Assembly (NCBI GenBank): GCA_023667845.1
Contig: JAMPIU010000206.1
Location: 62,001 to 126,000, forward strand
DNA length: 64,000 bases
Source of the DNA: Dehalobacter sp.
GTDB taxonomy: Bacteria; Bacillota; Desulfitobacteriia; Desulfitobacteriales; Syntrophobotulaceae
Direction: 5' to 3'
This document shows positions 1 to 64,000 of this stretch, one piece after another. Under the pieces are notes generated by a model, which saw only the letters and a list, made by a program, of their open reading frames with translations, was not told the origin of the DNA and made no database searches. The position numbers and the translations under genes were made by a program. Position 1 is the stretch's first letter, and every line of letters begins with the position of its first letter.

Positions 1-1
1 G

Positions 2-2020
2 ATTGACAGTCTGACGATGTCCGTTTCCATTCTGCTGTTGATTTGGGTCATTTACCTTGATGCGCACTATGAGAACCTTTACCTTATTTCCAAAGGCGGC
101 TGGACTTTATCTATGAGCATCCTTCTCGATATTGGAATGATGACCGGTATATCCATCTGGTTTTTCTCAATCCGGGCCGGAAATATCGCCCCCTCCGTCC
201 GACTTTCATCAGGCTCCGTTTTTGCCTTCGCTTTGCTCGACTTGATCTATTATTATCTCTATCTCCATGATCTTTATATTCCGAATTCAGTGATTGATTC
301 GATTTATATGGCAAGCTTGCTTGGTATTGCGCTCAGTGCGCTTATAACGCCCCAGAATATAACAGCAGAGGCTGATGATCTCACGCTATATGGGGATTAT
401 TCTAACGAAGGTTACAGAAATCAGGGGTTACTTTTATTGGTCGGGCCTATTATCATTCTGTTTTTTGTTGGATTCAATATTCAAAGCTTATTGATTTTTT
501 TCATTATTATCTTTCTTCATGGAATATTGAGCAATCATATTCAGAATTCCATCAAAGACCAGCGTCTCTTAACAAGAGAAAAAGAGCTGAATGCCGAACT
601 TGAAAAACGTATTGATGAACGTACACGGGAGCTTTCGGAAAAAGCCAGAGAACTCGAGAAAAAAAACCGCCAGCTACATTGTCTCTCCAGTCAAGATATC
701 GTAACGAAGCTTTACAACCGCCGCTTCTTTCTGGAAGCTGTGCAGGAAAAAATCAAAAACTGCCAGGACGATAATATTCTCGTCCTGTTATTTCTTGATA
801 TTGACCGGTTCAAAACGATCAATGATGTTTATGGCCATATTATCGGAGATAAACTGATCATTGCACTTTCCAAGCGTCTCCAGAAATTTACCGATCCTGA
901 ACATGACCTGCTGGCCCGCTTCGGCGGTGATGAATTTGTGCTGGCGTTCCATGGCAAATATCATAACGGCGATATTGAGAAGCTGGCCCAAGGTATCATC
1001 GCCATCTGTACAGAGCCAATCCAGCTCAGTAAATATACATTCCACATAACGATCAGTGTCGGGATCTCCATTTACCCGCATGATGCTTCAAGTCTTGACG
1101 CCCTGATCCAGAATTCCGATATAGCGATGTATGAGGCCAAGAAAATAGGGTTCAATAAATACGTCTTTTTCAATGAGCAAATCAATGCGATCCTCCAACG
1201 GAATCTAAAGCTTGAAATTTTATTGAGAAAGGCGATCTATGATAAAGAATTTTCACTTCATTACCAGCCCCAGTTCAGCATACCGGATAACAGTCTTATC
1301 GGAATTGAAGCACTGCTCCGCTGGAATAGTCCGGCTGAAGGTTCAATTCCTCCGAACGAATTCATTTCGATTGCAGAGGAGACAGACCTGATTATTCCGC
1401 TTGGAAAATGGGTGATGAACAGGGCGATCCGCCAAATTGCCGAATGGAACAACCGTTATCAGACCACTCTGAAAATGGGCATCAACGTTTCGATCAAACA
1501 GCTGAATCATAAAGAATTTGGTGAAATGGTCAAATCAGCAATCAAATTCTATGCTGTTCCTCCGGAATGGATTGATATGGAGATCACTGAAAGCATAGCA
1601 ATCGAAGAAGCCTATGATATTCACGGGATTATCAAAACGATCAGGGATATCGGAATTTCTATCTCGATTGATGACTTTGGAACCGGCTATTCCTCTCTAA
1701 ATCATTTGAAGATGTTTCCATTTGACCGCATAAAATTTGCCAAACTCTCCATTGATCATATTGTCAATGATGAGTTTGACAAAGAAATTGTGCGTTCGAT
1801 TATTGTGCTGGCGAATTTTATGAAAATTAAAACCATCGCCGAAGGCGTTGAAACTGCAGCCCAATACGAAGTGTTGAAAGAATTGGGCTGTGATCAGATT
1901 CAAGGCTACTATCTGGGCAAGCCCATGCCGGCTAAAGAGTTCGAAAAAGCCTTTTTTAGCTTACCCCAACAGTTCCTTTTAGAAAATTCTCCAGTAAATT
2001 CTTCAATAATTTCTTTATAA
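2..2020 (+). CDS. Membrane-anchored GGDEF-EAL protein (c-di-GMP turnover), 5' end outside window
   Basis: The frame is open from base 2 with no stop before it, and the first visible Met is at 17, so the gene probably begins upstream of the window. The N-terminal ~180 residues are hydrophobic with several membrane segments, followed by a short charged coiled coil (about 190-220). The GGDEF domain keeps an intact GGDEF motif (ARFGGDEF). The inhibitory RxxD site is replaced by PEHD, so product inhibition is probably absent. The EAL domain keeps EALLRW and the DDFGTGYSSL loop, so phosphodiesterase activity is plausible. Which activity dominates cannot be told. It is convergent with mtaD. Confidence 0.9.
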   Translation: MDSLTMSVSILLLIWVIYLDAHYENLYLISKGGWTLSMSILLDIGMMTGISIWFFSIRAGNIAPSVRLSSGSVFAFALLDLIYYYLYLHDLYIPNSVIDSIYMASLLGIALSALITPQNITAEADDLTLYGDYSNEGYRNQGLLLLVGPIIILFFVGFNIQSLLIFFIIIFLHGILSNHIQNSIKDQRLLTREKELNAELEKRIDERTRELSEKARELEKKNRQLHCLSSQDIVTKLYNRRFFLEAVQEKIKNCQDDNILVLLFLDIDRFKTINDVYGHIIGDKLIIALSKRLQKFTDPEHDLLARFGGDEFVLAFHGKYHNGDIEKLAQGIIAICTEPIQLSKYTFHITISVGISIYPHDASSLDALIQNSDIAMYEAKKIGFNKYVFFNEQINAILQRNLKLEILLRKAIYDKEFSLHYQPQFSIPDNSLIGIEALLRWNSPAEGSIPPNEFISIAEETDLIIPLGKWVMNRAIRQIAEWNNRYQTTLKMGINVSIKQLNHKEFGEMVKSAIKFYAVPPEWIDMEITESIAIEEAYDIHGIIKTIRDIGISISIDDFGTGYSSLNHLKMFPFDRIKFAKLSIDHIVNDEFDKEIVRSIIVLANFMKIKTIAEGVETAAQYEVLKELGCDQIQGYYLGKPMPAKEFEKAFFSLPQQFLLENSPVNSSIISL

Positions 2021-2071
2021 AATTTTACAGAATTCCCCTTGTTTAACCAGGTCGGCAGGATAGCGAAAAGC

Positions 2072-3370
2072 TCAGACTTCAGACGCTATTCTCCTGGCTC
2101 TTTTTTCTGCTTCGCGGCAGATTTTCTGTTCGTCAAGTGTCAGCAGTCTCCTGTCTTCCATCAGGATCTTTCCGTCGACGATTACCGTTCTGACATCCCC
2201 GCCCCTGGCACAGTAAACCAGATGTGAAGGTATCGAGAACCTCGGATAGAAATGCGGCTGATCAAAGTCAATCGAAATCATATCCGCTTTATAGCCGGGC
2301 TGAAGTTTACCTAGATCCTTCAATCCTGCCACAGTTGCCCCTCCGGCCGTCGCCATTTTCAGAACTTCATAGGCTTTGAGGTCTTCAGGAGAGCCAACCA
2401 GTTTTTGCTGAAAGGAAGCCGAACGCATTTCCCCAAACATATCAAGATCATTATTGCTGGAAGTACCGTCTGTTCCGAGTCCGACAGCAATCCCCCGCTT
2501 AAGCATTTCCGGAATCCGTGCTGTTCCGCTGCTCAGCTTCATATTGCTTTCCGGGTTATGGGCAACCCCTACGTTATACTTTTTAAGGATATCCAGTTCG
2601 GCATCATTCAGGTAAACACAATGGGCAGCAATCATTTGTCCTCCCAATATACCCTGTTGTTCCAGCCAGCAGAGCGGCGTTGTTCCATATCTCTCCCTGA
2701 TCGTAGCGAGTTCGGATTCTGTCTCCGCGAGATGGATATGGATGCCGGCTCCTAACCTGTCGGCCTCCTGTTTTACAGTCAGCAGAAATTCTTCTGAACA
2801 GGTATACGGGGCATGCGGGCCAAACATAATCTTAATTCGTCCGTCCCCAGCGTTATGATACTTCCGGAATAATTCAATATTTTCCTGCAGTGATCTGTTG
2901 CCGGCTTCTTTATTGTGATCAATCATGCCGCGGGACAGCAGTGCTCTAGTCCCTGATTCCAAAACTGCCCTGGCCGTTTCTTGTTCACTGATATACATAT
3001 CCGTCATGGTCGTCGTACCGGAACGGAGCATCTCACAAAGAGCAAGCGAACTCCCCCAGTAGATATCTTCCGGTGTCATTTTATCTTCAAAAGGCCAGAC
3101 CTTTTCCTGCAGCCAGGGCATAAGCGGCATATCATCGGCATAGCCGCGCAGCAGTGTCATTGCAGCATGCGTGTGCGTGTTAATAAGTCCGGGCATCACG
3201 ACATGGTTCGTTAAATCCAGGACTCTGTCTGGATTAAAACCCGCCGGGGCTGTTCCTCTCTCCCCGACAGAAACAATACGGTCCCCGTCTATCGCAATTT
3301 CTCCCTGCAGGTAGAAATCCTGTGCATCGGTCATCGGTAAAATCATCGCTCTGATTAGATACCTGGACAT
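2072..3370 (-). CDS. mtaD: 5-methylthioadenosine/S-adenosylhomocysteine deaminase
   Basis: This is an amidohydrolase-superfamily enzyme of 432 residues, the usual length for the MtaD/TrzA group. Zinc ligands are visible: HTH in NTHTHAAMT (about residues 64-66), HIHLAETESE (about 210), AHCVYL (about 248) and the Asp of GTDGTSSNND (about 300). The family deaminates MTA to methylthioinosine and/or SAH to S-inosylhomocysteine. It lies downstream of mtnA on the same strand but is separated from it by a strong terminator, so it probably has its own promoter. Its position beside mtnA and an MtnP homologue argues for a role in MTA salvage. Confidence 0.9.
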   Translation of the reverse strand: MSRYLIRAMILPMTDAQDFYLQGEIAIDGDRIVSVGERGTAPAGFNPDRVLDLTNHVVMPGLINTHTHAAMTLLRGYADDMPLMPWLQEKVWPFEDKMTPEDIYWGSSLALCEMLRSGTTTMTDMYISEQETARAVLESGTRALLSRGMIDHNKEAGNRSLQENIELFRKYHNAGDGRIKIMFGPHAPYTCSEEFLLTVKQEADRLGAGIHIHLAETESELATIRERYGTTPLCWLEQQGILGGQMIAAHCVYLNDAELDILKKYNVGVAHNPESNMKLSSGTARIPEMLKRGIAVGLGTDGTSSNNDLDMFGEMRSASFQQKLVGSPEDLKAYEVLKMATAGGATVAGLKDLGKLQPGYKADMISIDFDQPHFYPRFSIPSHLVYCARGGDVRTVIVDGKILMEDRRLLTLDEQKICREAEKRARRIASEV

Positions 3371-3416
3371 TGGGTTACCTTCTTTCTCTTCTATATCATT
3401 TGACGCCTGTTTGCAG

Positions 3417-3461
3417 AAAAAAACGGCTTAAATGAACCTGTACAAAAATCCATTTGAGCCG
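3417..3461 (-). terminator. Rho-independent terminator after mtnA
   Basis: On the minus strand an 11-bp stem (CGGCTCAAATG against CATTTAAGCCG, one G-T pair) with a 16-nt loop is followed directly by seven T. It sits 20 nt past the mtnA stop and before mtaD. Confidence 0.85.
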
Positions 3462-3481
3462 AACGTTTTTTCTATTTCGTA

Positions 3482-4516
3482 TTATCTTACCAGCATCTTC
3501 ACCATATTTACAGAATAGGGCGGGGATATGATCCCTTTTTCCGTAATAATCCCGGTAATATATTTTGCCGACGTAATATCAAAAGCGGGATTGTACACAC
3601 TGACTTCATCGGGAACAATCCTTACATCCATGATTTTCCGAACTTCCTGATCGTCCCGCTCTTCTACAGGGATCTCGTCCCCGCCAGATATTTTCAAATC
3701 AATGGTCGTTGTCGGTGCCGCCACATAAAACGGAATTTGATGAGCAGCAGCCAGCACGGCCAGCGAATAGGTTCCTATCTTGTTGGCCGTATCGCCGTTG
3801 GCGGCAATACGGTCCGCCCCTACGATAACCATATCGACTTTCCCCTGCTGCATCAGATAGCCGGCCATATTATCCGTAATCAACGTTAACGGGATCTGAT
3901 CCTGAAGGAGCTCCCAGGCCGTTAATCTGGCCCCCTGTAAAAGGGGTCTCGTTTCGCCTGCAAAGACATGAATCTTTTTCCCGGAATCATGTGCAGTCCT
4001 AATAATCCCCAGGGCTGTCCCAAATTCAACCGTAGCAAGACTGCCTGTATTGCAGTGCGTCAGGATATTTGCTTTTTCCGGAATCAGCGTGTTGCCGTAT
4101 TCCCCAATACGTTTGTTCATTCTGCGGTCATCTTCGGCAATTTCATTCGCTTCATTGATTAAAGCTGCCCGAATATTTCCAATATCATTCATATTCAGAA
4201 ATTCTCTGAATTTATCTTCCATTTTTCTAAGTGCCCAAAAAAGGTTTACAGCAGTTGGACGTGTTCCTTCCAAAACGGTCCGAACCTCACCCATATAATC
4301 TTTAAAGTCTTCACCGCTTCCGCGGTATTCGGCAGCCCCCAGCGCAAAGCCGTAGGCTGCAGCCGCCCCGATTGCTGGAGCTCCGCGAACTTCCATATTT
4401 TTTATTGCCTCTGCCATTTCTTTATAAGAATGTATTTCGCGGTATTGTTCGACAAACGGCAATTTCGTCTGATCGAGTATCAACAAATGATCTCCCTGCC
4501 ATTGAAGCGCTTTCAC
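3482..4516 (-). CDS. mtnA: S-methyl-5-thioribose-1-phosphate isomerase
   Basis: The protein has 344 residues and belongs to the eIF2B-alpha-like isomerase family, which converts 5-methylthioribose-1-phosphate to methylthioribulose-1-phosphate in methionine salvage. Diagnostic stretches are RGAPAIGAAAAYG (substrate phosphate region), HCNTGSLATVEFG with the catalytic Cys (about 154), and GADRIAANGDTANKIGTY with the catalytic Asp (about 233). It follows the MtnP-type phosphorylase by 43 bp, and that gap holds a short palindromic repeat. No mtnB, mtnC, mtnD, mtnK or aldolase gene is in the window, so the fate of the product is not visible here. Confidence 0.95.
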   Translation of the reverse strand: MKALQWQGDHLLILDQTKLPFVEQYREIHSYKEMAEAIKNMEVRGAPAIGAAAAYGFALGAAEYRGSGEDFKDYMGEVRTVLEGTRPTAVNLFWALRKMEDKFREFLNMNDIGNIRAALINEANEIAEDDRRMNKRIGEYGNTLIPEKANILTHCNTGSLATVEFGTALGIIRTAHDSGKKIHVFAGETRPLLQGARLTAWELLQDQIPLTLITDNMAGYLMQQGKVDMVIVGADRIAANGDTANKIGTYSLAVLAAAHQIPFYVAAPTTTIDLKISGGDEIPVEERDDQEVRKIMDVRIVPDEVSVYNPAFDITSAKYITGIITEKGIISPPYSVNMVKMLVR

Positions 4517-4537
4517 ACGATTTCCGCCTTTCTTAAG

Positions 4538-4560
4538 AAAACTTGGCTGGTGTCAACCTT
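4538..4560 (-). repeat. 24-nt palindromic repeat, copy 1
   Basis: Minus-strand sequence AAGGTTGACACCAGCCAAGT followed by TTT. Similar copies lie at 12799-12822 and 28004-28027. All three are at gene boundaries and have T-rich 3' sides, so they may act as weak terminators or processing hairpins. This copy is the most diverged and its stem is weak. Confidence 0.5.
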
Positions 4561-5342
4561 TAAAATAAGCCTGCTTCTTTGCTTCCGGTAGTACAGTAAC
4601 ACCGCTGGTCATGATCCATGATCTTACAGGTGCTTTCCACCAATGCTGCCACAGTTTTGCTCAACAAGTCCATAGTAGCGATTACTTCGGCATGTGTCAA
4701 TGGGTCTTTTTTAATGCCCGCAGCCTGATTGGTTACGAGGGCCATGGTCGCATAGCACATTCCAAGTTCCCTGGCCAATACCACTTCCGGAACTCCGGTC
4801 ATTCCTACCAGGTGCCCGCCCAGCATCCGGAACATGTTTATTTCCGCCGGAGTTTCAAAACGGGGGCCTTCGGTACAGACATAGACCCCACCGTTTTTTA
4901 CATTTAAGCCGGATCTTACTGCACCTTCTATGATATGATTACGCACATCGGGACAGTAAGGTTCCGAAACATCGACATGCAAAACCCCCTGTTCCCCATC
5001 CTCAAAAAAAGTCGCCGCACGGCTTTTCGTAAAATCGAGAAACTGGTCCGGCAAGACAATATCACCGATTCGATAAGCTTCAGATATGGAGCCTACTGCA
5101 CCTGTGGCCAGAATCTTTTTCACGCCTATTTTTTTGAGGGCCCAAATATTGGCCCGGTAATTAATCAGGTGAGGCGGGCAGGTATGCTTTGCACCATGTC
5201 TTTTTAAAAACACCATTCCAATCCCGCTGATGAACCCTTCAGCCAGCTGAACAAAACCATACGGCGTTTCAACTGTCTTCTCGATCCTATCGTCAAGCGT
5301 CAGATTTTCAATTCCGGTACCGCCAATCAGTGCAAAATCCAA
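4560..5342 (-). CDS. mtnP: MtnP-family nucleoside phosphorylase, probably methylthioinosine/MTA phosphorylase
   Basis: The protein has 260 residues and is a trimeric PNP/MTAP-family phosphorylase. It shows GGTGIE at the N-terminus, KRHGAKHTCPPHLINYRANIW, GAVGSI, CTEGPRFETPAEI and GMTGVPEVVLARELG. The base-recognition segment reads VTNQAAG (about residue 205). MTA-specific enzymes such as human MTAP have TDYDCW there, and the Asn is what 6-oxopurine phosphorylases use. Together with the MTA deaminase gene nearby, this suggests methylthioinosine as the substrate, as in the Pseudomonas aeruginosa pathway. The gene begins 2 nt after the ftsY stop, so the two are probably co-transcribed. Confidence 0.85.
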   Translation of the reverse strand: MDFALIGGTGIENLTLDDRIEKTVETPYGFVQLAEGFISGIGMVFLKRHGAKHTCPPHLINYRANIWALKKIGVKKILATGAVGSISEAYRIGDIVLPDQFLDFTKSRAATFFEDGEQGVLHVDVSEPYCPDVRNHIIEGAVRSGLNVKNGGVYVCTEGPRFETPAEINMFRMLGGHLVGMTGVPEVVLARELGMCYATMALVTNQAAGIKKDPLTHAEVIATMDLLSKTVAALVESTCKIMDHDQRCYCTTGSKEAGLF

Positions 5343-5344
5343 GA

Positions 5345-6271
5345 CTACTCCTCCTCAGAACGGTCAAACAGTGCCCGGGCAAATTCCCTCGGTTCAAAAG
5401 GCCTTAAATCTTCTGCCCCTTCACCGATTCCAATCAATTTTACCGGAATATCCGCTTCATTGCGGATCCCCAGGATTACGCCGCCTTTAGCCGTACCGTC
5501 CAGCTTGGTGAGTATGATCCCTGTTATATCGACTGCTTCCTTGAAAAGCTTCACCTGCTGGATAGCATTCTGTCCGGTCGTCGCATCGAGCACCAGCAGC
5601 ACCTCGTGCGGGGCATCCGGAACTTCACGCTCGACCACCTTTTTGATCTTGGTCAATTCTTTCATCAGATTCACTTTATTGTGCAGTCTTCCGGCAGTAT
5701 CGATCAAGAGGACATCTGCATTCCGGGATCTTGCCGCATGAAGCGCATCAAAAGCCACCGCAGCAGGATCAGCCCCCTCCGACTGTTTGATAACCTCTGT
5801 CCCGGACCGTTCTCCCCATACTTCCAATTGTTCGATCGCTGCTGCTCGGAAAGTATCCCCTGCCGCCAGCAAAACGTTTTTGCCTTGGCCCTGCAGATTT
5901 TTGGCCAGCTTGCCAATCGTGGTCGTTTTTCCTACACCGTTGACACCAACGACCAGATAGACGGTGGGCTTGGAAGCCGCAAAAGACAAGGGACTCTCTT
6001 CGCCCAATAGCGCAGTAATATGTTCCTGCAGTGTATTCCTCAGCACGGAGCGGTCATTAATTTTTTGTTCTTTGACGGATGCACGCAGCATTTCAACCAA
6101 TTTCAGCGTGGTATTGACACCCACATCTGATTGAAGCAGAATCTCTTCCAATTCTTCATAAAGATCTTCATCAATTTTGCCTGAGCCGGTAAAGAGCTGT
6201 TCAACTTTGCCGACAAAACCTTCCCTGGTTTTGGTCAAACGCTCTTTAAGTCTGGAAAATATTCCCGCCAC
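5345..6271 (-). CDS. ftsY: Signal recognition particle receptor FtsY
   Basis: FtsY is the SRP GTPase that docks ribosome-nascent chain-SRP complexes at the membrane. The NG domain is complete: GVNGVGKTTTIGKLA (G1, about 112), DTFRAAA, DTAGRLHNK (G3), TKLDGTAKGG (G4) and GIGEGAEDLRPF. The charged A domain is almost absent, as in most Firmicutes. I chose the GTG at 6271 (AGGAG lies 8 nt upstream), giving 308 residues that begin MAGIFSRLKERL. A TTG at 6289 is the longer alternative and has no binding site. It is the last gene of the smc side cluster but is separated from smc by 700 bp of repeats and has its own promoter. Confidence 0.95.
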   Translation of the reverse strand: MAGIFSRLKERLTKTREGFVGKVEQLFTGSGKIDEDLYEELEEILLQSDVGVNTTLKLVEMLRASVKEQKINDRSVLRNTLQEHITALLGEESPLSFAASKPTVYLVVGVNGVGKTTTIGKLAKNLQGQGKNVLLAAGDTFRAAAIEQLEVWGERSGTEVIKQSEGADPAAVAFDALHAARSRNADVLLIDTAGRLHNKVNLMKELTKIKKVVEREVPDAPHEVLLVLDATTGQNAIQQVKLFKEAVDITGIILTKLDGTAKGGVILGIRNEADIPVKLIGIGEGAEDLRPFEPREFARALFDRSEEE

Positions 6272-6310
6272 TTCATCTTCTCCTATCAAAGCAATATTTG
6301 CACAACTGAA

Positions 6311-6339
6311 ATTTTAGCACACTCGGTTAATTCTAACAA
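6311..6339 (-). promoter_or_regulatory. Putative sigma-A promoter of ftsY
   Basis: Minus-strand TTGTTA, 17-nt spacer, TAAAAT. It lies about 40-65 nt upstream of the ftsY start. Confidence 0.5.
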
Positions 6340-6412
6340 CTCGGTCCATTCGACCAACCCCGAGGCTGGAACATACATTCTGAAATTTATTTACAAGCTA
6401 TTAAATTAATCT

Positions 6413-6529
6413 TGGGTAAGTCTGGGGGCCACAATACCGCTTTTCGGCCGTTGTGCCATCCATGGCACAAAAGGCCGCGCTTCGCAATCCTGCTCCGCTC
6501 ACAGCGGAACTGTGGCCCCCAGACTGATC
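6413..6529 (+). repeat. Palindromic element, copy A
   Basis: The outer arms AGTCTGGGGGCCACA (6419-6433) and TGTGGCCCCCAGACT (6511-6525) are perfect reverse complements of 15 bp. After a 3-nt internal loop the pairing continues as CCGCT against AGCGG. An inner hairpin has stem GTTGTGCC/GGCACAA with loop ATCCAT, itself enclosed by CGGCC/GGCCG. The start GGGTAAGTCT and end AGACTGATC are shared with copies D and E. A degenerate second arm (GTCTGCATGCCAGAAT, 6548-6563) follows it. Confidence 0.9.
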
Positions 6530-6568
6530 ATAGGCTTATTCAAGCATGTCTGCATGCCAGAATTTTGG

Positions 6569-6777
6569 ACGTTTTACTAGTTCAGCGACTCCAAAGCAAC
6601 ATTAGCTTCAAAAGAATCACTCACTCCAAATTAAGTCTCCGTGATGGATAACCGCTTTCGGCAGATTGCGCACTCCATGCTCCGCTTGACGCTGGCTATC
6701 CATTACGGAGACGTAATATGGAGCAATTGAAAGTTTTTAAGCTATCATTGTTTGGTGTCGTCGAACTAGTAAAACGT
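6569..6777. repeat. Nested palindrome containing element copy B
   Basis: An outer inverted repeat of 15 bp (ACGTTTTACTAGTTC at 6569-6583, complement at 6763-6777) encloses further imperfect inverted flanks. Inside is a shortened element whose arms are GTCTCCGTGATGGATA (6635-6650) and TATCCATTACGGAGAC (6697-6712), one mismatch in 16. The core (CCGCTTTCGG, then CGCACTCCATGCTCCGCTTG) matches copy C, but the inner hairpin has been deleted. The whole 209-bp block could fold into one long hairpin. Confidence 0.85.
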
Positions 6778-6874
6778 TCTAAAATATCCACACAGAAAAT
6801 GCTCTGCATGCTAGAATGCAACTCATACGACTCCAAAGCAACGCTAGCTTAAAAACCTTTGACCCACTCCAGAT

Positions 6875-6989
6875 TAGGTCTCCGTAATGGATGACCAGCG
6901 TCAAGCGGAGCATGGAGTGCGCAGCGCGGCCTTTTGCGTCAAGGAGGACGCAACGGCCGAAAGCGGCCATCCATTATGGAGACTAACCC
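6875..6989 (-). repeat. Palindromic element, copy C
   Basis: The arms are GTCTCCGTAATGGATG (6878-6893) and CATCCATTATGGAGAC (6968-6983), one mismatch. Read on the minus strand the core is CCGCTTTCGGCCG, a hairpin with stem TTGCGTC/GACGCAA and loop CTCCTT, then GGCCGCGC and CACTCCATGCTCCGCTTG. Its right end is 15 bp from the smc stop codon, so it may also serve as the smc 3'-end structure. Confidence 0.9.
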
Positions 6990-7003
6990 AAGCAAAAATA
7001 CTT

Positions 7004-10000
7004 TTAGATAGCCGGAGCCTCTATTCTGTCTTCGAGCTCGACAGTCAAAAGCTTCGATACGCCCGATTCTTCCATAGTGATTCCATACAGCCTGTCCGCG
7101 GATTCCATGGTTCCCCTGCGGTGCGAAATAATGATAAACTGCGTATGTTTGGATAGTTTGCGCAGATACTGCACAAATCTTTTGACGTTGACTTCATCCA
7201 GTGCCGCCTCAATCTCATCCAGGAGGCAAAACGGACTCGGTTTGACTTTCAGGAACGCAAACAGCAGGGCAATCGCCGTAAAGGACCTCTCCCCACCTGA
7301 CAGAAGCGATAGGAGCTGTGCCCTTTTGCCCGGGGGCTGGGCCATGATCCTGACTCCGGTCTCCAGAAGATTGTTCGGATCATCCAGTAACAATTCAGCT
7401 TGTCCGCCGTTGAAAAGCTGTTTAAATACTTCTTTGAACGCTTCATTGACGGCCGTGAAACCTTCCTGAAAACGTTCGATCATACTCTTGTCTAGTTCCC
7501 CGATCAGCTCCTGAAGTGTCCTTCCGGCCTCATCCAGATCATTTTTCTGGGTGGACAGGAATTCAAATCGTTTCAGCGTTTCCGGGTATTCCTCAAGGGC
7601 TGTATAATTTACGGGTCCAAGTTCTTCAATTTTTTGTTTGTAAAAAGCAATCTTCTCCTGTAAAGCGTCTTTCTTTTCAGGCGAAAGATAGCTTAACGCG
7701 TCTTTCCAGGCCAAGTGGTATTCTTCCTGAAGGCGGTCATTTCCAGATTCCCATTCACCCTGCCAGCGGGCAATCCTGAGCTCATTCTGGTGAATCTGCT
7801 GTTCCATGTCCCTGGCCTGACTCCGCAGCATCTGAATATCCTGTTCCTGCTTGAGATTATTCGCTGAGAAAGATTCTTTTTCCCTGCGCAGTTCGACAAG
7901 CTTGAATTTCTGGGCATTAATTTGGACCGTGTATTCCTGAACACTATTTTCCTGTTGTTCCTTGCCGGAATACAGTTCCTGCTCAGCCTGTTGAAGCCCG
8001 ACGATCTCCTTGTCCTTTTCTGAGATCAGGTCCCTGTTAAGCAGAATCCGCTCATTTTCCTCAGTGATCTGCTGAATGATCTGGTTAGACTCCTGCTCCG
8101 ATCTGGCAGCCTCGACTTTGGCCGCAGTAATTTTTTCCGAAAGCTCCTGCGCCTCTGAAGTTTTTTCTTTCAGCAGTTGTTCCTGCTCGGTCTGCTCTGA
8201 CTGCAGAGCCAGAATCTTCTGTTCTGTTTCGTTCAGCAAGTGTCCGGTTTCTTCATATTTGGCAGCAAATCCTGTCAGTTCATTGCGGACTTCATCCAGT
8301 TCATACCGGATGACCCGGAGATCCTGTTCCAGCCGGTTCATTCTTTCCTCGTGGTGTTTGCTGTCCACATCGATGATATCTTTAGCCCCATTAATTTTCA
8401 GCAATTCCATATCAATGGTTTCTTTCGCTTCCCCGAGGCCTTCCATCTCTTTCTTTATGGCAGTGTATCGCTGCTTCTTTTCTTCCAGTTCGGCCTGCAT
8501 GTCCTTAGTCTTCAGAGACAGTTCTTCAATCTCTCTTGCTCTGCTTAAGAGGCCGCTGCTTTGAGATCTCGTGCTTCCGCCGGTAAGCGACCCGCCGATG
8601 TTGACTTGGTCACCCAAGAGCGTTACTACCCTGACCCGGTATTGGTTAGCTTTAGCCAGCTCAATCGCAGAATTCAGATTGTCTGCAACCAGAATTCTTC
8701 CAAGCAGCGACTCCATGATATCTTTAAAACGCGGCTCAAACTTGACCAGATCAACCGCCAGCCCTTGAAAACCGTGATGCCGTCTTGTTTTGTCATCAAG
8801 TGACTGCCTCGTTCCGCGGATTGCATCCAAAGGCAGGAAAGTGGCCCGGCCACTGTTCGTCTTTTTCAAGTACTCAATACATTTTTTCCCGTCCTCGGTT
8901 TTTTCCACAATAATGTTCTGCAGAGAACTCCCCAAAGCGGTTTCCACTGCAAGCTCATATTTGGCCTCTACTTCGATATTGTCAGCCACTGTACCGAATA
9001 TAGTCTCACAGGTAATTTGGCCTTTCCGGTAAGCCAGGACTGTCTCCTTGACGCCCCTGTTATACCCCTCCAGACTGTCCTGGAGTGTATGGAGGGCATG
9101 AAGTCTCGCCCCGGTCTGGTCAATTTTACGTTGAAACTCCGAGCACGCAGTCTCAGCATTTTGTTGTTCCAACCTGTTGTTTTGGATCGTCTTCCTGATA
9201 TTTTCTATTTTTCCCAGAAGTTCGACCTCTCTGGCTTCCAGTTTTTGTTTTTCCTCGATTTGGGCAGTAATTTCCTGAAGCACAGATTCCTTCTCTGCTT
9301 CTTTGGCTTTGATGTTTCGGGTATATTGTTTCTCTTGTTGAAGAAGAGCTTCTTTCTTTTGATTAATTTCAGCAATTTCACTAGCAAGTTTGCTCTTGTT
9401 GGAGAGTTCTTCAAAGATTTCCGTTTTCAGCTCTTCCAGACGTGCTTCCCCGCTTAATTTCCGAAGCTCTTCCAGCTGTTGTTCTTTCTCTTTTAGATCC
9501 CTAGCTGCATTTTGGAGGATTTCCTGCAGAAGCGTTTGCTTTGCAGTAAGGTTTTCCTTCTTTTCAACGGATGCGGCCAGCGTTTCCTGTGCAGCCGCCA
9601 GTTCTTTTTGCAGGCGCCCAAATTGTTCCTGGATATAGCCGCTTCTCTCGGAAAGCAAGGATAATTCGTGTTCTGCTTCGTTCATTTTATTTTCAAGAGC
9701 GTATATTTCCCCCTGCAGGTCTTGAACGCGTTGCTCCAATTGATTCAGTTCGTACCTGCCGCGTACGCTCAGGTTTTCTTCTTCATTGACCCTAGTTGTC
9801 AGCGCCGTAAATTCCTGACGAAGCGTCTCTTCGGAGGTCTGGGCATTGGTCAGCTTACTGTGTATATCAGAAAGTTCATTAACGATTAAATTAATCTCGA
9901 GCTTTTCCAGCCCTGAGATTAATTCCTTGCTTGTTCTGGCTGTTTCGGCCTGTTCGGCTAACGGCTCAATTCTGGCTTCGACTTCGGCGATAATATCGCT

Positions 10001-10600
10001 GAGACGATCGACATTTTGCCGGGTATCCTCAAGTTTTCTCAAAGCTTCTCTCTTGCGCAGGCGGAACTTACTGATGCCGGCGACTTCCTCGATCAGCAGA
10101 CGCCTTTCATCAGATTTCAGATTCAGAATCTCTTCAATCCTGCCCTGTCCGATAATTGAAAATCCTTCTTTTCCCGAGCCGGTATCAAGGAAAAGTTCCT
10201 GGATATCTTTTAACCTGCAAGGTGTCCGGTTGATAAAATACTGCGCTTCTCCATCCCGATAAACCCGGCGGGTAATGACAACTTCCTCATAATCCAGCGG
10301 AAAGAGACCTGAAGCATTATCAAAGAGCAGAGATACTTCCGCCATCCCTACAGGCCTGCGGGACGAGCTTCCGGAAAAAATGACATCTTCCATTTTGCTT
10401 CCGCGGAGACTCTTGGCACTTTGTTCACCAAGCACCCAACGTACGGCATCGGCAACATTGCTCTTACCGCTGCCGTTTGGTCCAATAATGACGCTCATGC
10501 CCGGCTGCAGGTCAATTTTTGTTTTATCTGCAAAAGACTTAAATCCCTGAATATGAATCGATTTGAGAAATAATTCTGCGTCCATTCCAGGTATCACCAA
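7004..10600 (-). CDS. smc: Chromosome segregation protein SMC
   Basis: The 1198-residue SMC ATPase is the normal length. The N-terminal Walker A is IGPNGSGKSNV (about 37). Two long coiled coils flank a hinge at roughly residues 530-670, where GG pairs in NIGGSLTGGSTRS are typical. The C-terminal head has LLSGGERSFTAIALLF (signature, about 1100) and PFCLLDEIEAALD (Walker B, about 1128). It forms condensin with ScpA/ScpB, which are not in the window. The start is ambiguous: TTG at 10600 is 6 nt from GGAGG, GTG follows directly, and ATG at 10585 has no good site. The rnc stop lies one base upstream, so rnc-smc is an operon. Confidence 0.97.
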   Translation of the reverse strand: MVIPGMDAELFLKSIHIQGFKSFADKTKIDLQPGMSVIIGPNGSGKSNVADAVRWVLGEQSAKSLRGSKMEDVIFSGSSSRRPVGMAEVSLLFDNASGLFPLDYEEVVITRRVYRDGEAQYFINRTPCRLKDIQELFLDTGSGKEGFSIIGQGRIEEILNLKSDERRLLIEEVAGISKFRLRKREALRKLEDTRQNVDRLSDIIAEVEARIEPLAEQAETARTSKELISGLEKLEINLIVNELSDIHSKLTNAQTSEETLRQEFTALTTRVNEEENLSVRGRYELNQLEQRVQDLQGEIYALENKMNEAEHELSLLSERSGYIQEQFGRLQKELAAAQETLAASVEKKENLTAKQTLLQEILQNAARDLKEKEQQLEELRKLSGEARLEELKTEIFEELSNKSKLASEIAEINQKKEALLQQEKQYTRNIKAKEAEKESVLQEITAQIEEKQKLEAREVELLGKIENIRKTIQNNRLEQQNAETACSEFQRKIDQTGARLHALHTLQDSLEGYNRGVKETVLAYRKGQITCETIFGTVADNIEVEAKYELAVETALGSSLQNIIVEKTEDGKKCIEYLKKTNSGRATFLPLDAIRGTRQSLDDKTRRHHGFQGLAVDLVKFEPRFKDIMESLLGRILVADNLNSAIELAKANQYRVRVVTLLGDQVNIGGSLTGGSTRSQSSGLLSRAREIEELSLKTKDMQAELEEKKQRYTAIKKEMEGLGEAKETIDMELLKINGAKDIIDVDSKHHEERMNRLEQDLRVIRYELDEVRNELTGFAAKYEETGHLLNETEQKILALQSEQTEQEQLLKEKTSEAQELSEKITAAKVEAARSEQESNQIIQQITEENERILLNRDLISEKDKEIVGLQQAEQELYSGKEQQENSVQEYTVQINAQKFKLVELRREKESFSANNLKQEQDIQMLRSQARDMEQQIHQNELRIARWQGEWESGNDRLQEEYHLAWKDALSYLSPEKKDALQEKIAFYKQKIEELGPVNYTALEEYPETLKRFEFLSTQKNDLDEAGRTLQELIGELDKSMIERFQEGFTAVNEAFKEVFKQLFNGGQAELLLDDPNNLLETGVRIMAQPPGKRAQLLSLLSGGERSFTAIALLFAFLKVKPSPFCLLDEIEAALDEVNVKRFVQYLRKLSKHTQFIIISHRRGTMESADRLYGITMEESGVSKLLTVELEDRIEAPAI

Positions 10601-10601
10601 T

Positions 10602-11348
10602 TTATACCTCCCATGCTTTCAGCGCAAAATGGGCTGCCTGCTGCTCTGCTTCTTTTTTAGTCTTACCGATTCCTTTTCCCTGCAGTTCACCTTGAAGATA
10701 GACCCCTGCCGTAAATCGTTTATCGTGGTCGGGTCCTGTCTCTTCAATGATCCTGTAGCAAACCTCATATTCCTTCTTTTGCGCTTTTTCCTGAAGCATG
10801 GTTTTGAAATCTCCATAATTTCCTTCGTTAAGTTCCAGAATCTCCGGAACAAGCATGTCGAGTATGAATTTACGAACTTTTTCAAAGCCATACTGCAAAT
10901 AAATCGCTCCAATGACTGCCTCCAGCGCATCGGCAATGATGGACGGCCTGTCCCTGCCGCCAGAGGACTGTTCCCCTTTACCCAGAAAGAGCGCCTGGCC
11001 CAAGTTAATACTGCGGGCTTTTCTAGCCAGCGTCGTTTCATTGACGACTGCAGCCCTCATTTTGGTAAGCTCACCTTCAGGCTTATCCGGATAGTTCTGA
11101 TAGAGATACTCGCCAATGATAAAATCCAAAACGGCATCGCCTAGAAACTCCAGCCGCTGATTATTCTCCAGCCCGCTGTTGGGATTTTCAAAAGTAAAAG
11201 AAGGATGCGTCAGCGCTGTAAAAATCAGTTCGCTTTGCAGGTTTTCCAATCCTAACTGGCTGATAAAGGATTCAACTTCTCCCGTTTGTTCAAGGTATTT
11301 ATTCCGGGAGCTCTTATGGAAATACGCGCGGCGGTTTCTTTTGGCCAT
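10602..11348 (-). CDS. rnc: Ribonuclease III
   Basis: RNase III cleaves double-stranded RNA in rRNA processing and antisense turnover. The protein has 248 residues. The catalytic signature is QRLEFLGDAVLDFI, with the distal acidic residues in DALEAVIGAIY. A C-terminal dsRNA-binding domain starts at DFKTMLQEKAQK and ends GKTKKEAEQQAAHFAL. It lies between acpP and smc, the order also found in B. subtilis. A terminator after acpP suggests rnc starts a new transcription unit or relies on read-through. Confidence 0.96.
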   Translation of the reverse strand: MAKRNRRAYFHKSSRNKYLEQTGEVESFISQLGLENLQSELIFTALTHPSFTFENPNSGLENNQRLEFLGDAVLDFIIGEYLYQNYPDKPEGELTKMRAAVVNETTLARKARSINLGQALFLGKGEQSSGGRDRPSIIADALEAVIGAIYLQYGFEKVRKFILDMLVPEILELNEGNYGDFKTMLQEKAQKKEYEVCYRIIEETGPDHDKRFTAGVYLQGELQGKGIGKTKKEAEQQAAHFALKAWEV

Positions 11349-11376
11349 ATATTGCTCCTTTCATCCTAAATGAGTT

Positions 11377-11406
11377 AAAAGCCCCGTAGTAGCCTAACTA
11401 CGGGGC
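11377..11406 (-). terminator. Rho-independent terminator after acpP
   Basis: On the minus strand GCCCCGTAGT and ACTACGGGGC form a perfect 10-bp stem with a 6-nt loop, followed by TTTTAACTC. It lies 14 nt past the acpP stop. Confidence 0.85.
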
Positions 11407-11419
11407 CTTGGAACTAGGC

Positions 11420-11647
11420 TTATTGGTTCTCTTGCACATACTTCACAACGTCAGCAATGGACTGAATATTTTCCACCTCTTCATCGGCAATATCAAGGTT
11501 GAATTCCTCTTCAAGTGCCATAACAAGCTCAACAATGTCCAGAGAATCTGCGTTTAAAGCTTGGAAAGTCGTGGTAGGAGTAATTTCATCTTCGCCTACT
11601 CCCAGTTGATCAATAACAATTGCTTTTACCTTTTCGTATACATCCAT
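11420..11647 (-). CDS. acpP: Acyl carrier protein
   Basis: ACP has 75 residues and is strongly acidic. The phosphopantetheine attachment Ser is in NADSLDIVELVMALEEEF. It carries growing acyl chains in type II fatty acid synthesis. A GGGGTGG binding site precedes the ATG. In B. subtilis fabD and fabG lie between plsX and acpA. Here only 121 bp separates plsX from acpP, so those genes must be elsewhere. Confidence 0.95.
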   Translation of the reverse strand: MDVYEKVKAIVIDQLGVGEDEITPTTTFQALNADSLDIVELVMALEEEFNLDIADEEVENIQSIADVVKYVQENQ

Positions 11648-11768
11648 TTATGCCACCCCCTCTCAGGTAGTTTTATTTCTTACCCTATTATTCTGAGCAG
11701 TAAAGCCTTTTATTCAGAATTGTACCAGTATTTATCAATAATGCAAGCAACTTTTTCATGACAGCAAC

Positions 11769-12764
11769 CTATTTTTGCGTATTTTTTTCTAAACCATCGA
11801 CGATTTTTTCGATAATTTTTCCTTCGATACACTCTTTGGCTACACGAACAGCATTAAAAATAGCATTTTCTTTGGAACTTCCGTGACAGATAATACTTGT
11901 ACCGTTCACGCCGAGAAGCGGGGCCCCACCGTACTCAGAATAATCCAGCATGTGTGCAATTTCTTTTAATCCGGGTTTAACCAGTATTGCTCCTATCTTC
12001 CTGGTAGTGCCAGCTGTAATTTTCTGCTTAATCAGCTGGAAAAGCGATGACGACATTCCTTCAATGGTTTTTAGTACAATGTTGCCGACAAAAGCATCAC
12101 AGACAATGACATCTGCAGTCCCATAGGGAATGTCCCTGCCTTCAATATTTCCGGCAAAATTCAGGGAAGATTGTTTCAGCAAGTCATAAGCAGACTGAAC
12201 AAGTTCGTTCCCTTTGCCCTCTTCACTGCCGATATTCAGCAAGGCCACCTTGGGACTTTTAAGTCCCAGAATCTTTTCGGCGTAGATACTTCCCATCATC
12301 GCATATTGCAGAAGGTTCTCCGGTTTGGCATCCGGATTGGCACCGACATCGAGCAGCAGCTTTCCGCCTTGAAGCGTCGGCAGAACCGTGCAGATCGCAG
12401 GCCGGTTGATTCCTTTAATTCTGCCTAAGCCCAGCAAAGCTGAAGCCATCTGTGCTCCGGTGCTGCCTGCTGACACCAGAGCATCCGCATATCCTTCCTT
12501 CACGAGTCTCGTGGCGACAACAATAGAGGCATCTTTCTTCTTCTTAATCGCGGCGGCCGGATGTTCATCCATCTCAATGACTTCGGAACATTCATAAATC
12601 TCAATCGTGCTTTTTAAGTCTTCAGGTATATGTAAGTCTATCTTGTCTTTCTGTCCGACAAGGATGATCTGGATATCCGGAAGAATCTTGGCCGCTTTTA
12701 AGGCGCCTTTGACAATCTCTCCGGGCGCATGATCTCCGCCCATGGCATCAACGGCGATTTTCAT
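11769..12764 (-). CDS. plsX: Phosphate acyltransferase PlsX
   Basis: PlsX converts acyl-ACP to acyl-phosphate for phospholipid synthesis. The protein has 331 residues from the chosen ATG. Family landmarks are MKIAVDAMGGDHAP at the N-terminus, SAGSTGAQMASALLGLGRIKGI, LLDVGANPD, NIGSEEGKGN and GNIVLKTIEG. The upstream in-frame ATG at 12773 is only 2 nt from the GAGG site, whereas the ATG at 12764 is 11 nt away and matches the family start. It is the third gene of the yceD-rpmF-plsX operon. Confidence 0.95.
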   Translation of the reverse strand: MKIAVDAMGGDHAPGEIVKGALKAAKILPDIQIILVGQKDKIDLHIPEDLKSTIEIYECSEVIEMDEHPAAAIKKKKDASIVVATRLVKEGYADALVSAGSTGAQMASALLGLGRIKGINRPAICTVLPTLQGGKLLLDVGANPDAKPENLLQYAMMGSIYAEKILGLKSPKVALLNIGSEEGKGNELVQSAYDLLKQSSLNFAGNIEGRDIPYGTADVIVCDAFVGNIVLKTIEGMSSSLFQLIKQKITAGTTRKIGAILVKPGLKEIAHMLDYSEYGGAPLLGVNGTSIICHGSSKENAIFNAVRVAKECIEGKIIEKIVDGLEKNTQK

Positions 12765-12798
12765 CCACGACATACCCTCTTTCTCTCATTATATACAG

Positions 12799-12822
12799 AA
12801 AACTTGGCTGACGCCAAGCTTT
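12799..12822. repeat. 24-nt palindromic repeat, copy 2 (rpmF-plsX intergenic)
   Basis: Minus-strand CTTGGC and GCCAAG form a perfect 6-bp stem around a 4-nt loop, followed by TTTTC. It is the same sequence family as 4538-4560 and 28004-28027. It may be a weak attenuator between rpmF and plsX. Confidence 0.6.
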
Positions 12823-12850
12823 GATCTGTTTTTTTGAGTACTCTAACTTA

Positions 12851-13030
12851 TTATTCACCCATAGAGATGACTTCTTTGCCATTGTAATAGCCGCAGTTCG
12901 CACAAATATGATGCTGAAGCTTCTGTTGATGGCACTGGGGGCATTCCACAAGATTAGGAACGGACAACTTATCCATTGCTCTGCGCCTGCGGACTCTAGA
13001 TTTGGATTGTTTATTTTGATGAACACCCAT
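12851..13030 (-). CDS. rpmF: 50S ribosomal protein L32
   Basis: This short gene encodes 59 residues: MGVHQNKQSKSRVRRRRAM at the N-terminus, then a zinc-binding CPQCHQ and CANCGYYNGKEV. Four cysteines (two CxxC pairs) mark it as the zinc-containing form of L32. It starts 5 nt after the yceD stop, and yceD-rpmF-plsX is the conserved order in many bacteria. Confidence 0.95.
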   Translation of the reverse strand: MGVHQNKQSKSRVRRRRAMDKLSVPNLVECPQCHQQKLQHHICANCGYYNGKEVISMGE

Positions 13031-13035
13031 TGATA

Positions 13036-13548
13036 TTACACCCCCTTATTCCATTTGGATAATATTTCTAAGCGAGGATCAATATCCTCAGTGGAGCACG
13101 AACAAGGATTCGTATTGCGGTCAGCGCCACATTTCAGACAGAGACCCCTGCAGTCTTCAGAACATAAGAACTTTAAAGGAATCTGCAGCAGTATATGTTC
13201 TACAATCCTGTCGTCAATCGGGAATTCGTCCTTTTCAAAAACCAGCATGCTGTCGTCTTCGGCTTCAGAAGCAAATTCCGCCGGGACCCATTCGTCTTCA
13301 AAAACAATCTTCAGATTATACGAAAATTCTTTCAGACATCTGGAACAACTAGCAGCAATCACAGACGATATTTTCCCATTCGCCAAGAGTGATTTGCCGA
13401 CATTTTCAGCTTTTAATTCCACTTCAAGCGGGGATAAGAAACGATAAGACTCATTTCCAAGCTGCAAAGGCGGAAAATTTTCCTCATGAAAACTAAAGGT
13501 TTTTGACCCACCCTCGGCCCGCCTTACTTGAAAAACATTGACGATCAC
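13036..13548 (-). CDS. DUF177 (YceD-family) protein, large-subunit assembly factor candidate
   Basis: The protein has about 170 residues and is of the DUF177/YceD family, which is almost always encoded upstream of rpmF. Cysteine motifs are CSRCLKEF in the middle and CSEDCRGLCLKCG plus CSC near the C-terminus, suggesting metal binding. YceD homologues have been linked to 23S rRNA/50S assembly. I chose GTG at 13548 (9 nt from GAGG) over the TTG at 13554. It is the first gene after a consensus promoter. Confidence 0.85.
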   Translation of the reverse strand: MIVNVFQVRRAEGGSKTFSFHEENFPPLQLGNESYRFLSPLEVELKAENVGKSLLANGKISSVIAASCSRCLKEFSYNLKIVFEDEWVPAEFASEAEDDSMLVFEKDEFPIDDRIVEHILLQIPLKFLCSEDCRGLCLKCGADRNTNPCSCSTEDIDPRLEILSKWNKGV

Positions 13549-13578
13549 CAGCAATCACCTCGATATGCAACAACTGTA

Positions 13579-13607
13579 ATTATAGTTATCACTTTTTTCT
13601 TTGTCAA
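13579..13607 (-). promoter_or_regulatory. Consensus sigma-A promoter of yceD-rpmF-plsX-acpP
   Basis: Minus-strand TTGACA, 17-nt spacer, TATAAT: both hexamers are perfect. It lies 31 nt upstream of the chosen yceD start and immediately after the ackA stop. Confidence 0.85.
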
Positions 13608-13614
13608 GAAAGGA

Positions 13615-14817
13615 TTACATCTTCTGGATGATTTCCTCAGTATCCAAGGCAATCATGAGTTCTTCGTTTGTCGGAATGACCATGACCTTGCATCTGGCTC
13701 CCCACTTGGAAATGTCCACTTCCTGTCCTCTGACCGCTTCATTTTTCTCATCGTCAATACTGACACCGATGCAGCCCAGCGTATCACAGACTGACCGGCG
13801 AATTAAAGGAGAATTTTCTCCCAGTCCGGCTGTAAATATGATCCCGTCGACGCCGTCTAGAATTGCAGCATAGGCACCGATGTATTTTTTAACGTCATGA
13901 ACAAAAACATCCAAGGCAAGCTGGGCACGGTAATTGCCTTCGTCAGCAGCTTTCTGTAAATCGCGGAAATCACTGCTGACTCCCGAAAGGCCAAGTACGC
14001 CGCTTTTCTTGTTTAACAGCGCATTGACTGCGTCCCCGGAGATCCTTTCTTTTTTCATGATAAACGGAACAATGGCCGGATCAAGATCCCCCGACCGGGT
14101 GCCCATCATCAGCCCCTCCAGCGGGGTGAACCCCATGGAATTTTCGACTGATTTCCCATATTTTACGGCCGTAAGCGAAGATCCGTTACCCAGATGGCAG
14201 CTGATCAGCTTTAACTTTTCCAGTGGTTTGTCCATGACCACTGCGGCCCGCTGGCTGACATACTTATGTGAGGTCCCATGGAAACCGTATCTGCGGATCT
14301 TGTACTTTTCATACAGCTCGTAAGGTATCCCGTAGATATAAGCCTCCGGAGGCATCGTTTGATGGAATGCCGTATCAAACACCGCAACCTGAGGTGTCCC
14401 CGACATCATCTGTTCACATGCAATAATTCCTGCCAGATTGGCCGGATTATGAAGAGGTCCAAGTTCAAAACACTCTTCAATCGCCCGTTTGACCTCTTCA
14501 TTCACAAGCACGGAGCCGGACACTTTTTCTCCGCCATGGAGAACTCTGTGCCCTACTGCATCAATTTCTTCCAGGGACGCTAAAACACCGAAATTCGGAT
14601 CGATCACAGCCTGTAAAACCAATTTGATCGCAGCAGTATGATCCGGCAAATCAGCAACAATGACCTCTTTTTCTCCACCTTTCGGACGATGCGTAAGCAT
14701 CGCTCCGGGAAGCCCGATTCTTTCCACCAGGCCTTTTGCCATCGCACTCTTCGTTTCCATATCCATCATCTGGTATTTGAGCGATGAGCTGCCGCAATTT
14801 AGCACGAGAATCTTCAC
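13615..14817 (-). CDS. ackA: Acetate kinase
   Basis: Acetate kinase makes ATP from acetyl phosphate. The 400-residue length is typical. Motifs are NCGSSSLKYQ (phosphate binding), GHRVLHGG, FDTAFHQTMP, RRYGFHGTSHKYV, HLGNGSS, GTRSGDLDPA and FTAGLGENSP. The start codon is GTG after AAAGGAGTG. No phosphotransacetylase gene is adjacent. It is likely a single-gene unit, followed by the yceD promoter. Confidence 0.97.
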   Translation of the reverse strand: MKILVLNCGSSSLKYQMMDMETKSAMAKGLVERIGLPGAMLTHRPKGGEKEVIVADLPDHTAAIKLVLQAVIDPNFGVLASLEEIDAVGHRVLHGGEKVSGSVLVNEEVKRAIEECFELGPLHNPANLAGIIACEQMMSGTPQVAVFDTAFHQTMPPEAYIYGIPYELYEKYKIRRYGFHGTSHKYVSQRAAVVMDKPLEKLKLISCHLGNGSSLTAVKYGKSVENSMGFTPLEGLMMGTRSGDLDPAIVPFIMKKERISGDAVNALLNKKSGVLGLSGVSSDFRDLQKAADEGNYRAQLALDVFVHDVKKYIGAYAAILDGVDGIIFTAGLGENSPLIRRSVCDTLGCIGVSIDDEKNEAVRGQEVDISKWGARCKVMVIPTNEELMIALDTEEIIQKM

Positions 14818-14982
14818 AAATTACACTCCTTTACTCTCTTCCACCAATCAAGATACATTGCCTATATAGTATTGTATTTTTTTCTCTTTCTTATCTTTGT
14901 ATACTCCGGTTATATAAATCACATATAGGAATACCCTAAATATGAGTGAAATAAGTAAATGATATATAAACTGATTATAAAG

Positions 14983-15010
14983 AGTCTATCACATCTTTGT
15001 GCCCTGTCAA
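14983..15010 (-). promoter_or_regulatory. Possible ackA promoter
   Basis: Minus-strand TTGACA, 16-nt spacer, TAGACT. The -35 is perfect and the -10 matches 4 of 6. It would give a leader of about 160 nt. The 229-bp ackA-ylbJ intergenic region otherwise shows only AT-rich sequence. Confidence 0.35.
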
Positions 15011-15052
15011 CCCCAGTTTAGTGTTCCGTTCTAAATACGCTAAAGGATGGTG

Positions 15053-16225
15053 ATGGCTGCCTTGCCATTCCTAAGAATCCTGGTCTTTTTAATCCTTGCC
15101 ACCTGTATGTTCATTTATCCCCAGGAAGTATTGAGTTCTGCCGCCAAAGGCTTAGCGCTTTGGGTGAATTATATCTTGCCGGCCTTATTTCCATTCTTCA
15201 TTGTCTCCGAACTTCTTCTGCAGCTTGGCCTGGTCAATTTTCTGGGAATCTTGCTCGAACCACTGATGCGTCCTGTTTTTCGTCTGCCGGGCAAAGCCTC
15301 TTTTGTTTTGGCCATGACACATACTTCGGGAATTCCGATCGGAGCGATGCTGACATGCAAGCTCAGGAAAAACGGAGAGATTACACGGATCGAAGGGGAA
15401 AGACTTCTTGCCTTTACCAGCAATCCCAGTCCAGGTTTTATGTTCGGGGCCGTGGCATCCGGGATGCTTGGAAACCCTGCCCTGGGTATCATTATTGCAG
15501 GATCTGTTTATCTCGCCAACCTGCTGGTCGGTTTGATTTTCCGTAATTATGGTGTTTCATCCGAAAAGGCCATTCCAAGAACATATTCTTCCTGGAGAAA
15601 GGCTTTGCGTGAATTAAAAAACCTCCAACAAAACAATAAAACCATTGGCGCATTATTGGCTGATGCAGTCAGGGAAAGTACGTCAACGATTATCCTGGTT
15701 GGAGGATACATCATTTTTTTTTCTGTTATCACCCATCTTTTAGCAGTTACGCATCTAAGCTCCGTTCTGTCAGACACAGTCCATCTTCTCTCGGCCGGAT
15801 CCATTTCTGTGCTGGAAGCCAATGCTATCATCCAGGGATTCCTGGAAACCACCTTGGGCTGTAATGCAGCCGTCCAGGCCTTTTCATCCCTGAACAGCAA
15901 GATTGGGGTTCTGGCCTTGCTGCTTGGATGGGGGGGGATTTCTGTTTTTGCACAGGTATCCAGCTTTACGGCGTCGACAGATCTTCGGCTCCTTCCATTT
16001 GTAGCCGGTAGAACCATCCATTCCTTTTTGGCGCTTCTGATCAGTCAGCTGCTGCTAAAATTCAGCGATATTCCAACCACCGGCCTCCCTGTACAGCCAA
16101 CTGGAGGTGATGCTTCCTGGCTGTTGTCCTTAAGATGGAGCAGCCTGTATTTTGGCCTATGCATTTTGGCTCTGCTTTTCATTGTCTTCATGATTGGAAT
16201 ATGGAAAAAAGTGCACCGCCATTAA
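15053..16225 (+). CDS. ylbJ: Sporulation integral membrane protein YlbJ
   Basis: The polytopic membrane protein has about 390 residues with two nucleoside-recognition (Gate) halves: HTSGIPIGAMLTC and ESTSTIILVGGYIIFFS with FLETTLGC. B. subtilis YlbJ is made under sigma-E and needed for spore cortex. An ATG at 15047 overlaps the AAAGG site, so the ATG at 15053 is more likely used (MAALPFLRILVFL). It lies near rsmD as in B. subtilis, but coaD, normally between them, is missing. Confidence 0.9.
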   Translation: MAALPFLRILVFLILATCMFIYPQEVLSSAAKGLALWVNYILPALFPFFIVSELLLQLGLVNFLGILLEPLMRPVFRLPGKASFVLAMTHTSGIPIGAMLTCKLRKNGEITRIEGERLLAFTSNPSPGFMFGAVASGMLGNPALGIIIAGSVYLANLLVGLIFRNYGVSSEKAIPRTYSSWRKALRELKNLQQNNKTIGALLADAVRESTSTIILVGGYIIFFSVITHLLAVTHLSSVLSDTVHLLSAGSISVLEANAIIQGFLETTLGCNAAVQAFSSLNSKIGVLALLLGWGGISVFAQVSSFTASTDLRLLPFVAGRTIHSFLALLISQLLLKFSDIPTTGLPVQPTGGDASWLLSLRWSSLYFGLCILALLFIVFMIGIWKKVHRH

Positions 16226-16236
16226 GATAAATTTGT

Positions 16237-16725
16237 TTATTCCTGCTCCATGGTCTGAACCCGTTCATCCCAGCGGGCCATGGCATTTAATTCTTCCCGG
16301 CTGGCCTTGATGGATTGAAAAGCCTCTCCCATTTTTGATTCAATATCCTGAAGCAGATCATCGGAATATTTCAAAGCGCCTAATTTTACTTCGCGGGAAT
16401 ACTGCTGCGCCTTTAAGACAATTTCTTCGGCATAAGCCCGGGATTGAGCAACAATCTCATTTTCCTGAAGCAGCTGGTCAGCCTGCTTTTGCGCCCGGTC
16501 TACAATTCTCTGCCCATCACTGCGGGCTTCTTCCATATAGCGGTCTCTTTCAGCCAAAACATAATTCGCCTGTTTGATTTCCTCGGGCAGAACGGAACGA
16601 ATTCCATCCAATATTTCTAATACTGTTTCCTCATCAACCATGATCTTGCCGGTTAAAGGCACCTTGGTTCCATGGTCAAGCACTTCTTCCAACTGTTCAA
16701 TGAGATCAATTAAATGATTTTCCAA
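16237..16725 (-). CDS. Conserved coiled-coil protein, function unknown
   Basis: The predicted 162-residue acidic protein has heptad-rich Ala/Glu/Gln segments from about residue 55 to 150 and no membrane segment. It resembles ATP synthase b-like or DivIVA-like coiled coils, but I recognise no catalytic motif. The start is TTG, 9 nt after GGAGGG. It begins 6 nt downstream of rsmD on the same strand, so it is co-transcribed with the 16S rRNA methyltransferase. Its position matches where coaD lies in B. subtilis, but it is not CoaD. Confidence 0.75.
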   Translation of the reverse strand: MENHLIDLIEQLEEVLDHGTKVPLTGKIMVDEETVLEILDGIRSVLPEEIKQANYVLAERDRYMEEARSDGQRIVDRAQKQADQLLQENEIVAQSRAYAEEIVLKAQQYSREVKLGALKYSDDLLQDIESKMGEAFQSIKASREELNAMARWDERVQTMEQE

Positions 16726-16730
16726 AGGAA

Positions 16731-17294
16731 TTATCCCTCCTCATGCTCTTCTTTGTTCTGAATAAACCATAACCTGGTATCTCCATATTCTCTTATTAAC
16801 CTTATTTCCAGAGGGTCTATCGCATCGTCAACGGTTTCGTCTGAAGAAGTTTCAATGATGATGACCCCACCGGGATTTAAGAGAGGCTGCGTCTGCAAAT
16901 AGGCAAGGGCCATGTCGGCCAGTCCCTGCCGATAAGGCGGATCAAGAAAAATTAAATCAAAGCGTTCCTGAACTGCTTGTTTAAAAAAATTCATTGCGTC
17001 CATCCGGAGTATGCTGGTTCTTGGTACTGCCCCGAGAATTTCGGCATTCTTTCTGATTGTCTCCAGGGCTGAAGTATCTTTCTCAACCAGAACTGCATGA
17101 CGGCCCCCCCTGGACAAAGCTTCAAAGGAAAGGTTTCCGGTTCCCGCAAAAAGATCCAGCACTCTGGCGTTCATTACCTTGCCGGCAAGAATATTAAAAA
17201 TCGCCCCTTTGACTTTATCGGAAGTCGGACGGGTATTCATGCCTTTAACAGTTTTTAAATTACGGCCTTTCCATTGTCCTGAAATAATTCGCAC
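16731..17294 (-). CDS. rsmD: 16S rRNA (guanine966-N2)-methyltransferase RsmD
   Basis: The protein has 187 residues. The Rossmann SAM-binding motif is VLDLFAGTGNLSFEALSRG, and the catalytic motif is FLDPPYRQG. The N-terminal MRIISGQWKGRNL and RPTSDKVKGAIFNIL are family signatures. The start codon is GTG with GAGG upstream. A TATAAT at 17338-17343 (minus strand) may be its -10 box, although no good -35 is visible. Confidence 0.95.
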   Translation of the reverse strand: MRIISGQWKGRNLKTVKGMNTRPTSDKVKGAIFNILAGKVMNARVLDLFAGTGNLSFEALSRGGRHAVLVEKDTSALETIRKNAEILGAVPRTSILRMDAMNFFKQAVQERFDLIFLDPPYRQGLADMALAYLQTQPLLNPGGVIIIETSSDETVDDAIDPLEIRLIREYGDTRLWFIQNKEEHEEG

Positions 17295-17541
17295 GATGTT
17301 TAGTCCTCTGGATATGATGTCTTCACTTTATCCTTTTATTATACAGTGATCTAACCTGATTTAAATATTTTTTTACAGGATACTCCCATTTTCTAAGTAT
17401 ATCATATCTGATTCCAAACGAGAAACATATTATTCCATTCCAGTATCTAATAAATCTCCGACTTGAATCTCAAATTAATATTTCATTTGATACGCAATTT
17501 GAATTTTCCACTTTATCTTTCACCCATTAATCTTCCTGATT
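17295..17541. other. AT-rich divergent intergenic region between rsmD and gpr
   Basis: The region is strongly AT-rich with no open frame of note. It carries a TATAAT for rsmD on the minus strand and leads into the sigma-G promoter of gpr on the plus strand. No repeat element of the palindromic family is present. Confidence 0.6.
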
Positions 17542-17572
17542 TGAATATCTGTGTTAGAAATCCAACATACTA
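17542..17572 (+). promoter_or_regulatory. Sigma-G type promoter of gpr
   Basis: TGAATA, 18-nt spacer, CATACTA. This fits the B. subtilis forespore consensus (GHATR about 17-18 nt from CATNHTA). It lies 31 nt upstream of the gpr ATG, consistent with forespore expression of the protease. Confidence 0.75.
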
Positions 17573-17602
17573 AAACAGATTTAAAAAGGAGCTGCTGCCG
17601 AT

Positions 17603-18598
17603 ATGAAATTATCGAACAAATCAAGCTTTCTAAAAAAAATGAATATTTCTCTCGACCTGGCGGTGGAAGCCCATGACTTGCTGCGGGGAGAAAGAGGTCA
17701 AGAGATAGCGGGCGTCATCATGAAAAAAGAAGAACTTCAAGAGGCAACTGTCACCGCAATCCAAATCACAAATGCCAAAGGCGAAAAAGAATTGGGCAGG
17801 CCTAAAGGAAATTATATTACAATCGATGCTCCGGATATCAAAGAAAACAACTACCAGCAGCACAATAAAATCGTTGCAGTATTAGCAAGGCATCTCGCCG
17901 GATTGTTAAACTTTAAGGAAGATACCAGTTTTCTGATCGTTGGTCTTGGCAACTGGCAGGCAACTCCAGACGCGCTTGGGCCCAAAGTTGTCGAGAAAAT
18001 CATGGTCACCCGTCACCTTTTTCATTATACCCCCGAAGAAATTGAGGGGAAAATGCGCCAAGTGTCAGCGATATCACCTGGTGTGCTTGGACTGACCGGA
18101 ATCGAAACGGCGGAGGTAATCCGCGGACTGGTTGAACATGTCCGCCCGGATTATGTGATCGCGATCGATGCCTTGGCCGCGGGCGCCCTGGATAGAATCG
18201 GCACAACCATTCAATTAGCGGATACCGGGATCAATCCTGGTTCCGGAATTGGTAATCATCGCAAAGGGCTCAATGAAGAAACCCTTGGCTGCAAAGTCAT
18301 TGCTATCGGCGTTCCGACTGTTGTCAATGCTGCAATCATCGCGCATAAAACCATCGAAGAGCTTTTTGAACAAATGGAATCCGAACCTTCCCTGGCCAAA
18401 ATTTATCAACAGGAAAATGAACAGGTCTTGATGAATGTCATGCAGAAAGCCTTGTCGCCTTACGAGGGCAGCCTGATGGTTACACCCAAGGAAGTTGATG
18501 AATTAATTGAAAGAAGCGCCAAAATTATTGCTGCAGCGATCAACCAGAGCATTCATCCCGGAATTGACAGCCATAATTTTGAGACCTACCTCCATTAA
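17603..18598 (+). CDS. gpr: Germination protease (spore protease GPR)
   Basis: GPR degrades alpha/beta small acid-soluble spore proteins during germination. It is made as a zymogen in the forespore. The protein has 331 residues, within the range of clostridial forms. Family stretches are GLGNWQATPDALGPKV, HLFHYTPEE, GVLGLTGIETAEV, DALAAG and DTGINPGSGIGNHR. AAGGAG lies 11 nt upstream of the ATG. It is followed by a bidirectional terminator and a convergent SASP-like gene that carries an apparent GPR cleavage site. Confidence 0.95.
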   Translation: MKLSNKSSFLKKMNISLDLAVEAHDLLRGERGQEIAGVIMKKEELQEATVTAIQITNAKGEKELGRPKGNYITIDAPDIKENNYQQHNKIVAVLARHLAGLLNFKEDTSFLIVGLGNWQATPDALGPKVVEKIMVTRHLFHYTPEEIEGKMRQVSAISPGVLGLTGIETAEVIRGLVEHVRPDYVIAIDALAAGALDRIGTTIQLADTGINPGSGIGNHRKGLNEETLGCKVIAIGVPTVVNAAIIAHKTIEELFEQMESEPSLAKIYQQENEQVLMNVMQKALSPYEGSLMVTPKEVDELIERSAKIIAAAINQSIHPGIDSHNFETYLH

Positions 18599-18670
18599 AC
18601 AATCTACTTTTTACATCGACCCGAATAACGATAATGATTATAAGAAAAAGAATATCTTTTAACCGTAACT

Positions 18671-18722
18671 AAAAAACCTTTTGTTGCAGCATATCAATCA
18701 ATGCTTCAACAGAAGGTTTTTT
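18671..18722. terminator. Bidirectional terminator between gpr and the SASP-like gene
   Basis: ACCTTTTGTTGCAGCAT pairs with ATGCTTCAACAGAAGGT. The stem is flanked by six A on the left and six T on the right, so it can terminate both converging transcripts. Confidence 0.8.
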
Positions 18723-18733
18723 ATTCCGTATCT

Positions 18734-18780
18734 CGTCATTCGTCATTCGTAATTCGTCATTCTTTATTCTTTATTCGTTA
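18734..18780. repeat. Heptanucleotide tandem repeat
   Basis: Six 7-bp units plus a partial one: CGTCATT twice, CGTAATT, CGTCATT, CTTTATT twice, then CGTTA. The last units run into the 3' end of the SASP-like gene and supply its stop codon. Confidence 0.8.
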
Positions 18781-18898
18781 CGTCTTCTCTGTTTTTACTT
18801 TTTCTTTTTGTTTTTCTTTGGGGAAGACCCATCTCTTGCGCAATTTCATATTTTAGATTTTCCAATTCACTTGCCGTATCTTTTTTCGTCTCTGTCAT
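18764..18898 (-). CDS. Small SASP-like protein (44 residues)
   Basis: The encoded peptide includes SELENLKYEIAQEMGLPQ. This matches the first conserved block of alpha/beta-type small acid-soluble spore proteins (LKYEIAxELG), including the KYE-IAxE sequence at which GPR cuts. The tail is very basic (PQRKTKRKSKNR), and the second conserved SASP block is missing. An AAGGAGG site lies 8 nt upstream of the ATG and a sigma-G-like promoter about 60 nt further up. It is on the same strand as recG and convergent with gpr. It could instead be a truncated SASP remnant. Confidence 0.7.
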   Translation of the reverse strand: MTETKKDTASELENLKYEIAQEMGLPQRKTKRKSKNREDVTNKE

Positions 18899-18957
18899 AC
18901 CCTCTGCCTCCTTGAAAGTTCTGCATCAATCCATGACTGGAATGTGCCAACAAGAAA

Positions 18958-18986
18958 TAGTATGAGCCTGTGCAAAAAAATCATAC
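18958..18986 (-). promoter_or_regulatory. Putative sigma-G promoter of the SASP-like gene
   Basis: Minus-strand GTATG, 17-nt spacer, CATACTA. The -10 is identical to that of gpr. It would give a leader of about 50 nt before the SASP-like ATG. Confidence 0.55.
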
Positions 18987-19025
18987 GTACTGTGACTTGT
19001 TCATCGTATAAAATTGCTCTCAGCA

Positions 19026-21470
19026 CTAATTCACTCCGATTTTTTCTTTGGGATAAAGGCGGCTGACTTCCTGATAGGCTTTTTCGTACTTTTGAGGATC
19101 TTTCAGAACCTTTTGAAGCAGTTGATAGGCTTTTTCGACCAGCCTTCCATCAGTTCCCAGGTCTGTAAGCTTTAACTCCGGTACGCCATGCTGGCGAAGC
19201 CCAAGTAGCTCTCCCGGGCCCCGCATCTTCAAATCCTCCTCGGCAATCCGGAAACCGTCCTCTGTCTCACAAAGAACATTCAGCCGGGCACTGTCCCGGG
19301 TATTGCTGATCAGGAGACAATACGACTGCTCTTGTCCGCGTCCGACTCTTCCGCGAAGTTGGTGCAGCTGGGCAAGCCCGAATCTTTCAGCATCTTCGAT
19401 CACCATCACAGACGCGTTCGGTACATTGACTCCGACTTCGACGACAGTTGTCGTAACCAGGATATTAATCTCCCCACGTCGGAAACGCTGCATGATCTCC
19501 TCTTTCTCCTGTCCTTTCATTCTTCCGTGCAGAAGCGCAACGCTGCTTCCTTCAAAAATGCGGCTCAATTCATCAGCCTTTTGGGTTGCTGAAACAAAAT
19601 CCGATTTTTCTGTTTCCTCGACAAGCGGACAAACGACATAGATCTGCCGACCCGCAGCGACATGCTGCTTCAGAAATTTCTCCATGCTGGAGCGGCTGCG
19701 GTCTGAAATTTTTCTGGTGATAATCGGCTTCCTGCCAGCAGGCAGCTCGTCTAGCACCGAAAGCTGAAGATCGCCGTATAAAGTCAGCGCAAGCGTCCTC
19801 GGGATCGGGGTAGCGGTCATGACCAGGACATGCGGGTTCTCGCCTTTGTCCTGCAATAGGGTCCGCTGTCTGACGCCAAACCGGTGCTGTTCATCGGTGA
19901 TGGCAAGACCGAGGGCGTTGAACCGGACGGATTCCTGAATGAGGGTCTGGGTTCCGACGACAACCTGGGCTTTTCCGCTCAAAATCTGCCCTAAGATTTG
20001 TTCCCTTTCCGGCTTACTCTGGTTCCCGACAAGGAATACAACTTTTACCCCTAAAGGTTCAAACGCGGCCTGCAGCGATTCATAGTGCTGCTGGGCAAGC
20101 ACCTCAGTCGGCGCCATCATAGCGGCCTGAAAACCCGAGCCCACAGCCTGCAGCAGGGCAGCCATCGCTACCACGGTTTTACCTGATCCAACATCGCCCT
20201 GAAGCAAACGGGTCATCGGCCTCTCGATGCTCCCCATATCCCGGAATATTTCCCGGATGACTCTTTGCTGGGCGCCGGTCAGCCGAAAAGGAAGCCCGGA
20301 AACAAATTTTTGGACCAAAGCTCCACCCTGGTTTAAAACGAGACCTGCTTTCTGAGGCCCGGGGGAACGAAGCCTAGCCAGCGCCAGCTGAAGCAAAAGG
20401 ATTTCCTCAACGACCAGTCTTTCGCGTGCCTTTTTCAGGTTTTCTGCGGAGTGCGGAAAATGAATTTCTTTAATGGCTTGCCGCCGTTCCATCAAATTGT
20501 TTTCCTCATACGGAAAGAACTCGTCAAAGATTCGATCAACCTGCGGCAAAACAACCTGGATGATCTCCCGGATCGTTTTCGAATTGAGACGGGCTGTTTC
20601 CGAATATACTGGAACCATTTTTTGAGCAGGACCCTCGTAAAGTCCTTTCATGATTTCGGACGCAAGCAATTCCGGGACCCTGGTGCGCCATTGTGCTTTT
20701 CCTGTCACAGTGACCTTTGTTCCGTCCGGATATTGTTTTGGAATATGTATTTGATTGAACCAGACGGCATGAATGCTTCTGCCGTCCTGTTCAATATTTA
20801 GTTTGACGACCTTGACTCTGCCTTTGGTAACCTGGCTTCCAGTTACAATCCCGTCAATCGTAACATACTCTCCGTCCTGAATATCCTGAATCCGCCGTTT
20901 CGATCGGATTTCATATTTACGCGGATAATACCGCAGAAGATCCTCAGCAGTACAAATCCCCATATTTTCGAACTGTTTGGCTCTTTGCGGTCCGACACCT
21001 TTGATATACTGCAGGTTTTGGGGCTGACTGATGCTCCCTGTCTGAACTTTAAGGCTGGTTAAGGCTTTCTCTGTGGTACGAAAGGTTCCGGATGCTTCTT
21101 CGGTCGTTGTTCCGCAGATTGTTCCAGAAGCTAGTCCAGGAGTATCTAAAGATGCTGTTTTATCTGCAGCATGATAGGTTGCTGCAGATAAATCTCCAGC
21201 TGACTTTTCGGTTACTTCCGTTTTGTCCAGCAGTTCCTGGAGTTCACGCCATAAAGCCCGTCGTTTATACGGGCTGACTTCATGATATTCCTCTGCAATA
21301 CACTGCATTGAGGCAAGGTTTTCCGCGGAAAAAACACCACCCAGTTCAGCAATTAAGTCCAGTAAAAATCTGCTGAAGCCGCCGACTGCGCCTGTATTAA
21401 TAAATCCCTGTTTTTCCTCGGCTTTCATTGCCCTATTCACGCTGTTTCGCCAATGATCTGATTGCAGCAC
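19026..21470 (-). CDS. recG: ATP-dependent DNA helicase RecG with extended N-terminus
   Basis: RecG remodels stalled forks and Holliday junctions. The wedge/OB domain begins at LQYIKGVGPQRAKQFENMG. Walker A is GDVGSGKTVVAM (about 425) and the Walker B box is DEQH (about 526). Motif VI is AQLHQLRGRVGRGQEQSYC. I chose GTG at 21470 (AAGGTGAG just upstream, 4 nt after the sdaAA stop), giving 814 residues. ATG at 21428 is the alternative. Either way about 140-155 residues precede the region where E. coli and B. subtilis RecG start. Part of this is a Ser/Thr/Ala-rich linker. Confidence 0.93.
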   Translation of the reverse strand: MLQSDHWRNSVNRAMKAEEKQGFINTGAVGGFSRFLLDLIAELGGVFSAENLASMQCIAEEYHEVSPYKRRALWRELQELLDKTEVTEKSAGDLSAATYHAADKTASLDTPGLASGTICGTTTEEASGTFRTTEKALTSLKVQTGSISQPQNLQYIKGVGPQRAKQFENMGICTAEDLLRYYPRKYEIRSKRRIQDIQDGEYVTIDGIVTGSQVTKGRVKVVKLNIEQDGRSIHAVWFNQIHIPKQYPDGTKVTVTGKAQWRTRVPELLASEIMKGLYEGPAQKMVPVYSETARLNSKTIREIIQVVLPQVDRIFDEFFPYEENNLMERRQAIKEIHFPHSAENLKKARERLVVEEILLLQLALARLRSPGPQKAGLVLNQGGALVQKFVSGLPFRLTGAQQRVIREIFRDMGSIERPMTRLLQGDVGSGKTVVAMAALLQAVGSGFQAAMMAPTEVLAQQHYESLQAAFEPLGVKVVFLVGNQSKPEREQILGQILSGKAQVVVGTQTLIQESVRFNALGLAITDEQHRFGVRQRTLLQDKGENPHVLVMTATPIPRTLALTLYGDLQLSVLDELPAGRKPIITRKISDRSRSSMEKFLKQHVAAGRQIYVVCPLVEETEKSDFVSATQKADELSRIFEGSSVALLHGRMKGQEKEEIMQRFRRGEINILVTTTVVEVGVNVPNASVMVIEDAERFGLAQLHQLRGRVGRGQEQSYCLLISNTRDSARLNVLCETEDGFRIAEEDLKMRGPGELLGLRQHGVPELKLTDLGTDGRLVEKAYQLLQKVLKDPQKYEKAYQEVSRLYPKEKIGVN

Positions 21471-21474
21471 ATTC

Positions 21475-22341
21475 TCACCTTGCCAAATGATCTTTATATT
21501 TCTGAGCCGCAGGAGTGACGGCGAGTCCCCCCCGGGACGTTTCCTTAAGGCTGCAGGACATTTCCCTGCCGATTGAAGCCATTGCATCAATGACCTGATC
21601 CAATGGGATCGCACTTTTGATTCCAGCCAAAGCCATCTCGGCTGCGGTTAATGCTATAACTGCTGCCATGGCGTTCCTTTTTACACAGGGCACCTCGACC
21701 AGCCCAGCTACAGGGTCACAGACCAAACCAAGAAAACTTTTCAAAGCCAATGCTGCTGCCTGCGCTGTTTGATCGGGCGATCCGCCGCACAATTCCACTG
21801 CCGCAGCTGCAGCCATGGCAGCCGCTGAACCTATCTCAGCCTGACACCCGCCTTCTGCACCTGAGACACTAGCTCTTTCCGCAATGACCATCCCAAGGCC
21901 AGCAGATGTAAAAAGAGTCTGAACAGCATCTTCTTCCGTTGCATCCGACATTTCTTGAACTGTCAGCAGTACAGCGGGCAACACGCCGCATGATCCCGCT
22001 GTCGGTGCTGCAACGATCCTGCCCATGCCAGCGTTTACCTCAGCTACGGCCATTGCTCTGGCTGCTGCCTTGTTTACCGGATTACCCAGAATCGACTTGC
22101 CGCTTTCTCTATATTTCTCCAAAAGAACAGCTTCTCCTCCTACAAGACCTGACAATGATCTCCATTCTCCGGTCATTCCGCTTTCAACTGATTCCCGCAT
22201 CACGGCATAATGGTTCTTCATTTTTTTTAACAGCTGTTCAGCCGGTATACCTGTCCTCAAACATTCCTCCTGAAGAACCATATCACTGATTTTTTTATTA
22301 AGCTTTTCGGTTTTTTCCACTAATTCACCATAAGAACGCAT
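21475..22341 (-). CDS. sdaAA: L-serine dehydratase, iron-sulfur, alpha subunit
   Basis: It converts L-serine to pyruvate and ammonia together with SdaAB. The protein has 288 residues. Cluster cysteines are in PTAGSCGVLPAVLL, GAEGGCQAEIGSAAAMAA and CDPVAGLVEVPCVKRNAMAA. I chose ATG at 22341, preceded by a GGGGGGG tract 7 nt away. A TTG overlapping the sdaAB stop is the alternative. Order sdaAB-sdaAA-recG is as in B. subtilis. Confidence 0.95.
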   Translation of the reverse strand: MRSYGELVEKTEKLNKKISDMVLQEECLRTGIPAEQLLKKMKNHYAVMRESVESGMTGEWRSLSGLVGGEAVLLEKYRESGKSILGNPVNKAAARAMAVAEVNAGMGRIVAAPTAGSCGVLPAVLLTVQEMSDATEEDAVQTLFTSAGLGMVIAERASVSGAEGGCQAEIGSAAAMAAAAAVELCGGSPDQTAQAAALALKSFLGLVCDPVAGLVEVPCVKRNAMAAVIALTAAEMALAGIKSAIPLDQVIDAMASIGREMSCSLKETSRGGLAVTPAAQKYKDHLAR

Positions 22342-22358
22342 CTGCCAACCCCCCCGCG

Positions 22359-23036
22359 TCAAATGTCTATGATGGGTTCAATAAACATCACCTGCTCGAT
22401 CATCGGCATCTTTTTCATTTCGCTGCTAAGAATATCCGTGATCGGCTCATCCGTCTCAATAACCGCCAGCGCATTTTGCCCTTTGCCTTCTCTGGAGACT
22501 TTCATCTGGGCAATATTAATTCCTTTGCCTGCGAGCAGTTTAGTTATTTCAGCTATCATTCCCGGGTAATCCATATAGATCGCAATTAAAGCAGGATATT
22601 CCCCGGTAAACTCCACGTCAAAGTCATTAACCGCAGTAATCAGAATTTTCCCGCCGCCCAGTGATGAGCCATTGATTTCAGCTTTTCCCCCGCCCCAGCC
22701 GGTTAGCAGGAAACGAACCGAATTCGGGTGTACATCACCCAGATTGACATTTTCAAATACCGTTTCCATCCCAGCCTCTAGTGCAATCCGCGAAGCCTCC
22801 CTGATCCGGCTATCATCCGGCTTCATCCCGAGCAGCCCTGCTGTCAAGGCAAGATGAGTTCCATGTCCCTTCCCCGTCTCAGCGAAAGAACCGTGCAGCT
22901 GGATACGGGCCTGCTTCACTTTGGCGCCAAGTATTTTCGCAGCCATAAGACCAAGCCTGACCGCCCCCGCCGTATGGGAACTTGAGGGTCCGACCATCAC
23001 CGGCCCTAGCAAATCAAAAACACTCCCAACCTTCAC
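22359..23036 (-). CDS. sdaAB: L-serine dehydratase, iron-sulfur, beta subunit
   Basis: The conserved N-terminus is SVFDLLGPVMVGPSSSHTAGA. A C-terminal ACT domain (VEFTGEYPALIAIYMDYPGMI) probably senses serine. I chose GTG at 23036, since GAAGGTGAG lies just upstream and the length (225 residues) then matches B. subtilis SdaAB. ATG at 23093 would add 19 residues but has no ribosome binding site. Palindromic element D lies immediately upstream. Confidence 0.93.
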   Translation of the reverse strand: MKVGSVFDLLGPVMVGPSSSHTAGAVRLGLMAAKILGAKVKQARIQLHGSFAETGKGHGTHLALTAGLLGMKPDDSRIREASRIALEAGMETVFENVNLGDVHPNSVRFLLTGWGGGKAEINGSSLGGGKILITAVNDFDVEFTGEYPALIAIYMDYPGMIAEITKLLAGKGINIAQMKVSREGKGQNALAVIETDEPITDILSSEMKKMPMIEQVMFIEPIIDI

Positions 23037-23130
23037 CGGCTCACCTTCCTTCAGTAATAATTTGGGGTAATCCGTTTTCATCCATTCATCCATTTGCTAT
23101 AGCTTAGTTACTTATAAAACCATTATGCTA

Positions 23131-23299
23131 GGGTAAGTCTGAGGGCCACAATACTGCTTTCCGGCCGTTGTGCCCTCCGTGGCGCGTCGCTCCTTGCCAT
23201 CCATGGCATCGCGACATTAGGCCATCCATGGCCGTCAAAAGGCCGGGCTCGCACTCCATGCTCCGCTCACAGCAGAACTGTGGCCCCCAGACTGATCCT
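23131..23299 (+). repeat. Palindromic element, copy D (long form)
   Basis: The arms AGTCTGAGGGCCACA (23136-23150) and TGTGGCCCCCAGACT (23279-23293) pair with one mismatch. The second stem is CTGCT/AGCAG, a compensated variant of CCGCT/AGCGG in copy A. The core carries an extra cassette of about 55 bp holding two further hairpins, TGCCA-TCCA-TGGCA and GGCCA-TCCA-TGGCC. The same cassette is in copy G and alone in F. Confidence 0.9.
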
Positions 23300-23492
23300 A
23301 AGGGTATTCAAGCCAATCTGCATGCCAGAATGCAGATCATTCTGGCGGCTATTCAGATCGTTTTATTCGTCTTCTCTCTGCATAGCCGACGTCAAGCGAG
23401 CACGAACGATGAAAGATTTAACTTGTGTTGAAGGCATCTTGGAAAGCTTGTATTAATTCCTCTGCACACGGACTGATTTAAATCAAGCTTAT

Positions 23493-23608
23493 GATCAGTC
23501 TGCATGCCACAGTTCCGCGACAAGCGAAGCCTGGATGGCGTAGCGCGGCTTTTTGCGTCAAGGAAGACGCAATAGCCGAAAGCGGTATTGTGGCATGCAG
23601 ACTTACCC
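23493..23608 (-). repeat. Palindromic element, copy E
   Basis: The arms AGTCTGCATGCCACA (23497-23511) and TGTGGCATGCAGACT (23589-23603) are perfect 15-bp complements. On the minus strand the inner hairpin is TTGCGTC-TTCCTT-GACGCAA inside CGGCT/AGCCG. Compared with copy A, GGG in one arm has become CAT while CCC in the other has become ATG. Confidence 0.9.
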
Positions 23609-23681
23609 AAGCAGATTGGCTTAGGAGATCTGCCCTAACAAGATGCTTTCGAAGACCTACATCGAGAAAACGGCTTGATAA

Positions 23682-23711
23682 AAAAAACTTCGGCCGAAGC
23701 CGAAGTTTTTT
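23682..23711 (-). terminator. Rho-independent terminator after the fakA-like gene
   Basis: A perfect 12-bp inverted repeat AAAAAACTTCGG/CCGAAGTTTTTT with a 6-nt loop, immediately beyond the stop codon. The symmetric A and T tracts could also terminate plus-strand transcripts. Confidence 0.85.
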
Positions 23712-23713
23712 GT

Positions 23714-25438
23714 TTATTCAACCCCGAGAATATAATAATATAGTGGCTGTTTCCCTGAATAAACCTCGACTTCAATCTCCGGTTTTTCTTCGCTAAGCCA
23801 GTCCGTAAGCAGGATTACATCTTCTTCAGCCATGTCTTTACCGTAAAAAATGGTGACAAGATCCTTTTCACGCCAATTCATTTCCTCCAGAACATTTTTG
23901 GCAACGTCGAGAATATCTCTGCCTGTCGTCTTTATTGTTCCCTCAATCAGGCCAAGAATATCCCCTTCGGCAATCTCCAGCTCGCCATACTGCGAATCTC
24001 TGACTGCATAAGTTACTTCTCCCGAACTTACCTGTCTGAACGCAGTTGTCATATTTTGAACGTTTTCCTCCGGAAGGCTGTCGGAATTGAAAGCAAGTAA
24101 AGAAGCGATCGCCTGCGGTATTGTCTTTGTCGGAATAACGTAGATTTCCTTGTCTTCAATCAGTTCGTTGACCTGGCCGGCCGCCATGATGATGTTACTG
24201 TTGTTCGGCAGAAGGAAAATATGGCGGGCGGGGACTTTCCTAATCGCTTCGGCAAGATCACTGGTACTCGGATTCATAGTCTGACCGCCGAAAACAACCT
24301 CATCGACACCCAGACTGGTGAAGATTTGGGCAATGCCTTCTCCCATGGCGACGGCAACGATCCCATATTCCTTGACCTCTGTTGTCCCAGCCGAAGCCGC
24401 CTGGTCTGCAGGCGCCCCTGATGAAACATCCACAAGCTCTCCGGTATAAGCAGCTTCACTGCTTTCAGGCACATTTTTGGCCTGATGGGCCGCTAGCTCA
24501 TTCTGGGCAAGCATATTGTGAATCTGAACTTCATGCAGAGAACCATATTTGATGGCATAATCCAAAATGAGTCCGGGGTTCCGGGTGTGAATATGGATCT
24601 TGACCACATCCTCCGTGCCCACGACCAACAAGCAGTCACCTTTGTCCAGGAGTGCCTGTCTTATAACATCGGGATCAAGGCCATTTCCTTTTACCAGAAA
24701 CTCAGTACAATATGGAAATTCCAGGCTTCCAACGGCAATAATACCTGAAACCGCAGGAATCTGGACCTCCTCCTGCTGTACCTCAGCGTAACCAATTTCC
24801 TTGCCTTCCAAAGCCGAGATCCAGCCGTATAGAATAGTCAGGAAGCCCTGACCGCCGGCATCAACCACACCTGCCTGTTTCAGAACAGGCAGCATCTCAG
24901 GCGTCCTGGCCAGCGCCTCTTCACCTTTTTCACAACCAGCCCTCAAAACTTCCAAAATATCAGTCGTTCCGCTTTTTGCTTTAATATATGCACCCCGGGC
25001 AGTCTCCCTGGATACAGTAAGAATTGTTCCTTCGACTGGTTTCATTACTGCCTTGTACGCGCTTTCAACGCCCGTTTGCAGCGCATGAGCCATCTGGAGA
25101 GCATTTGCTTCGTTAAGACCTTCCAAGCCCCTGGCAATCCCTCTCATGATCTGAGACAAAATAACACCTGAATTCCCTCTAGCTCCCATCAGGGAACCTG
25201 TAGAAGCGGCACTTGCGACTTCATGCACAGAATTGCCCGTTACCTTGTCTGCTGCCAATGATGCTGCTTTGAATGTCAAATTCATATTTGTACCCGTATC
25301 CCCGTCCGGGACCGGAAATACATTCAAAGCATCAATTTCCTTCTTCCTTTGCTCCAGCAGACGAGACCCCGACCTTATCATATCTTTTAATACGTTTCCG
25401 TCAATTTTTTGAGCTATAGCGTCCGACACGGCTTTCAA
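23714..25438 (-). CDS. fakA: DAK-domain fatty acid kinase FakA-like (YloV)
   Basis: The protein has 574 residues. The N-terminal DhaL/DAK2 nucleotide-binding domain has DALNVFPVPDGDTGTNM, with its metal-binding Asp cluster, and SLMGARGNSGVILSQIM. The rest is the YloV/DegV-associated region, including a middle segment with VDAGGQGFLTILYGW and a C-terminal domain with LPNNSNIIMAAGQ. In S. aureus FakA phosphorylates FakB-bound fatty acids. No FakB (DegV) gene is in the window. It lies downstream of the asp23-like gene, as yloU-yloV in B. subtilis. Confidence 0.9.
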   Translation of the reverse strand: MKAVSDAIAQKIDGNVLKDMIRSGSRLLEQRKKEIDALNVFPVPDGDTGTNMNLTFKAASLAADKVTGNSVHEVASAASTGSLMGARGNSGVILSQIMRGIARGLEGLNEANALQMAHALQTGVESAYKAVMKPVEGTILTVSRETARGAYIKAKSGTTDILEVLRAGCEKGEEALARTPEMLPVLKQAGVVDAGGQGFLTILYGWISALEGKEIGYAEVQQEEVQIPAVSGIIAVGSLEFPYCTEFLVKGNGLDPDVIRQALLDKGDCLLVVGTEDVVKIHIHTRNPGLILDYAIKYGSLHEVQIHNMLAQNELAAHQAKNVPESSEAAYTGELVDVSSGAPADQAASAGTTEVKEYGIVAVAMGEGIAQIFTSLGVDEVVFGGQTMNPSTSDLAEAIRKVPARHIFLLPNNSNIIMAAGQVNELIEDKEIYVIPTKTIPQAIASLLAFNSDSLPEENVQNMTTAFRQVSSGEVTYAVRDSQYGELEIAEGDILGLIEGTIKTTGRDILDVAKNVLEEMNWREKDLVTIFYGKDMAEEDVILLTDWLSEEKPEIEVEVYSGKQPLYYYILGVE

Positions 25439-25484
25439 AATTTATCCTCCTACTCATCCTAAGATCATCTGAGTGTATTCTCAA

Positions 25485-25841
25485 CTATTCTAAAAATCTT
25501 ACCCCTTGAACATTTACATTTACTTCAGCCACTTTTAGACCTGTCATTGTCTCGACAGTGTAGCGGACCCTGTCCATTACATTGGAGGCAACCTCCGATA
25601 TTTTAATTCCGTATCCCACAATGATGTTAAGGTCTATGATCAAGTCCTCTTCCTGAAGGGTGACACTCACTCCTTTGGATAAGTTTTCCCTTTTAAGCAA
25701 ACCTGAAACACCGTCCGAAATCTTTCTCGAAGCCATACCCACCAAACCATAGCACTCGATTGCTGCCGCACCTGAGATCGTAGCTATAACGTCTTCTGAT
25801 ATTTCTACATTTCCCAGTTTTGTTTCCATCAACTTTGCCAT
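25485..25841 (-). CDS. Asp23/Gls24-family envelope stress protein (YloU-like)
   Basis: The small DUF322/Asp23 protein has 118 residues: ETKLGNVEISEDVIATISG, AAIECYGLVGMASRK and VIVGYGIKISEV-like blocks are typical. I chose ATG at 25841 (GAGG 11 nt upstream). The open frame extends 42 codons further without family similarity and would overlap the promoter. It forms a two-gene unit with the fakA-like gene. Confidence 0.9.
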   Translation of the reverse strand: MAKLMETKLGNVEISEDVIATISGAAAIECYGLVGMASRKISDGVSGLLKRENLSKGVSVTLQEEDLIIDLNIIVGYGIKISEVASNVMDRVRYTVETMTGLKVAEVNVNVQGVRFLE

Positions 25842-25938
25842 CTTCTTCAACCTCGCTTTCCCTATATCCGGCATAAATTTAATCTTTTGCATAATAAAAT
25901 TCCATTTTGAAAGATTCACCGTTTCCTTTAATATAATT

Positions 25939-25967
25939 AGGATAATATACGCGGTAGCTTTCGTCAA
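25939..25967 (-). promoter_or_regulatory. Putative sigma-A promoter of asp23-like/fakA unit
   Basis: Minus-strand TTGACG, 17-nt spacer, TATCCT, about 100 nt upstream of the chosen ATG. Confidence 0.55.
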
Positions 25968-26009
25968 ATACTATGTGAATACCTCAGGGAACAACTCCTT
26001 ATTTTTTTC

Positions 26010-26038
26010 TTATCAGTACCTGGTAAATGTAGTATAAT
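26010..26038 (+). promoter_or_regulatory. Putative rpmB promoter
   Basis: TTATCA, 17-nt spacer, TATAAT. A second TATAAT lies at about 26153 with no well-placed -35. Confidence 0.4.
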
Positions 26039-26195
26039 ATACGAATAAAACATTTGCATTTGCAGTATGTATAAAACCTATATAAACACCTATATAAACC
26101 TCGTCGGATAATAAAAACCTACTCTTGCCAATTCTTTTAAGTTCTGCTAAACTATAATAGTGTCATTTTTGGGTGAAAAGGAGGTAGAAGAAATC

Positions 26196-26387
26196 ATGGC
26201 TAGTATTTGTGATGTTTGCGGAAAAGGAGTTTCTTCCGGGATGAGTGTCAGTCACTCCCATATTCGCTCCAAGCGTACCTGGAAACCAAACCTCCAGCGT
26301 GTCCGTGCTGTAGTGAACGGTACTCCCACCCATGTCAAAGTCTGCACAAGATGCCTTCGTTCAGGTAAAGTGAAACGAGCTGTCTAA
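26196..26387 (+). CDS. rpmB: 50S ribosomal protein L28
   Basis: The protein has 63 residues: ASICDVCGKGVSSGMSVSHSH, RTWKPNLQRV, and CTRCLRSGKVKRAV at the end. Two CxxC pairs mark the zinc-binding form. AAGGAGG about 10 nt upstream fixes the ATG at 26196, so a longer in-frame start at 26160 is rejected. It is a monocistronic unit ended by a strong terminator. Its place between thiN and asp23 is conserved in Firmicutes. Confidence 0.96.
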   Translation: MASICDVCGKGVSSGMSVSHSHIRSKRTWKPNLQRVRAVVNGTPTHVKVCTRCLRSGKVKRAV

Positions 26388-26421
26388 CTTCATCGTGAAA
26401 CGACTGTGATTGGATTAAAAC

Positions 26422-26448
26422 AACCCCGACTTTAAAGCCGGGGTTTTT
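26422..26448 (+). terminator. Rho-independent terminator after rpmB
   Basis: AACCCCGACTTTAAAGCCGGGG is almost fully self-complementary and is followed by five T. Confidence 0.85.
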
Positions 26449-26483
26449 GCTTTTCAACCCATTTTGAGGAGTAAGTTTTAAGA

Positions 26484-27143
26484 TTAACAAGGTATCTGAA
26501 CATAGACCAGAACTTTGCCTTCATGAATCTCAATCGAAATATCTTCATCCGTAAACACATTGCTGATTCCACGCGGGGAATTATGCGCAAGATTCAGCAT
26601 ATCCAGCTCATAGTACAGCCCTTCGGCAGATACCCGTGCATCATCGGATAAGGCGACGATCGACAACTGCTGGCCAACACTCCCCTTGATGTTCTCTTTA
26701 CCCTTAAGCATCACCCAGGCATCGGATCTTGGGTCTTTCATCTTCAGCCGTCTGCCTTTTTCAGCATACGCAATCATAATCGAGATGTTCCCCATCAGGT
26801 GATCCAGCCTTTTACCGCCGGCGGCATAAAGAACGATTTCGTCCAGGAAGCATCCCTGAGAATTTAAATATGTATCCGCATAGGCCACAGCGAGCTCTAA
26901 ATCCGTCTCATTTTTTTCGCAGGGATATTGTTTGACGGTTGTTTTGGCCGCTATACATTTTTCCAGATTTTCTTTTGTAATGGAATCGAGGTCCCCAATC
27001 AATACATCAGGGATTCTGTCCGAAGCGATGGCCTTGTTGCCGCCTCCGTCCGCACAGATCAACATCTCGATATGATTTCTGGTGAGTTCGCCGCGGCCCC
27101 AGGCAGCATCCCATTCTCCGTTTGCCACGACTGCAACCTTCAT
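26484..27143 (-). CDS. thiN: Thiamine pyrophosphokinase
   Basis: ThiN makes thiamine pyrophosphate from thiamine and ATP. The protein has 219 residues. The family signatures are ICADGGGNKA, IGDLDSI and CEKNETDLELAVAYA, with GKRLDHLMGNI in the middle. Its ATG overlaps the rpe stop (ATGA), so the two are translationally coupled. B. subtilis carries spoVM next to thiN; I found no such peptide here. Confidence 0.92.
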   Translation of the reverse strand: MKVAVVANGEWDAAWGRGELTRNHIEMLICADGGGNKAIASDRIPDVLIGDLDSITKENLEKCIAAKTTVKQYPCEKNETDLELAVAYADTYLNSQGCFLDEIVLYAAGGKRLDHLMGNISIMIAYAEKGRRLKMKDPRSDAWVMLKGKENIKGSVGQQLSIVALSDDARVSAEGLYYELDMLNLAHNSPRGISNVFTDEDISIEIHEGKVLVYVQIPC

Positions 27144-27844
27144 TGCTTAATTCCCCGGAATCTTTTACTTTTGTTGGTACCCTGTTCCTCTTTAGCGGCT
27201 TCAAGGATATCACGAATCGCCTGCTGCGGATCCGGGGAAGCAAATACAGCTGCACCGGCTACCAGGATCTCGGCCCCGGCTTTGCTTACCAGACGGGCTG
27301 TCTCAACATTAATTCCGCCATCCACCTCAATACGGCAAAGCGGGTTTACTTCCTTCAGGATCCCCGATAGTGCTACGACTTTCGGCAAGACTTCCTGAAT
27401 AAACTTTTGGCCGCCAAAACCAGGGTTCACCGTCATCAGCAGCACAACATCAAGTTCCTGCAAAACATAGGTCAGCATTTCCAGCGGGGTCGCAGGGTTC
27501 AGTGCAACGCCCACATTCACCCCAAGAGATTTGATCTGCTGGATAGCCCGATGAAGGTGCCTGGTGGCCTCAGCGTGAATCGTGATGGAGTCAGCACCTG
27601 CTTTTACAAAATCTTCAACATACTTTTCAGGATGTTCAATCATCAGATGAACATCAAACTCCAGCGAGGAGACCTTGCGGAGCGATCCAACAACGGCAGG
27701 CCCTATCGAGATATTTGGGACAAAATGTCCATCCATAATATCTATATGCAGCATATCAATCCCCGCATTTTCAACAAGACTGACGTCCTCTCCCAATCTG
27801 GCAAAATTGGCAGACAGTATCGATGGGGCAATCGTCAAGGCCAT
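27140..27844 (-). CDS. rpe: Ribulose-phosphate 3-epimerase
   Basis: The TIM-barrel epimerase of the pentose phosphate pathway has 234 residues. Motifs are APSILSANFARLGE, HIDIMDGHFVPNISIGP (metal-binding His and catalytic Asp), VHLMIEHPEKYV, TVNPGFGGQKFI and EVDGGIN. The ATG at 27844 has GGAGG 7 nt upstream. An upstream in-frame start at 27904 would be too long. It is coupled to thiN. Confidence 0.96.
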   Translation of the reverse strand: MALTIAPSILSANFARLGEDVSLVENAGIDMLHIDIMDGHFVPNISIGPAVVGSLRKVSSLEFDVHLMIEHPEKYVEDFVKAGADSITIHAEATRHLHRAIQQIKSLGVNVGVALNPATPLEMLTYVLQELDVVLLMTVNPGFGGQKFIQEVLPKVVALSGILKEVNPLCRIEVDGGINVETARLVSKAGAEILVAGAAVFASPDPQQAIRDILEAAKEEQGTNKSKRFRGIKQ

Positions 27845-28003
27845 AAAGATCCTCCTTCCAAACCTATAGTGCTGTTCCTTTGGCTGCATGCAGTTTCTTA
27901 TCATTATTATCCGGTTTTCTGTAATTATTCTTCGTTCAGCCCTGAAACCCTTTATTAGGGTATCAAAAAAATTCCAAGTTAATTTCTGATACTAAGTGCA
28001 GCT

Positions 28004-28027
28004 AAGGCTTGGTGCCAGCCAAGTTTT
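28004..28027. repeat. 24-nt palindromic repeat, copy 3 (downstream of rsgA)
   Basis: CTTGG and CCAAG pair around GTGCCA-like bases. The sequence matches copies at 4538-4560 and 12799-12822 but lies in the opposite orientation relative to the neighbouring gene. It ends 1 nt before the rsgA stop codon. Confidence 0.55.
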
Positions 28028-28028
28028 T

Positions 28029-28898
28029 TTAATATTTTTTCTCATTTTCAATGACTTCTTTTAAAAACTGCAGATAGTGCTCATATCTGGAAGAATTAAT
28101 AAGGCTCTCGCTCAGGGCTTCTTTTACAGCACAGTCAGGTTCCTTGTCATGAAGGCAGCTTGAAAAGCGGCATTCATGTTTAACCCGGACAAACTCAGGA
28201 AAGTAGGATTGCAGTTCCTCTCTCTTCATTTCGGGCAGGTACAGGGATGAAAATCCCGGCGTATCTGCAACAAGTCCTCCTGCTACGGAAAGAAGCTCGA
28301 CGTGCCTGGTTGTATGCCTTCCCCGGCCAATTTTGTCGCTGACGTTACCTGTTTTAAGTGTCTTCCCCGGATTCAGCGCATTGATCAGGCTGGATTTGCC
28401 AGATCCGGAAGGCCCTGCTAACACAGACACATTGCCCTTGAGCCGTTCAGCAATTTCATCGATTCCTGTCAGCGTCCGATTCGACACCTGGACGACTTCA
28501 TAGCCGATCCTGCGGTAATCGACAGACGGGGCTTGATTTCCAACATCCAGATCTTCCTTGGTGAATACGATCAAAATGCTGATTTCTGCTTTTCCGGCCT
28601 GAATGAGCAGCCTGTCCAGCAAATTGTAATCCGGATCCGGGGTCCTCAGGGAGAAGACCAAGAGAACCTGATCCACATTTGCAATATACGGCCTGACCAG
28701 AGAATTTTGACGTTCGAGTACCTTTTCAATCGTGGCCTTATCCCCTGTTCCTGGAAGAACCATCACCTTGTCGCCGGGAATAAATTGCTGCTTTTTCACA
28801 CGAAAACGACCGCGCAGGGAGCATTCCCATACCCGGTCATCGGCGTATACGTAATAAAAGCCGGCATATCCTTTCATCAATGTTCCCTGAATCAGCAT
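28029..28898 (-). CDS. rsgA: Ribosome small subunit-dependent GTPase A
   Basis: The 30S assembly GTPase has 289 residues. The order is OB fold (RVWECSLRGRFR), then a circularly permuted GTPase with NVDQVLLVFS, VFTKEDL (G4), GPSGSGKSSLINAL (G1) and VADTPGFSSL (G3). A C-terminal zinc-binding domain has CRFSSCLHDKEPDCAV. It lies between prkC and rpe as in B. subtilis. Confidence 0.95.
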   Translation of the reverse strand: MLIQGTLMKGYAGFYYVYADDRVWECSLRGRFRVKKQQFIPGDKVMVLPGTGDKATIEKVLERQNSLVRPYIANVDQVLLVFSLRTPDPDYNLLDRLLIQAGKAEISILIVFTKEDLDVGNQAPSVDYRRIGYEVVQVSNRTLTGIDEIAERLKGNVSVLAGPSGSGKSSLINALNPGKTLKTGNVSDKIGRGRHTTRHVELLSVAGGLVADTPGFSSLYLPEMKREELQSYFPEFVRVKHECRFSSCLHDKEPDCAVKEALSESLINSSRYEHYLQFLKEVIENEKKY

Positions 28899-28980
28899 AT
28901 ATCCTGTTCTTTCCTCCGCTCTAATTCAAATAACGCCTGTACCTCTTATCAAAATGATTACATCAGATATTTGGATCATT

Positions 28981-30657
28981 TTAAGCCGGAGGCCCCGGCC
29001 CCTGAGACACAACGATGGTCACTTCCGAACCCTGCTGGATTGGTTTGCCTGGTTTGGGTTCAGTGGTAATCACGGCTTTCTCCGGAAATAAATCTGATTC
29101 TTCCATAATCGGCATTACTTTCATATCATATTTTTCTAGGTAATCCGTGGTAAATTCCAGCGACATGCCTGTAAAATCAGGCATAGCGGTAATCGTTGGT
29201 TGAATCCCTTCACTGACAAACAGTTCGATCTCCCCGTTCTTTGTCCAGGTCGAACCGGGAGCAACCGATTGCCCGAAAACATGTCCTTTCGAAACGGAAG
29301 CGCTCAGCATTGTTTTGACCGTAATATTCGTAAAACCGGCTTCCTTAAGCGTACTCTCAGCGTTTTCCTGAAGCGGATACCCGGTTGTTACATTCGGTAC
29401 TTTAATGTATTCTACCCCTTTGCTGATCTCAATGTCCACTGACCTTCCAGCCTTGACCTCACTCTTCGGCTTAATGCTTTGAGAAACAATCTTACCCTGT
29501 TCAATTTCATCGCTGTAGGTTTCGGTCCTGTTGCCGAGAGTCAGACGGTCTTTGGTCAATTCAATTTTAGCTTCTTCTACAGTCTTCCCGGTAAGATCCG
29601 GAACGGTAACCACCTGTGTATGGGTGAAAACCCAAACTCCCGAGGATGCTCCGACAATTACAATCAGTGCGGCAACAGCAATCATAACCAGCATTGGAAT
29701 TTTTCTCCTGCGCTTTTTAGTGCGCAGAAGTGCATCATTCTTGGCCTCATTCGGGATCACTTTATCCTTCAAACCCCTATGAACCTGGGTCTGCATGGTA
29801 TCTTCATGGTCTCCGGCCTGTCTTTTTTCCCAAACAATGGTCTCTCCGGCTTCGATCCTGTCGAGGTCCTCAAGAAATTCCGCTGAACTTTTATAGCGGT
29901 CTTGAAGTGATTTGGCCAGTGCTTTCATGATCACGGTTTCCAGTTCCGGGCTGACTCCGGCAACAAGCTTCCCGGGCAGCTCGACTTCCTCCTGGATATG
30001 TTTCAAGGCAATGGTAATCGCGGTATCTCCGTCATACGGGAGCCTTCCCGCAATTAGTTCATAAAGGATGATCCCAAGCGAATAGATATCGGACTGTTCC
30101 GTGGTCTGGGAGCCCTTGGCCTGTTCCGGTGACAGGTAATGCACTGAGCCGACGATATCCCCGGTATGGGTGACGGTCGCCGAAGAGGCGGCTCTGGCTA
30201 TCCCAAAATCAGTAACTTTTGCCCTTCCATCCGGTGTAATTAAAATATTCTGCGGCTTGATATCCCGATGAATAATATTGTTGGCATGTGCATGCACCAG
30301 TGCTTCAGCAATCTGACGGACAATATGAATCGCCTTATCCTGGGAAAGAGGCGCTTGTGTACGGATAATATCCTTTAACGTCTGGCCCTTGACATACTCC
30401 ATGACAATATAATCTTCATTCCCGTCTCTGCCCACGTCATAGATCGAAACGATGTTCTGGTGAGACAGGCTGGCTGCAGACTGAGCCTCCCGGCGAAAAC
30501 GACGGATAAAACCCTCATCGGAAGCGTACTGTTCCCGCAGGACCTTGATAGCAACGGTTCTGTTCAGTAATGTATCCTTGGCCCGGTAGACGATTGCCAT
30601 CCCTCCGGCCCCGATCTTTTCTTCTATTTCATATCTTCCTCCGAACATCTTTTCCAT
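28981..30657 (-). CDS. prkC: PASTA-domain Ser/Thr protein kinase
   Basis: The protein has 558 residues. The kinase domain (1-270) has GAGGMAIVYRA, AIKVL (ATP lysine), HRDIKPQNILI (catalytic), DFGIARA and GSVHYLSPEQAKG. A single membrane segment lies at about 317-340, followed by three extracytoplasmic PASTA repeats (VTVPDLTGK, IKVPNVTTGY, TAMPDFTGM). PrkC/PknB kinases sense muropeptides and regulate wall synthesis and germination. The first base of its start codon is the last base of the PBP stop (TAATG). Confidence 0.96.
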   Translation of the reverse strand: MEKMFGGRYEIEEKIGAGGMAIVYRAKDTLLNRTVAIKVLREQYASDEGFIRRFRREAQSAASLSHQNIVSIYDVGRDGNEDYIVMEYVKGQTLKDIIRTQAPLSQDKAIHIVRQIAEALVHAHANNIIHRDIKPQNILITPDGRAKVTDFGIARAASSATVTHTGDIVGSVHYLSPEQAKGSQTTEQSDIYSLGIILYELIAGRLPYDGDTAITIALKHIQEEVELPGKLVAGVSPELETVIMKALAKSLQDRYKSSAEFLEDLDRIEAGETIVWEKRQAGDHEDTMQTQVHRGLKDKVIPNEAKNDALLRTKKRRRKIPMLVMIAVAALIVIVGASSGVWVFTHTQVVTVPDLTGKTVEEAKIELTKDRLTLGNRTETYSDEIEQGKIVSQSIKPKSEVKAGRSVDIEISKGVEYIKVPNVTTGYPLQENAESTLKEAGFTNITVKTMLSASVSKGHVFGQSVAPGSTWTKNGEIELFVSEGIQPTITAMPDFTGMSLEFTTDYLEKYDMKVMPIMEESDLFPEKAVITTEPKPGKPIQQGSEVTIVVSQGPGPPA

Positions 30658-32072
30658 TAGTTTTCACCTTCTTTCAATTCAAGTGCTTTCTCTATGACTG
30701 CTTTAGCAATCGGCGCTGCCGCTCCGCCGCCAGTTCCGCCATGTTCCACCAGGACTGCTACAGCTATTTCCGGATTCTCCGCAGGAGCGAAAGCAATATA
30801 CCAGGCGTGGGTATCCCCGTCTCCGCCCGGTTCCGCCGAGCCGGTTTTCGCTGCTATTTGGGCCCCAGATATGGCTCCGGGAGATGCTGTTCCTTTATTG
30901 ACAGCCAATACCATGCCGCTTGTTATTTTTTCTGCTTCTTCCTTACTGAGAGGCGTCAGCCAAACTTCAGGTGTCCTTTGATAGATACTATTTTGCTTGG
31001 AATCGAGCACACTGTCAATCAAATGCGGGACCATTATTTTGCCGTCATTGGCAACTCCGGCTGTGATCAAGGCCATATGGAAAGGACTAACCATCACCTG
31101 ACCCTGACCGAAGGTACTCTCGGCAAACAAATTGAGGCTTAAGTTTTCCGGCAAAGGGTCATCTCTGGTAATTGAACTGATTGGAACATACTGATCAAAC
31201 GGGATATCCCTGCCAAATCCAAAATTGGACACAGCCTCCAGAAAATGATTTACACCAGCTTTGATCCCATACTGAGCAAAATAAGTATTGCAGGAGTAGG
31301 CCAAAGCAAGATCATAATTGACCCAGCCATGCGCTTTATCATTTTGTTCCTGGATCGTCTGCCCGTTAATCACTGTAGAACCTTCACAATCATAGAGTTC
31401 CGTCGTGTCGAGTCCTGCCTGAAAAATGGCTGCTGAAGTAACGACTTTCATAATTGATCCTGGAGGAAACAACGAGAAAGCGTGATTCACCAGCGGACTG
31501 TCCTTCTCGGCAATAATTTTGTCCCAGTCTTGTTCAATTGCTCCAGCATCATAGCTTGGCTGACTGACCAGCGCCAGAACATCCCCGTTTTGCGGATCGA
31601 TTGCCACCACTGCTCCGGTCTTGCCCTGCAAACTCTGATAAGCAGTCTCCTGTAGACGGGAATCAAGTGTCAGTATCAGGTCATTACCCGTTCTCTGCAA
31701 TTCAAATGCATTCTGAATCCGTCTGAGAATGGAAGGATTCTTCATTCCGAGAAGTGTTTCCGCCTCCGTTGCTTCAAGGCCGGCAGAACCGTATTTTACT
31801 GTGGCATACCCCAGTAAAGGTTCAAACATCTCACCCTGCGGATACGTTCTGACTTTTCCGTCAGCGGTTTGCTCCGTCTTTGCCAGAACAACGCCGTTGC
31901 GGTCAAAGATGCCGCCCCGGGTAATTCTTTCCTCTAAATAAATCGCGCGACGGTTAGCTGGATTATCCAGCATCTCATCGGCCTTAACCACTTGCCAGTA
32001 TACCAGACCCAGGCTTAGAAAAACAAAGCTAAAAACCATGATCAGTGCAATTTTGCGGATTCCATCGTTCAT
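30657..32072 (-). CDS. pbpA: Class B penicillin-binding protein (transpeptidase)
   Basis: The protein has 471 residues, is short for a class B PBP and resembles actinobacterial PbpA. It has an N-terminal membrane anchor (ALIMVFSFVFLSLGLVYW). Transpeptidase motifs are PPGSIMKV (SxxK), YSCNTYFA (SxN) and AAKTGSAEPG (KTG). It overlaps the RodA/FtsW gene by ATGA, so the pair probably act as a glycosyltransferase-transpeptidase complex in elongation or septum synthesis. Confidence 0.92.
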   Translation of the reverse strand: MNDGIRKIALIMVFSFVFLSLGLVYWQVVKADEMLDNPANRRAIYLEERITRGGIFDRNGVVLAKTEQTADGKVRTYPQGEMFEPLLGYATVKYGSAGLEATEAETLLGMKNPSILRRIQNAFELQRTGNDLILTLDSRLQETAYQSLQGKTGAVVAIDPQNGDVLALVSQPSYDAGAIEQDWDKIIAEKDSPLVNHAFSLFPPGSIMKVVTSAAIFQAGLDTTELYDCEGSTVINGQTIQEQNDKAHGWVNYDLALAYSCNTYFAQYGIKAGVNHFLEAVSNFGFGRDIPFDQYVPISSITRDDPLPENLSLNLFAESTFGQGQVMVSPFHMALITAGVANDGKIMVPHLIDSVLDSKQNSIYQRTPEVWLTPLSKEEAEKITSGMVLAVNKGTASPGAISGAQIAAKTGSAEPGGDGDTHAWYIAFAPAENPEIAVAVLVEHGGTGGGAAAPIAKAVIEKALELKEGEN

Positions 32073-33355
32073 AAGGCATCTGCCTGCTTTCCGATTGGTA
32101 TTTGACTCACGGAGAAAGCTGAGCTATGAGAAATGCCAGCCAGAATCCCAAGGAGTAAAAAGTGTCCGACCATGGAACTTCCCCCGTAACTCATCCAAGG
32201 CAAAGGCAGACCTGTAAGCGGAAGCATTTTGGTCACCCCGGCCAGGATGATTAGTGCTTCCACACCGATCAGAATGCCTATTCCCGCCGCCAGGATCTGG
32301 CCAAACCGGTCCACAGCTCTGGTGCTGACACAGAAACAGCGCATTACGACAATAATAAACAGACTGATGACTGCCATTGCGCCAATAAAACCAATCTCCT
32401 CAGCAATCACCGAAAAGATAAAATCAGTGTCCGCATTTGGAATCTGGTAAGCACCTATCCCATTTCCGAGACCTGTCCCCAGAAGCCTTCCCCCGCTTAT
32501 GGCGAAGATCGACTGGGATATCTGATAAGCTCCGCCGCTGGCATCCACCCACGGATTAATCCAGGTAGCGACCCTTACACGAACATGATCAAACAGGAAA
32601 TAACCAGCTACCCCAGTCACCATGACCAGCGGAACGGAAACCACGAGATAAAGCAGTCTTTCTGTTGCGACATACAGGATAAACACCATGAGAAGGAAGA
32701 ATACCAGCGCCGTCCCAAGGCTTTTCTGGGCACCCAGCAAGCCGAGAACAAATACGCCGATAAAAACAAACGGGCCCATTGTTTTGGCATCAGGCAAAGA
32801 AAATTTCCCGACCTGAATCGTTCCAAAACGCAAAAGCTCTTTATTATCACTTAAGTAGGATGCCAGGAAAAGAAGCAGGGCTACTTTGACGAGCTCCTCG
32901 GGCTGGAAGCCCATCCCGGCAAACCTAAACCAGCTTGTCGCACCATTGATGGTGGTCCCAAATATTAGCGTCAGCAGAAGCATAAGCAAGGCCAGCATTC
33001 CCCAGAGATACTGATACTCACCAAGCTTGCGGTAATCTCGTAAAATAAAAAAGACAGCATAATAAATGATCAAGCCCAGATTCGCCCAGATAAATTGGTC
33101 CGCCGCCTGGGCAGGATTGATCCTTGCCAGAAAGACCAAGCCAATCGCGAGGATGGTCTGGACTACCGGCAGAAGATAAGGATCTCCCTGATAGCAAAAA
33201 AATATTTCAAACAAGGCACCTGCTAGGATCAAAAAAGAAAATACAGCTCCTTGCAGGAAAAAGCCGCTTTCAGTCATATCATCCAGTTTGAGTACACCGA
33301 GTCCCATCCATAGAACTACTAAAGTTAGAACTCTCAAAGATAGACGATGTAGCAT
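32069..33355 (-). CDS. SEDS-family peptidoglycan polymerase (RodA/FtsW)
   Basis: The polytopic protein has about 428 residues. SEDS signatures are GATSWFRFAGMGFQPEELVKVALLL-like residues at the centre, GGRLLGTGLGNG, DTDFIFSVIAEEIGFIG and LPLTGLPLPWMSYGGSSMVG at the C-terminal end. The ATG at 33355 follows GGAG and lies 4 nt past the prpC stop; an earlier TTG overlaps prpC. Whether it is RodA or FtsW cannot be settled from the sequence alone. Confidence 0.93.
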   Translation of the reverse strand: MLHRLSLRVLTLVVLWMGLGVLKLDDMTESGFFLQGAVFSFLILAGALFEIFFCYQGDPYLLPVVQTILAIGLVFLARINPAQAADQFIWANLGLIIYYAVFFILRDYRKLGEYQYLWGMLALLMLLLTLIFGTTINGATSWFRFAGMGFQPEELVKVALLLFLASYLSDNKELLRFGTIQVGKFSLPDAKTMGPFVFIGVFVLGLLGAQKSLGTALVFFLLMVFILYVATERLLYLVVSVPLVMVTGVAGYFLFDHVRVRVATWINPWVDASGGAYQISQSIFAISGGRLLGTGLGNGIGAYQIPNADTDFIFSVIAEEIGFIGAMAVISLFIIVVMRCFCVSTRAVDRFGQILAAGIGILIGVEALIILAGVTKMLPLTGLPLPWMSYGGSSMVGHFLLLGILAGISHSSAFSVSQIPIGKQADAL

Positions 33356-33359
33356 GTTC

Positions 33360-34082
33360 TCACCGCTCCACAATACAGCATATAGCCGTAAAATTATCCG
33401 GAGCCCCCCGTTCGATCACAACATTCTTCAAGGTTTTGAGATGATCATCCCATGATTTGGCCTCGGAAAACTCCGCAGCAATCTCCTGATCACTGATCTC
33501 ATTCGAAAAGCCATCCGTGCACAGAAGAAAAACATCTCCGTCCTGTACTTTAAGTTGGAAACAGTCTACATCAATGTTGAGCTCCACACCCAGCGCTCTG
33601 GACAAAACATGCTTGTGCGGATGATTTTTGGCTTTCTCCTCCGTCAGCTCTCCGAGGCGGACAAGTTCGTTTACCATCGAATGATCCTCCGATAGGAGCG
33701 TGAGGGTCTTATTTCTCCATAAATAAATCCTGCTGTCGCCCACATGACCGACAACGGCTTTATTGTCATAGATCATCAGAGCGGTCAGGGTTGTCCCCAT
33801 GCCTTCCGTCCCTTCAGTCCGAAGCGATACTTCGTATACTTCACGATTGGCCTGATTCACAGCCTGAACAATCCAGTCCTGCAGATCCTGAATCTCCGAA
33901 GATTTTAATTCAGCTGCTTTTCCCTCCAATTGTTCGACCGCGATCCTCGAAGCTATTTCCCCGGCATTATGTCCGCCCATTCCATCGGCCACCGCAAAAA
34001 ATGACTCCTCCGGCAATATAAGAAAATAATCTTCATTGTTTTTTCTAACACAACCGGTCTCATAGATCTTAACTGCTTTCAT
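33360..34082 (-). CDS. prpC: PP2C-family protein phosphatase
   Basis: The protein has 240 residues. Metal-binding motifs are VADGMGGHNAGEIAS, VGHVGDSRIYL, LSEDHSMV and LCTDGFSNEISD. It is the cognate phosphatase of the PASTA kinase in this operon. Its start overlaps the 3' end of the upstream FHA gene by 14 nt. Confidence 0.95.
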   Translation of the reverse strand: MKAVKIYETGCVRKNNEDYFLILPEESFFAVADGMGGHNAGEIASRIAVEQLEGKAAELKSSEIQDLQDWIVQAVNQANREVYEVSLRTEGTEGMGTTLTALMIYDNKAVVGHVGDSRIYLWRNKTLTLLSEDHSMVNELVRLGELTEEKAKNHPHKHVLSRALGVELNIDVDCFQLKVQDGDVFLLCTDGFSNEISDQEIAAEFSEAKSWDDHLKTLKNVVIERGAPDNFTAICCIVER

Positions 34083-34512
34083 TTCCCCACCTCGAATAAA
34101 GAAAAGTAATGCTGCCTATCTTAATGAAGTCACCGGAAACAAGCTGGACCTGGGAGTTGATCCGTTCTCCGTTCACCCAGGTGCCATTCGTGCTCCCAAC
34201 ATCCTCCAGCGTTGTCATCCCTCTGTTATGCTTAAATTCAACATGATCCAGCGAACAGTAATGGTCCGGAACGACGATATCGTTGTGCTTTCCTCTTCCG
34301 ATGGAAAGCCCCCGGGAATCAATCTTGATCTTGCGTCCTTTGGGCAGCTTTTCAGCTCCGCTTAAGACCTCGATACAGCCAAGATCAGATTCGGTCTTGC
34401 TCATGATTCCCTTCGACCTTAAATCGGCCAGCATAACCGTCAATATCCGTAAGAGAAAAAGATAGATGAAACCAACAAAGACAATCCTTCCAATTACCGT
34501 AAGCATTTGCAT
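34069..34512 (-). CDS. Membrane-anchored FHA-domain protein (FhaB-like)
   Basis: The protein has 147 residues: an N-terminal membrane segment (IVFVGFIYLFLLRILTVML), a linker and one FHA domain. The FHA core is LSIGRGKHNDIVVPD, SLDHVEF and VGSTNGTWVNGE, with phosphothreonine-binding Arg, Ser and Asn in place. It probably docks kinase-phosphorylated partners at the membrane. This matches the FhaB/FipA arrangement beside pstP-rodA-pbpA in actinobacteria. Confidence 0.88.
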   Translation of the reverse strand: MQMLTVIGRIVFVGFIYLFLLRILTVMLADLRSKGIMSKTESDLGCIEVLSGAEKLPKGRKIKIDSRGLSIGRGKHNDIVVPDHYCSLDHVEFKHNRGMTTLEDVGSTNGTWVNGERINSQVQLVSGDFIKIGSITFLYSRWGNESS

Positions 34513-34525
34513 TCAATCACCGACT

Positions 34526-35311
34526 TTACTTATCTACATGAAATTGAAAATGCGTTTGTCCGGCCTTTATCCTGTCTCCAGGATTTACCATATAGCGGTC
34601 AACCCTTAATTTGTTCAGATAGGTACCGTTGGTACTGCCTAGATCCTGAACAAACCACCTTCTATTCTCTGTATAAAGCTTCAAATGGTGACGGGATATC
34701 TCCAGGTCTCTGACTTCAATATCACAATCTTCCTGGCGTCCAACAATATACTCTTCCTTATCAAGATCGTAAATGTCACCTTCGTTTGTCCCTTTTATAA
34801 CTTCGAGATAAGGATGAATTTTCCTGCTGACTGTTTTGGATGATGCCATGATTAATCTTGCAGCATCCGCCAGGACTGTTGTTTTTTCCATTTCTTCATC
34901 TTCCGCAGGCAGTTTTTCTTCGTTAATCCGCCAATTGGCGACAACAGAATCTTTAAACTCAACCTGGGTTTTCATTAAGCCAGCATCCATCTTCTCTGAA
35001 GGCTGCATCCGCACAACCGGAAGCGCCAAAAAAGTGTAGCCCTGCCTGGTCCCTTCGTCATAGAGATGTTTGGCCAGTTCCACCAGCAGTGTCTCTCCAA
35101 AACTTTCCAAGACCGCATAATCCTCAGGGCTTAAACTTACGGTGTAAACATTCGGGACATAGACATGGGATATGCTGACCTGTTTATTTTTCAGCATGAT
35201 TTTATTTAGTTCTCTGGCAACCTGAACAGGCTGAATTGTGCCCACCGACTTGCTGAACAAAAATGTAGCCATCTGTTCGGCAATCGATTCAACTTTGTTT
35301 AAGAGACGCAT
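34526..35311 (-). CDS. DUF3662-FHA protein (FhaA-like)
   Basis: The protein has 261 residues. The N-terminal DUF3662 region (MRLLNKVESIAEQMATFLF...) is followed by a linker and a C-terminal FHA domain with YIVGRQEDCDIEV, SRHHLKLY and LGSTNGTYLNKL. The ATG at 35311 overlaps the rlmN 3' end by 23 nt; a longer frame from 35359 lies inside rlmN and is rejected. In Mycobacterium FhaA sits in the PknA/PknB cluster and interacts with the MviN flippase system. Confidence 0.9.
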   Translation of the reverse strand: MRLLNKVESIAEQMATFLFSKSVGTIQPVQVARELNKIMLKNKQVSISHVYVPNVYTVSLSPEDYAVLESFGETLLVELAKHLYDEGTRQGYTFLALPVVRMQPSEKMDAGLMKTQVEFKDSVVANWRINEEKLPAEDEEMEKTTVLADAARLIMASSKTVSRKIHPYLEVIKGTNEGDIYDLDKEEYIVGRQEDCDIEVRDLEISRHHLKLYTENRRWFVQDLGSTNGTYLNKLRVDRYMVNPGDRIKAGQTHFQFHVDK

Positions 35312-36371
35312 ACTCCTCACACTCCAAACGCTGCCTAAGCTGACCACAGGCTGCGTCAATGTCCAGACCTTTTTCTTCTCTGATCGAAACAGGAATCTTG
35401 CCCATTTCGAGAACCCTTTTGAACATCGTTAACCGCTCTTTGCCCGCTCTTTGGACGTCGCTGCCGATTACCGGATTAATGGGGATCAAATTGACATGGG
35501 CCAGCATGCCCTTAAGGAGAACGACCAGTTCTTCTGCTTCCTCTTTGGAGCCATTCTGTTGGTGTAAAGCAAACTCAAATGTAACTCTTCTGTTCGTCTG
35601 ACCGGAATAATACCGGCAGGCTTCCAGCAGTTCCTGCAATGGATATCTCCTGTTGATAGGAACCAGCGTATCCCTGACTTCATTTCTGACTGAATGAAGC
35701 GATACAGCCAAACCGACTTGCGGGTTGTCCTGTGCCAGCTGAATGATCTTGGGGGCAACACCGCTCGTCGAGATGGTCATTCTCCGCATGCCGATATTCT
35801 GACCGTTCTCGCTGTTCAGGATTCGAATCGCTTTCATCACCGCATCATAATTAAGAAAAGGTTCACCCATCCCCATGAAAACAATATTGGTTACTTTGAA
35901 TTCCGGATCTTCCTGCTGAAGCAGCCGGCTGATTTCGAGCACCTGTCCGGTGATCTCTCCTGCAGTCAGGTTTCGGCGGAATCCATCCATTCCGGTTGCA
36001 CAGAAAGGGCATCCTACAGGGCATCCTACCTGAGTCGAGACACATAGCGTGTGTCTGTCCCGGCTTGTCAGATGATCATAATCCATCAGCACCGTTTCAA
36101 TGCTTTCTCCATCAGCCAGACGGAATAAAAACTTCCGGGTCCCATCGGCAGAACGCTGCACTCTTAAAACAGTCAGCGGCTGGATAAAGAAAACCCTGTC
36201 AAGCCGTTCGCTGTCCTGTTTCCCGATATTCTTCATTTCATCCCAATGATGGACTCCTCTGGCATTAACCCAGTTGAAAACCTGATTGGCCCTGAACTTT
36301 TTTAAGCCGTTTTCGAGGCATACTGCACGCATTTCTCCTTCAAGACAGCCGCGGCAATCCAGCTTTTCCAT
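35289..36371 (-). CDS. rlmN: 23S rRNA (adenine2503-C2)-methyltransferase RlmN
   Basis: The radical SAM methyltransferase has 360 residues. The cluster motif is CPVGCPFC (CxxxCxxC), within STQVGCPVGCPFCATG. VFMGMGEPFLNYD, TISTSGVAPKI and SLHSVRNEVRD are family stretches. The catalytic cysteine near the C-terminus is in DIDAACGQLR. It lies between rsmB and the FHA genes, as rlmN-prpC-prkC in B. subtilis. Confidence 0.96.
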   Translation of the reverse strand: MEKLDCRGCLEGEMRAVCLENGLKKFRANQVFNWVNARGVHHWDEMKNIGKQDSERLDRVFFIQPLTVLRVQRSADGTRKFLFRLADGESIETVLMDYDHLTSRDRHTLCVSTQVGCPVGCPFCATGMDGFRRNLTAGEITGQVLEISRLLQQEDPEFKVTNIVFMGMGEPFLNYDAVMKAIRILNSENGQNIGMRRMTISTSGVAPKIIQLAQDNPQVGLAVSLHSVRNEVRDTLVPINRRYPLQELLEACRYYSGQTNRRVTFEFALHQQNGSKEEAEELVVLLKGMLAHVNLIPINPVIGSDVQRAGKERLTMFKRVLEMGKIPVSIREEKGLDIDAACGQLRQRLECEEYASLKQS

Positions 36372-36472
36372 AATTAGTATTATTCTCCCAATTTCATCAT
36401 TTTAAACATATTTCTCCGTCAGACGTAAAGCTTTGTCAAGTAGAGCACATAGGCTTGCTATAAAATCTTCTT

Positions 36473-36530
36473 GCCGCTCCTTGCTATCCGTAGCATCGCG
36501 TCACTAGTCCATCCGTGGCCTTCGAAACTT
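36473..36530 (+). repeat. Palindromic element fragment F (isolated cassette)
   Basis: It matches the extra cassette of copies D and G: CGCTCCTTGC, hairpin TGCTA-TCCG-TAGCA, ATCGCGTCA, then GTCCA-TCCG-TGGCC. Relative to D, the first stem differs by a compensated C-G to T-A change. The arms are absent. It overlaps the last codons and stop of rsmB. Confidence 0.75.
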
Positions 36531-37919
36531 AGCGATAAAGAATCCATCCATATTGTGATGATGAGGCAGGATCTGCCATACCCCTTTCCGGAGTTGTTTC
36601 AGATCTCTCTCCTCTGCTGCAAAAGGCAAACTTCCCGACAAGTCGACGGAAACAAACTCGGGCTTAAGCTGCCGGAAAGCTTTAACTACTTCAAAGTTTT
36701 CTTCCGGCTCCGTGGTACAGGTCGAATAAACAAGCTCTCCGCCTTCCCGCACATGATCGGCAGCTTTCAGCAGGATTGCCAGTTGGAGTTCTGGCAGTTT
36801 GCTGATCTCGTCTTCTCTCTTCTGCCAGCGCAGATCGGCTCTTTTTCTAAGCACACCCAAGCCCGAACAGGGCGCATCGACCAGGACCCGGTCAAATTCA
36901 TCTCCGATCCCTTCCAAAATCCGGGCGTCGCCCTCAATTGTTTTTATGATCGTAATTCCGAGCCGCTCGGCTGATTCCTTAATCAAATCAAGTTTTTGGG
37001 GATACATATCTACAGCAACAATGGTTCCCTTGTTTTCCATCAATTGCGCCAGATGGGTTGTCTTTCCTCCCGGGGCACTGCAGACATCCAATACGCTGTC
37101 CCCTTCCCGGGCTCCCAATATATGAGCAGCTAACTGAGAACTTTGATCCTGAACCGTGAAATATCCGTTTTGGAATTCCCGAAGTTGGTCCAATCCGCCA
37201 AAATCTTTCAGAATTAAGCTTTCCGGTGTGTATTCTCCGTCCGTGACCTCAATTTCCTGGCTTTCCAATAAGGTTTTTAATTCCTGCCTTGTTGTCTTTA
37301 GGGTGTTTACCCGGATCGAAGTAGAGGAAGGTTCATTGTTGGCTTTGAGCAAAGCTTCTGTTTCTTCCTGCCCCCACCTTGTCAGCCATCGCTTGATCAT
37401 CCATTCAGGATGGGAATATTTGACCGAAAGATAGCGGACCGTTTCCCTCTTTTGGTCTGGCCATTCAAAATTCCAGCCTGTTTCAGCCGCCTTACGCAGG
37501 ACACTATTGACAAGGGGGGCATAGGTTTGGTTGAGCTGGTTCATCAGGTCAACACTCTCATTGACTGCGGCAGGCGCCGGCACTCTGTCCATAAGTAGTA
37601 TCTGAAAAACACCGGTCCTTAAAACAGCCCTGACTTCCTGCGGCAGTGCGGACATCGGCTTCGTCAGATGTTTTCTCAACGCATAATCCAGCGTCAATTT
37701 ATTTTTTAATACCCCGTTGACCAAAGCAGTAGCCAGATTCCTGTCCCGGCTCTGGGTCAGTCCGGAAAGCTGGGAACGCAAAAGAAGATTGGCATAGGCC
37801 CCCTCCCTCTCGACCCGCGTAAGAATACGCACGGCTATCAGCCGTGCGTTTTGATCGTTTATGCGTTTCCGCGTACGTTTGGTTTTTTCTTCAGTAATAG
37901 GATTATTCTTCTCCGTCAT
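36504..37919 (-). CDS. rsmB: 16S rRNA (cytosine967-C5)-methyltransferase RsmB
   Basis: The protein has 471 residues. An N-terminal NusB-like RNA-binding domain (RLIAVRILTRVEREGAYA...) precedes the SAM domain with VCSAPGGKTTHLAQ, VDAPCSGLGVLRK and the catalytic STCTTEPEEN. The last residues (RRPRMD) and the stop codon come from the palindromic cassette F, so the native C-terminus may have been altered. It follows the yugP gene in a same-strand run. Confidence 0.95.
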   Translation of the reverse strand: MTEKNNPITEEKTKRTRKRINDQNARLIAVRILTRVEREGAYANLLLRSQLSGLTQSRDRNLATALVNGVLKNKLTLDYALRKHLTKPMSALPQEVRAVLRTGVFQILLMDRVPAPAAVNESVDLMNQLNQTYAPLVNSVLRKAAETGWNFEWPDQKRETVRYLSVKYSHPEWMIKRWLTRWGQEETEALLKANNEPSSTSIRVNTLKTTRQELKTLLESQEIEVTDGEYTPESLILKDFGGLDQLREFQNGYFTVQDQSSQLAAHILGAREGDSVLDVCSAPGGKTTHLAQLMENKGTIVAVDMYPQKLDLIKESAERLGITIIKTIEGDARILEGIGDEFDRVLVDAPCSGLGVLRKRADLRWQKREDEISKLPELQLAILLKAADHVREGGELVYSTCTTEPEENFEVVKAFRQLKPEFVSVDLSGSLPFAAEERDLKQLRKGVWQILPHHHNMDGFFIAKFRRPRMD

Positions 37920-37957
37920 TTTTCTATCCCAATCTTTTTTATTCTCTTAATTCGGTA

Positions 37958-38647
37958 TTAATCATCCCGGCCTTGGGCAATCAATACAAAGCGCAGCAAG
38001 GTCAGAATCGCAGTCAGTGCTGCGGCAACATAAGTCAGGGCGGCTGCACTCAGCATCTTTTTAGCGCCTGTCATTTCTTCTGCATCTTTAATAATACCGC
38101 TGTCTCCCAGAAAAGCTAAGGCCCTGTTGCTGGCATTGTATTCAACAGGAAGCGTAACGATCTGAAACAGGACCGCAAACGCAAAAACATAAATCCCGAT
38201 ATCCAGCAAGAAAGATATCGACGGTAGGAACAGGCCAAGAAGAATCAAAACAGGCCCTGCCTGGCTGCCAAATGAAGCTACAGGTACAAAAGCTGTCCTG
38301 ATTTTCAACGGAACATAGCTGTCGGCATGCTGTACGGCGTGACCTGTCTCGTGGGCAGCAACAGCCAGCGCCGCAATAGATGTGCTGTTATATACACCGC
38401 TGCTGAGCCTTACAACATGAGTCCTCGGGTCGTAGTGGTCCGTAAGGTTACCAGCAACCTGTTCTACCTGAACATCATAAAGCCCATTTTCATTTAGCAG
38501 GGCTCTGGCCACGTCCGCACCTGTTGTACCTGAACTGCTTCTGATTTTGGAATATCTGGAGTAAGCACCGCTGATCTTGGCCTGAGCATAAACAGTTAGA
38601 ATAATCGCTGGAATCAGTAGTATCATTGTGTAATCTAAGTAAAACAT
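37958..38647 (-). CDS. Zn-dependent membrane peptidase YugP family
   Basis: The membrane protein has 229 residues. The HExxH zinc motif is AAHETGHAVQHA (about 93-104), preceded by an N-terminal membrane segment and followed by two or three more. GGAGG precedes the ATG. The physiological substrate of this family is unknown. It lies between fmt and rsmB, a common arrangement in Clostridia. Confidence 0.88.
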   Translation of the reverse strand: MFYLDYTMILLIPAIILTVYAQAKISGAYSRYSKIRSSSGTTGADVARALLNENGLYDVQVEQVAGNLTDHYDPRTHVVRLSSGVYNSTSIAALAVAAHETGHAVQHADSYVPLKIRTAFVPVASFGSQAGPVLILLGLFLPSISFLLDIGIYVFAFAVLFQIVTLPVEYNASNRALAFLGDSGIIKDAEEMTGAKKMLSAAALTYVAAALTAILTLLRFVLIAQGRDD

Positions 38648-38807
38648 AAATCTTCCTCCTTAAAAAGCCAGTCCTGCTCAAATAGCATAGGAATCATGCT
38701 TCTTATCTATAATTCAAGGCACTTAAACAATCATTGTTTTAACTATTAGAAGTATATCCATTTATTCTTAGATTTTGCTTAAAAGAAGGAAAGACGAGCG
38801 CGATCGT

Positions 38808-39755
38808 TTACTCAAAGCGCTCGTTCGCTTTAAGTCTGTATCCGTTATAAAAGTCCTGGGCACGCATTTTCTTTTTCCCGGCAGGCTGAAGCTCTGAAAT
38901 TTTTAAAATACCTTCTCCGGTCTGGACCAGCAGTCCTCCCTTAGCAAGGGACAAAATGCTTCCCGGCAAAGTATTTTGCGCAGTCTGTCCGTATAAGGCA
39001 GTTTTTCCGGACAGCTCACTTAGCCATATTTTAACCTGTTCTCCCCGGAAAAGCGTAAAAGCACCGGGCCAGGGATTCAGCCCGCGAATCCTGTTATGGA
39101 TTTTGGCTGCGTCCCAGGACCAATCCACCTGCTCATGTTCTCTTTTCAGAAGCGGTGCATACGAAAATGCTTTAGGCTGAGGTACCGGCCGAACGGTCCC
39201 ATTCTGCAATCCTTCGAGTGTATCAAGCAACGCCTTTGCGCCGATTCGGGCCAGCGCATCGTAAACTTCACCCGTTGTGGCCTCCGGTACGATTGCATAT
39301 TCTTCGCTGATAAGCATTGCGCCCGTATCCAGACCTTCGTCCATCAGCATGGTTGTAACACCGGTTTTAGACTCTCCGTTCATCACGGCCCAGTGGACCG
39401 GAGCTGCTCCGCGATAAGCCGGAAGCAGTGAGGCATGCACGTTAATGCATCCAAAAGACGGTATTCCCAGAATCTCTTTGGACAGGATTTGTCCGAAAGC
39501 GACCACCACAATGCAGTCCGGCCGCAAATCCCTGATCTGGCCGACCACTTCGGGTGTTTTGATCCTGGCAGGCTGAAATACAGCAAGTCCATACTTTTCA
39601 GCAAGTACTTTGACCGGACTCGCTTTTAATTTGTTTCCTCGTCCCGCAGGTTTGTCGGGCTGGGTAAAAACGCCGCGGATTTGATGTCCTGAAGCATAGA
39701 GCGCCTCCAGAACAGGCACCGCAAAATCCGGTGTTCCCATAAAAACAAGCCGCAT
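38808..39755 (-). CDS. fmt: Methionyl-tRNA formyltransferase
   Basis: Fmt formylates initiator Met-tRNA. The protein has 315 residues. Key stretches are VFMGTPDFAVPVLEAL, FTQPDKPAGRGNKL, NVHASLLPAYRGAAPVHWA (catalytic Asn/His) and DEGLDTGAML (catalytic Asp). It lies after def, from which it is separated by 273 bp containing palindromic element G, an insertion into what is usually a tight def-fmt pair. Confidence 0.96.
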   Translation of the reverse strand: MRLVFMGTPDFAVPVLEALYASGHQIRGVFTQPDKPAGRGNKLKASPVKVLAEKYGLAVFQPARIKTPEVVGQIRDLRPDCIVVVAFGQILSKEILGIPSFGCINVHASLLPAYRGAAPVHWAVMNGESKTGVTTMLMDEGLDTGAMLISEEYAIVPEATTGEVYDALARIGAKALLDTLEGLQNGTVRPVPQPKAFSYAPLLKREHEQVDWSWDAAKIHNRIRGLNPWPGAFTLFRGEQVKIWLSELSGKTALYGQTAQNTLPGSILSLAKGGLLVQTGEGILKISELQPAGKKKMRAQDFYNGYRLKANERFE

Positions 39756-39850
39756 CTGACACTGTCACTTCCCGTTCCGTATTCTAAATGCAAAAACTTT
39801 CTCTTCGCGCATTTAGTAAATCTTAGCCATAAATCTTATACCCCATATTT

Positions 39851-40009
39851 TGTCTGCGTGCTACAATTTCAACGTCAAGCGGAGCATGGAGTTCGTAGCG
39901 CGGCCTTTTGACGGCCATGGATGGCCTAATGTCGCGATGCCATGGATGGCAAGGAGCGACGGGTCAAGGATGACACAACGGCCGAAAGCGGAATTGTTGC
40001 ACGCAGACA
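39851..40009 (-). repeat. Palindromic element, copy G (long form, between def and fmt)
   Basis: The arms GTCTGCGTGCTACAAT (39852-39867) and ATTGTTGCACGCAGAC (39993-40008) pair with one mismatch and differ in sequence from all other copies. On the minus strand the core has CCGCTTTCGGCCG, hairpin GTGTC-ATCCTT-GAC, then the D-type cassette with two hairpins. On the plus strand the three loops read ATGGAT, ATGGAT and AAGGAT. Confidence 0.9.
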
Positions 40010-40028
40010 GATCCGAGATACTAAGGTA

Positions 40029-40481
40029 CTACACATTATAAATCTTGTCTGCAATATCGACGAAAAGTATCCCGTCAAGATGGTCTGTTTCGTGCTGCAT
40101 CGCTCTGGCCAGGAATCCATCGGCATGATATTCCTTCATCTCTCCATTGCGGTCCATGGCCTGAACTACCACTTCGGCTGCTCGTTTCACCCTGCCAGTC
40201 TTATTTGGGACACTTAAGCATCCTTCTTCATCTACTTCCGAACCGGTCTTTTTAATAATCATCGGATTGATCAGTTCTAAAAGACCGTCTCCGACGTCGA
40301 TCACCACAACTCTTTTGGATACGCCGACCTGGGGAGCTGCCAGCCCTACCCCTTTCGCCTCATACATGGTCTCAGCCATGTTATCGAGCAATTTAATGAT
40401 ATTCGGGGTAATTTTCTTGACTTCTATTGCTTTTTCCCGCAGAATGTCTTCTCCAATTTTTACTATCTGGTAAACGGCCAT
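40029..40481 (-). CDS. def: Peptide deformylase
   Basis: Def removes the formyl group from new proteins. The protein has 150 residues from the ATG at 40481 (MAVYQIVKIGEDILRE). The three motifs are GVGLAAPQVG, EEGCLSVP and QHETDHLDG, with metal ligands Cys and two His. A longer in-frame start would add a hydrophobic 34-residue leader not seen in the family. GGGAG lies about 12 nt upstream, somewhat far. Confidence 0.95.
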   Translation of the reverse strand: MAVYQIVKIGEDILREKAIEVKKITPNIIKLLDNMAETMYEAKGVGLAAPQVGVSKRVVVIDVGDGLLELINPMIIKKTGSEVDEEGCLSVPNKTGRVKRAAEVVVQAMDRNGEMKEYHADGFLARAMQHETDHLDGILFVDIADKIYNV

Positions 40482-40589
40482 TGCTGGATCCGCTCCCTTC
40501 TCACACAATTTCTGAAATAATATCCCATAAAAAAACCATATAATAGAATTATACATTTCTGAAAGCCTGAAAGCAATTAACACCTTAAG

Positions 40590-40650
40590 AGCGACGTGTC
40601 AGGGATGACATAACGGCCGAAACCGATACTGTGACATGCAGACCTACCTC
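40590..40650 (-). repeat. Palindromic element, half copy H
   Basis: On the minus strand it reads GAGGTAGGTCTGCATGTCAC, then ATCGGTTTCGGCCG and hairpin TATGTC-ATCCCT-GACA, ending CGTCGCTC. This is the left half of a long-form element (D/G type). The right half and the partner arm are missing. It sits between priA and def. Confidence 0.8.
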
Positions 40651-40663
40651 AAATATGTTGTAT

Positions 40664-43021
40664 TTAAGATAGCGGATTTACCTCAATACTGATATTGATC
40701 CCTGAGCTGGCCGTTCCAAGATAGAAAGCGCGGACTCCTTGATGGACGATCCTGCGGAGGACCGCTGGGTTCTTTCCTTTGACCGATACCTGCCAGCGAA
40801 ATTCATTCTTCAGCCTGGTCAAAACAGCCGGTGCCGGGCCAAGAATCACATATTCCTGATCCTGTTCAGCAAGCACCAGGCGGATGCTGTTGGCCAGGTC
40901 CTGAGCCGCTTTGATTACCCGATCTTCTTTTTCATGAAAAATCATGATCCTGATGATATGAGCAAACGGCGGATAACTTTGCTGTTTCCGGTAAGCGATC
41001 TCTTCCCAAAAAAAGGCTGCATAATCCTGTTTGGCTGCCCGCAGGATCGATCTTTCTTCAGGTGAATAGGTCTGGATCACCACTTCGCCGCCTTTAGTCC
41101 CACGTCCTGCCCTTCCAGCAACCTGAGTCAGCAGCTGGAAAGCTCGTTCTCTGGATCGAAAGTCGGGCATATTGAAAAGTTGGTCGGCAGAGATTACACC
41201 GACAAGGGTAACGTTCGGGAAATCCAGCCCTTTGGCCAGCATTTGGGTCCCGACAAGAATCGGAACCTCTCCGCTGCGAAAGCGTTCTAGAATTCTATTG
41301 TACTCCCGGGAACCGGAGGTCGTATCCGTATCCAGCCGTAAGACTTCAACTCCGGGAAACAAAGCAGAAACCTCTTCTTCAACTTTTTGGGTTCCCTGGC
41401 CGAAGAAACGGATAAACCGGCTGTTACATTCCGGGCAGCGGTGAAAAACATCCTGTTGATAATTGCAGTAGTGACAGCACAACCGCTGATGATGACTGTG
41501 ATATGTCAGGGAAACATCACAATGCGGGCAACGTGCGACATACCCGCATTCACGACAAAATACAAAAGTCGAATAACCTCTGCGGTTCAGAAAAAGGATA
41601 CTTTGTTCTCCGTTGTCGATTCTCTCCTGAAGCTTGTTTCTGAGTAGCATGGAAAACATTGTTTTATTGCCGCTGGCCAGTTCTTGTTTCATATCCACAA
41701 TATCGACAGCGGGTAACGCCCGTTGGTTGAAACGTTCTTCCAGTGACACAAGACCAATTTTATCCCTTTGGGCCGCCGCATACGCTTCCAGGGATGGGGT
41801 AGCGCTGCCCAGAAGCACAAGCCCGCCTCTGTCTTCCATCCTTTTCCGGGCGACGTCCCGGGCATGATATTTGGGGTTTTCATCCTGTTTATAAGCGTTA
41901 TCGTGTTCCTCATCCAGTATGATCAGCTTAAGGTTTGACAGAGGCGCAAAAACAGCGGAGCGCGCTCCGATAATCACGCGCTTATTCCGTTGCAGAATTT
42001 GCTCCCAAATTGCTAGTTTATCGCCGGAGCTGATGCCTGAATGAATAATTCCGACAATATCTCCGAACTGTTCCAGAAATATTCTGGAGATCTGAGAGGT
42101 AAGTGAAATCTCAGGCACAAGCAGAATAACATCGCCGCCTTCAGCCAGTACCTTTGCCACCAGCTCTTTATAAACCGCTGTCTTGCCACTGCCGGTTATC
42201 CCATGGATCAAAACCGTTCCGCCATCATTTTTATTGCGAAACGCCAGAATATCCTGGAAAACTTTTTCCTGGGCAGGACTTAATGCGCCTGTAACGTGCC
42301 GAACGGAACCAGCTGTTATCTGCTCAATATTGTTTCTCATATCGACGTCTATGTCTTTATCTGTGTCTTTATCTGTGTCTATATCTGTGTTTATATCTAT
42401 GTCTATATCAATTTTATTCTCTATGTTATTTTTTTTTCTTTCATTCACGTCGGAACTGCCTGCTTTTCCGGAAAACCGTATTTCTTTTTTGATCCATCCC
42501 TGCTTAAGCATATCCTCAAGCAGTTCTTTCTTCGCTCCGCTTCTCTTTACCAGGACATTTTCCGGCAGGCCTCCCCGGCGCGACCTGTTAAGGGTTTTTA
42601 AGACCTGAAATGTATCCGGATCGAGAAGCTCCAAAACTTTAACGTCCTCATCGTCCATGCTGGCCATGGAAGTCATCCAGGTTTCTCCCTTTCCCTTTAA
42701 AAAAGGCCACACAGAATGAAGGGCTTGCGCTTTTGGGCAGATCGTCGTCTCCGAAAGCCAGCAGGCCAATTCTATGAGCTCCGGTGGAATCAGACAGTTT
42801 TCCTCCAGGACCGCTTCTATGCTGCGGAATCTGGGCTCACCGTCGAGTTCAGGCGGGTCGGAACTGATACTGACAACGAGGCCCCGGACTTTTCTGTGCT
42901 TAAGCGGGACAACCACCATCATCCCTGCATGAATTACGAGATTGTCCGGAATGTAGTAATGAAAACTCTGATCAAGACGCCTGTTGGCGACATCGATCAG
43001 CACCTCTGCGTATCCGCTCAA
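40664..43021 (-). CDS. priA: Primosomal protein N' (replication restart helicase PriA)
   Basis: The protein has 785 residues. The N-terminal 3'-end-binding domain is followed by helicase motifs GITGSGKTAVYKEL (Walker A, about 272), ILDEEHDNAYKQ and GSATPSLEAY. A zinc-binding cysteine cluster (CRECGYVARCPHC, CCHYCN, CPECNS) is at about 485-525. Between the DNA-binding region and the helicase is an acidic repeat (about residues 203-226), IDIDID then TDKDTDKDIDVD, encoded by a tandem DNA repeat. The start is TTG, 9 nt after GGAGGAG. Confidence 0.95.
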   Translation of the reverse strand: MSGYAEVLIDVANRRLDQSFHYYIPDNLVIHAGMMVVVPLKHRKVRGLVVSISSDPPELDGEPRFRSIEAVLEENCLIPPELIELACWLSETTICPKAQALHSVWPFLKGKGETWMTSMASMDDEDVKVLELLDPDTFQVLKTLNRSRRGGLPENVLVKRSGAKKELLEDMLKQGWIKKEIRFSGKAGSSDVNERKKNNIENKIDIDIDINTDIDTDKDTDKDIDVDMRNNIEQITAGSVRHVTGALSPAQEKVFQDILAFRNKNDGGTVLIHGITGSGKTAVYKELVAKVLAEGGDVILLVPEISLTSQISRIFLEQFGDIVGIIHSGISSGDKLAIWEQILQRNKRVIIGARSAVFAPLSNLKLIILDEEHDNAYKQDENPKYHARDVARKRMEDRGGLVLLGSATPSLEAYAAAQRDKIGLVSLEERFNQRALPAVDIVDMKQELASGNKTMFSMLLRNKLQERIDNGEQSILFLNRRGYSTFVFCRECGYVARCPHCDVSLTYHSHHQRLCCHYCNYQQDVFHRCPECNSRFIRFFGQGTQKVEEEVSALFPGVEVLRLDTDTTSGSREYNRILERFRSGEVPILVGTQMLAKGLDFPNVTLVGVISADQLFNMPDFRSRERAFQLLTQVAGRAGRGTKGGEVVIQTYSPEERSILRAAKQDYAAFFWEEIAYRKQQSYPPFAHIIRIMIFHEKEDRVIKAAQDLANSIRLVLAEQDQEYVILGPAPAVLTRLKNEFRWQVSVKGKNPAVLRRIVHQGVRAFYLGTASSGINISIEVNPLS
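42341..42413. repeat. In-frame tandem repeat inside priA
   Basis: About 73 bp of imperfect 6/12-bp units of the form TCTATATCTGTG and TCTTTATCTGTG on the plus strand. It encodes alternating Asp with Ile, Thr, Lys or Val. Units are multiples of 3, so copy number changes would stay in frame. Confidence 0.8.
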
Positions 43022-43095
43022 TTTAAAAGGCTCCTCCCTGCTGATGTTAAAAAATAGGATGCTGTATCAATTATAGCAGATAACCCGTCATCTGT

Positions 43096-45063
43096 TCATG
43101 CCGAAAAATCTCTGATATGACGGCGTTCCTCGGGCGTCAGCCTAAACTGTTCCATAATGAATTCATCCAGGATTTCAAACAGATCTTCCCCAATGATAAT
43201 TCGGTCCGTTAATTGCAAGATATGGTCAATCACTGCCTGTTCCCATAAGGGCAGCGGAAGTAGTTCCATATCTCCCCGGAGTACTTTCAGGGTATGAAAT
43301 TTCTTAGAGAAAAGAAATTGATAAAGGCTGCTGTTAAATAAAGCAAGAATTACTTTCACCGGATAGTTTCCTGGTTCGGGGATCAGGATATTGGCACTGT
43401 TCAGCGTAAGACTGCCTTGATCATCATAGGCAAAGACAAGTCTTTCAGAAATGAAACGGTAAATCAGCTTCTCCGCCGCCCTATATTTTTGTTCCGGTGC
43501 TGTCTGCTGGAACTTGTCTGGCTGAAACCGTAAAAAAGAAGACGGCTTCTTAAGAACAAATCTGTCCACATCCGAGCCTTTGTAGACCGGCTCAGTACCC
43601 TGTTCTTTTGTCTGAAGCAGGTATCTCCTGTTATCTCCGGTGACGATTCCCAAGGCCCAGTCGGCTTTATCTTTCAGGTAAGTATGTCTGATGGAATAGA
43701 CCTTGCCGAAAATGACTTCGTCCTGGCTGTTTAGGTAAATATCAAAAATATGCCAGGCATTCCTCCGGAACCTTTCCTGGGAAACCAGGTATTCCTGTTC
43801 CGGAAATTTCACCAGGATTTGATTCTGCTCCGATGGCAAGGCTTTTCTGAGATCGAGGCGGACCACGGCTGAGAAGACATTTTTAAATCTCCTGCCCAGA
43901 TATTCGATCCTGATGATCTGGCAATTCTCAAGCAGATATCCTCTGATATCGGCATGAGCACGGATGTTCAGAATGGATTCTGGCAGAATAAACGAGACAA
44001 CCCCTCCATCTTTCAGCAGATCAAGACTCGCCCTGAGAAAATAAGAAAAGGACTCCCCGGAAGTTATTTCCGGAAACTCCACAGCCATTTTCTGGCGGAC
44101 ACCCAGATCAATCTCCGCTCCCCACGGAGGGTTCGTGGCTACAAGATCAAATTTCCCGAAAGCGGAAGATTCCCGTCGCATATCGGTTAAAGTATTGCAG
44201 TGAATAACGTTAGGCTGAAAATCCCGGGAACATGTCAACAGAAGATTGAGTCTGGCAATCCTTACCGATGTCAGATCGAGGTCCATCCCGTAGATGTTTT
44301 CGGGCTCGTCCATATTCCGGGCAAAGGATAAAAGATACTGTCCCGTGCCGCAGCAGGGATCAAGCACCTTCTGTCCGCTGCGGATATAAGCCCGGACAGC
44401 ATCATCCGTGATGCCCGGCGGAGTAAAGTAAGAGCCAAGGCGGGATTTATTCCCCTCCATGGTCAGCGCTTGATAAATGAGACCAAGTATATCGTCTTCA
44501 AAAGGGAAACAGATATTAAAAAGATATTCAAGGTGCTGAGAATCCGGCCTTCCGTTCGAAGACTTCAAAGGAGCTTCCAAAGAAGATTTCTCAGATGCCC
44601 GGAGGATATCCTGATAGAAATTCTTTAGCTCCGTGCGGACATGCTGGCGCTGGAAAATAGCTTCCGGGAAATCAATAATCTGTTTCAGGTCGTCGGACAA
44701 TATGTCTCCCGAGCTCCGAAAAAGATTCAAAGCCAAAATGAAGACTGCCCATCCCCGGTCTATGTTGTGCCGGAGCAGATATGCCAATAGATCCACGATC
44801 TGCTTACGTGTTCTTTCGTTAGAGATGTATTCCATCGGAGTAAAACGTTTATCAGCGCTGACTTTGTTTGCCCTTTTTCTTAAGCGGTCAAGCTCTCCCC
44901 GCGTAATTTTTTCCCGAAGTAGGATCACCTCAGCAAGATCAAAGACCTTTCCGTCAGGATCTGAAGGATGGAGATAGCCATGCCGGACCCAGTTGCGGAT
45001 ACTTGGCACAGATACCCCCAGAATTTCAGCGGTTAACTTTGAATCAATTGAATGATTATCCAT
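43096..45063 (-). CDS. Solitary N6-adenine DNA methyltransferase with N-terminal helix-turn-helix
   Basis: The protein has 655 residues. An N-terminal MerR/excisionase-like HTH (LTAEILGVSVPSIRNWVRHGYL) leads into a helical region. The methyltransferase core has VLDPCCGTGQYLLSFA (motif I, about 229) and LVATNPPWGAE (motif IV NPPW, about 311). The C-terminal half resembles a TaqI/type IIG target-recognition domain. No nuclease motif (PD-ExK) or hsdS/hsdR neighbour is visible. It lies between metF and priA on the same strand. It could be an orphan regulatory methylase or a defence remnant. Confidence 0.82.
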   Translation of the reverse strand: MDNHSIDSKLTAEILGVSVPSIRNWVRHGYLHPSDPDGKVFDLAEVILLREKITRGELDRLRKRANKVSADKRFTPMEYISNERTRKQIVDLLAYLLRHNIDRGWAVFILALNLFRSSGDILSDDLKQIIDFPEAIFQRQHVRTELKNFYQDILRASEKSSLEAPLKSSNGRPDSQHLEYLFNICFPFEDDILGLIYQALTMEGNKSRLGSYFTPPGITDDAVRAYIRSGQKVLDPCCGTGQYLLSFARNMDEPENIYGMDLDLTSVRIARLNLLLTCSRDFQPNVIHCNTLTDMRRESSAFGKFDLVATNPPWGAEIDLGVRQKMAVEFPEITSGESFSYFLRASLDLLKDGGVVSFILPESILNIRAHADIRGYLLENCQIIRIEYLGRRFKNVFSAVVRLDLRKALPSEQNQILVKFPEQEYLVSQERFRRNAWHIFDIYLNSQDEVIFGKVYSIRHTYLKDKADWALGIVTGDNRRYLLQTKEQGTEPVYKGSDVDRFVLKKPSSFLRFQPDKFQQTAPEQKYRAAEKLIYRFISERLVFAYDDQGSLTLNSANILIPEPGNYPVKVILALFNSSLYQFLFSKKFHTLKVLRGDMELLPLPLWEQAVIDHILQLTDRIIIGEDLFEILDEFIMEQFRLTPEERRHIRDFSA

Positions 45064-45092
45064 TTCTGTATTCCTGCCGTTTTAGATTTAAG

Positions 45093-45128
45093 CTAGTACC
45101 TACAATTTTAGGGGTTACAAGGTACTAG
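45093..45128. repeat. Inverted repeat over the metF stop, with a second copy of its core at 49173-49196
   Basis: CTAGTACCT (45093-45101) and AGGTACTAG (45120-45128) are perfect 9-bp complements with an 18-nt loop. The core ATTTTAGGGG then ACAAGGTACT recurs at 49173-49196 in the purN-purH gap. Function unknown. Confidence 0.6.
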
Positions 45129-46028
45129 GTTGCCTTCCTTCCTGGTTTCCTGACTGTTCACCGCATAGAAAAGAGAATCGAGGTTGCGGACTAAGTCCTT
45201 CGCAATCTGCGGTTTGTTCATCGTATAGATATGGACACCGTCAATATCATTCGCAAGCAATTCCACAATTTGTTTGGTCGCGTAAACAATACCGGCATCT
45301 TTTAAAGCTTCCATATTATGCTCAAATTTGTCAAGTATTTTAATCAGTTTTTGCGGCATCCGTGCATTCGACAGTGCAAGTATTCTTTCAATCTGACCCC
45401 GGTTAGTGATCGGCATGATCCCTGCCAGAATCGGAACATTGATGTTTAGCTTAGCAACTTTCTCCTGAAAACGGAAGAAGGCGTCATTGTCATAGAACAA
45501 CTGTGTAACAAGAAACCCCACTCCGGCATCCACTTTCCGCCGAAGATTTTCAATATCCTGGTCTTTATTGGGACACTCGGGATGGCCTTCCGGATAACAG
45601 GCGCCGCCCAAGCAGAAAGAATGTTTAGCCTGGATATACGCGACAAGATCGGAAGCATATTGAAAATCCCTTGCCCTGCCGGTCTCTTCCGAGCCCTTCG
45701 GAATATCCCCCCGTAAAGCGAGAATATTGCAGACATTGCTGTCTGCCAGCTGCGTCAGTGTTCCCTCAATTTGTTCTTTGGAAGAGGTAATACAGGTCAG
45801 ATGGGCCAAAGAATTAATGTTATATTTATTTTCAACAATGGATGCAATTTCTGCGGTCGTTTTGCTGGTACTTCCTCCGGCACCGTAGGTAACACTGATA
45901 AAATCAGGACGGAGTGGTGCCAGGGCATCAATCGTATCGTAAATGACCTCTATAGATGAAGTAAGTTTTGGTGGAAAAATCTCAAAAGATACAACCTTCT
46001 TCTGTTGGAACAATTCACTGATAAACAT
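45108..46028 (-). CDS. metF: 5,10-methylenetetrahydrofolate reductase
   Basis: The FAD-dependent TIM-barrel enzyme has 306 residues and makes 5-methyl-THF. Family stretches are VVSFEIFPPK (catalytic Glu), SVTYGAGGS, HLTC, ALRGDIPKGSE and the LVTQLFYDNDAF block. ATG at 46028 has AAGGAGG at proper spacing; an upstream start in the same frame lacks one. It follows purD, at the end of the purine operon. No metV or corrinoid genes adjoin it, so the physiological direction cannot be inferred. Confidence 0.95.
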   Translation of the reverse strand: MFISELFQQKKVVSFEIFPPKLTSSIEVIYDTIDALAPLRPDFISVTYGAGGSTSKTTAEIASIVENKYNINSLAHLTCITSSKEQIEGTLTQLADSNVCNILALRGDIPKGSEETGRARDFQYASDLVAYIQAKHSFCLGGACYPEGHPECPNKDQDIENLRRKVDAGVGFLVTQLFYDNDAFFRFQEKVAKLNINVPILAGIMPITNRGQIERILALSNARMPQKLIKILDKFEHNMEALKDAGIVYATKQIVELLANDIDGVHIYTMNKPQIAKDLVRNLDSLFYAVNSQETRKEGNLVPCNP

Positions 46029-46103
46029 TCTAAAACCTCCTTCATCTTGAATTCGATTAAAATTCATTCAGTTCCGGTTGGAATAAGCTCCGGAATTGAA
46101 TCA

Positions 46104-47390
46104 TCACATGTTGAGTCCTTTAATCCCTATGTCGGTGCGGAAATGGGCATCAGGGAAATCGATGCTGTCGACTAGTGCATAGACATTCTCCCTGGCTGCC
46201 GCGATGGATGCATCACGGACGGTAACTCCAAGTACCCGGCCTCCTGAACTGACCAATTTTCCGTCTTCCATCTTCGTGCCGGCATGGAAAACTACCTGAT
46301 TTTCTTGGGTCACCGCAAGACTGATAGGAATCCCCTTCCTGTATTCACCCGGATAACCTGGAGCTGCCATGACCACACACAGCGCGGTGCCGTCATACCA
46401 TTCGACTTCGACTTCAGACAGTTTCCCGTCGATACACGCTTCGAAGATCGGGATCAAGTCCGACTTGAGCAGGGTCATCACAACCTGTGTCTCAGGATCA
46501 CCGAACCGGACATTGTATTCCAGGAGTTTTGGGCCTTTGGCCGTAATCATTAAGCCTAAAAACAGCACACCAGTAAATGGGGTTCCTCTTTGGCGCATAA
46601 CTGAAAGCGTCGGCTGAGCGATCGTATCAATAACCTCCCGTTCCAATGCTTTGGTCCAGAAAGGAGGCGGAGAATAAGTCCCCATTCCGCCTGTATTTAA
46701 CCCCATATCCCCGTCGAGTGCTCTCTTGTGATCCTGAACGGGAGTCATCGGGAGAGCCTTTTCACCATCGCAAAAGCACAGCAGGCTGACCTCCTGCCCC
46801 TCCAGAAATTCTTCTACCACGACCTTGTCTCCGGCAGCACCAAAGGCTCCGCCCATAATGGTCTCGATACCTTCAAACGCCTCTTCCAGTGTAGCTGCCA
46901 CAATAACTCCTTTGCCTGCTGCCAGACCATCCGCTTTAATGACAATCGGAGCGCCGGTTTGTCTGATGTATCTTTCTGCTTCGCTCTTCTCGGTAAAAGT
47001 CCGGTAGTCTGCTGTCGGGACCTTCGCCTGTACCATAATTTCCTTTGCAAAGGCCTTGCTGCTTTCAAGCGTCGCCGCCGCTTTGGACGGGCCAAAGACT
47101 CTGAGTCCTGCAGCCTGAAAAGCGTTGACAATTCCCAGACTAAGCGGTTCCTCAGGACCAACAACCGTAAGATCAATCCCTTCATCCTTGGCAAAGTCAA
47201 CCAAAGCGTCAAGTTCATTGGCCTTGATTGGGACATTCCATTGCGCTGTTCCTGCGTTACCCGGAGCTACAAAGAGTTTCTGACAAGAAGTGCTCTGATT
47301 GATTTTCCAGGCAAGGGCATGCTCTCTTCCTCCTGAGCCTACAAGCAGAATTTTCTTCCCGTTTTTTTGACAACCAGACAAGTCAGCCAT
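46104..47390 (-). CDS. purD: Phosphoribosylamine-glycine ligase
   Basis: GAR synthetase, an ATP-grasp enzyme of 428 residues. Motifs are VGSGGREHALAW, VGPEEPLSLG, KADGLAAGKGV, VVEEFLEGQEVS and EYNVRFGDPETQ. GAGGTGG precedes the ATG. It is the last biosynthetic gene of the pur operon. Confidence 0.97.
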   Translation of the reverse strand: MADLSGCQKNGKKILLVGSGGREHALAWKINQSTSCQKLFVAPGNAGTAQWNVPIKANELDALVDFAKDEGIDLTVVGPEEPLSLGIVNAFQAAGLRVFGPSKAAATLESSKAFAKEIMVQAKVPTADYRTFTEKSEAERYIRQTGAPIVIKADGLAAGKGVIVAATLEEAFEGIETIMGGAFGAAGDKVVVEEFLEGQEVSLLCFCDGEKALPMTPVQDHKRALDGDMGLNTGGMGTYSPPPFWTKALEREVIDTIAQPTLSVMRQRGTPFTGVLFLGLMITAKGPKLLEYNVRFGDPETQVVMTLLKSDLIPIFEACIDGKLSEVEVEWYDGTALCVVMAAPGYPGEYRKGIPISLAVTQENQVVFHAGTKMEDGKLVSSGGRVLGVTVRDASIAAARENVYALVDSIDFPDAHFRTDIGIKGLNM

Positions 47391-47422
47391 CCTTTTTCCA
47401 CCTCAATAAGTAATATTTATTC

Positions 47423-48964
47423 CTAGTGCTCAAAATGTCTTCTTCCGGTATGGAGAATGATCATTCCCAGCCTGTTGGCTGTTTCAATCACTTCTTTGTC
47501 CCGGATGGAACCACCGGGATGAACAATAGCTTTGATCCCATGGGAATGAGCCAGTTCGACCGTATCCGGAAACGGTAAGTAAGCATCGGAAGCCATATAG
47601 GCACCCTGTGCTTTTTCTGCGGCCTGCTCTAAAGCAATTTTTGCCGAGCCGACCCTGTTCATCTGACCGGCCCCAACGCCGATGACCTGTCTTTTCGCTG
47701 AAATAACGATCGCATTGGATTTGACATGCTTGCAGGCTTTCCAGGCAAACTCCAGTTCAGCCAGATCATCTTCGGTGGGCTTGGCCTCCGTAGCAACTTC
47801 CCATTCGGCAAGGGGCGTCGTCCCCTCATCCTCATCCTGAACCAGGAAACCGCCGTTTACCGTACGGATTTTCCAGCCCCGGGTCTTACCGCACGCTTCC
47901 CTGCCAACTGCAAATAAGCGAAGGTTCACCTTCGCAGCCAAAATCTCCTTCGCCCGCGGGCTGAAATCAGGAGCAATGACCACCTCATAAAATTTTTCTT
48001 TAATCGCTTCAGCTGTGGCCTCATCTACTACGCGGTTAAGCGCAATAATTCCGCCGTATGCTGAAACCGGATCCGCTTCCAGCGCTCTTTGATAAGCTTC
48101 CAACAGCGAGTTTCCAAGCGCAACACCACACGGATTGGTATGTTTAATGATCACACAGGCTGTCTTGTCATATTCTGCAGCAATTTTCCACGCTGCGTCC
48201 ATGTCCATCCAGTTATTATAGGACAGCTCCTTGCCCTGAAGCTGCTGGCCGTAGGCAAGTGTCCCTTTTCCGGCCTCCGGGTCCGCATAAAAGGCCGCCT
48301 GCTGCCCGGGATTTTCTCCATAGCGAAGATCCTGCACCTTAGCCGCCACTACACGGAGATGCTGCGGAAAAGAGGCTTTTGTATCGATTTGGCCTTCCAG
48401 ATATCCGGCAATCAGACGGTCATATTCCGCCGTATGCGCAAACGCTTCGGCTGCAAGTTCTTTCCGAAAGGCCAATGGGATGCCACCGTTCTCCCTGAGG
48501 CTCTCAAGCACCCTGCCGTAGTTTTCCGGATTGACAATAATAGTTACTCTGTTGTGATTCTTCGCAGCCGAACGGACCATGGTCGGTCCGCCGATATCGA
48601 TATTCTCGATCGCTTCTTCAAAGGTAACCCCTTCTTTAGCAATTGTTTCTCTGAAAGGGTAGAGATTTACGCAAACTAAATCGATAAAATCAATTCCGTT
48701 TTCCGCGCACTGAGCCCGGTGTTTCTCAGTATCAATCGCGAGGATTCCGCCGTGAATCTTCGGATGGAGGGTTTTAACCCTGCCATCAAGGATTTCCGGA
48801 AACCCTGTAATTTCGCTGACATAACGAACAGGAATATCCGCTTCTTTCAATGTCTTATACGTACCGCCAGTTGAAATCAGTTCAAAGCCCTCGGCAACAA
48901 GGCCTCCGGCAAATTCCACGATGCCCGTTTTGTCCGAAACACTGATCACTGCCTTTTTCACCAT
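47423..48964 (-). CDS. purH: Bifunctional AICAR formyltransferase/IMP cyclohydrolase
   Basis: The protein has 513 residues from the ATG at 48964 (MVKKAVISVSDKTG). The N-terminal MGS-like cyclohydrolase domain has VEFAGGLVAEGFELISTGGT. The C-terminal transformylase has the KHTNPCGVALG motif (about 270) and AHSHGIKAIVHPGGSIRD. The open frame continues about 67 codons upstream through the purN-purH gap but without similarity, and GGGGG lies just before the chosen ATG. Confidence 0.96.
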   Translation of the reverse strand: MVKKAVISVSDKTGIVEFAGGLVAEGFELISTGGTYKTLKEADIPVRYVSEITGFPEILDGRVKTLHPKIHGGILAIDTEKHRAQCAENGIDFIDLVCVNLYPFRETIAKEGVTFEEAIENIDIGGPTMVRSAAKNHNRVTIIVNPENYGRVLESLRENGGIPLAFRKELAAEAFAHTAEYDRLIAGYLEGQIDTKASFPQHLRVVAAKVQDLRYGENPGQQAAFYADPEAGKGTLAYGQQLQGKELSYNNWMDMDAAWKIAAEYDKTACVIIKHTNPCGVALGNSLLEAYQRALEADPVSAYGGIIALNRVVDEATAEAIKEKFYEVVIAPDFSPRAKEILAAKVNLRLFAVGREACGKTRGWKIRTVNGGFLVQDEDEGTTPLAEWEVATEAKPTEDDLAELEFAWKACKHVKSNAIVISAKRQVIGVGAGQMNRVGSAKIALEQAAEKAQGAYMASDAYLPFPDTVELAHSHGIKAIVHPGGSIRDKEVIETANRLGMIILHTGRRHFEH

Positions 48965-49201
48965 GTCCAACCCCCTATCATAATTTCTCGGAGATTTCCT
49001 CAGAATAATCCTAAAATTATCCTTTAGAACAAACCCCGAATAATCCTTAAATGCGCCGATACAATCGTACCATCTCAACCTAAATCTTATATATCCTGAC
49101 GGCATATTTCTCGTAATACTACGTTGTCTTGCAGCTCCTTGCCTTACAAGAAATCTGCTCGCCATTATATGATAATTTTAGGGTTGACAAGGTACTCGCA
49201 A
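48965..49201. other. purN-purH intergenic gap (237 bp)
   Basis: This is the longest gap within the pur operon. It is AT-rich and contains two GGATTATTC copies (minus strand) and the 24-nt repeat shared with the metF stop region. A weak TTGTCA/TATAAT pair with 15-nt spacing is on the minus strand. It may hold an internal promoter for purH-purD, but I cannot support one firmly. Confidence 0.4.
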
Positions 49202-49810
49202 TTATGAATCTCTGAGGACAATCACTCTTCTTCCCTCTCTTTTTATCTTCCCATGCGCAATCAGTCTGACTGCCTCTGGATATATCGTGTGCTCGACTTT
49301 CAGAATTCTTGCAGCCAGCTGGTCGGCATCATCCTCAGCAAAAACCGGCACCGTCTCCTGCAGGATAATCGGTCCGGAATCCATTCCCTCGTCCACAAAA
49401 TGCACCGTGCAGCCGCTGACTTTAACACCATATTCCACTGCCTGTTTTTGGGGATGTAAGCCCGGAAAAGACGGCAGCAGCGAAGGATGGATGTTCAGAA
49501 TCGGATATTCGGCCCTGCGGATAAAATCCGAGCTTAACACCTGCATGTAACCGGCCAGAATCAGCAGTTCCGTACCGATGACTTCAAGCCAGTTTAAGAT
49601 ATCCGTTTCCTGAGAGCTATTGTCTGCATAGCTTTCCCTCGGAAAAGTCCGGACCTGAATACCGAATCTTTCTGCCCTAACCAGAGCCTCTGCGTCTATT
49701 TTATTCGAACCTACGCCGACAAATTCTACAGGGAGCTGGCCATCCTGCCATTCGTCCAGCAAGGCTTGCAGGTTGCTGCCACGCCCTGAAGCGAGTACGG
49801 CTGCTTTCAT
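49202..49810 (-). CDS. purN: Phosphoribosylglycinamide formyltransferase
   Basis: The 10-formyl-THF-dependent GAR transformylase has 202 residues. Motifs are [49 protein letters not shown] (catalytic Asn/His) and [10 protein letters not shown] (catalytic Asp). Its start overlaps the purM stop by ATGA. Confidence 0.96.
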
Positions 49811-50823
49811 CGATAGCTCACTCCTTGACCGGAAATCACACTGCCTATCCTGATCGGCTCTTCGCCGTTTCCAGCCAGAATATCCATGGCCTGCTTTTCA
49901 TCTTCAGGATGAATGATCAGAACAAACCCGATTCCCATATTAAACGTCCTTAACATCTCCTCATCTTCAACATTGCCAAGCTTTTGCATTAACTCAAATA
50001 CCGGCGGAACTTGCCACGCGGAAGTGACGATCTCCGTTCCGAGTCCGGACGGCAGAACCCTTGGAATATTTTCAGTCAGACCGCCGCCGGTAATATGTAC
50101 CATACCCGGAACAGTCATCTTATCCAGAAGGGCCAGCACTGACTTTACATAGATCCTGGTCGGGGTGATCAATACTTCCCCGAGCGGCCTCCCGAGTTCC
50201 GGGAATACCTTGTCAAGCGGGTATTCCGCAAAAATCTTGCGGACCAGAGAAAAGCCGTTGCTGTGTAGTCCGCTGGACTTCAGTCCCAGAAGGATATCCC
50301 CTTCGCGGATGTCTGAGCCGTCAATCAGCTTGTCCCGGTTCACCGCACCGACAGCAAAGCCGGCAATATCATATTCTTCTTCAGCGTAAAAGCCGGGCAT
50401 CTCAGCAGTCTCGCCGCCAATAAGTGCACAGCCTGCCAGACGGCAGCCTTCGGCCACGCCACCTACAATGGAAGCAATTCTTTCCGGAACCAGTTTCCCT
50501 ACCGCAAGATAATCCAGAAAAAACAATGGCTCGGCACCCTGGACCAGAACATCATTCACGCACATCGCGACAGCGTCCTGGCCGATGGTATCATGCTTAT
50601 CCAACTGAAAAGCCAGGCGCAATTTTGTTCCGACACCATCCGTACCGGAAACCAGCACGGGGTCAGAATATTTCTGTAGATCCAGGCTGAACAATCCGCC
50701 AAATCCGCCAAGTCCCCCTAAAACTCCGGGCCGCCAGGTTGCCGCTACCGCAGGCTTAATTTTCTCCACAGCTTCATTTCCGGCCTGGATATCCACACCG
50801 GCATCTTTATAGGTAATTCCCAT
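49807..50823 (-). CDS. purM: Phosphoribosylformylglycinamidine cyclo-ligase
   Basis: AIR synthetase has 338 residues. Family stretches are [57 protein letters not shown] and [19 protein letters not shown] at 50823 has GGGGGAG upstream. It lies between purF and purN as in B. subtilis. Confidence 0.97.
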
Positions 50824-50846
50824 GATTACTCCCCCTAACGGTTCGT

Positions 50847-52253
50847 TTAACACTCCATGTCTTCTTTGGAGAACTTCTTCGGAACAGTGGTCGGATAATC
50901 ACCGTTAAAACAGGCCAGGCAAACTGGATCACTACCTAAAGCCTTTTTCAGCCCTTCCTCCGACAGATAGTACAGGGTGTCCGCTCCGACAAACTTACGA
51001 ATTTCATCAATGTTCATTTGATTCGCAATCAATTTTTCCCTTTCGGCCGTATCGATGCCATAATAACAGGAATACTTCACCGGAGGTGAGCTGATCAGTA
51101 GATGAACCTCCTTGGCGCCGCATCCTTTGACCATCTCGACGAGCTTGGAGCTCGTTGTCCCTCTGACAATCGAATCATCAATCATCACAACCCTACGTCC
51201 GCGGATGACCTGCTTATTGGCATTCAGCTTAATCCGGACAGCAACTTCTCTTAACTCCTGCGTGGGCTGAATGAACGTCCGTCCAACATACCTGTTTTTG
51301 AGCAGCCCCTCCTCAAAAGGGATACCCAGCGTTTGGGCATAGCCCAAAGCGGCCGGCGTCCCGGAGTCCGGAACCGGAATAATCACATCAGCCTCAATCG
51401 GACATTCTTTCGCCAGCTGAACACCCATTTGCCTCCTGCTTTCCCAGACATTCAGATTATCCAGCGTACTGTCAGGCCGCGCGAAATAAATATATTCAAA
51501 AGAGCAGGGGGCAATCCGTTCCTGCGGCGTACCGAAACGGGTATGAAGCCCTGCTTCGTCGATCGTCACGACTTCTCCTGGTTTAACGTCCCTGACAAAT
51601 TCCGCACCGATCGTATCGAGCGCACAGCTTTCCGAAGCGAAACAGTACCGCTCTCCCAGACGTCCGATGCACAAGGGCCTCAGGCCATGGGGATCTCTCG
51701 CCCCGACAATTTTGTCTTCAGCCATGATCAGCAGTGCATAGGCTCCCTTGATATCAATCATCGTTTTGATAATCGCATCTTCCAGGCTATGCCTGCGGTA
51801 ACGTGCAATCATATTCAGAATGACTTCGCTGTCAATGGTTGTCTGAAAGACTGTTCCCTGACTGCCAAGCTCCTGTCTGATTTCTACGGCGTTCGTCAGA
51901 TTTCCGTTATGCGCCAGCGCCATCATTCCGTTCTGAAAATGAACAACCAGCGGCTGTGCATTCGATAACAGGCTTGAACCCGTCGTTGAATACCGGACAT
52001 GTCCAATCGCCATTTTCCCTTGCAGACCTGCGAGCAAATCAGGCGAGAATACCTCGGATACCAAGCCCATTCCTTTTTCTACAACGATTTTTCTTCCATC
52101 GGAAACAGCAATCCCCGCACTTTCCTGTCCCCTGTGCTGCAACGCATAAAGGCCATAATAAGTCAGACGGGCAATTTCCTTTTCAGGAGCAAAAATTCCG
52201 AAGAGACCACACTCCTCTTTGGGCTTGTCATCCCAGAGCAAATCCACAGTCAA
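50847..52253 (-). CDS. purF: Amidophosphoribosyltransferase
   Basis: The first committed enzyme of purine synthesis has 468 residues. A short propeptide ends before Cys15 ([12 protein letters not shown]), the glutaminase nucleophile. The PRPP motif is [14 protein letters not shown]. Cysteines at [16 protein letters not shown] and VCLAC match the B. subtilis-type 4Fe-4S enzyme. In B. subtilis purS-purQ-purL lie immediately upstream; here only 80 bp separates purF from purC. Confidence 0.97.
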
Positions 52254-52333
52254 GAACTCCTTTCATCTACTGTCATATACTGTCCCTGTCCTCTAGCCGT
52301 TATGTTTCCAGCATCGTATTTTTAACAATCGCT

Positions 52334-53053
52334 TTAAGCATTTTCTACAGCATCCTTCAGACGGGCATAGACTTCGGCATACGCTTCTTCAATCTTGCCA
52401 AGATCCCGGCGGAAACGGTCCTTGTCCAGCTTTTCTCCGGTATCTTTGTCCCAGAAGCGGCAAGTGTCCGGAGAAATCTCATCTCCGAGCATGACTTTGC
52501 CGTCAATCAGACCGAACTCCAGCTTATAGTCAACCAGGTCAATCCCGGCCTTGGCAACAATTTTAGTCATGAGCTCATTGACCTTCAAAGCAATTTCCTT
52601 CATTTTGTTGATTTGTTCGATCGTTGCCCATCCCATCGCAAGTGCATGGGTTTCATTGACCATCGGATCACCGAGCGCGTCATCCTTATAATAAAGTTCA
52701 AGCACAGGCGAAGCCAGAGAATAGCCCTCTTCTTTGCCAACCTTCTTTACGAGACTGCCGGCTACAATATTGCGGACAACGATTTCCAGCGGAACCATCT
52801 TCAGGCGCCGAACAATTTGTTCCCTGTCACTTAAAAGCTCAACAAAATGCGTATCCACACCATTTTTTTGAAGATAGGAAAACATCATCGCGGACATCTT
52901 GTTGTTGATAATCCCTTTGTCAACAATGGTACCCTTTTTTATCCCGTTAAAGGCAGTTGCATCATCTTTGTACTCGACCCAGAAAACATTTTTGTCATCC
53001 GTATCATAGATTTTTTTGGCTTTGCCTTCATACAGCATTGCGAGCTTTTCCAT
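52334..53053 (-). CDS. purC: Phosphoribosylaminoimidazole-succinocarboxamide synthase
   Basis: SAICAR synthetase has 239 residues. Motifs are [52 protein letters not shown] and [18 protein letters not shown] precedes the ATG. The preceding gap (53054-53189) is AT-rich and shows no terminator. Confidence 0.97.
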
Positions 53054-53189
53054 ATCATAACCCTCCAGTATTAATGTCTAAATTTACATCCATATTCAAT
53101 TTTCATCGTTTAATAAACCGTTTGAGTTAAGGCTGCTTATAATAATGTGATTTAAATAGATAATTTCCAAAAGTTAATTTTATGTTAGT

Positions 53190-54488
53190 TTATTTCTGTA
53201 GGCCGACCCTGCGGAAAATATAGTCAATGTTTTTTGTATGATACTCATAATCAAACAGCGCATCAACTTCTTCTTTGGTTAGAAACTGCATGATTTCAGC
53301 ATCCTGAAGCACATAATCCTTAAACGGCACTTTGGTATCCCAGGCTCTCATTGCGTTTTTCTGTACCAGCGCATAGGATATTTCCCTGCTCATACCCTTT
53401 TCAATCAGCGAAAGCAGAACCCTTTGGGAAAAGATCAAACCATAGACCTTTTCAATGTTTGCCATCATCTGTTCGGGGAACACTCTTAATCCTTCCAAAG
53501 TTTGGATCATCTTATGCAGCATATAATCCAGCGCAATCGTGCTGTCGGGAAGGATTACGCGTTCAGCTGAAGAATGGGAAATATCTCTCTCATGCCAGAG
53601 TGCGACATTTTCAAAAGCGACCTGGGCATTCCCGCGGATTAGACGGGCCATTCCGCAAATTCTTTCCGAAATAACCGGATTTTTCTTATGCGGCATCGCT
53701 GAAGAGCCTTTTTGTCCCTTGCCAAAAGGTTCTTCGACCTCATGGACGTCCGTCCGCTGCAGATTACGAATCTCCGTGGCAATTTTATCAAGTGAAGAAG
53801 CGATTCCGGCCAACACACCTACATAGAATGCGTGCCTGTCCCGCTGGATAATCTGGGTTGACACTGGAGCCGGCTTTAAACCCAGGCTCTCACAGACCCA
53901 TTCTTCCACAGCAGGATCAACATTCGCAAACGTGCCGACTGGACCAGAAACCTGGCCTACCCGGATCTCTTCGCGCGCATATCTCAGCCGTTCCTTCTGC
54001 CGTTTCATTTCGTCATACCAAAGTGCGAATTTCAGGCCGAATGTAATCGGTTCGGCATGAATCCCGTGCGATCTTCCCATTTGCAGCGTATCTTTATATT
54101 CAATGGCTTTCCTGCCTAAAACATCAATCAGCTTATCCATCTTCTCGAGCAGGATATCGGAAGCCTCAACCAACTGCAGCGAGAGTGAAGTATCCAGCAC
54201 ATCGGAAGAAGTCAGTCCGTGATGGATATATCTGGCCTCATCGCCGACGTTCTCAGCGACATTGGTCAAAAAGGCCAGCACGTCATGCTGGGTGACTTCT
54301 TCAATTTCCTTGACCCTGTCCCAGGAAAAAGCGGCCTTCTGACGGATTACTTCGACAGCCTCTTGCGGGATCTTTCCTTTTTTCGCCCAACCTTCGCAGG
54401 CTGCAATTTCTATCTTCAGCCAGAGCGTTAGACGGTATTCATCTTGCCATATTCTCCCCATAGCGGGAAGCGTGTACCTTTCTATCAC
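53190..54488 (-). CDS. purB: Adenylosuccinate lyase
   Basis: The fumarase/aspartase-superfamily lyase has 432 residues and acts twice in purine synthesis. Motifs are THHDVLAFL-like TQHDVLAFLTNVAE, HHGLTSSDVLDTSLSL, GRSHGIHAEPITFG and the signature GSSAMPHKKNPVISERICG with the catalytic Ser loop. It is the second gene of the operon after purE. Confidence 0.97.
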   Translation of the reverse strand: MIERYTLPAMGRIWQDEYRLTLWLKIEIAACEGWAKKGKIPQEAVEVIRQKAAFSWDRVKEIEEVTQHDVLAFLTNVAENVGDEARYIHHGLTSSDVLDTSLSLQLVEASDILLEKMDKLIDVLGRKAIEYKDTLQMGRSHGIHAEPITFGLKFALWYDEMKRQKERLRYAREEIRVGQVSGPVGTFANVDPAVEEWVCESLGLKPAPVSTQIIQRDRHAFYVGVLAGIASSLDKIATEIRNLQRTDVHEVEEPFGKGQKGSSAMPHKKNPVISERICGMARLIRGNAQVAFENVALWHERDISHSSAERVILPDSTIALDYMLHKMIQTLEGLRVFPEQMMANIEKVYGLIFSQRVLLSLIEKGMSREISYALVQKNAMRAWDTKVPFKDYVLQDAEIMQFLTKEEVDALFDYEYHTKNIDYIFRRVGLQK

Positions 54489-54515
54489 AGAAATTCTCCT
54501 TTATTTAAATATTTT

Positions 54516-55010
54516 CTAAGCTTTCAGCTTATCCTGAAGCGCACTATCCTTGGCTTCAACATCTGCCGCCATTTTTTGTCTAAAAGCTTTCAGCTGGTTC
54601 TGCAGTTCCGTATCAGCGATCGCCAGCATTTCCACAGCCAAGAGCGCTGCGTTGCGGGCACCGTTGATCCCGACCGTGGCGACCGGGATACCGGGAGGCA
54701 TTTGTACAATCGCATAAAGCGCATCTACACCCTCCAAAGCGCCACTCTTGATCGGGACACCAATAACAGGGAGCGTCGTGGCTCCGGCAATCACACCTGG
54801 AAGATGCGCGGCCATACCAGCTCCGGCGATGATCACCTTTCCTCCCTGTTTCTCAAAACTTTCCACCCATTCCACGGTTCTTTTCAGCGTGCGGTGAGCA
54901 GAAGATATTTTCATTTCAAAGGGTACTGAGAATTGCTGCAGGATTTTTGCTGCTTCTTCCATGATGGAAAAATCAGAATCGCTACCCATGATTACACCAA
55001 CAGAGATCAT
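54516..55010 (-). CDS. purE: N5-carboxyaminoimidazole ribonucleotide mutase (PurE)
   Basis: The protein has 164 residues. Core stretches are VGVIMGSDSDFSIMEEA, SAHRTLKRTVEWVE, VIIAGAGMAAHLPGVIAG and PVIGVPI. It is the first gene of the operon, preceded by AAGGAGG and a promoter with PurR boxes. No purK follows, so this may be a class II PurE that uses CO2 directly, or purK is elsewhere. Confidence 0.95.
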   Translation of the reverse strand: MISVGVIMGSDSDFSIMEEAAKILQQFSVPFEMKISSAHRTLKRTVEWVESFEKQGGKVIIAGAGMAAHLPGVIAGATTLPVIGVPIKSGALEGVDALYAIVQMPPGIPVATVGINGARNAALLAVEMLAIADTELQNQLKAFRQKMAADVEAKDSALQDKLKA

Positions 55011-55042
55011 TCGTTCATTTCCTCCTTTAAATGTTTTTCTTA

Positions 55043-55066
55043 TTTGTGAGCAGAAATAATCACAAA
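55043..55066 (-). promoter_or_regulatory. Hairpin in the purE leader
   Basis: TTTGTGA and TCACAAA form a 7-bp stem about 20 nt before the Shine-Dalgarno. A partly overlapping alternative pairs GCAGATAAT with ATTATTTCTGC. Possible leader control, but it is too short for a purine riboswitch. Confidence 0.3.
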
Positions 55067-55099
55067 TTCACCATATTATCTGCAATAAATTCTAAACAT

Positions 55100-55128
55100 A
55101 TTTTACCCGACAACAAATACAGGGTCAA
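55100..55128 (-). promoter_or_regulatory. Sigma-A promoter of the pur operon
   Basis: Minus-strand TTGACC, 17-nt spacer, TAAAAT. The start of transcription would fall near 55093, leaving a leader of about 80 nt. Confidence 0.8.
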
Positions 55129-55135
55129 TCAGAAT

Positions 55136-55171
55136 CCGAACATTATTTTGTTTTTTTGTTCTAATGTTCGG
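55136..55171 (-). promoter_or_regulatory. PurR operator: inverted PurBox pair
   Basis: CCGAACATTA (55136-55145) and TAATGTTCGG (55162-55171) are perfect inverted copies 16 nt apart, just upstream of the -35. This matches the paired PurBoxes of Gram-positive PurR regulons in sequence, orientation and spacing. purR itself is not in the window. Confidence 0.9.
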
Positions 55172-55184
55172 AATATAACCAATA

Positions 55185-55227
55185 ATAAGGAGACCTCCCA
55201 CAGCAATGCTACGAAAGGTCTCCTTAT
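55185..55227 (-). terminator. Stem-loop after the HD-GYP gene
   Basis: ATAAGGAGACCT and AGGTCTCCTTAT form a perfect 12-bp stem with a 19-nt loop. On the minus strand it is followed by ATTATTGGTT, a weak U tract. It separates the HD-GYP gene from the pur promoter. Confidence 0.55.
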
Positions 55228-55304
55228 CGGTTCATACATTTAGGCCTTGGATATCCATATTCTTGCCGCCTTCGTTCCAATTTTCGTAGAGGAATAATAC
55301 TTCA

Positions 55305-56372
55305 TCAATGATCCACAATGCTGGTGATCATCGTAGATAAATGCTTGGATAAATCCAGGTCGTCCGGATTGTCCAGGGCCTGATCGCCTTGAGTGATTAC
55401 CCTGACCACCGGTCTTGTTGGCAAAATAGGGTTTTGTTTGATAACAACACCGCGCAAACCATTGCTAAGCTCTATACCGGTCCCTGTCGGATACGGCGCC
55501 ACAGACTGAGCAAAAATGCGGACAATTTCAGGATCAAACTGCAGCCCTGAATGAACAATGATATATTCGTATGCCAGATAAGGCGGCATTGCATCGCGAT
55601 AAGGGCGCTTGCTGGTCAAGGCCTCATACACGTCGGCGACAGAGGCGATCCTAGCGTATTCATGAATTTCATTCTCTCTTAGTTCCCTGGGGTAGCCCCC
55701 GCCCTTCCATTTCTCATGATGCTGCAGCGCAACATGGGCAGACAGGATGCTGAAATCGCGATTGCCGCGGATATATTCATAACCATGCAACGGATGGGTC
55801 TTAATCTGCTCAAATTCTTCTTTTTCCAATTTACCTTTTTTGTTTAGAATTTCTTTCGATATTTTTGTTTTTCCGATGTCATGCATCAGAACTCCCATCC
55901 CGAGCTCCAAAAGCTGGTTTTGGGTAAAACCTTTGCCGATTCCGAGCATCAAAGCCAGGACTGTGGTATTGATCGAATGATGATACGTATATTCGTCGTA
56001 GCCGTTAATATCAGTCAGATTACTAAGGATATCAAAACTGTGCAACAAATCCTGAACAAGATTGAGAACCGCCAAACGGACTGAATCCGCATCTATCTTT
56101 GCCTCCGGATGTTTCTCGAGTTCATCGGTAACTCCCCGGACCGCATTATAGGCAATCTCTTTGGTCCTGTCGGTAATGGCATAACCGATTTCAACATCTT
56201 GAAACCGTTCATCTTGAATGAATACCATATCGTAGCCGATATCTTTAAGCTTTGCCAAATAGTTCTTATTAAGTACGACTCCTTCACCGAGAAGTATCCT
56301 GCCGTAGGAGTTTCTTATCGGTCTGGCCAGCACAGATCCTTCCTGAACATATTTGATATTGACTAACCTCAT
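55305..56372 (-). CDS. HD-GYP domain protein (c-di-GMP phosphodiesterase)
   Basis: The protein has 355 residues. The C-terminal HD-GYP domain has GVLMHDIGKTKISKEIL (HD pair), THPLHGYEYI, HHEKWKGGGYP (HHE and GYP) and ADVYEALTSKRPYRD. The N-terminal 110 residues resemble the small DUF3391-like module often found in these proteins. It probably degrades c-di-GMP. A TATAAT at 56417-56422 on the minus strand is a candidate -10. Confidence 0.9.
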   Translation of the reverse strand: MRLVNIKYVQEGSVLARPIRNSYGRILLGEGVVLNKNYLAKLKDIGYDMVFIQDERFQDVEIGYAITDRTKEIAYNAVRGVTDELEKHPEAKIDADSVRLAVLNLVQDLLHSFDILSNLTDINGYDEYTYHHSINTTVLALMLGIGKGFTQNQLLELGMGVLMHDIGKTKISKEILNKKGKLEKEEFEQIKTHPLHGYEYIRGNRDFSILSAHVALQHHEKWKGGGYPRELRENEIHEYARIASVADVYEALTSKRPYRDAMPPYLAYEYIIVHSGLQFDPEIVRIFAQSVAPYPTGTGIELSNGLRGVVIKQNPILPTRPVVRVITQGDQALDNPDDLDLSKHLSTMITSIVDH

Positions 56373-56593
56373 GTGAACTCCTTGTTATCAAGATTAAAGG
56401 TATTTTGACTGGTGTAATTATACCATTAAAATGCCATAATTTATATTGCATTTAAGCGGTTTATAGCGATTTTTATCATTTTATAAAGAAATATAAGACA
56501 CTGATGTCCTCAGACTCTTCTGAATTGTTCTTTAATTATTGAGTCCCCTCCGGAAGTAGTATCGGCACTTGCCGAAGAAATGCCTATACCTAG

Positions 56594-56641
56594 AAAAAAG
56601 CTGCTGCAGACACCGGATCTTTGTCTGTAGCAGCTTTTTTT
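56594..56641 (-). terminator. Terminator after the GntR-ABC operon
   Basis: AGCTGCTGCAGACA pairs with TGTCTGTAGCAGCT (13 of 14), with six A on the left and seven T on the right. It lies beyond the permease stop and reads well in both directions. Confidence 0.85.
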
Positions 56642-56662
56642 GTTATTCAGATATTTTTTTGA

Positions 56663-57448
56663 TCACATATCCATTTTATTCTCAAGTAAATAGGCGGAGA
56701 CACAGAAGAAAACGGCACCCAGCACCACCTGAATCAAAATTTGAATCAAAAGAAACGTATAGCTTGGCACCCCTGGACTGATCATCGAATTGGCACTAAA
56801 GATATCCGTTGTCAGCGTATTTGTTATGGCACTGTCAGCCCAGGCTAACAGCATAAAGATGATGAAGCTGATCAAACCGCCGAATTTTTTCTCAGCAAGG
56901 ATACTCTTGCGAATGGATATGGCGGCATAGATCATTAAAAACAAGCCCACAATCGATACAAACATCATCAACAGACTCACTGTAAAATAGGAAATCAAAT
57001 TAACCCCTTCCAGATGAACCTGATTGACGATCATTGAAAACAGATCACTTCCGACCAAAGCCCGAAGAGGTTCCCCGTAAAATCCCACAAAATTGACCGC
57101 AAGCAGCAGCAAGTAGACCATCAGAAACAGCAATCCTTCCAATATTGCAGTAATGACCTTGCTCCCAAGGATCTTGTAGCCACTGTTCGGCGTCAGCATA
57201 AACATATACCCCGTCTTATGGTCAAGATCGCGGCTGTACATCATTGTTACATCGATGATATATAGGATAAAAAAGATGCCAAGTATTCCCGAAAAAAATG
57301 CCCCCAGCACGATCATCTGTTCTTCGGTTGTATGCATACCAATTTGTAGCTTCACCAAAACAAATGCATTCAGGATCAGGACAATGGCCATAAAAATGCC
57401 CAACACCCTCCATTTTCGGATAAATTCATATTTAATCAGATTAACCAT
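56663..57448 (-). CDS. ABC transporter permease subunit
   Basis: The protein has 261 residues with about six membrane segments, of the ABC-2/YtrC-like type that pairs with short GntR-regulated ATPases. ATG at 57448 has AAGGAGG upstream and overlaps the ATPase 3' end by 8 nt; a longer frame from 57526 lies within the ATPase gene. The substrate is unknown. Similar YtrA-type operons respond to wall-active antibiotics. Confidence 0.85.
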   Translation of the reverse strand: MVNLIKYEFIRKWRVLGIFMAIVLILNAFVLVKLQIGMHTTEEQMIVLGAFFSGILGIFFILYIIDVTMMYSRDLDHKTGYMFMLTPNSGYKILGSKVITAILEGLLFLMVYLLLLAVNFVGFYGEPLRALVGSDLFSMIVNQVHLEGVNLISYFTVSLLMMFVSIVGLFLMIYAAISIRKSILAEKKFGGLISFIIFMLLAWADSAITNTLTTDIFSANSMISPGVPSYTFLLIQILIQVVLGAVFFCVSAYLLENKMDM

Positions 57449-58139
57449 GGTAAACCTCCTTATACAGTGCCTCAATCGAGCAGGATTTCTCCAATCTGAA
57501 TTTTTCCGCATCGCCGGCCAGTACAACCGTTCCGCGGTCCAGGAAAATTACTTCATCCAGAACCGTTTCCAATTCACTGACGAGATGGCTCGAAATAATC
57601 ACTGCACAGTCATCGCGGAAAGCACCCATAATCATCTTTACAATTTTTTCCCTAGAAATCGGGTCAATCCCATTCAGAGGTTCGTCCAGAAGATAAAGCC
57701 TGGCCTTCCGGGCCATCGTTACGGCCAGTTTGAGCCTGGCTTTCATGCCCGTGGATAAACTGCTGACTTTCATATTTTCCTGTAATTCCATGAACGTTAA
57801 ATATTCCAGTGCTTTATTTCGATCAAAATCCTCATACATGTCTGTGTAAAAACTGAGGATCCCGTCAATTTTCATCCAGCCGAACAGAAAATCATCCGTT
57901 GGCATAAAAGCCGTGAGTTTTTTGGTTTCTGCCCCGATGGGATAATCCATAACCGTCATTCTGCCAGAAGTTGGCTTAAAAAGGCCTGCGGCAATCTTAA
58001 AAAATGTAGTTTTTCCACTGCCGTTAGGACCGAGCAGTCCGTATACTTTGCCCTCTTCAATATGCAAATCCAGGTCGTGCAGTGCCTTGTTCCGGAAAAA
58101 TCCTTTGCTGACATTTTCAGCAACTAATACAGATGTCAT
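57441..58139 (-). CDS. ABC transporter ATP-binding protein
   Basis: The protein has 232 residues. Walker A is GLLGPNGSGKTTF, signature LSTGMKARLKLAVTMA, Walker B LYLLDEPLNGIDP, and switch His in ISSHLV. It is translationally coupled with the GntR regulator (ATGA overlap) and the permease. It belongs to the BcrA/YtrB-like class. Confidence 0.93.
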   Translation of the reverse strand: MTSVLVAENVSKGFFRNKALHDLDLHIEEGKVYGLLGPNGSGKTTFFKIAAGLFKPTSGRMTVMDYPIGAETKKLTAFMPTDDFLFGWMKIDGILSFYTDMYEDFDRNKALEYLTFMELQENMKVSSLSTGMKARLKLAVTMARKARLYLLDEPLNGIDPISREKIVKMIMGAFRDDCAVIISSHLVSELETVLDEVIFLDRGTVVLAGDAEKFRLEKSCSIEALYKEVYHG

Positions 58140-58504
58140 TGAACAGCCCCCTTATCCAGCCTGCTTTTTATCAGCGCAATCATTTCATTGGATGAGAATC
58201 CAAGTTCCTGCATCCCTTTGACAAAATTCCTAATCATCTCTTCGGCCATTTCCCTCTTCATATTTTCCACCTTTTCTTTGGATTCTGTGATAAATGTCCC
58301 GACTCCCCGCTTCGTAAATGTGATGCCTTCCCGTTCCAGCTCCCCAAAAACCCGTACCATGGTATTGGGATTCACATTCAGGTTCTGGGCATATTCCCTC
58401 GCAGAAAGCAGCTTCTCCCCTAAGTCCAGTTTGCCATGGATAATATCCTTTTTAATATGGTTCATGATCTGAACATAAATGGGTACATTGTTTTCAAAAT
58501 TCAT
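58136..58504 (-). CDS. GntR-family (YtrA-type) transcriptional regulator
   Basis: The protein has 122 residues. The winged-helix domain is PIYVQIMNHIKKDIIHGKL, SAREYAQNLNVNPNTMVRVFGELEREG and TKRGVGTFI. A short C-terminal tail (about 40 residues) is typical of YtrA repressors. ATG at 58504 has AGAGGTGAG upstream. It is the first gene of its operon and probably represses it. Confidence 0.92.
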   Translation of the reverse strand: MNFENNVPIYVQIMNHIKKDIIHGKLDLGEKLLSAREYAQNLNVNPNTMVRVFGELEREGITFTKRGVGTFITESKEKVENMKREMAEEMIRNFVKGMQELGFSSNEMIALIKSRLDKGAVQ

Positions 58505-58542
58505 ATGCTCACCTCTATTCACCGCCCTAGTTAACTATCTAT

Positions 58543-58571
58543 ATGGTACACTAGTGACGTGAACCTGTCAA
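58543..58571 (-). promoter_or_regulatory. Promoter and probable operator of the GntR-ABC operon
   Basis: Minus-strand TTGACA, 17-nt spacer, TACCAT. The -10 region overlaps an imperfect palindrome CTAGTGTA ... TTAACTAG, a likely self-binding site for the YtrA-type regulator. Confidence 0.55.
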
Positions 58572-58601
58572 GCGATTCTCTGCGAATGATTGAATGGCCG
58601 T

Positions 58602-58638
58602 CAAAAAGACCGATTACCATTGCTGAAGATCGGTCTTT
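58602..58638 (-). terminator. Terminator after the hemerythrin pseudogene
   Basis: AAAGACCGAT and ATCGGTCTTT form a 10-bp stem with a 14-nt loop, followed by TTGACGG on the minus strand. Confidence 0.65.
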
Positions 58639-58673
58639 CCAGATAAGATATAATTAAGATGTAGCTTATGAGC

Positions 58674-59051
58674 CTATTTAGCTTGCAGCTGCTTATCACT
58701 TTGCAAGATGTGGTTTAGAACCCAGTCGAAAATAAATATCATCAACTCCCGAATAAACTGATTTTGGTTTTCATCCATTTTATCGAGTTCAATACTTTCG
58801 ATTTTATCGATAAAATCATCATGCTCAACTTTTTGGCTGAAATATCTTGGGTATTTAATTTCCAGCATATATTCTTCTTCACATTTAAAGTGATATATTG
58901 TATATTCTTTTAGTTGTAAGATGATTGAGGCAATTTTGTCGTATTAGTTTTCCAAAAGATCATAGATCTTGTTGCCAATCTTAAAAAGCTGCCGGTGCTG
59001 CTGATCAATGGTTTCTACACCAATTGAATATTCTTCTTTCCACTCTAACAT
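58674..59051 (-). pseudogene. Bacteriohemerythrin gene with an in-frame stop
   Basis: A single frame of 126 codons reads LEWKEEYSIGVETIDQQH, YTIYHFKCEEEYM, QKVEHDDFIDK and WVLNHILQSD, a full-length hemerythrin fold. Codon 36 is TAA (58944-58946), flanked by matching sequence on both sides. In addition, the first His of the HxxxH iron-ligand pair is Gln (Q73, H77). A shorter open frame from 58868 remains downstream. The ATG at 59051 follows GGAGTGG. I read this as a decaying oxygen-binding protein gene. Confidence 0.8.
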
Positions 59052-59304
59052 TTTTCTCCACTCCTTTTTATGTTTAAACAACGCGTATAAAGATAATAAT
59101 TCTTTATAATTGTCAAATCTCCTTCCATTTTATAAAGTAACTACAAATAAATAATCAATACAAATTATTTGGAAATTTTGCATGTCAGATTAAGGTATAC
59201 GAAATCAGATCTTTTCAGAAAAGAGACCCGTATTCTGGAAACATGAAAACCAAGTCTAAAAATATTATAATTGAAATGATAAGAGAGCTATAGATAGGAG
59301 AATT
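59052..59304. other. Divergent AT-rich intergenic region
   Basis: The 253 bp between the hemerythrin pseudogene and the dipeptidase gene holds no open frame, terminator or clear promoter. The only supported signal is AGGAG before the dipeptidase ATG. Confidence 0.4.
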
Positions 59305-60759
59305 ATGGACAACCTTAAGCAGATTATCACGTCACAGCAAGAAGATATGATCAAATCCCTCCAGGAATGTCTCAGAATCAAAAGCATTACAGGCCAGCAG
59401 GATGGGGTCATCGAGGTTCTGGAATTTTATCTCGGTCTCGCTCAGAAAATGGGCTTTAAGGCCTCTAATTTGGATAACCTGGGCGGGATCATCGAATTCG
59501 GGCAGGGAGATAAGACCATTGGCATGATCGTCCATCTGGACACGGTTCCCGAGGGAACCGGCTGGAATCATCCCCCTTTTGAAGGAGAGCTTCAGGACGG
59601 GAAAATCTTTGGGCGGGGAGCGATTGATGATAAAGGGCCGGCGATCGCCGTCCTCTATGCGCTGAATGCAGTCAAAACGGCCGGAATCCATCCCTGCTGT
59701 AAAGTACAGATCATTATCGGTCTGGACGAGGAAAATGTCTGGAACACGACGCCTAAACTGCTCGAAAAAATTGAAGAACCGGATTTTTCTTTTGTGCCTG
59801 ATTCCGTATTTCCGGTTGTTTGTGCCGAAAAAGGACTACTCTGGCTGGAGCTGAAAAAAGAATTCCGGAAAGATACGAATCAGCTGGACGGCCGGCAGGG
59901 CCATAAGGACCGGCAGTGTCGGCAGAATTACCAGAACCGACAAAACGGGCAGTCTTCTATGACAGTCAAACAGCTTTCCGGCGGAGCAGATTCCCTGAAT
60001 ATTGTCCCTGACTTTTGCGAGGCAGTCCTGACTGCTGATCTGAGTCAGGTTCAAAGTGTCCGCCAGGCGTTAAAAACTTTTCTTGCTGAGACCAAGTATG
60101 ATCTTCAAGCTGAGGAGCAAGAGGAAGGGCTCAAGCTTATTTCCCGCGGCAAGTCCGTCCATGCCTTTAACTGTCAGGAAGGCAGCAATGCAATCTCCCA
60201 GCTCATCGTATTTCTCAGCAGGCTCCATATTGATGAAGATCAAAAAAACTTTATCAGGATCTATGCTGAGAAAATTGGTATGCAATGCTTTGGCGAAGCC
60301 CTGGGCCTTGATCTCGAGGATAAGCTGACCGGGAAGCTTACGTTAAGCCCCGGTTATATCCGGATGGATCAGGCTTCTGTCGACCTGAAAATGGATCTGC
60401 GCTTTCCGTCAGGCCATCACCTGAAGGAAGTCCGGTCTCTAGTAAAATCAGCATTCGCTGTTTTTCAGGCAGATCTTGCGGTTTTGGATGCACTCGAGTC
60501 TTTGAATTTCCCGGAGGATGACCCGCATATCCGTAAACTGATTCAGGTATACCAGGATCACACCGGAGACAAAGAAGCCCATCCCCTTGGGATGGGCGGC
60601 ACTACCTTTGCCAAAGCATTTCAGCGGGCGGTTGCGTTTGGTCCTTCCTTCCCCGGAATGCCCAAAATTGAGCACCAGCCGAATGAATATATAGGAACGG
60701 ATCATCTGATTAGCTGCACGGAGATTTATGCCCGGGCGATCGTCGAACTAACCCGGTGA
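59305..60759 (+). CDS. M20-family metallodipeptidase (PepV/Sapep-like)
   Basis: The protein has 484 residues. Metal-site motifs are GMIVHLDTVPEG (His/Asp), GRGAIDDKGPAIAVL, GLDEENVW (Glu pair) and IEHQPNEYI near the C-terminus (His). The usual lid domain lies between them. An insertion at about residues 192-215 is rich in Arg-Gln-Asn (RQGHKDRQCRQNYQNRQNGQ). AGGAG precedes the ATG. It is convergent with the DUF4097 gene, 11 nt away, with no terminator between. Confidence 0.9.
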   Translation: MDNLKQIITSQQEDMIKSLQECLRIKSITGQQDGVIEVLEFYLGLAQKMGFKASNLDNLGGIIEFGQGDKTIGMIVHLDTVPEGTGWNHPPFEGELQDGKIFGRGAIDDKGPAIAVLYALNAVKTAGIHPCCKVQIIIGLDEENVWNTTPKLLEKIEEPDFSFVPDSVFPVVCAEKGLLWLELKKEFRKDTNQLDGRQGHKDRQCRQNYQNRQNGQSSMTVKQLSGGADSLNIVPDFCEAVLTADLSQVQSVRQALKTFLAETKYDLQAEEQEEGLKLISRGKSVHAFNCQEGSNAISQLIVFLSRLHIDEDQKNFIRIYAEKIGMQCFGEALGLDLEDKLTGKLTLSPGYIRMDQASVDLKMDLRFPSGHHLKEVRSLVKSAFAVFQADLAVLDALESLNFPEDDPHIRKLIQVYQDHTGDKEAHPLGMGGTTFAKAFQRAVAFGPSFPGMPKIEHQPNEYIGTDHLISCTEIYARAIVELTR

Positions 60760-60770
60760 ACCAATGTATC

Positions 60771-61862
60771 TCAGCTTCCCTGCAGGTGAATGCTCCCCTG
60801 ATTGGCATGCAGAGTAATTACTGGAGAATCCTTGCTGATCGTGCCTTCCAGCTGCTGTCCTGTATTTCCCGTATCAACCGCCAGACTTGACGCAAACCCT
60901 TCAAGGCTTATGTCGCCCAATTCTGTGTCCGCTTTAAACGTGCCCTGCTGACTGTCCGGAAGCTTCAGGTTTATAGTCCCCATCTCTGCCCGCAGGGTGA
61001 TGTCCTGCTGGGCTTCCTGACTGGAACTGTAGGATATCTCCCCGCTTTGATTGATGATCTCCACCCGGCCGGCAATATCACTGGCAACGATTTCCCCGAA
61101 TGAATTCCGGATGACTGCGTCCCCTGTAAGGCGAGCAACCTCAATCTTGCCAAATTCCCCTCGTAAATTGACATTGCCGTTCAAATCTCTCACTGTTATC
61201 TCCCCGAATGAATTATTAATCTCATAGGTGAGTTCTTTGGGTACCTTCACGGCATAGTCCACACTTACCTGATAATGATTATTCCCTTTCAGCACAGCGG
61301 CACCCCGGGTATTGACCGCAAGCGTTTCTCCCTCACTGATCTCAACCAGACTCTGGGCGAGCTTTTCAGCATCCTTTTCATCATTGTTTCGAATCGTAAT
61401 TACGGCATCAATCAGAATTTTGTCACCATCTGTGCTTTCCACCAGAATTTTTCCCTGGCTGTTGCTGATCTTCAGTTTATCTACCCCGGTAGCGCTGATG
61501 TCATACGTTTGATTGACAACGGTCTCATTCTCGAAAAGCCCAAACTCATTCAGTACACCGCTGGAAAAACCGCTGTTTAAAAAGCTGCTGACAGCATAGA
61601 CGCCTGAGCTAACTAGGATAATAAAAATAGTCAGGAAAATACTGAGTCCGTCAAACTTCAGTTTGGGCTGTTCTTCGCCGGAAAACTTGGCTGCCTTGAG
61701 ATAGACAAGTATTTCGATACCGAGGATGATCAGGATCACCGGCCACCAGCGAAGGATCATTTTGGCCCCATCCAACCCCTTCAGTTCGCTGATTAGAAGC
61801 AGCAGGCCTGTCGCTATGAGCAAGATTCCCATTGAAACGGTTCCAACTCGCCACTTTCTCAC
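60771..61862 (-). CDS. LiaF-like membrane protein with DUF4097 beta-repeat domain
   Basis: The protein has 363 residues. Three membrane segments lie in the first 95 (VSMGILLIATGLLLLI, ILRWWPVILIILGIEILVYL, LSIFLTIFIILVSSGVYAV). The extracytoplasmic remainder is a repetitive beta-rich DUF4097 region with recurring FGEI, GKIEV and GEISYS elements. It is the last gene of the sigma operon; its GTG start overlaps the preceding stop. It probably senses or reports envelope state, by analogy with LiaF-type proteins. Confidence 0.8.
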   Translation of the reverse strand: MRKWRVGTVSMGILLIATGLLLLISELKGLDGAKMILRWWPVILIILGIEILVYLKAAKFSGEEQPKLKFDGLSIFLTIFIILVSSGVYAVSSFLNSGFSSGVLNEFGLFENETVVNQTYDISATGVDKLKISNSQGKILVESTDGDKILIDAVITIRNNDEKDAEKLAQSLVEISEGETLAVNTRGAAVLKGNNHYQVSVDYAVKVPKELTYEINNSFGEITVRDLNGNVNLRGEFGKIEVARLTGDAVIRNSFGEIVASDIAGRVEIINQSGEISYSSSQEAQQDITLRAEMGTINLKLPDSQQGTFKADTELGDISLEGFASSLAVDTGNTGQQLEGTISKDSPVITLHANQGSIHLQGS

Positions 61863-62749
61863 TCCTGCTCAGCCTCCTTTGCAGCAAATTCCGTCTTTTC
61901 CATCGCCTCCATGGCATCCCTACTGCTATAAACTGCTTCGTCAGTGCTGCCGCCCAAAGCTTCCGGTCTCTCCTTATCCCGGCTGCCCATCATGATTCTG
62001 ACTCCGCCGACGATAAACAGAACTGCAATAACCACCGTTTTTAGATACTCCAAAATTTGATCGCCCAGGAAGAAAACAATCGAGGGCATAACGATCTTAT
62101 TCAAAACCATCAGACAGCCAACAACAATCAGCCCGATCCCAAGATACTTACCGGCTTTTTCCGATAACTGACTATCCCGAAAAATACCGTTGAAATAGGT
62201 AGGCGTTTGTTGTTTTCCCGGATGATTGACTTTATGCATCACATCAAAAATACTGTAAAACCATAGAAGAGGGGCTGCCATCAGCAGAAGAGACATGCTT
62301 AGAAAATCGCTCAGATAAAGTGTCAGGAAAAAAGCTGCCATGAGCTGAAGGCCTTTCTCCATCTGCCCGATATACATATGCCCCGCACCAGGAACAATTG
62401 AAAATGTCACTGCCAGAATCTTGCCGTTCTGGTCTTTCATTTCCTCTTCAATAAGCTGCAGCACCTGCGTGCTGTCCATACCTGCCGCGCCGTACTGGGC
62501 GAACTTCTGGTTGATCCTGTCGGCAAGGATAAGACTGTCTACGACCGCAGCCAGCCAGATAAATGGCAGGATCACAAAAGGCACACCGTCATAGAAGATA
62601 TTCAGCATGGAACAAAACACACCGCTTAAGACTACAAATGCCGAGGCCAGCAGAAATACCAGGCCTCTTTGCAGCAGGCCCAGATAGATATGACCGAGTC
62701 CCGGCAAGCTGGAAAGTATAAACGTTAGAAATTTGCTCTTCCTTTTCAT
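61859..62749 (-). CDS. Polytopic membrane protein of the ECF sigma operon
   Basis: The protein has 296 residues with about six to seven membrane segments in two similar halves: each begins with an SxxPGLGHIYLGLLQRGL-like block (LSSLPGLGHIYLG and FSIVPGAGHMYIG). This PGxGHxYxG repeat is seen in TM2-like/DUF5683-type proteins. ATG at 62749 has AAGGAG upstream, 5 nt after the anti-sigma stop. Function unknown. Confidence 0.8.
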   Translation of the reverse strand: MKRKSKFLTFILSSLPGLGHIYLGLLQRGLVFLLASAFVVLSGVFCSMLNIFYDGVPFVILPFIWLAAVVDSLILADRINQKFAQYGAAGMDSTQVLQLIEEEMKDQNGKILAVTFSIVPGAGHMYIGQMEKGLQLMAAFFLTLYLSDFLSMSLLLMAAPLLWFYSIFDVMHKVNHPGKQQTPTYFNGIFRDSQLSEKAGKYLGIGLIVVGCLMVLNKIVMPSIVFFLGDQILEYLKTVVIAVLFIVGGVRIMMGSRDKERPEALGGSTDEAVYSSRDAMEAMEKTEFAAKEAEQE

Positions 62750-62753
62750 AAAT

Positions 62754-63308
62754 TTACTCCTTCTTTTGAATAATATTCTCAATAATAGACGGACGCTTTT
62801 CCTGAATGACCTTTTTGGTCCATCCGGGCTGAATCAGACTGATTGACGGGTCAAGCCTGTCTTCCACAACCTCGGAAACATGACCATGATTCTTAACCAG
62901 ACCTTCGTTTAAGGCATTGGAAAGACCGCTGATATAGCCCCCTGTCCAGAAAAAGAAGACAATGCTTGCCGCTGCACAGTACGAAATCAAAAGGTTGATC
63001 CTGCTGCCTGACTTGTCCCTGGCTTTTGGGACGGGCTGTTTGAACACTGGTACTAGTCGGGCCGGTGCAATTCCTGCCTGGCTCTTTTTTGATTGGGTCT
63101 GGTTCAGCACACGCGCAGTAAAATCTTCTCCGAGGAGGTATTCCTGACGGCCTTGCTCTTCCAGCAAGTTTAGATAGACTTGAAGACAGGTGTCACAGCT
63201 TAAGAGGTGCTCTTCCATCTCCAAACGTTCTTCCTCGGGCAAAGAACCAGCCAGATAAGAATGCCATTCATTTTCGATATAACATTGAATGCTTTCATTT
63301 TCATTCAT
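62754..63308 (-). CDS. Zinc-finger anti-sigma factor
   Basis: The protein has 184 residues. The N-terminal ZAS motif is EEHLLSCDTCLQVY (HxxxCxxC). A linker and a single membrane segment (about 105-125) precede an extracytoplasmic tail. It overlaps the sigma gene by ATGA, the standard arrangement for an ECF sigma and its cognate inhibitor. Confidence 0.9.
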   Translation of the reverse strand: MNENESIQCYIENEWHSYLAGSLPEEERLEMEEHLLSCDTCLQVYLNLLEEQGRQEYLLGEDFTARVLNQTQSKKSQAGIAPARLVPVFKQPVPKARDKSGSRINLLISYCAAASIVFFFWTGGYISGLSNALNEGLVKNHGHVSEVVEDRLDPSISLIQPGWTKKVIQEKRPSIIENIIQKKE

Positions 63309-63853
63309 GGATTACTCAACTCCTCAAAGCATTCTCTCAAAACTTTTTTCCCCCTGTAAAGCCTCGTTTCCACTGTTCTGACACTGATGTTTTCTTCCTG
63401 AGCAATCTGCCTTGAACTTTTATTTTCCTGATAGGTTTTCCTGATGACTGTCTCGTAGTGCTTCGGGATTCTCTTCAAGCATTGATCCAACAACACCTTC
63501 TCCTCTTCTTTGATGATCATATCCTGGACAGGGGCCCGCCCATCGGCTATGTTTTCGATTTCTGCCAAGCAGATATTTTCCCTCGCCTTCGTATGGACGG
63601 TTTTTCTCTTATAATCGATGGCCTTGTGAAGCGCTATCCTGCTCAGCCAGGTCTTAAATCCCCGGTATTCGTATGTAGAGAGGGATTTATAGACCTGAAG
63701 GAAAGTATCCTGGGTAAGATTCTCAGCTTCGAACGGATCGTGAATAACATTCAGGCAAATCATATAAATCAAATGCTTATATTCGTCTACCAGGGAACGG
63801 AAAGCATCCTGGTCTCCGCTGACTGCCCTTTGGACAATTGTCTCCTGATCGAT
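63305..63853 (-). CDS. ECF-type RNA polymerase sigma factor
   Basis: Region 2 has DPFEAENLTQDTFLQVYKSL and FKTWLSRIALHKAIDYKRK; region 4 has LKRIPKHYETVIRKTYQEN and SSRQIAQEENISVRTVETRLYRGKKVL. In-frame similarity continues upstream of any standard start: DQETIVQRAVSGDQDAFRSL is a typical ECF N-terminus. A strong AAGGAGG is followed 8-10 nt later by ATC at 63853, with no ATG, GTG or TTG in frame nearby. Initiation at AUC is my best reading; the first TTG (63772) would remove half of region 2. Length would be 182 residues. Confidence 0.82.
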   Translation of the reverse strand: MDQETIVQRAVSGDQDAFRSLVDEYKHLIYMICLNVIHDPFEAENLTQDTFLQVYKSLSTYEYRGFKTWLSRIALHKAIDYKRKTVHTKARENICLAEIENIADGRAPVQDMIIKEEEKVLLDQCLKRIPKHYETVIRKTYQENKSSRQIAQEENISVRTVETRLYRGKKVLRECFEELSNP

Positions 63854-63879
63854 CTTTTCCCCCTCCTTTCCCAGAAATA

Positions 63880-63908
63880 TAGACGAGGCTCACGCAGAAT
63901 ATACGTCA
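63880..63908 (-). promoter_or_regulatory. Possible autoregulated ECF promoter
   Basis: Minus-strand TGACGT, 17 nt, CGTCTA. The CGTC -10 is typical of ECF promoters and the -35 is a partial match. Transcription would begin just before the Shine-Dalgarno. Confidence 0.35.
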
Positions 63909-63953
63909 ATTTTTTTCTAATAATGTTCTGGGTATCTCATACAAAATCATTAT

Positions 63954-64000
63954 ACTGGGTTAAGTCTGTACGCCACAATATCCGTGTGCCATGGATGCAC
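63954..64000 (+). repeat. Palindromic element, copy I (cut by window end)
   Basis: GGGTTAAGTCT then GTACGCCACAATATCCG shares the left end of copies A, D and E with a new arm sequence. It runs into GTGCCATGGATGCAC, a hairpin with an ATGGAT loop. The right half is beyond the window. Confidence 0.75.

Follow-up and report, generated by a model that had tools for sequence, protein, structure and literature searches.

The mini-SASP gene and its surroundings

The window, the whole 64-kb stretch of DNA that was analysed, contains between gpr and recG a short minus-strand ORF of 44 amino acids (18764..18898), here called the mini-SASP or mini. Its translation is MTETKKDTASELENLKYEIAQEMGLPQRKTKRKSKNREDVTNKE, its ATG is preceded at a distance of 8 nt by the ribosome-binding site AAGGAGG (18907..18913, minus strand), and orthologues are found throughout the order. 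The gpr gene (17603..18598, plus strand), which converges on the mini, belongs to PF03418 and matches the GPR endopeptidase model TIGR01441 with 396 bits; GPR is the protease that removes spore proteins when spores germinate. On the other side of the mini, 127 nt upstream of it and on the same strand, is an ORF (19026..21614, minus strand, true start probably internal) that we take, from its sequence and established knowledge, to be recG. The preliminary description of the locus as a 44-codon SASP-like ORF with AAGGAGG 8 nt upstream and convergent with gpr was confirmed.

Both gpr and the mini are preceded by a sigma-G-type promoter: GAATA-18-CATACTA for gpr (17543..17572, plus strand) and GTATG-17-CATACTA for the mini (18958..18986, minus strand), the latter being shared by four species of the genus. 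A scan of both strands of the whole window with the pattern GHATR-17/18-CATNNTA found exactly these two sites, against a mean of 1.35 anywhere in shuffled sequences. The proposal that the mini has its own sigma-G-like promoter with the same -10 element as gpr, CATACTA, therefore stands, and the two sites are the sole exact matches in 64 kb.

Between the two convergent genes there is a hairpin (18670..18723) with U-runs on both strands and folding energies of -26.3 and -22.9 kcal/mol (z scores -10.2 and -6.7), which is likely to be a bidirectional terminator. No terminator-like site was detected between the recG ORF and the mini gene, and since the two are on the same strand and only 127 nt apart, vegetative read-through from recG into the mini is possible. 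The interval between gpr and the mini also contains a degenerate GAATNAN heptad repeat (GAATGAC/GAATAAA type; 18733-18778, approximately 6.6 copies), which runs into the mini ORF and encodes its last codons (TNKE and the stop). The top-scoring tandem array of the window is elsewhere, at 42348-42426, and is an imperfect repeat of 12 bases (TCTGTGTCTATA).

A SASP with a single conserved block

The mini peptide matches the Pfam SASP model PF00269 with 24.7 bits, above the gathering cut-off of 22, and the match covers profile positions 8-33 of 59, which is block 1 only. The conserved block 1, ELENLKYEIAQEMGL (18824..18868, minus strand), includes KYEIAQEMG, which fits the GPR cleavage motif K-x-E-[LIV]-A-x-[DE]-x-G, and the motif is kept in the orthologues; known GPR sites place the expected cut between E18 and I19. 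The earlier reading of a first SASP block with a GPR-type site, KYE/IAQE, is upheld by these matches. The remainder of the protein is a basic tail, PQRKTKRKSKNREDVTNKE (18764..18823, minus strand), with a net charge of +5. The tail had also been noted before and its charge is real; its TNKE end is repeat-derived and for that reason is not a conserved feature.

Block 2, the GG-containing DNA-binding helix, was found neither in the mini protein nor in any of the three minus-strand frames of the 300 nt downstream. This agrees with the preliminary description, in which the second block was missing, and no frameshifted second block of a full-length SASP was found. Strong block-2 matches do occur downstream of the mini in relatives, 12 in all, and at these loci the mini is followed by an intact full-length SASP gene. 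None of the NCBIfam families matches the mini peptide, and a PDB search with it gave no match, whereas a full-length paralogue matches SspC (2z3x). When the threshold is relaxed to E values of up to 10, the Pfam SASP model matches 21 of 22 minis from across the phylum. A structure model of moderate confidence predicts a lone helix at residues 3-23 followed by no regular structure, which would fit a short peptide accessible to GPR. In sequence, then, the mini is related to the SASPs, yet the missing second block keeps it from counting as a full alpha/beta SASP.

Conservation and selection in relatives

Among 61 genomes from the genus, family and order of the window, a search at the protein level found a mini orthologue in 47, so the frame is kept in relatives. 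The gpr gene is present in 53 of these genomes, 47 with a mini and six without a detected one, and none of the eight genomes lacking gpr has a mini (Fisher p ~1e-6, uncorrected for kinship, of which the counts are not independent). Wherever the two genes are on one contig, in 44 genomes, they are convergent with the mini 3' of gpr, and in 37 they are within 1 kb of each other. One genus of the window's family (G007, G016, G020, G023 and G024) lacks gpr, every SASP and the mini in all five genomes, which suggests a genus-wide loss of sporulation.

When a collection of 84,980 species of bacteria and archaea was scanned for the motif, 42 loci were found, every one with a label of Bacillota or of a clostridial group, and recG-mini-gpr is the gene order at most of them, including named loci of Desulfosporosinus, Acididesulfobacillus and Paradesulfitobacterium, among others. 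A link of the mini to recG only was considered and rejected: in some genomes the mini keeps its place next to gpr with recG kilobases distant, and in others it adjoins recG, so the block is recG-mini-gpr.

Among 22 Desulfosporosinus-type minis dN/dS is approximately 0.04 overall, with values of 0.02 in the helix block and 0.02 in the basic tail. The three sequences from the window's own genus differ by 12 nonsynonymous and four synonymous changes and are too similar for dN/dS to be judged.

A convergent SASP cluster downstream of gpr

The 4 kb downstream of gpr was searched in a phylum sample of 100 genomes, using models of SASPs and of minis built for this analysis. SASP genes are present in 42 of the flanks and are always convergent with gpr. 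The mini is found in 17 flanks, in 15 of them together with a full-length SASP, and in all 15 mixed arrays the SspA-type full-length genes lie closer to gpr and the mini comes before them in transcription order; in one array an SspF-type gene is farther out than the mini. The minis span approximately 15 families, counted mostly by assigned labels, and include the window's order. In many families two or three SASP genes are clustered in convergent orientation to gpr (L190, L191, L196, L197, L208, L222, L224, L228, L230 and others). At L230 (genome G065) two adjacent full-length SASP genes, 114-661 nt after gpr, encode identical proteins, evidently through tandem duplication or gene conversion in the very recent past. 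Our literature search found no paper describing this cluster of gpr with its substrates. Because the gene order is shared, common descent of the gpr-SASP cluster can be argued, and genome comparison indicates that in the window's order the full-length SASPs have been lost from the spot adjacent to gpr, where the mini alone remains.

Among the 65 minis collected across the phylum, some of which were assigned on weak scores so that individual assignments may be wrong, 34 have a sigma-G-like promoter with at most one mismatch (shuffles, mean 4.6, maximum 10), and Q follows the A of the cleavage site in 63. Residues E18, E22 and G24 are invariant throughout the phylum-wide set and, when set against full-length SASPs, the minis never have T after the E. 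Full-length SASPs behave alike with respect to the promoter, which precedes 33 of 74 (shuffles, mean 6.4). These counts beyond the genus required that one mismatch be allowed, the strict pattern finding almost nothing outside the window's genus.

Discussion

We consider it probable that the mini is a real sporulation gene, encoding an ancient peptide of the alpha/beta-type SASP superfamily with a single block, which would serve as a forespore peptide with a minor role and be cut by GPR at KYE/IAQE. The two promoters suggest that transcription of the mini takes place in the forespore, is driven by a sigma-G-type promoter of its own and coincides in stage with that of gpr. The spore core would presumably hold the peptide, a short helix followed by a basic tail, until germination, when, as the conserved site suggests, GPR would cut it at E18/I19. 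It is probably unable to coat DNA as SspA or SspC do, because the second SASP block is missing. Most likely it would serve as a minor spore peptide that GPR can degrade and that its basic tail would attach loosely to DNA or other SASPs, and it may also be a small source of amino acids. The mini appears to have arisen as the outermost gene of the gpr-convergent SASP cluster, of which the window's order would keep only this member at that spot.

The preliminary description had suggested a dedicated or regulatory substrate. In such a scheme the mini would act on GPR as a regulator or competitive decoy, occupying the active site in the forespore or early in germination and so timing the bulk degradation of SASPs, with additional affinity provided by the basic tail. 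The near-invariant cleavage site (E, Q in 63 of 65, E and G) of a protein without block 2, the retention of the mini beside gpr where the window's order has no full-length copy left, and a promoter of the same class as that of gpr are consistent with this. However, ordinary full-length SASPs occupy the same convergent spot in many other families, so it is the SASP cluster as a whole, and not the mini alone, that is found near gpr, and GPR cuts SASPs generally, so that a conserved site by itself does not make a regulator. The suggestion is not specifically supported and we regard it as unlikely.

Similarly doubtful is a function as a DNA- or nucleoid-binding spore peptide, in which the block 1 helix and the lysine/arginine tail would bind DNA or cap filaments of full-length SASPs until removed by GPR. 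After the block, the minis have a median of 14 residues with a median charge of +4, versus 39 residues and +2 in full-length SASPs, and the dN/dS of 0.02 in the tail of the Desulfosporosinus-type set points to purifying selection. Against this, the sequence of the tail varies from one family to another, and the minis have no second block, which alpha/beta SASPs conserve and the solved SspC chain 2z3x contains. It is very improbable that the mini is a functionless chance ORF or the decaying remnant of a full-length SASP, as its short length, repeat-derived end and low substitution counts at the genus level might suggest, because frame and position are conserved across the order, dN/dS is 0.04, many families have minis as genes in their own right next to intact full-length ones, and no block-2 remnant was found downstream.

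As a putative one-block GPR substrate, the mini shares with the alpha/beta-type SASPs (PF00269; SspA, SspB, SspC) block 1, K-Y-E-[IV]-A-x-E-x-G with its GPR site, as well as a sigma-G-type promoter and, in related families, clustering beside gpr. It differs from them in having no GG-containing second helix, a length of approximately 42 rather than approximately 72 amino acids, a short, strongly basic tail and a nearly fixed Q after the A. It can be regarded as a new variant within a well-known spore protein family, one that retains the GPR site and has lost half of the usual SASP. Judged from locus L248, presumably that of Moorella, the SASP moth_0925 appears to be full-length with block 2, unlike the mini. 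It resembles the mini in adjoining gpr (moth_0926 in Moorella thermoacetica) and has been identified in spores by mass spectrometry (PMC8745062), which shows expression of the gpr-SASP cluster in at least one organism. The SASPs of C. difficile have the same EIA site and are cut by GPR (PMC8452069).

Among the known systems, the gamma-type SASP of Bacillus, SspE, is like the mini in role only, as a GPR-cleavable spore peptide that is not expected to coat DNA; its sequence is different. In the literature on short or truncated SASPs we found no spore paper describing the mini gene. The available text of a published sporulation gene census does not describe it either (PMC3533761), and gamma-type SASPs are reported to be absent from clostridia (PMC3533761, PMC8452069). 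Clostridia are said to be without the gamma-type GPR substrates of Bacillus that do not coat DNA, and in this phylum the widely conserved one-block SASP beside gpr would be a candidate for a peptide of that kind. The mini would be a simple natural substrate for asking what recognition by GPR needs. The conserved convergent cluster of gpr and its substrates may also aid the annotation of genes this short.
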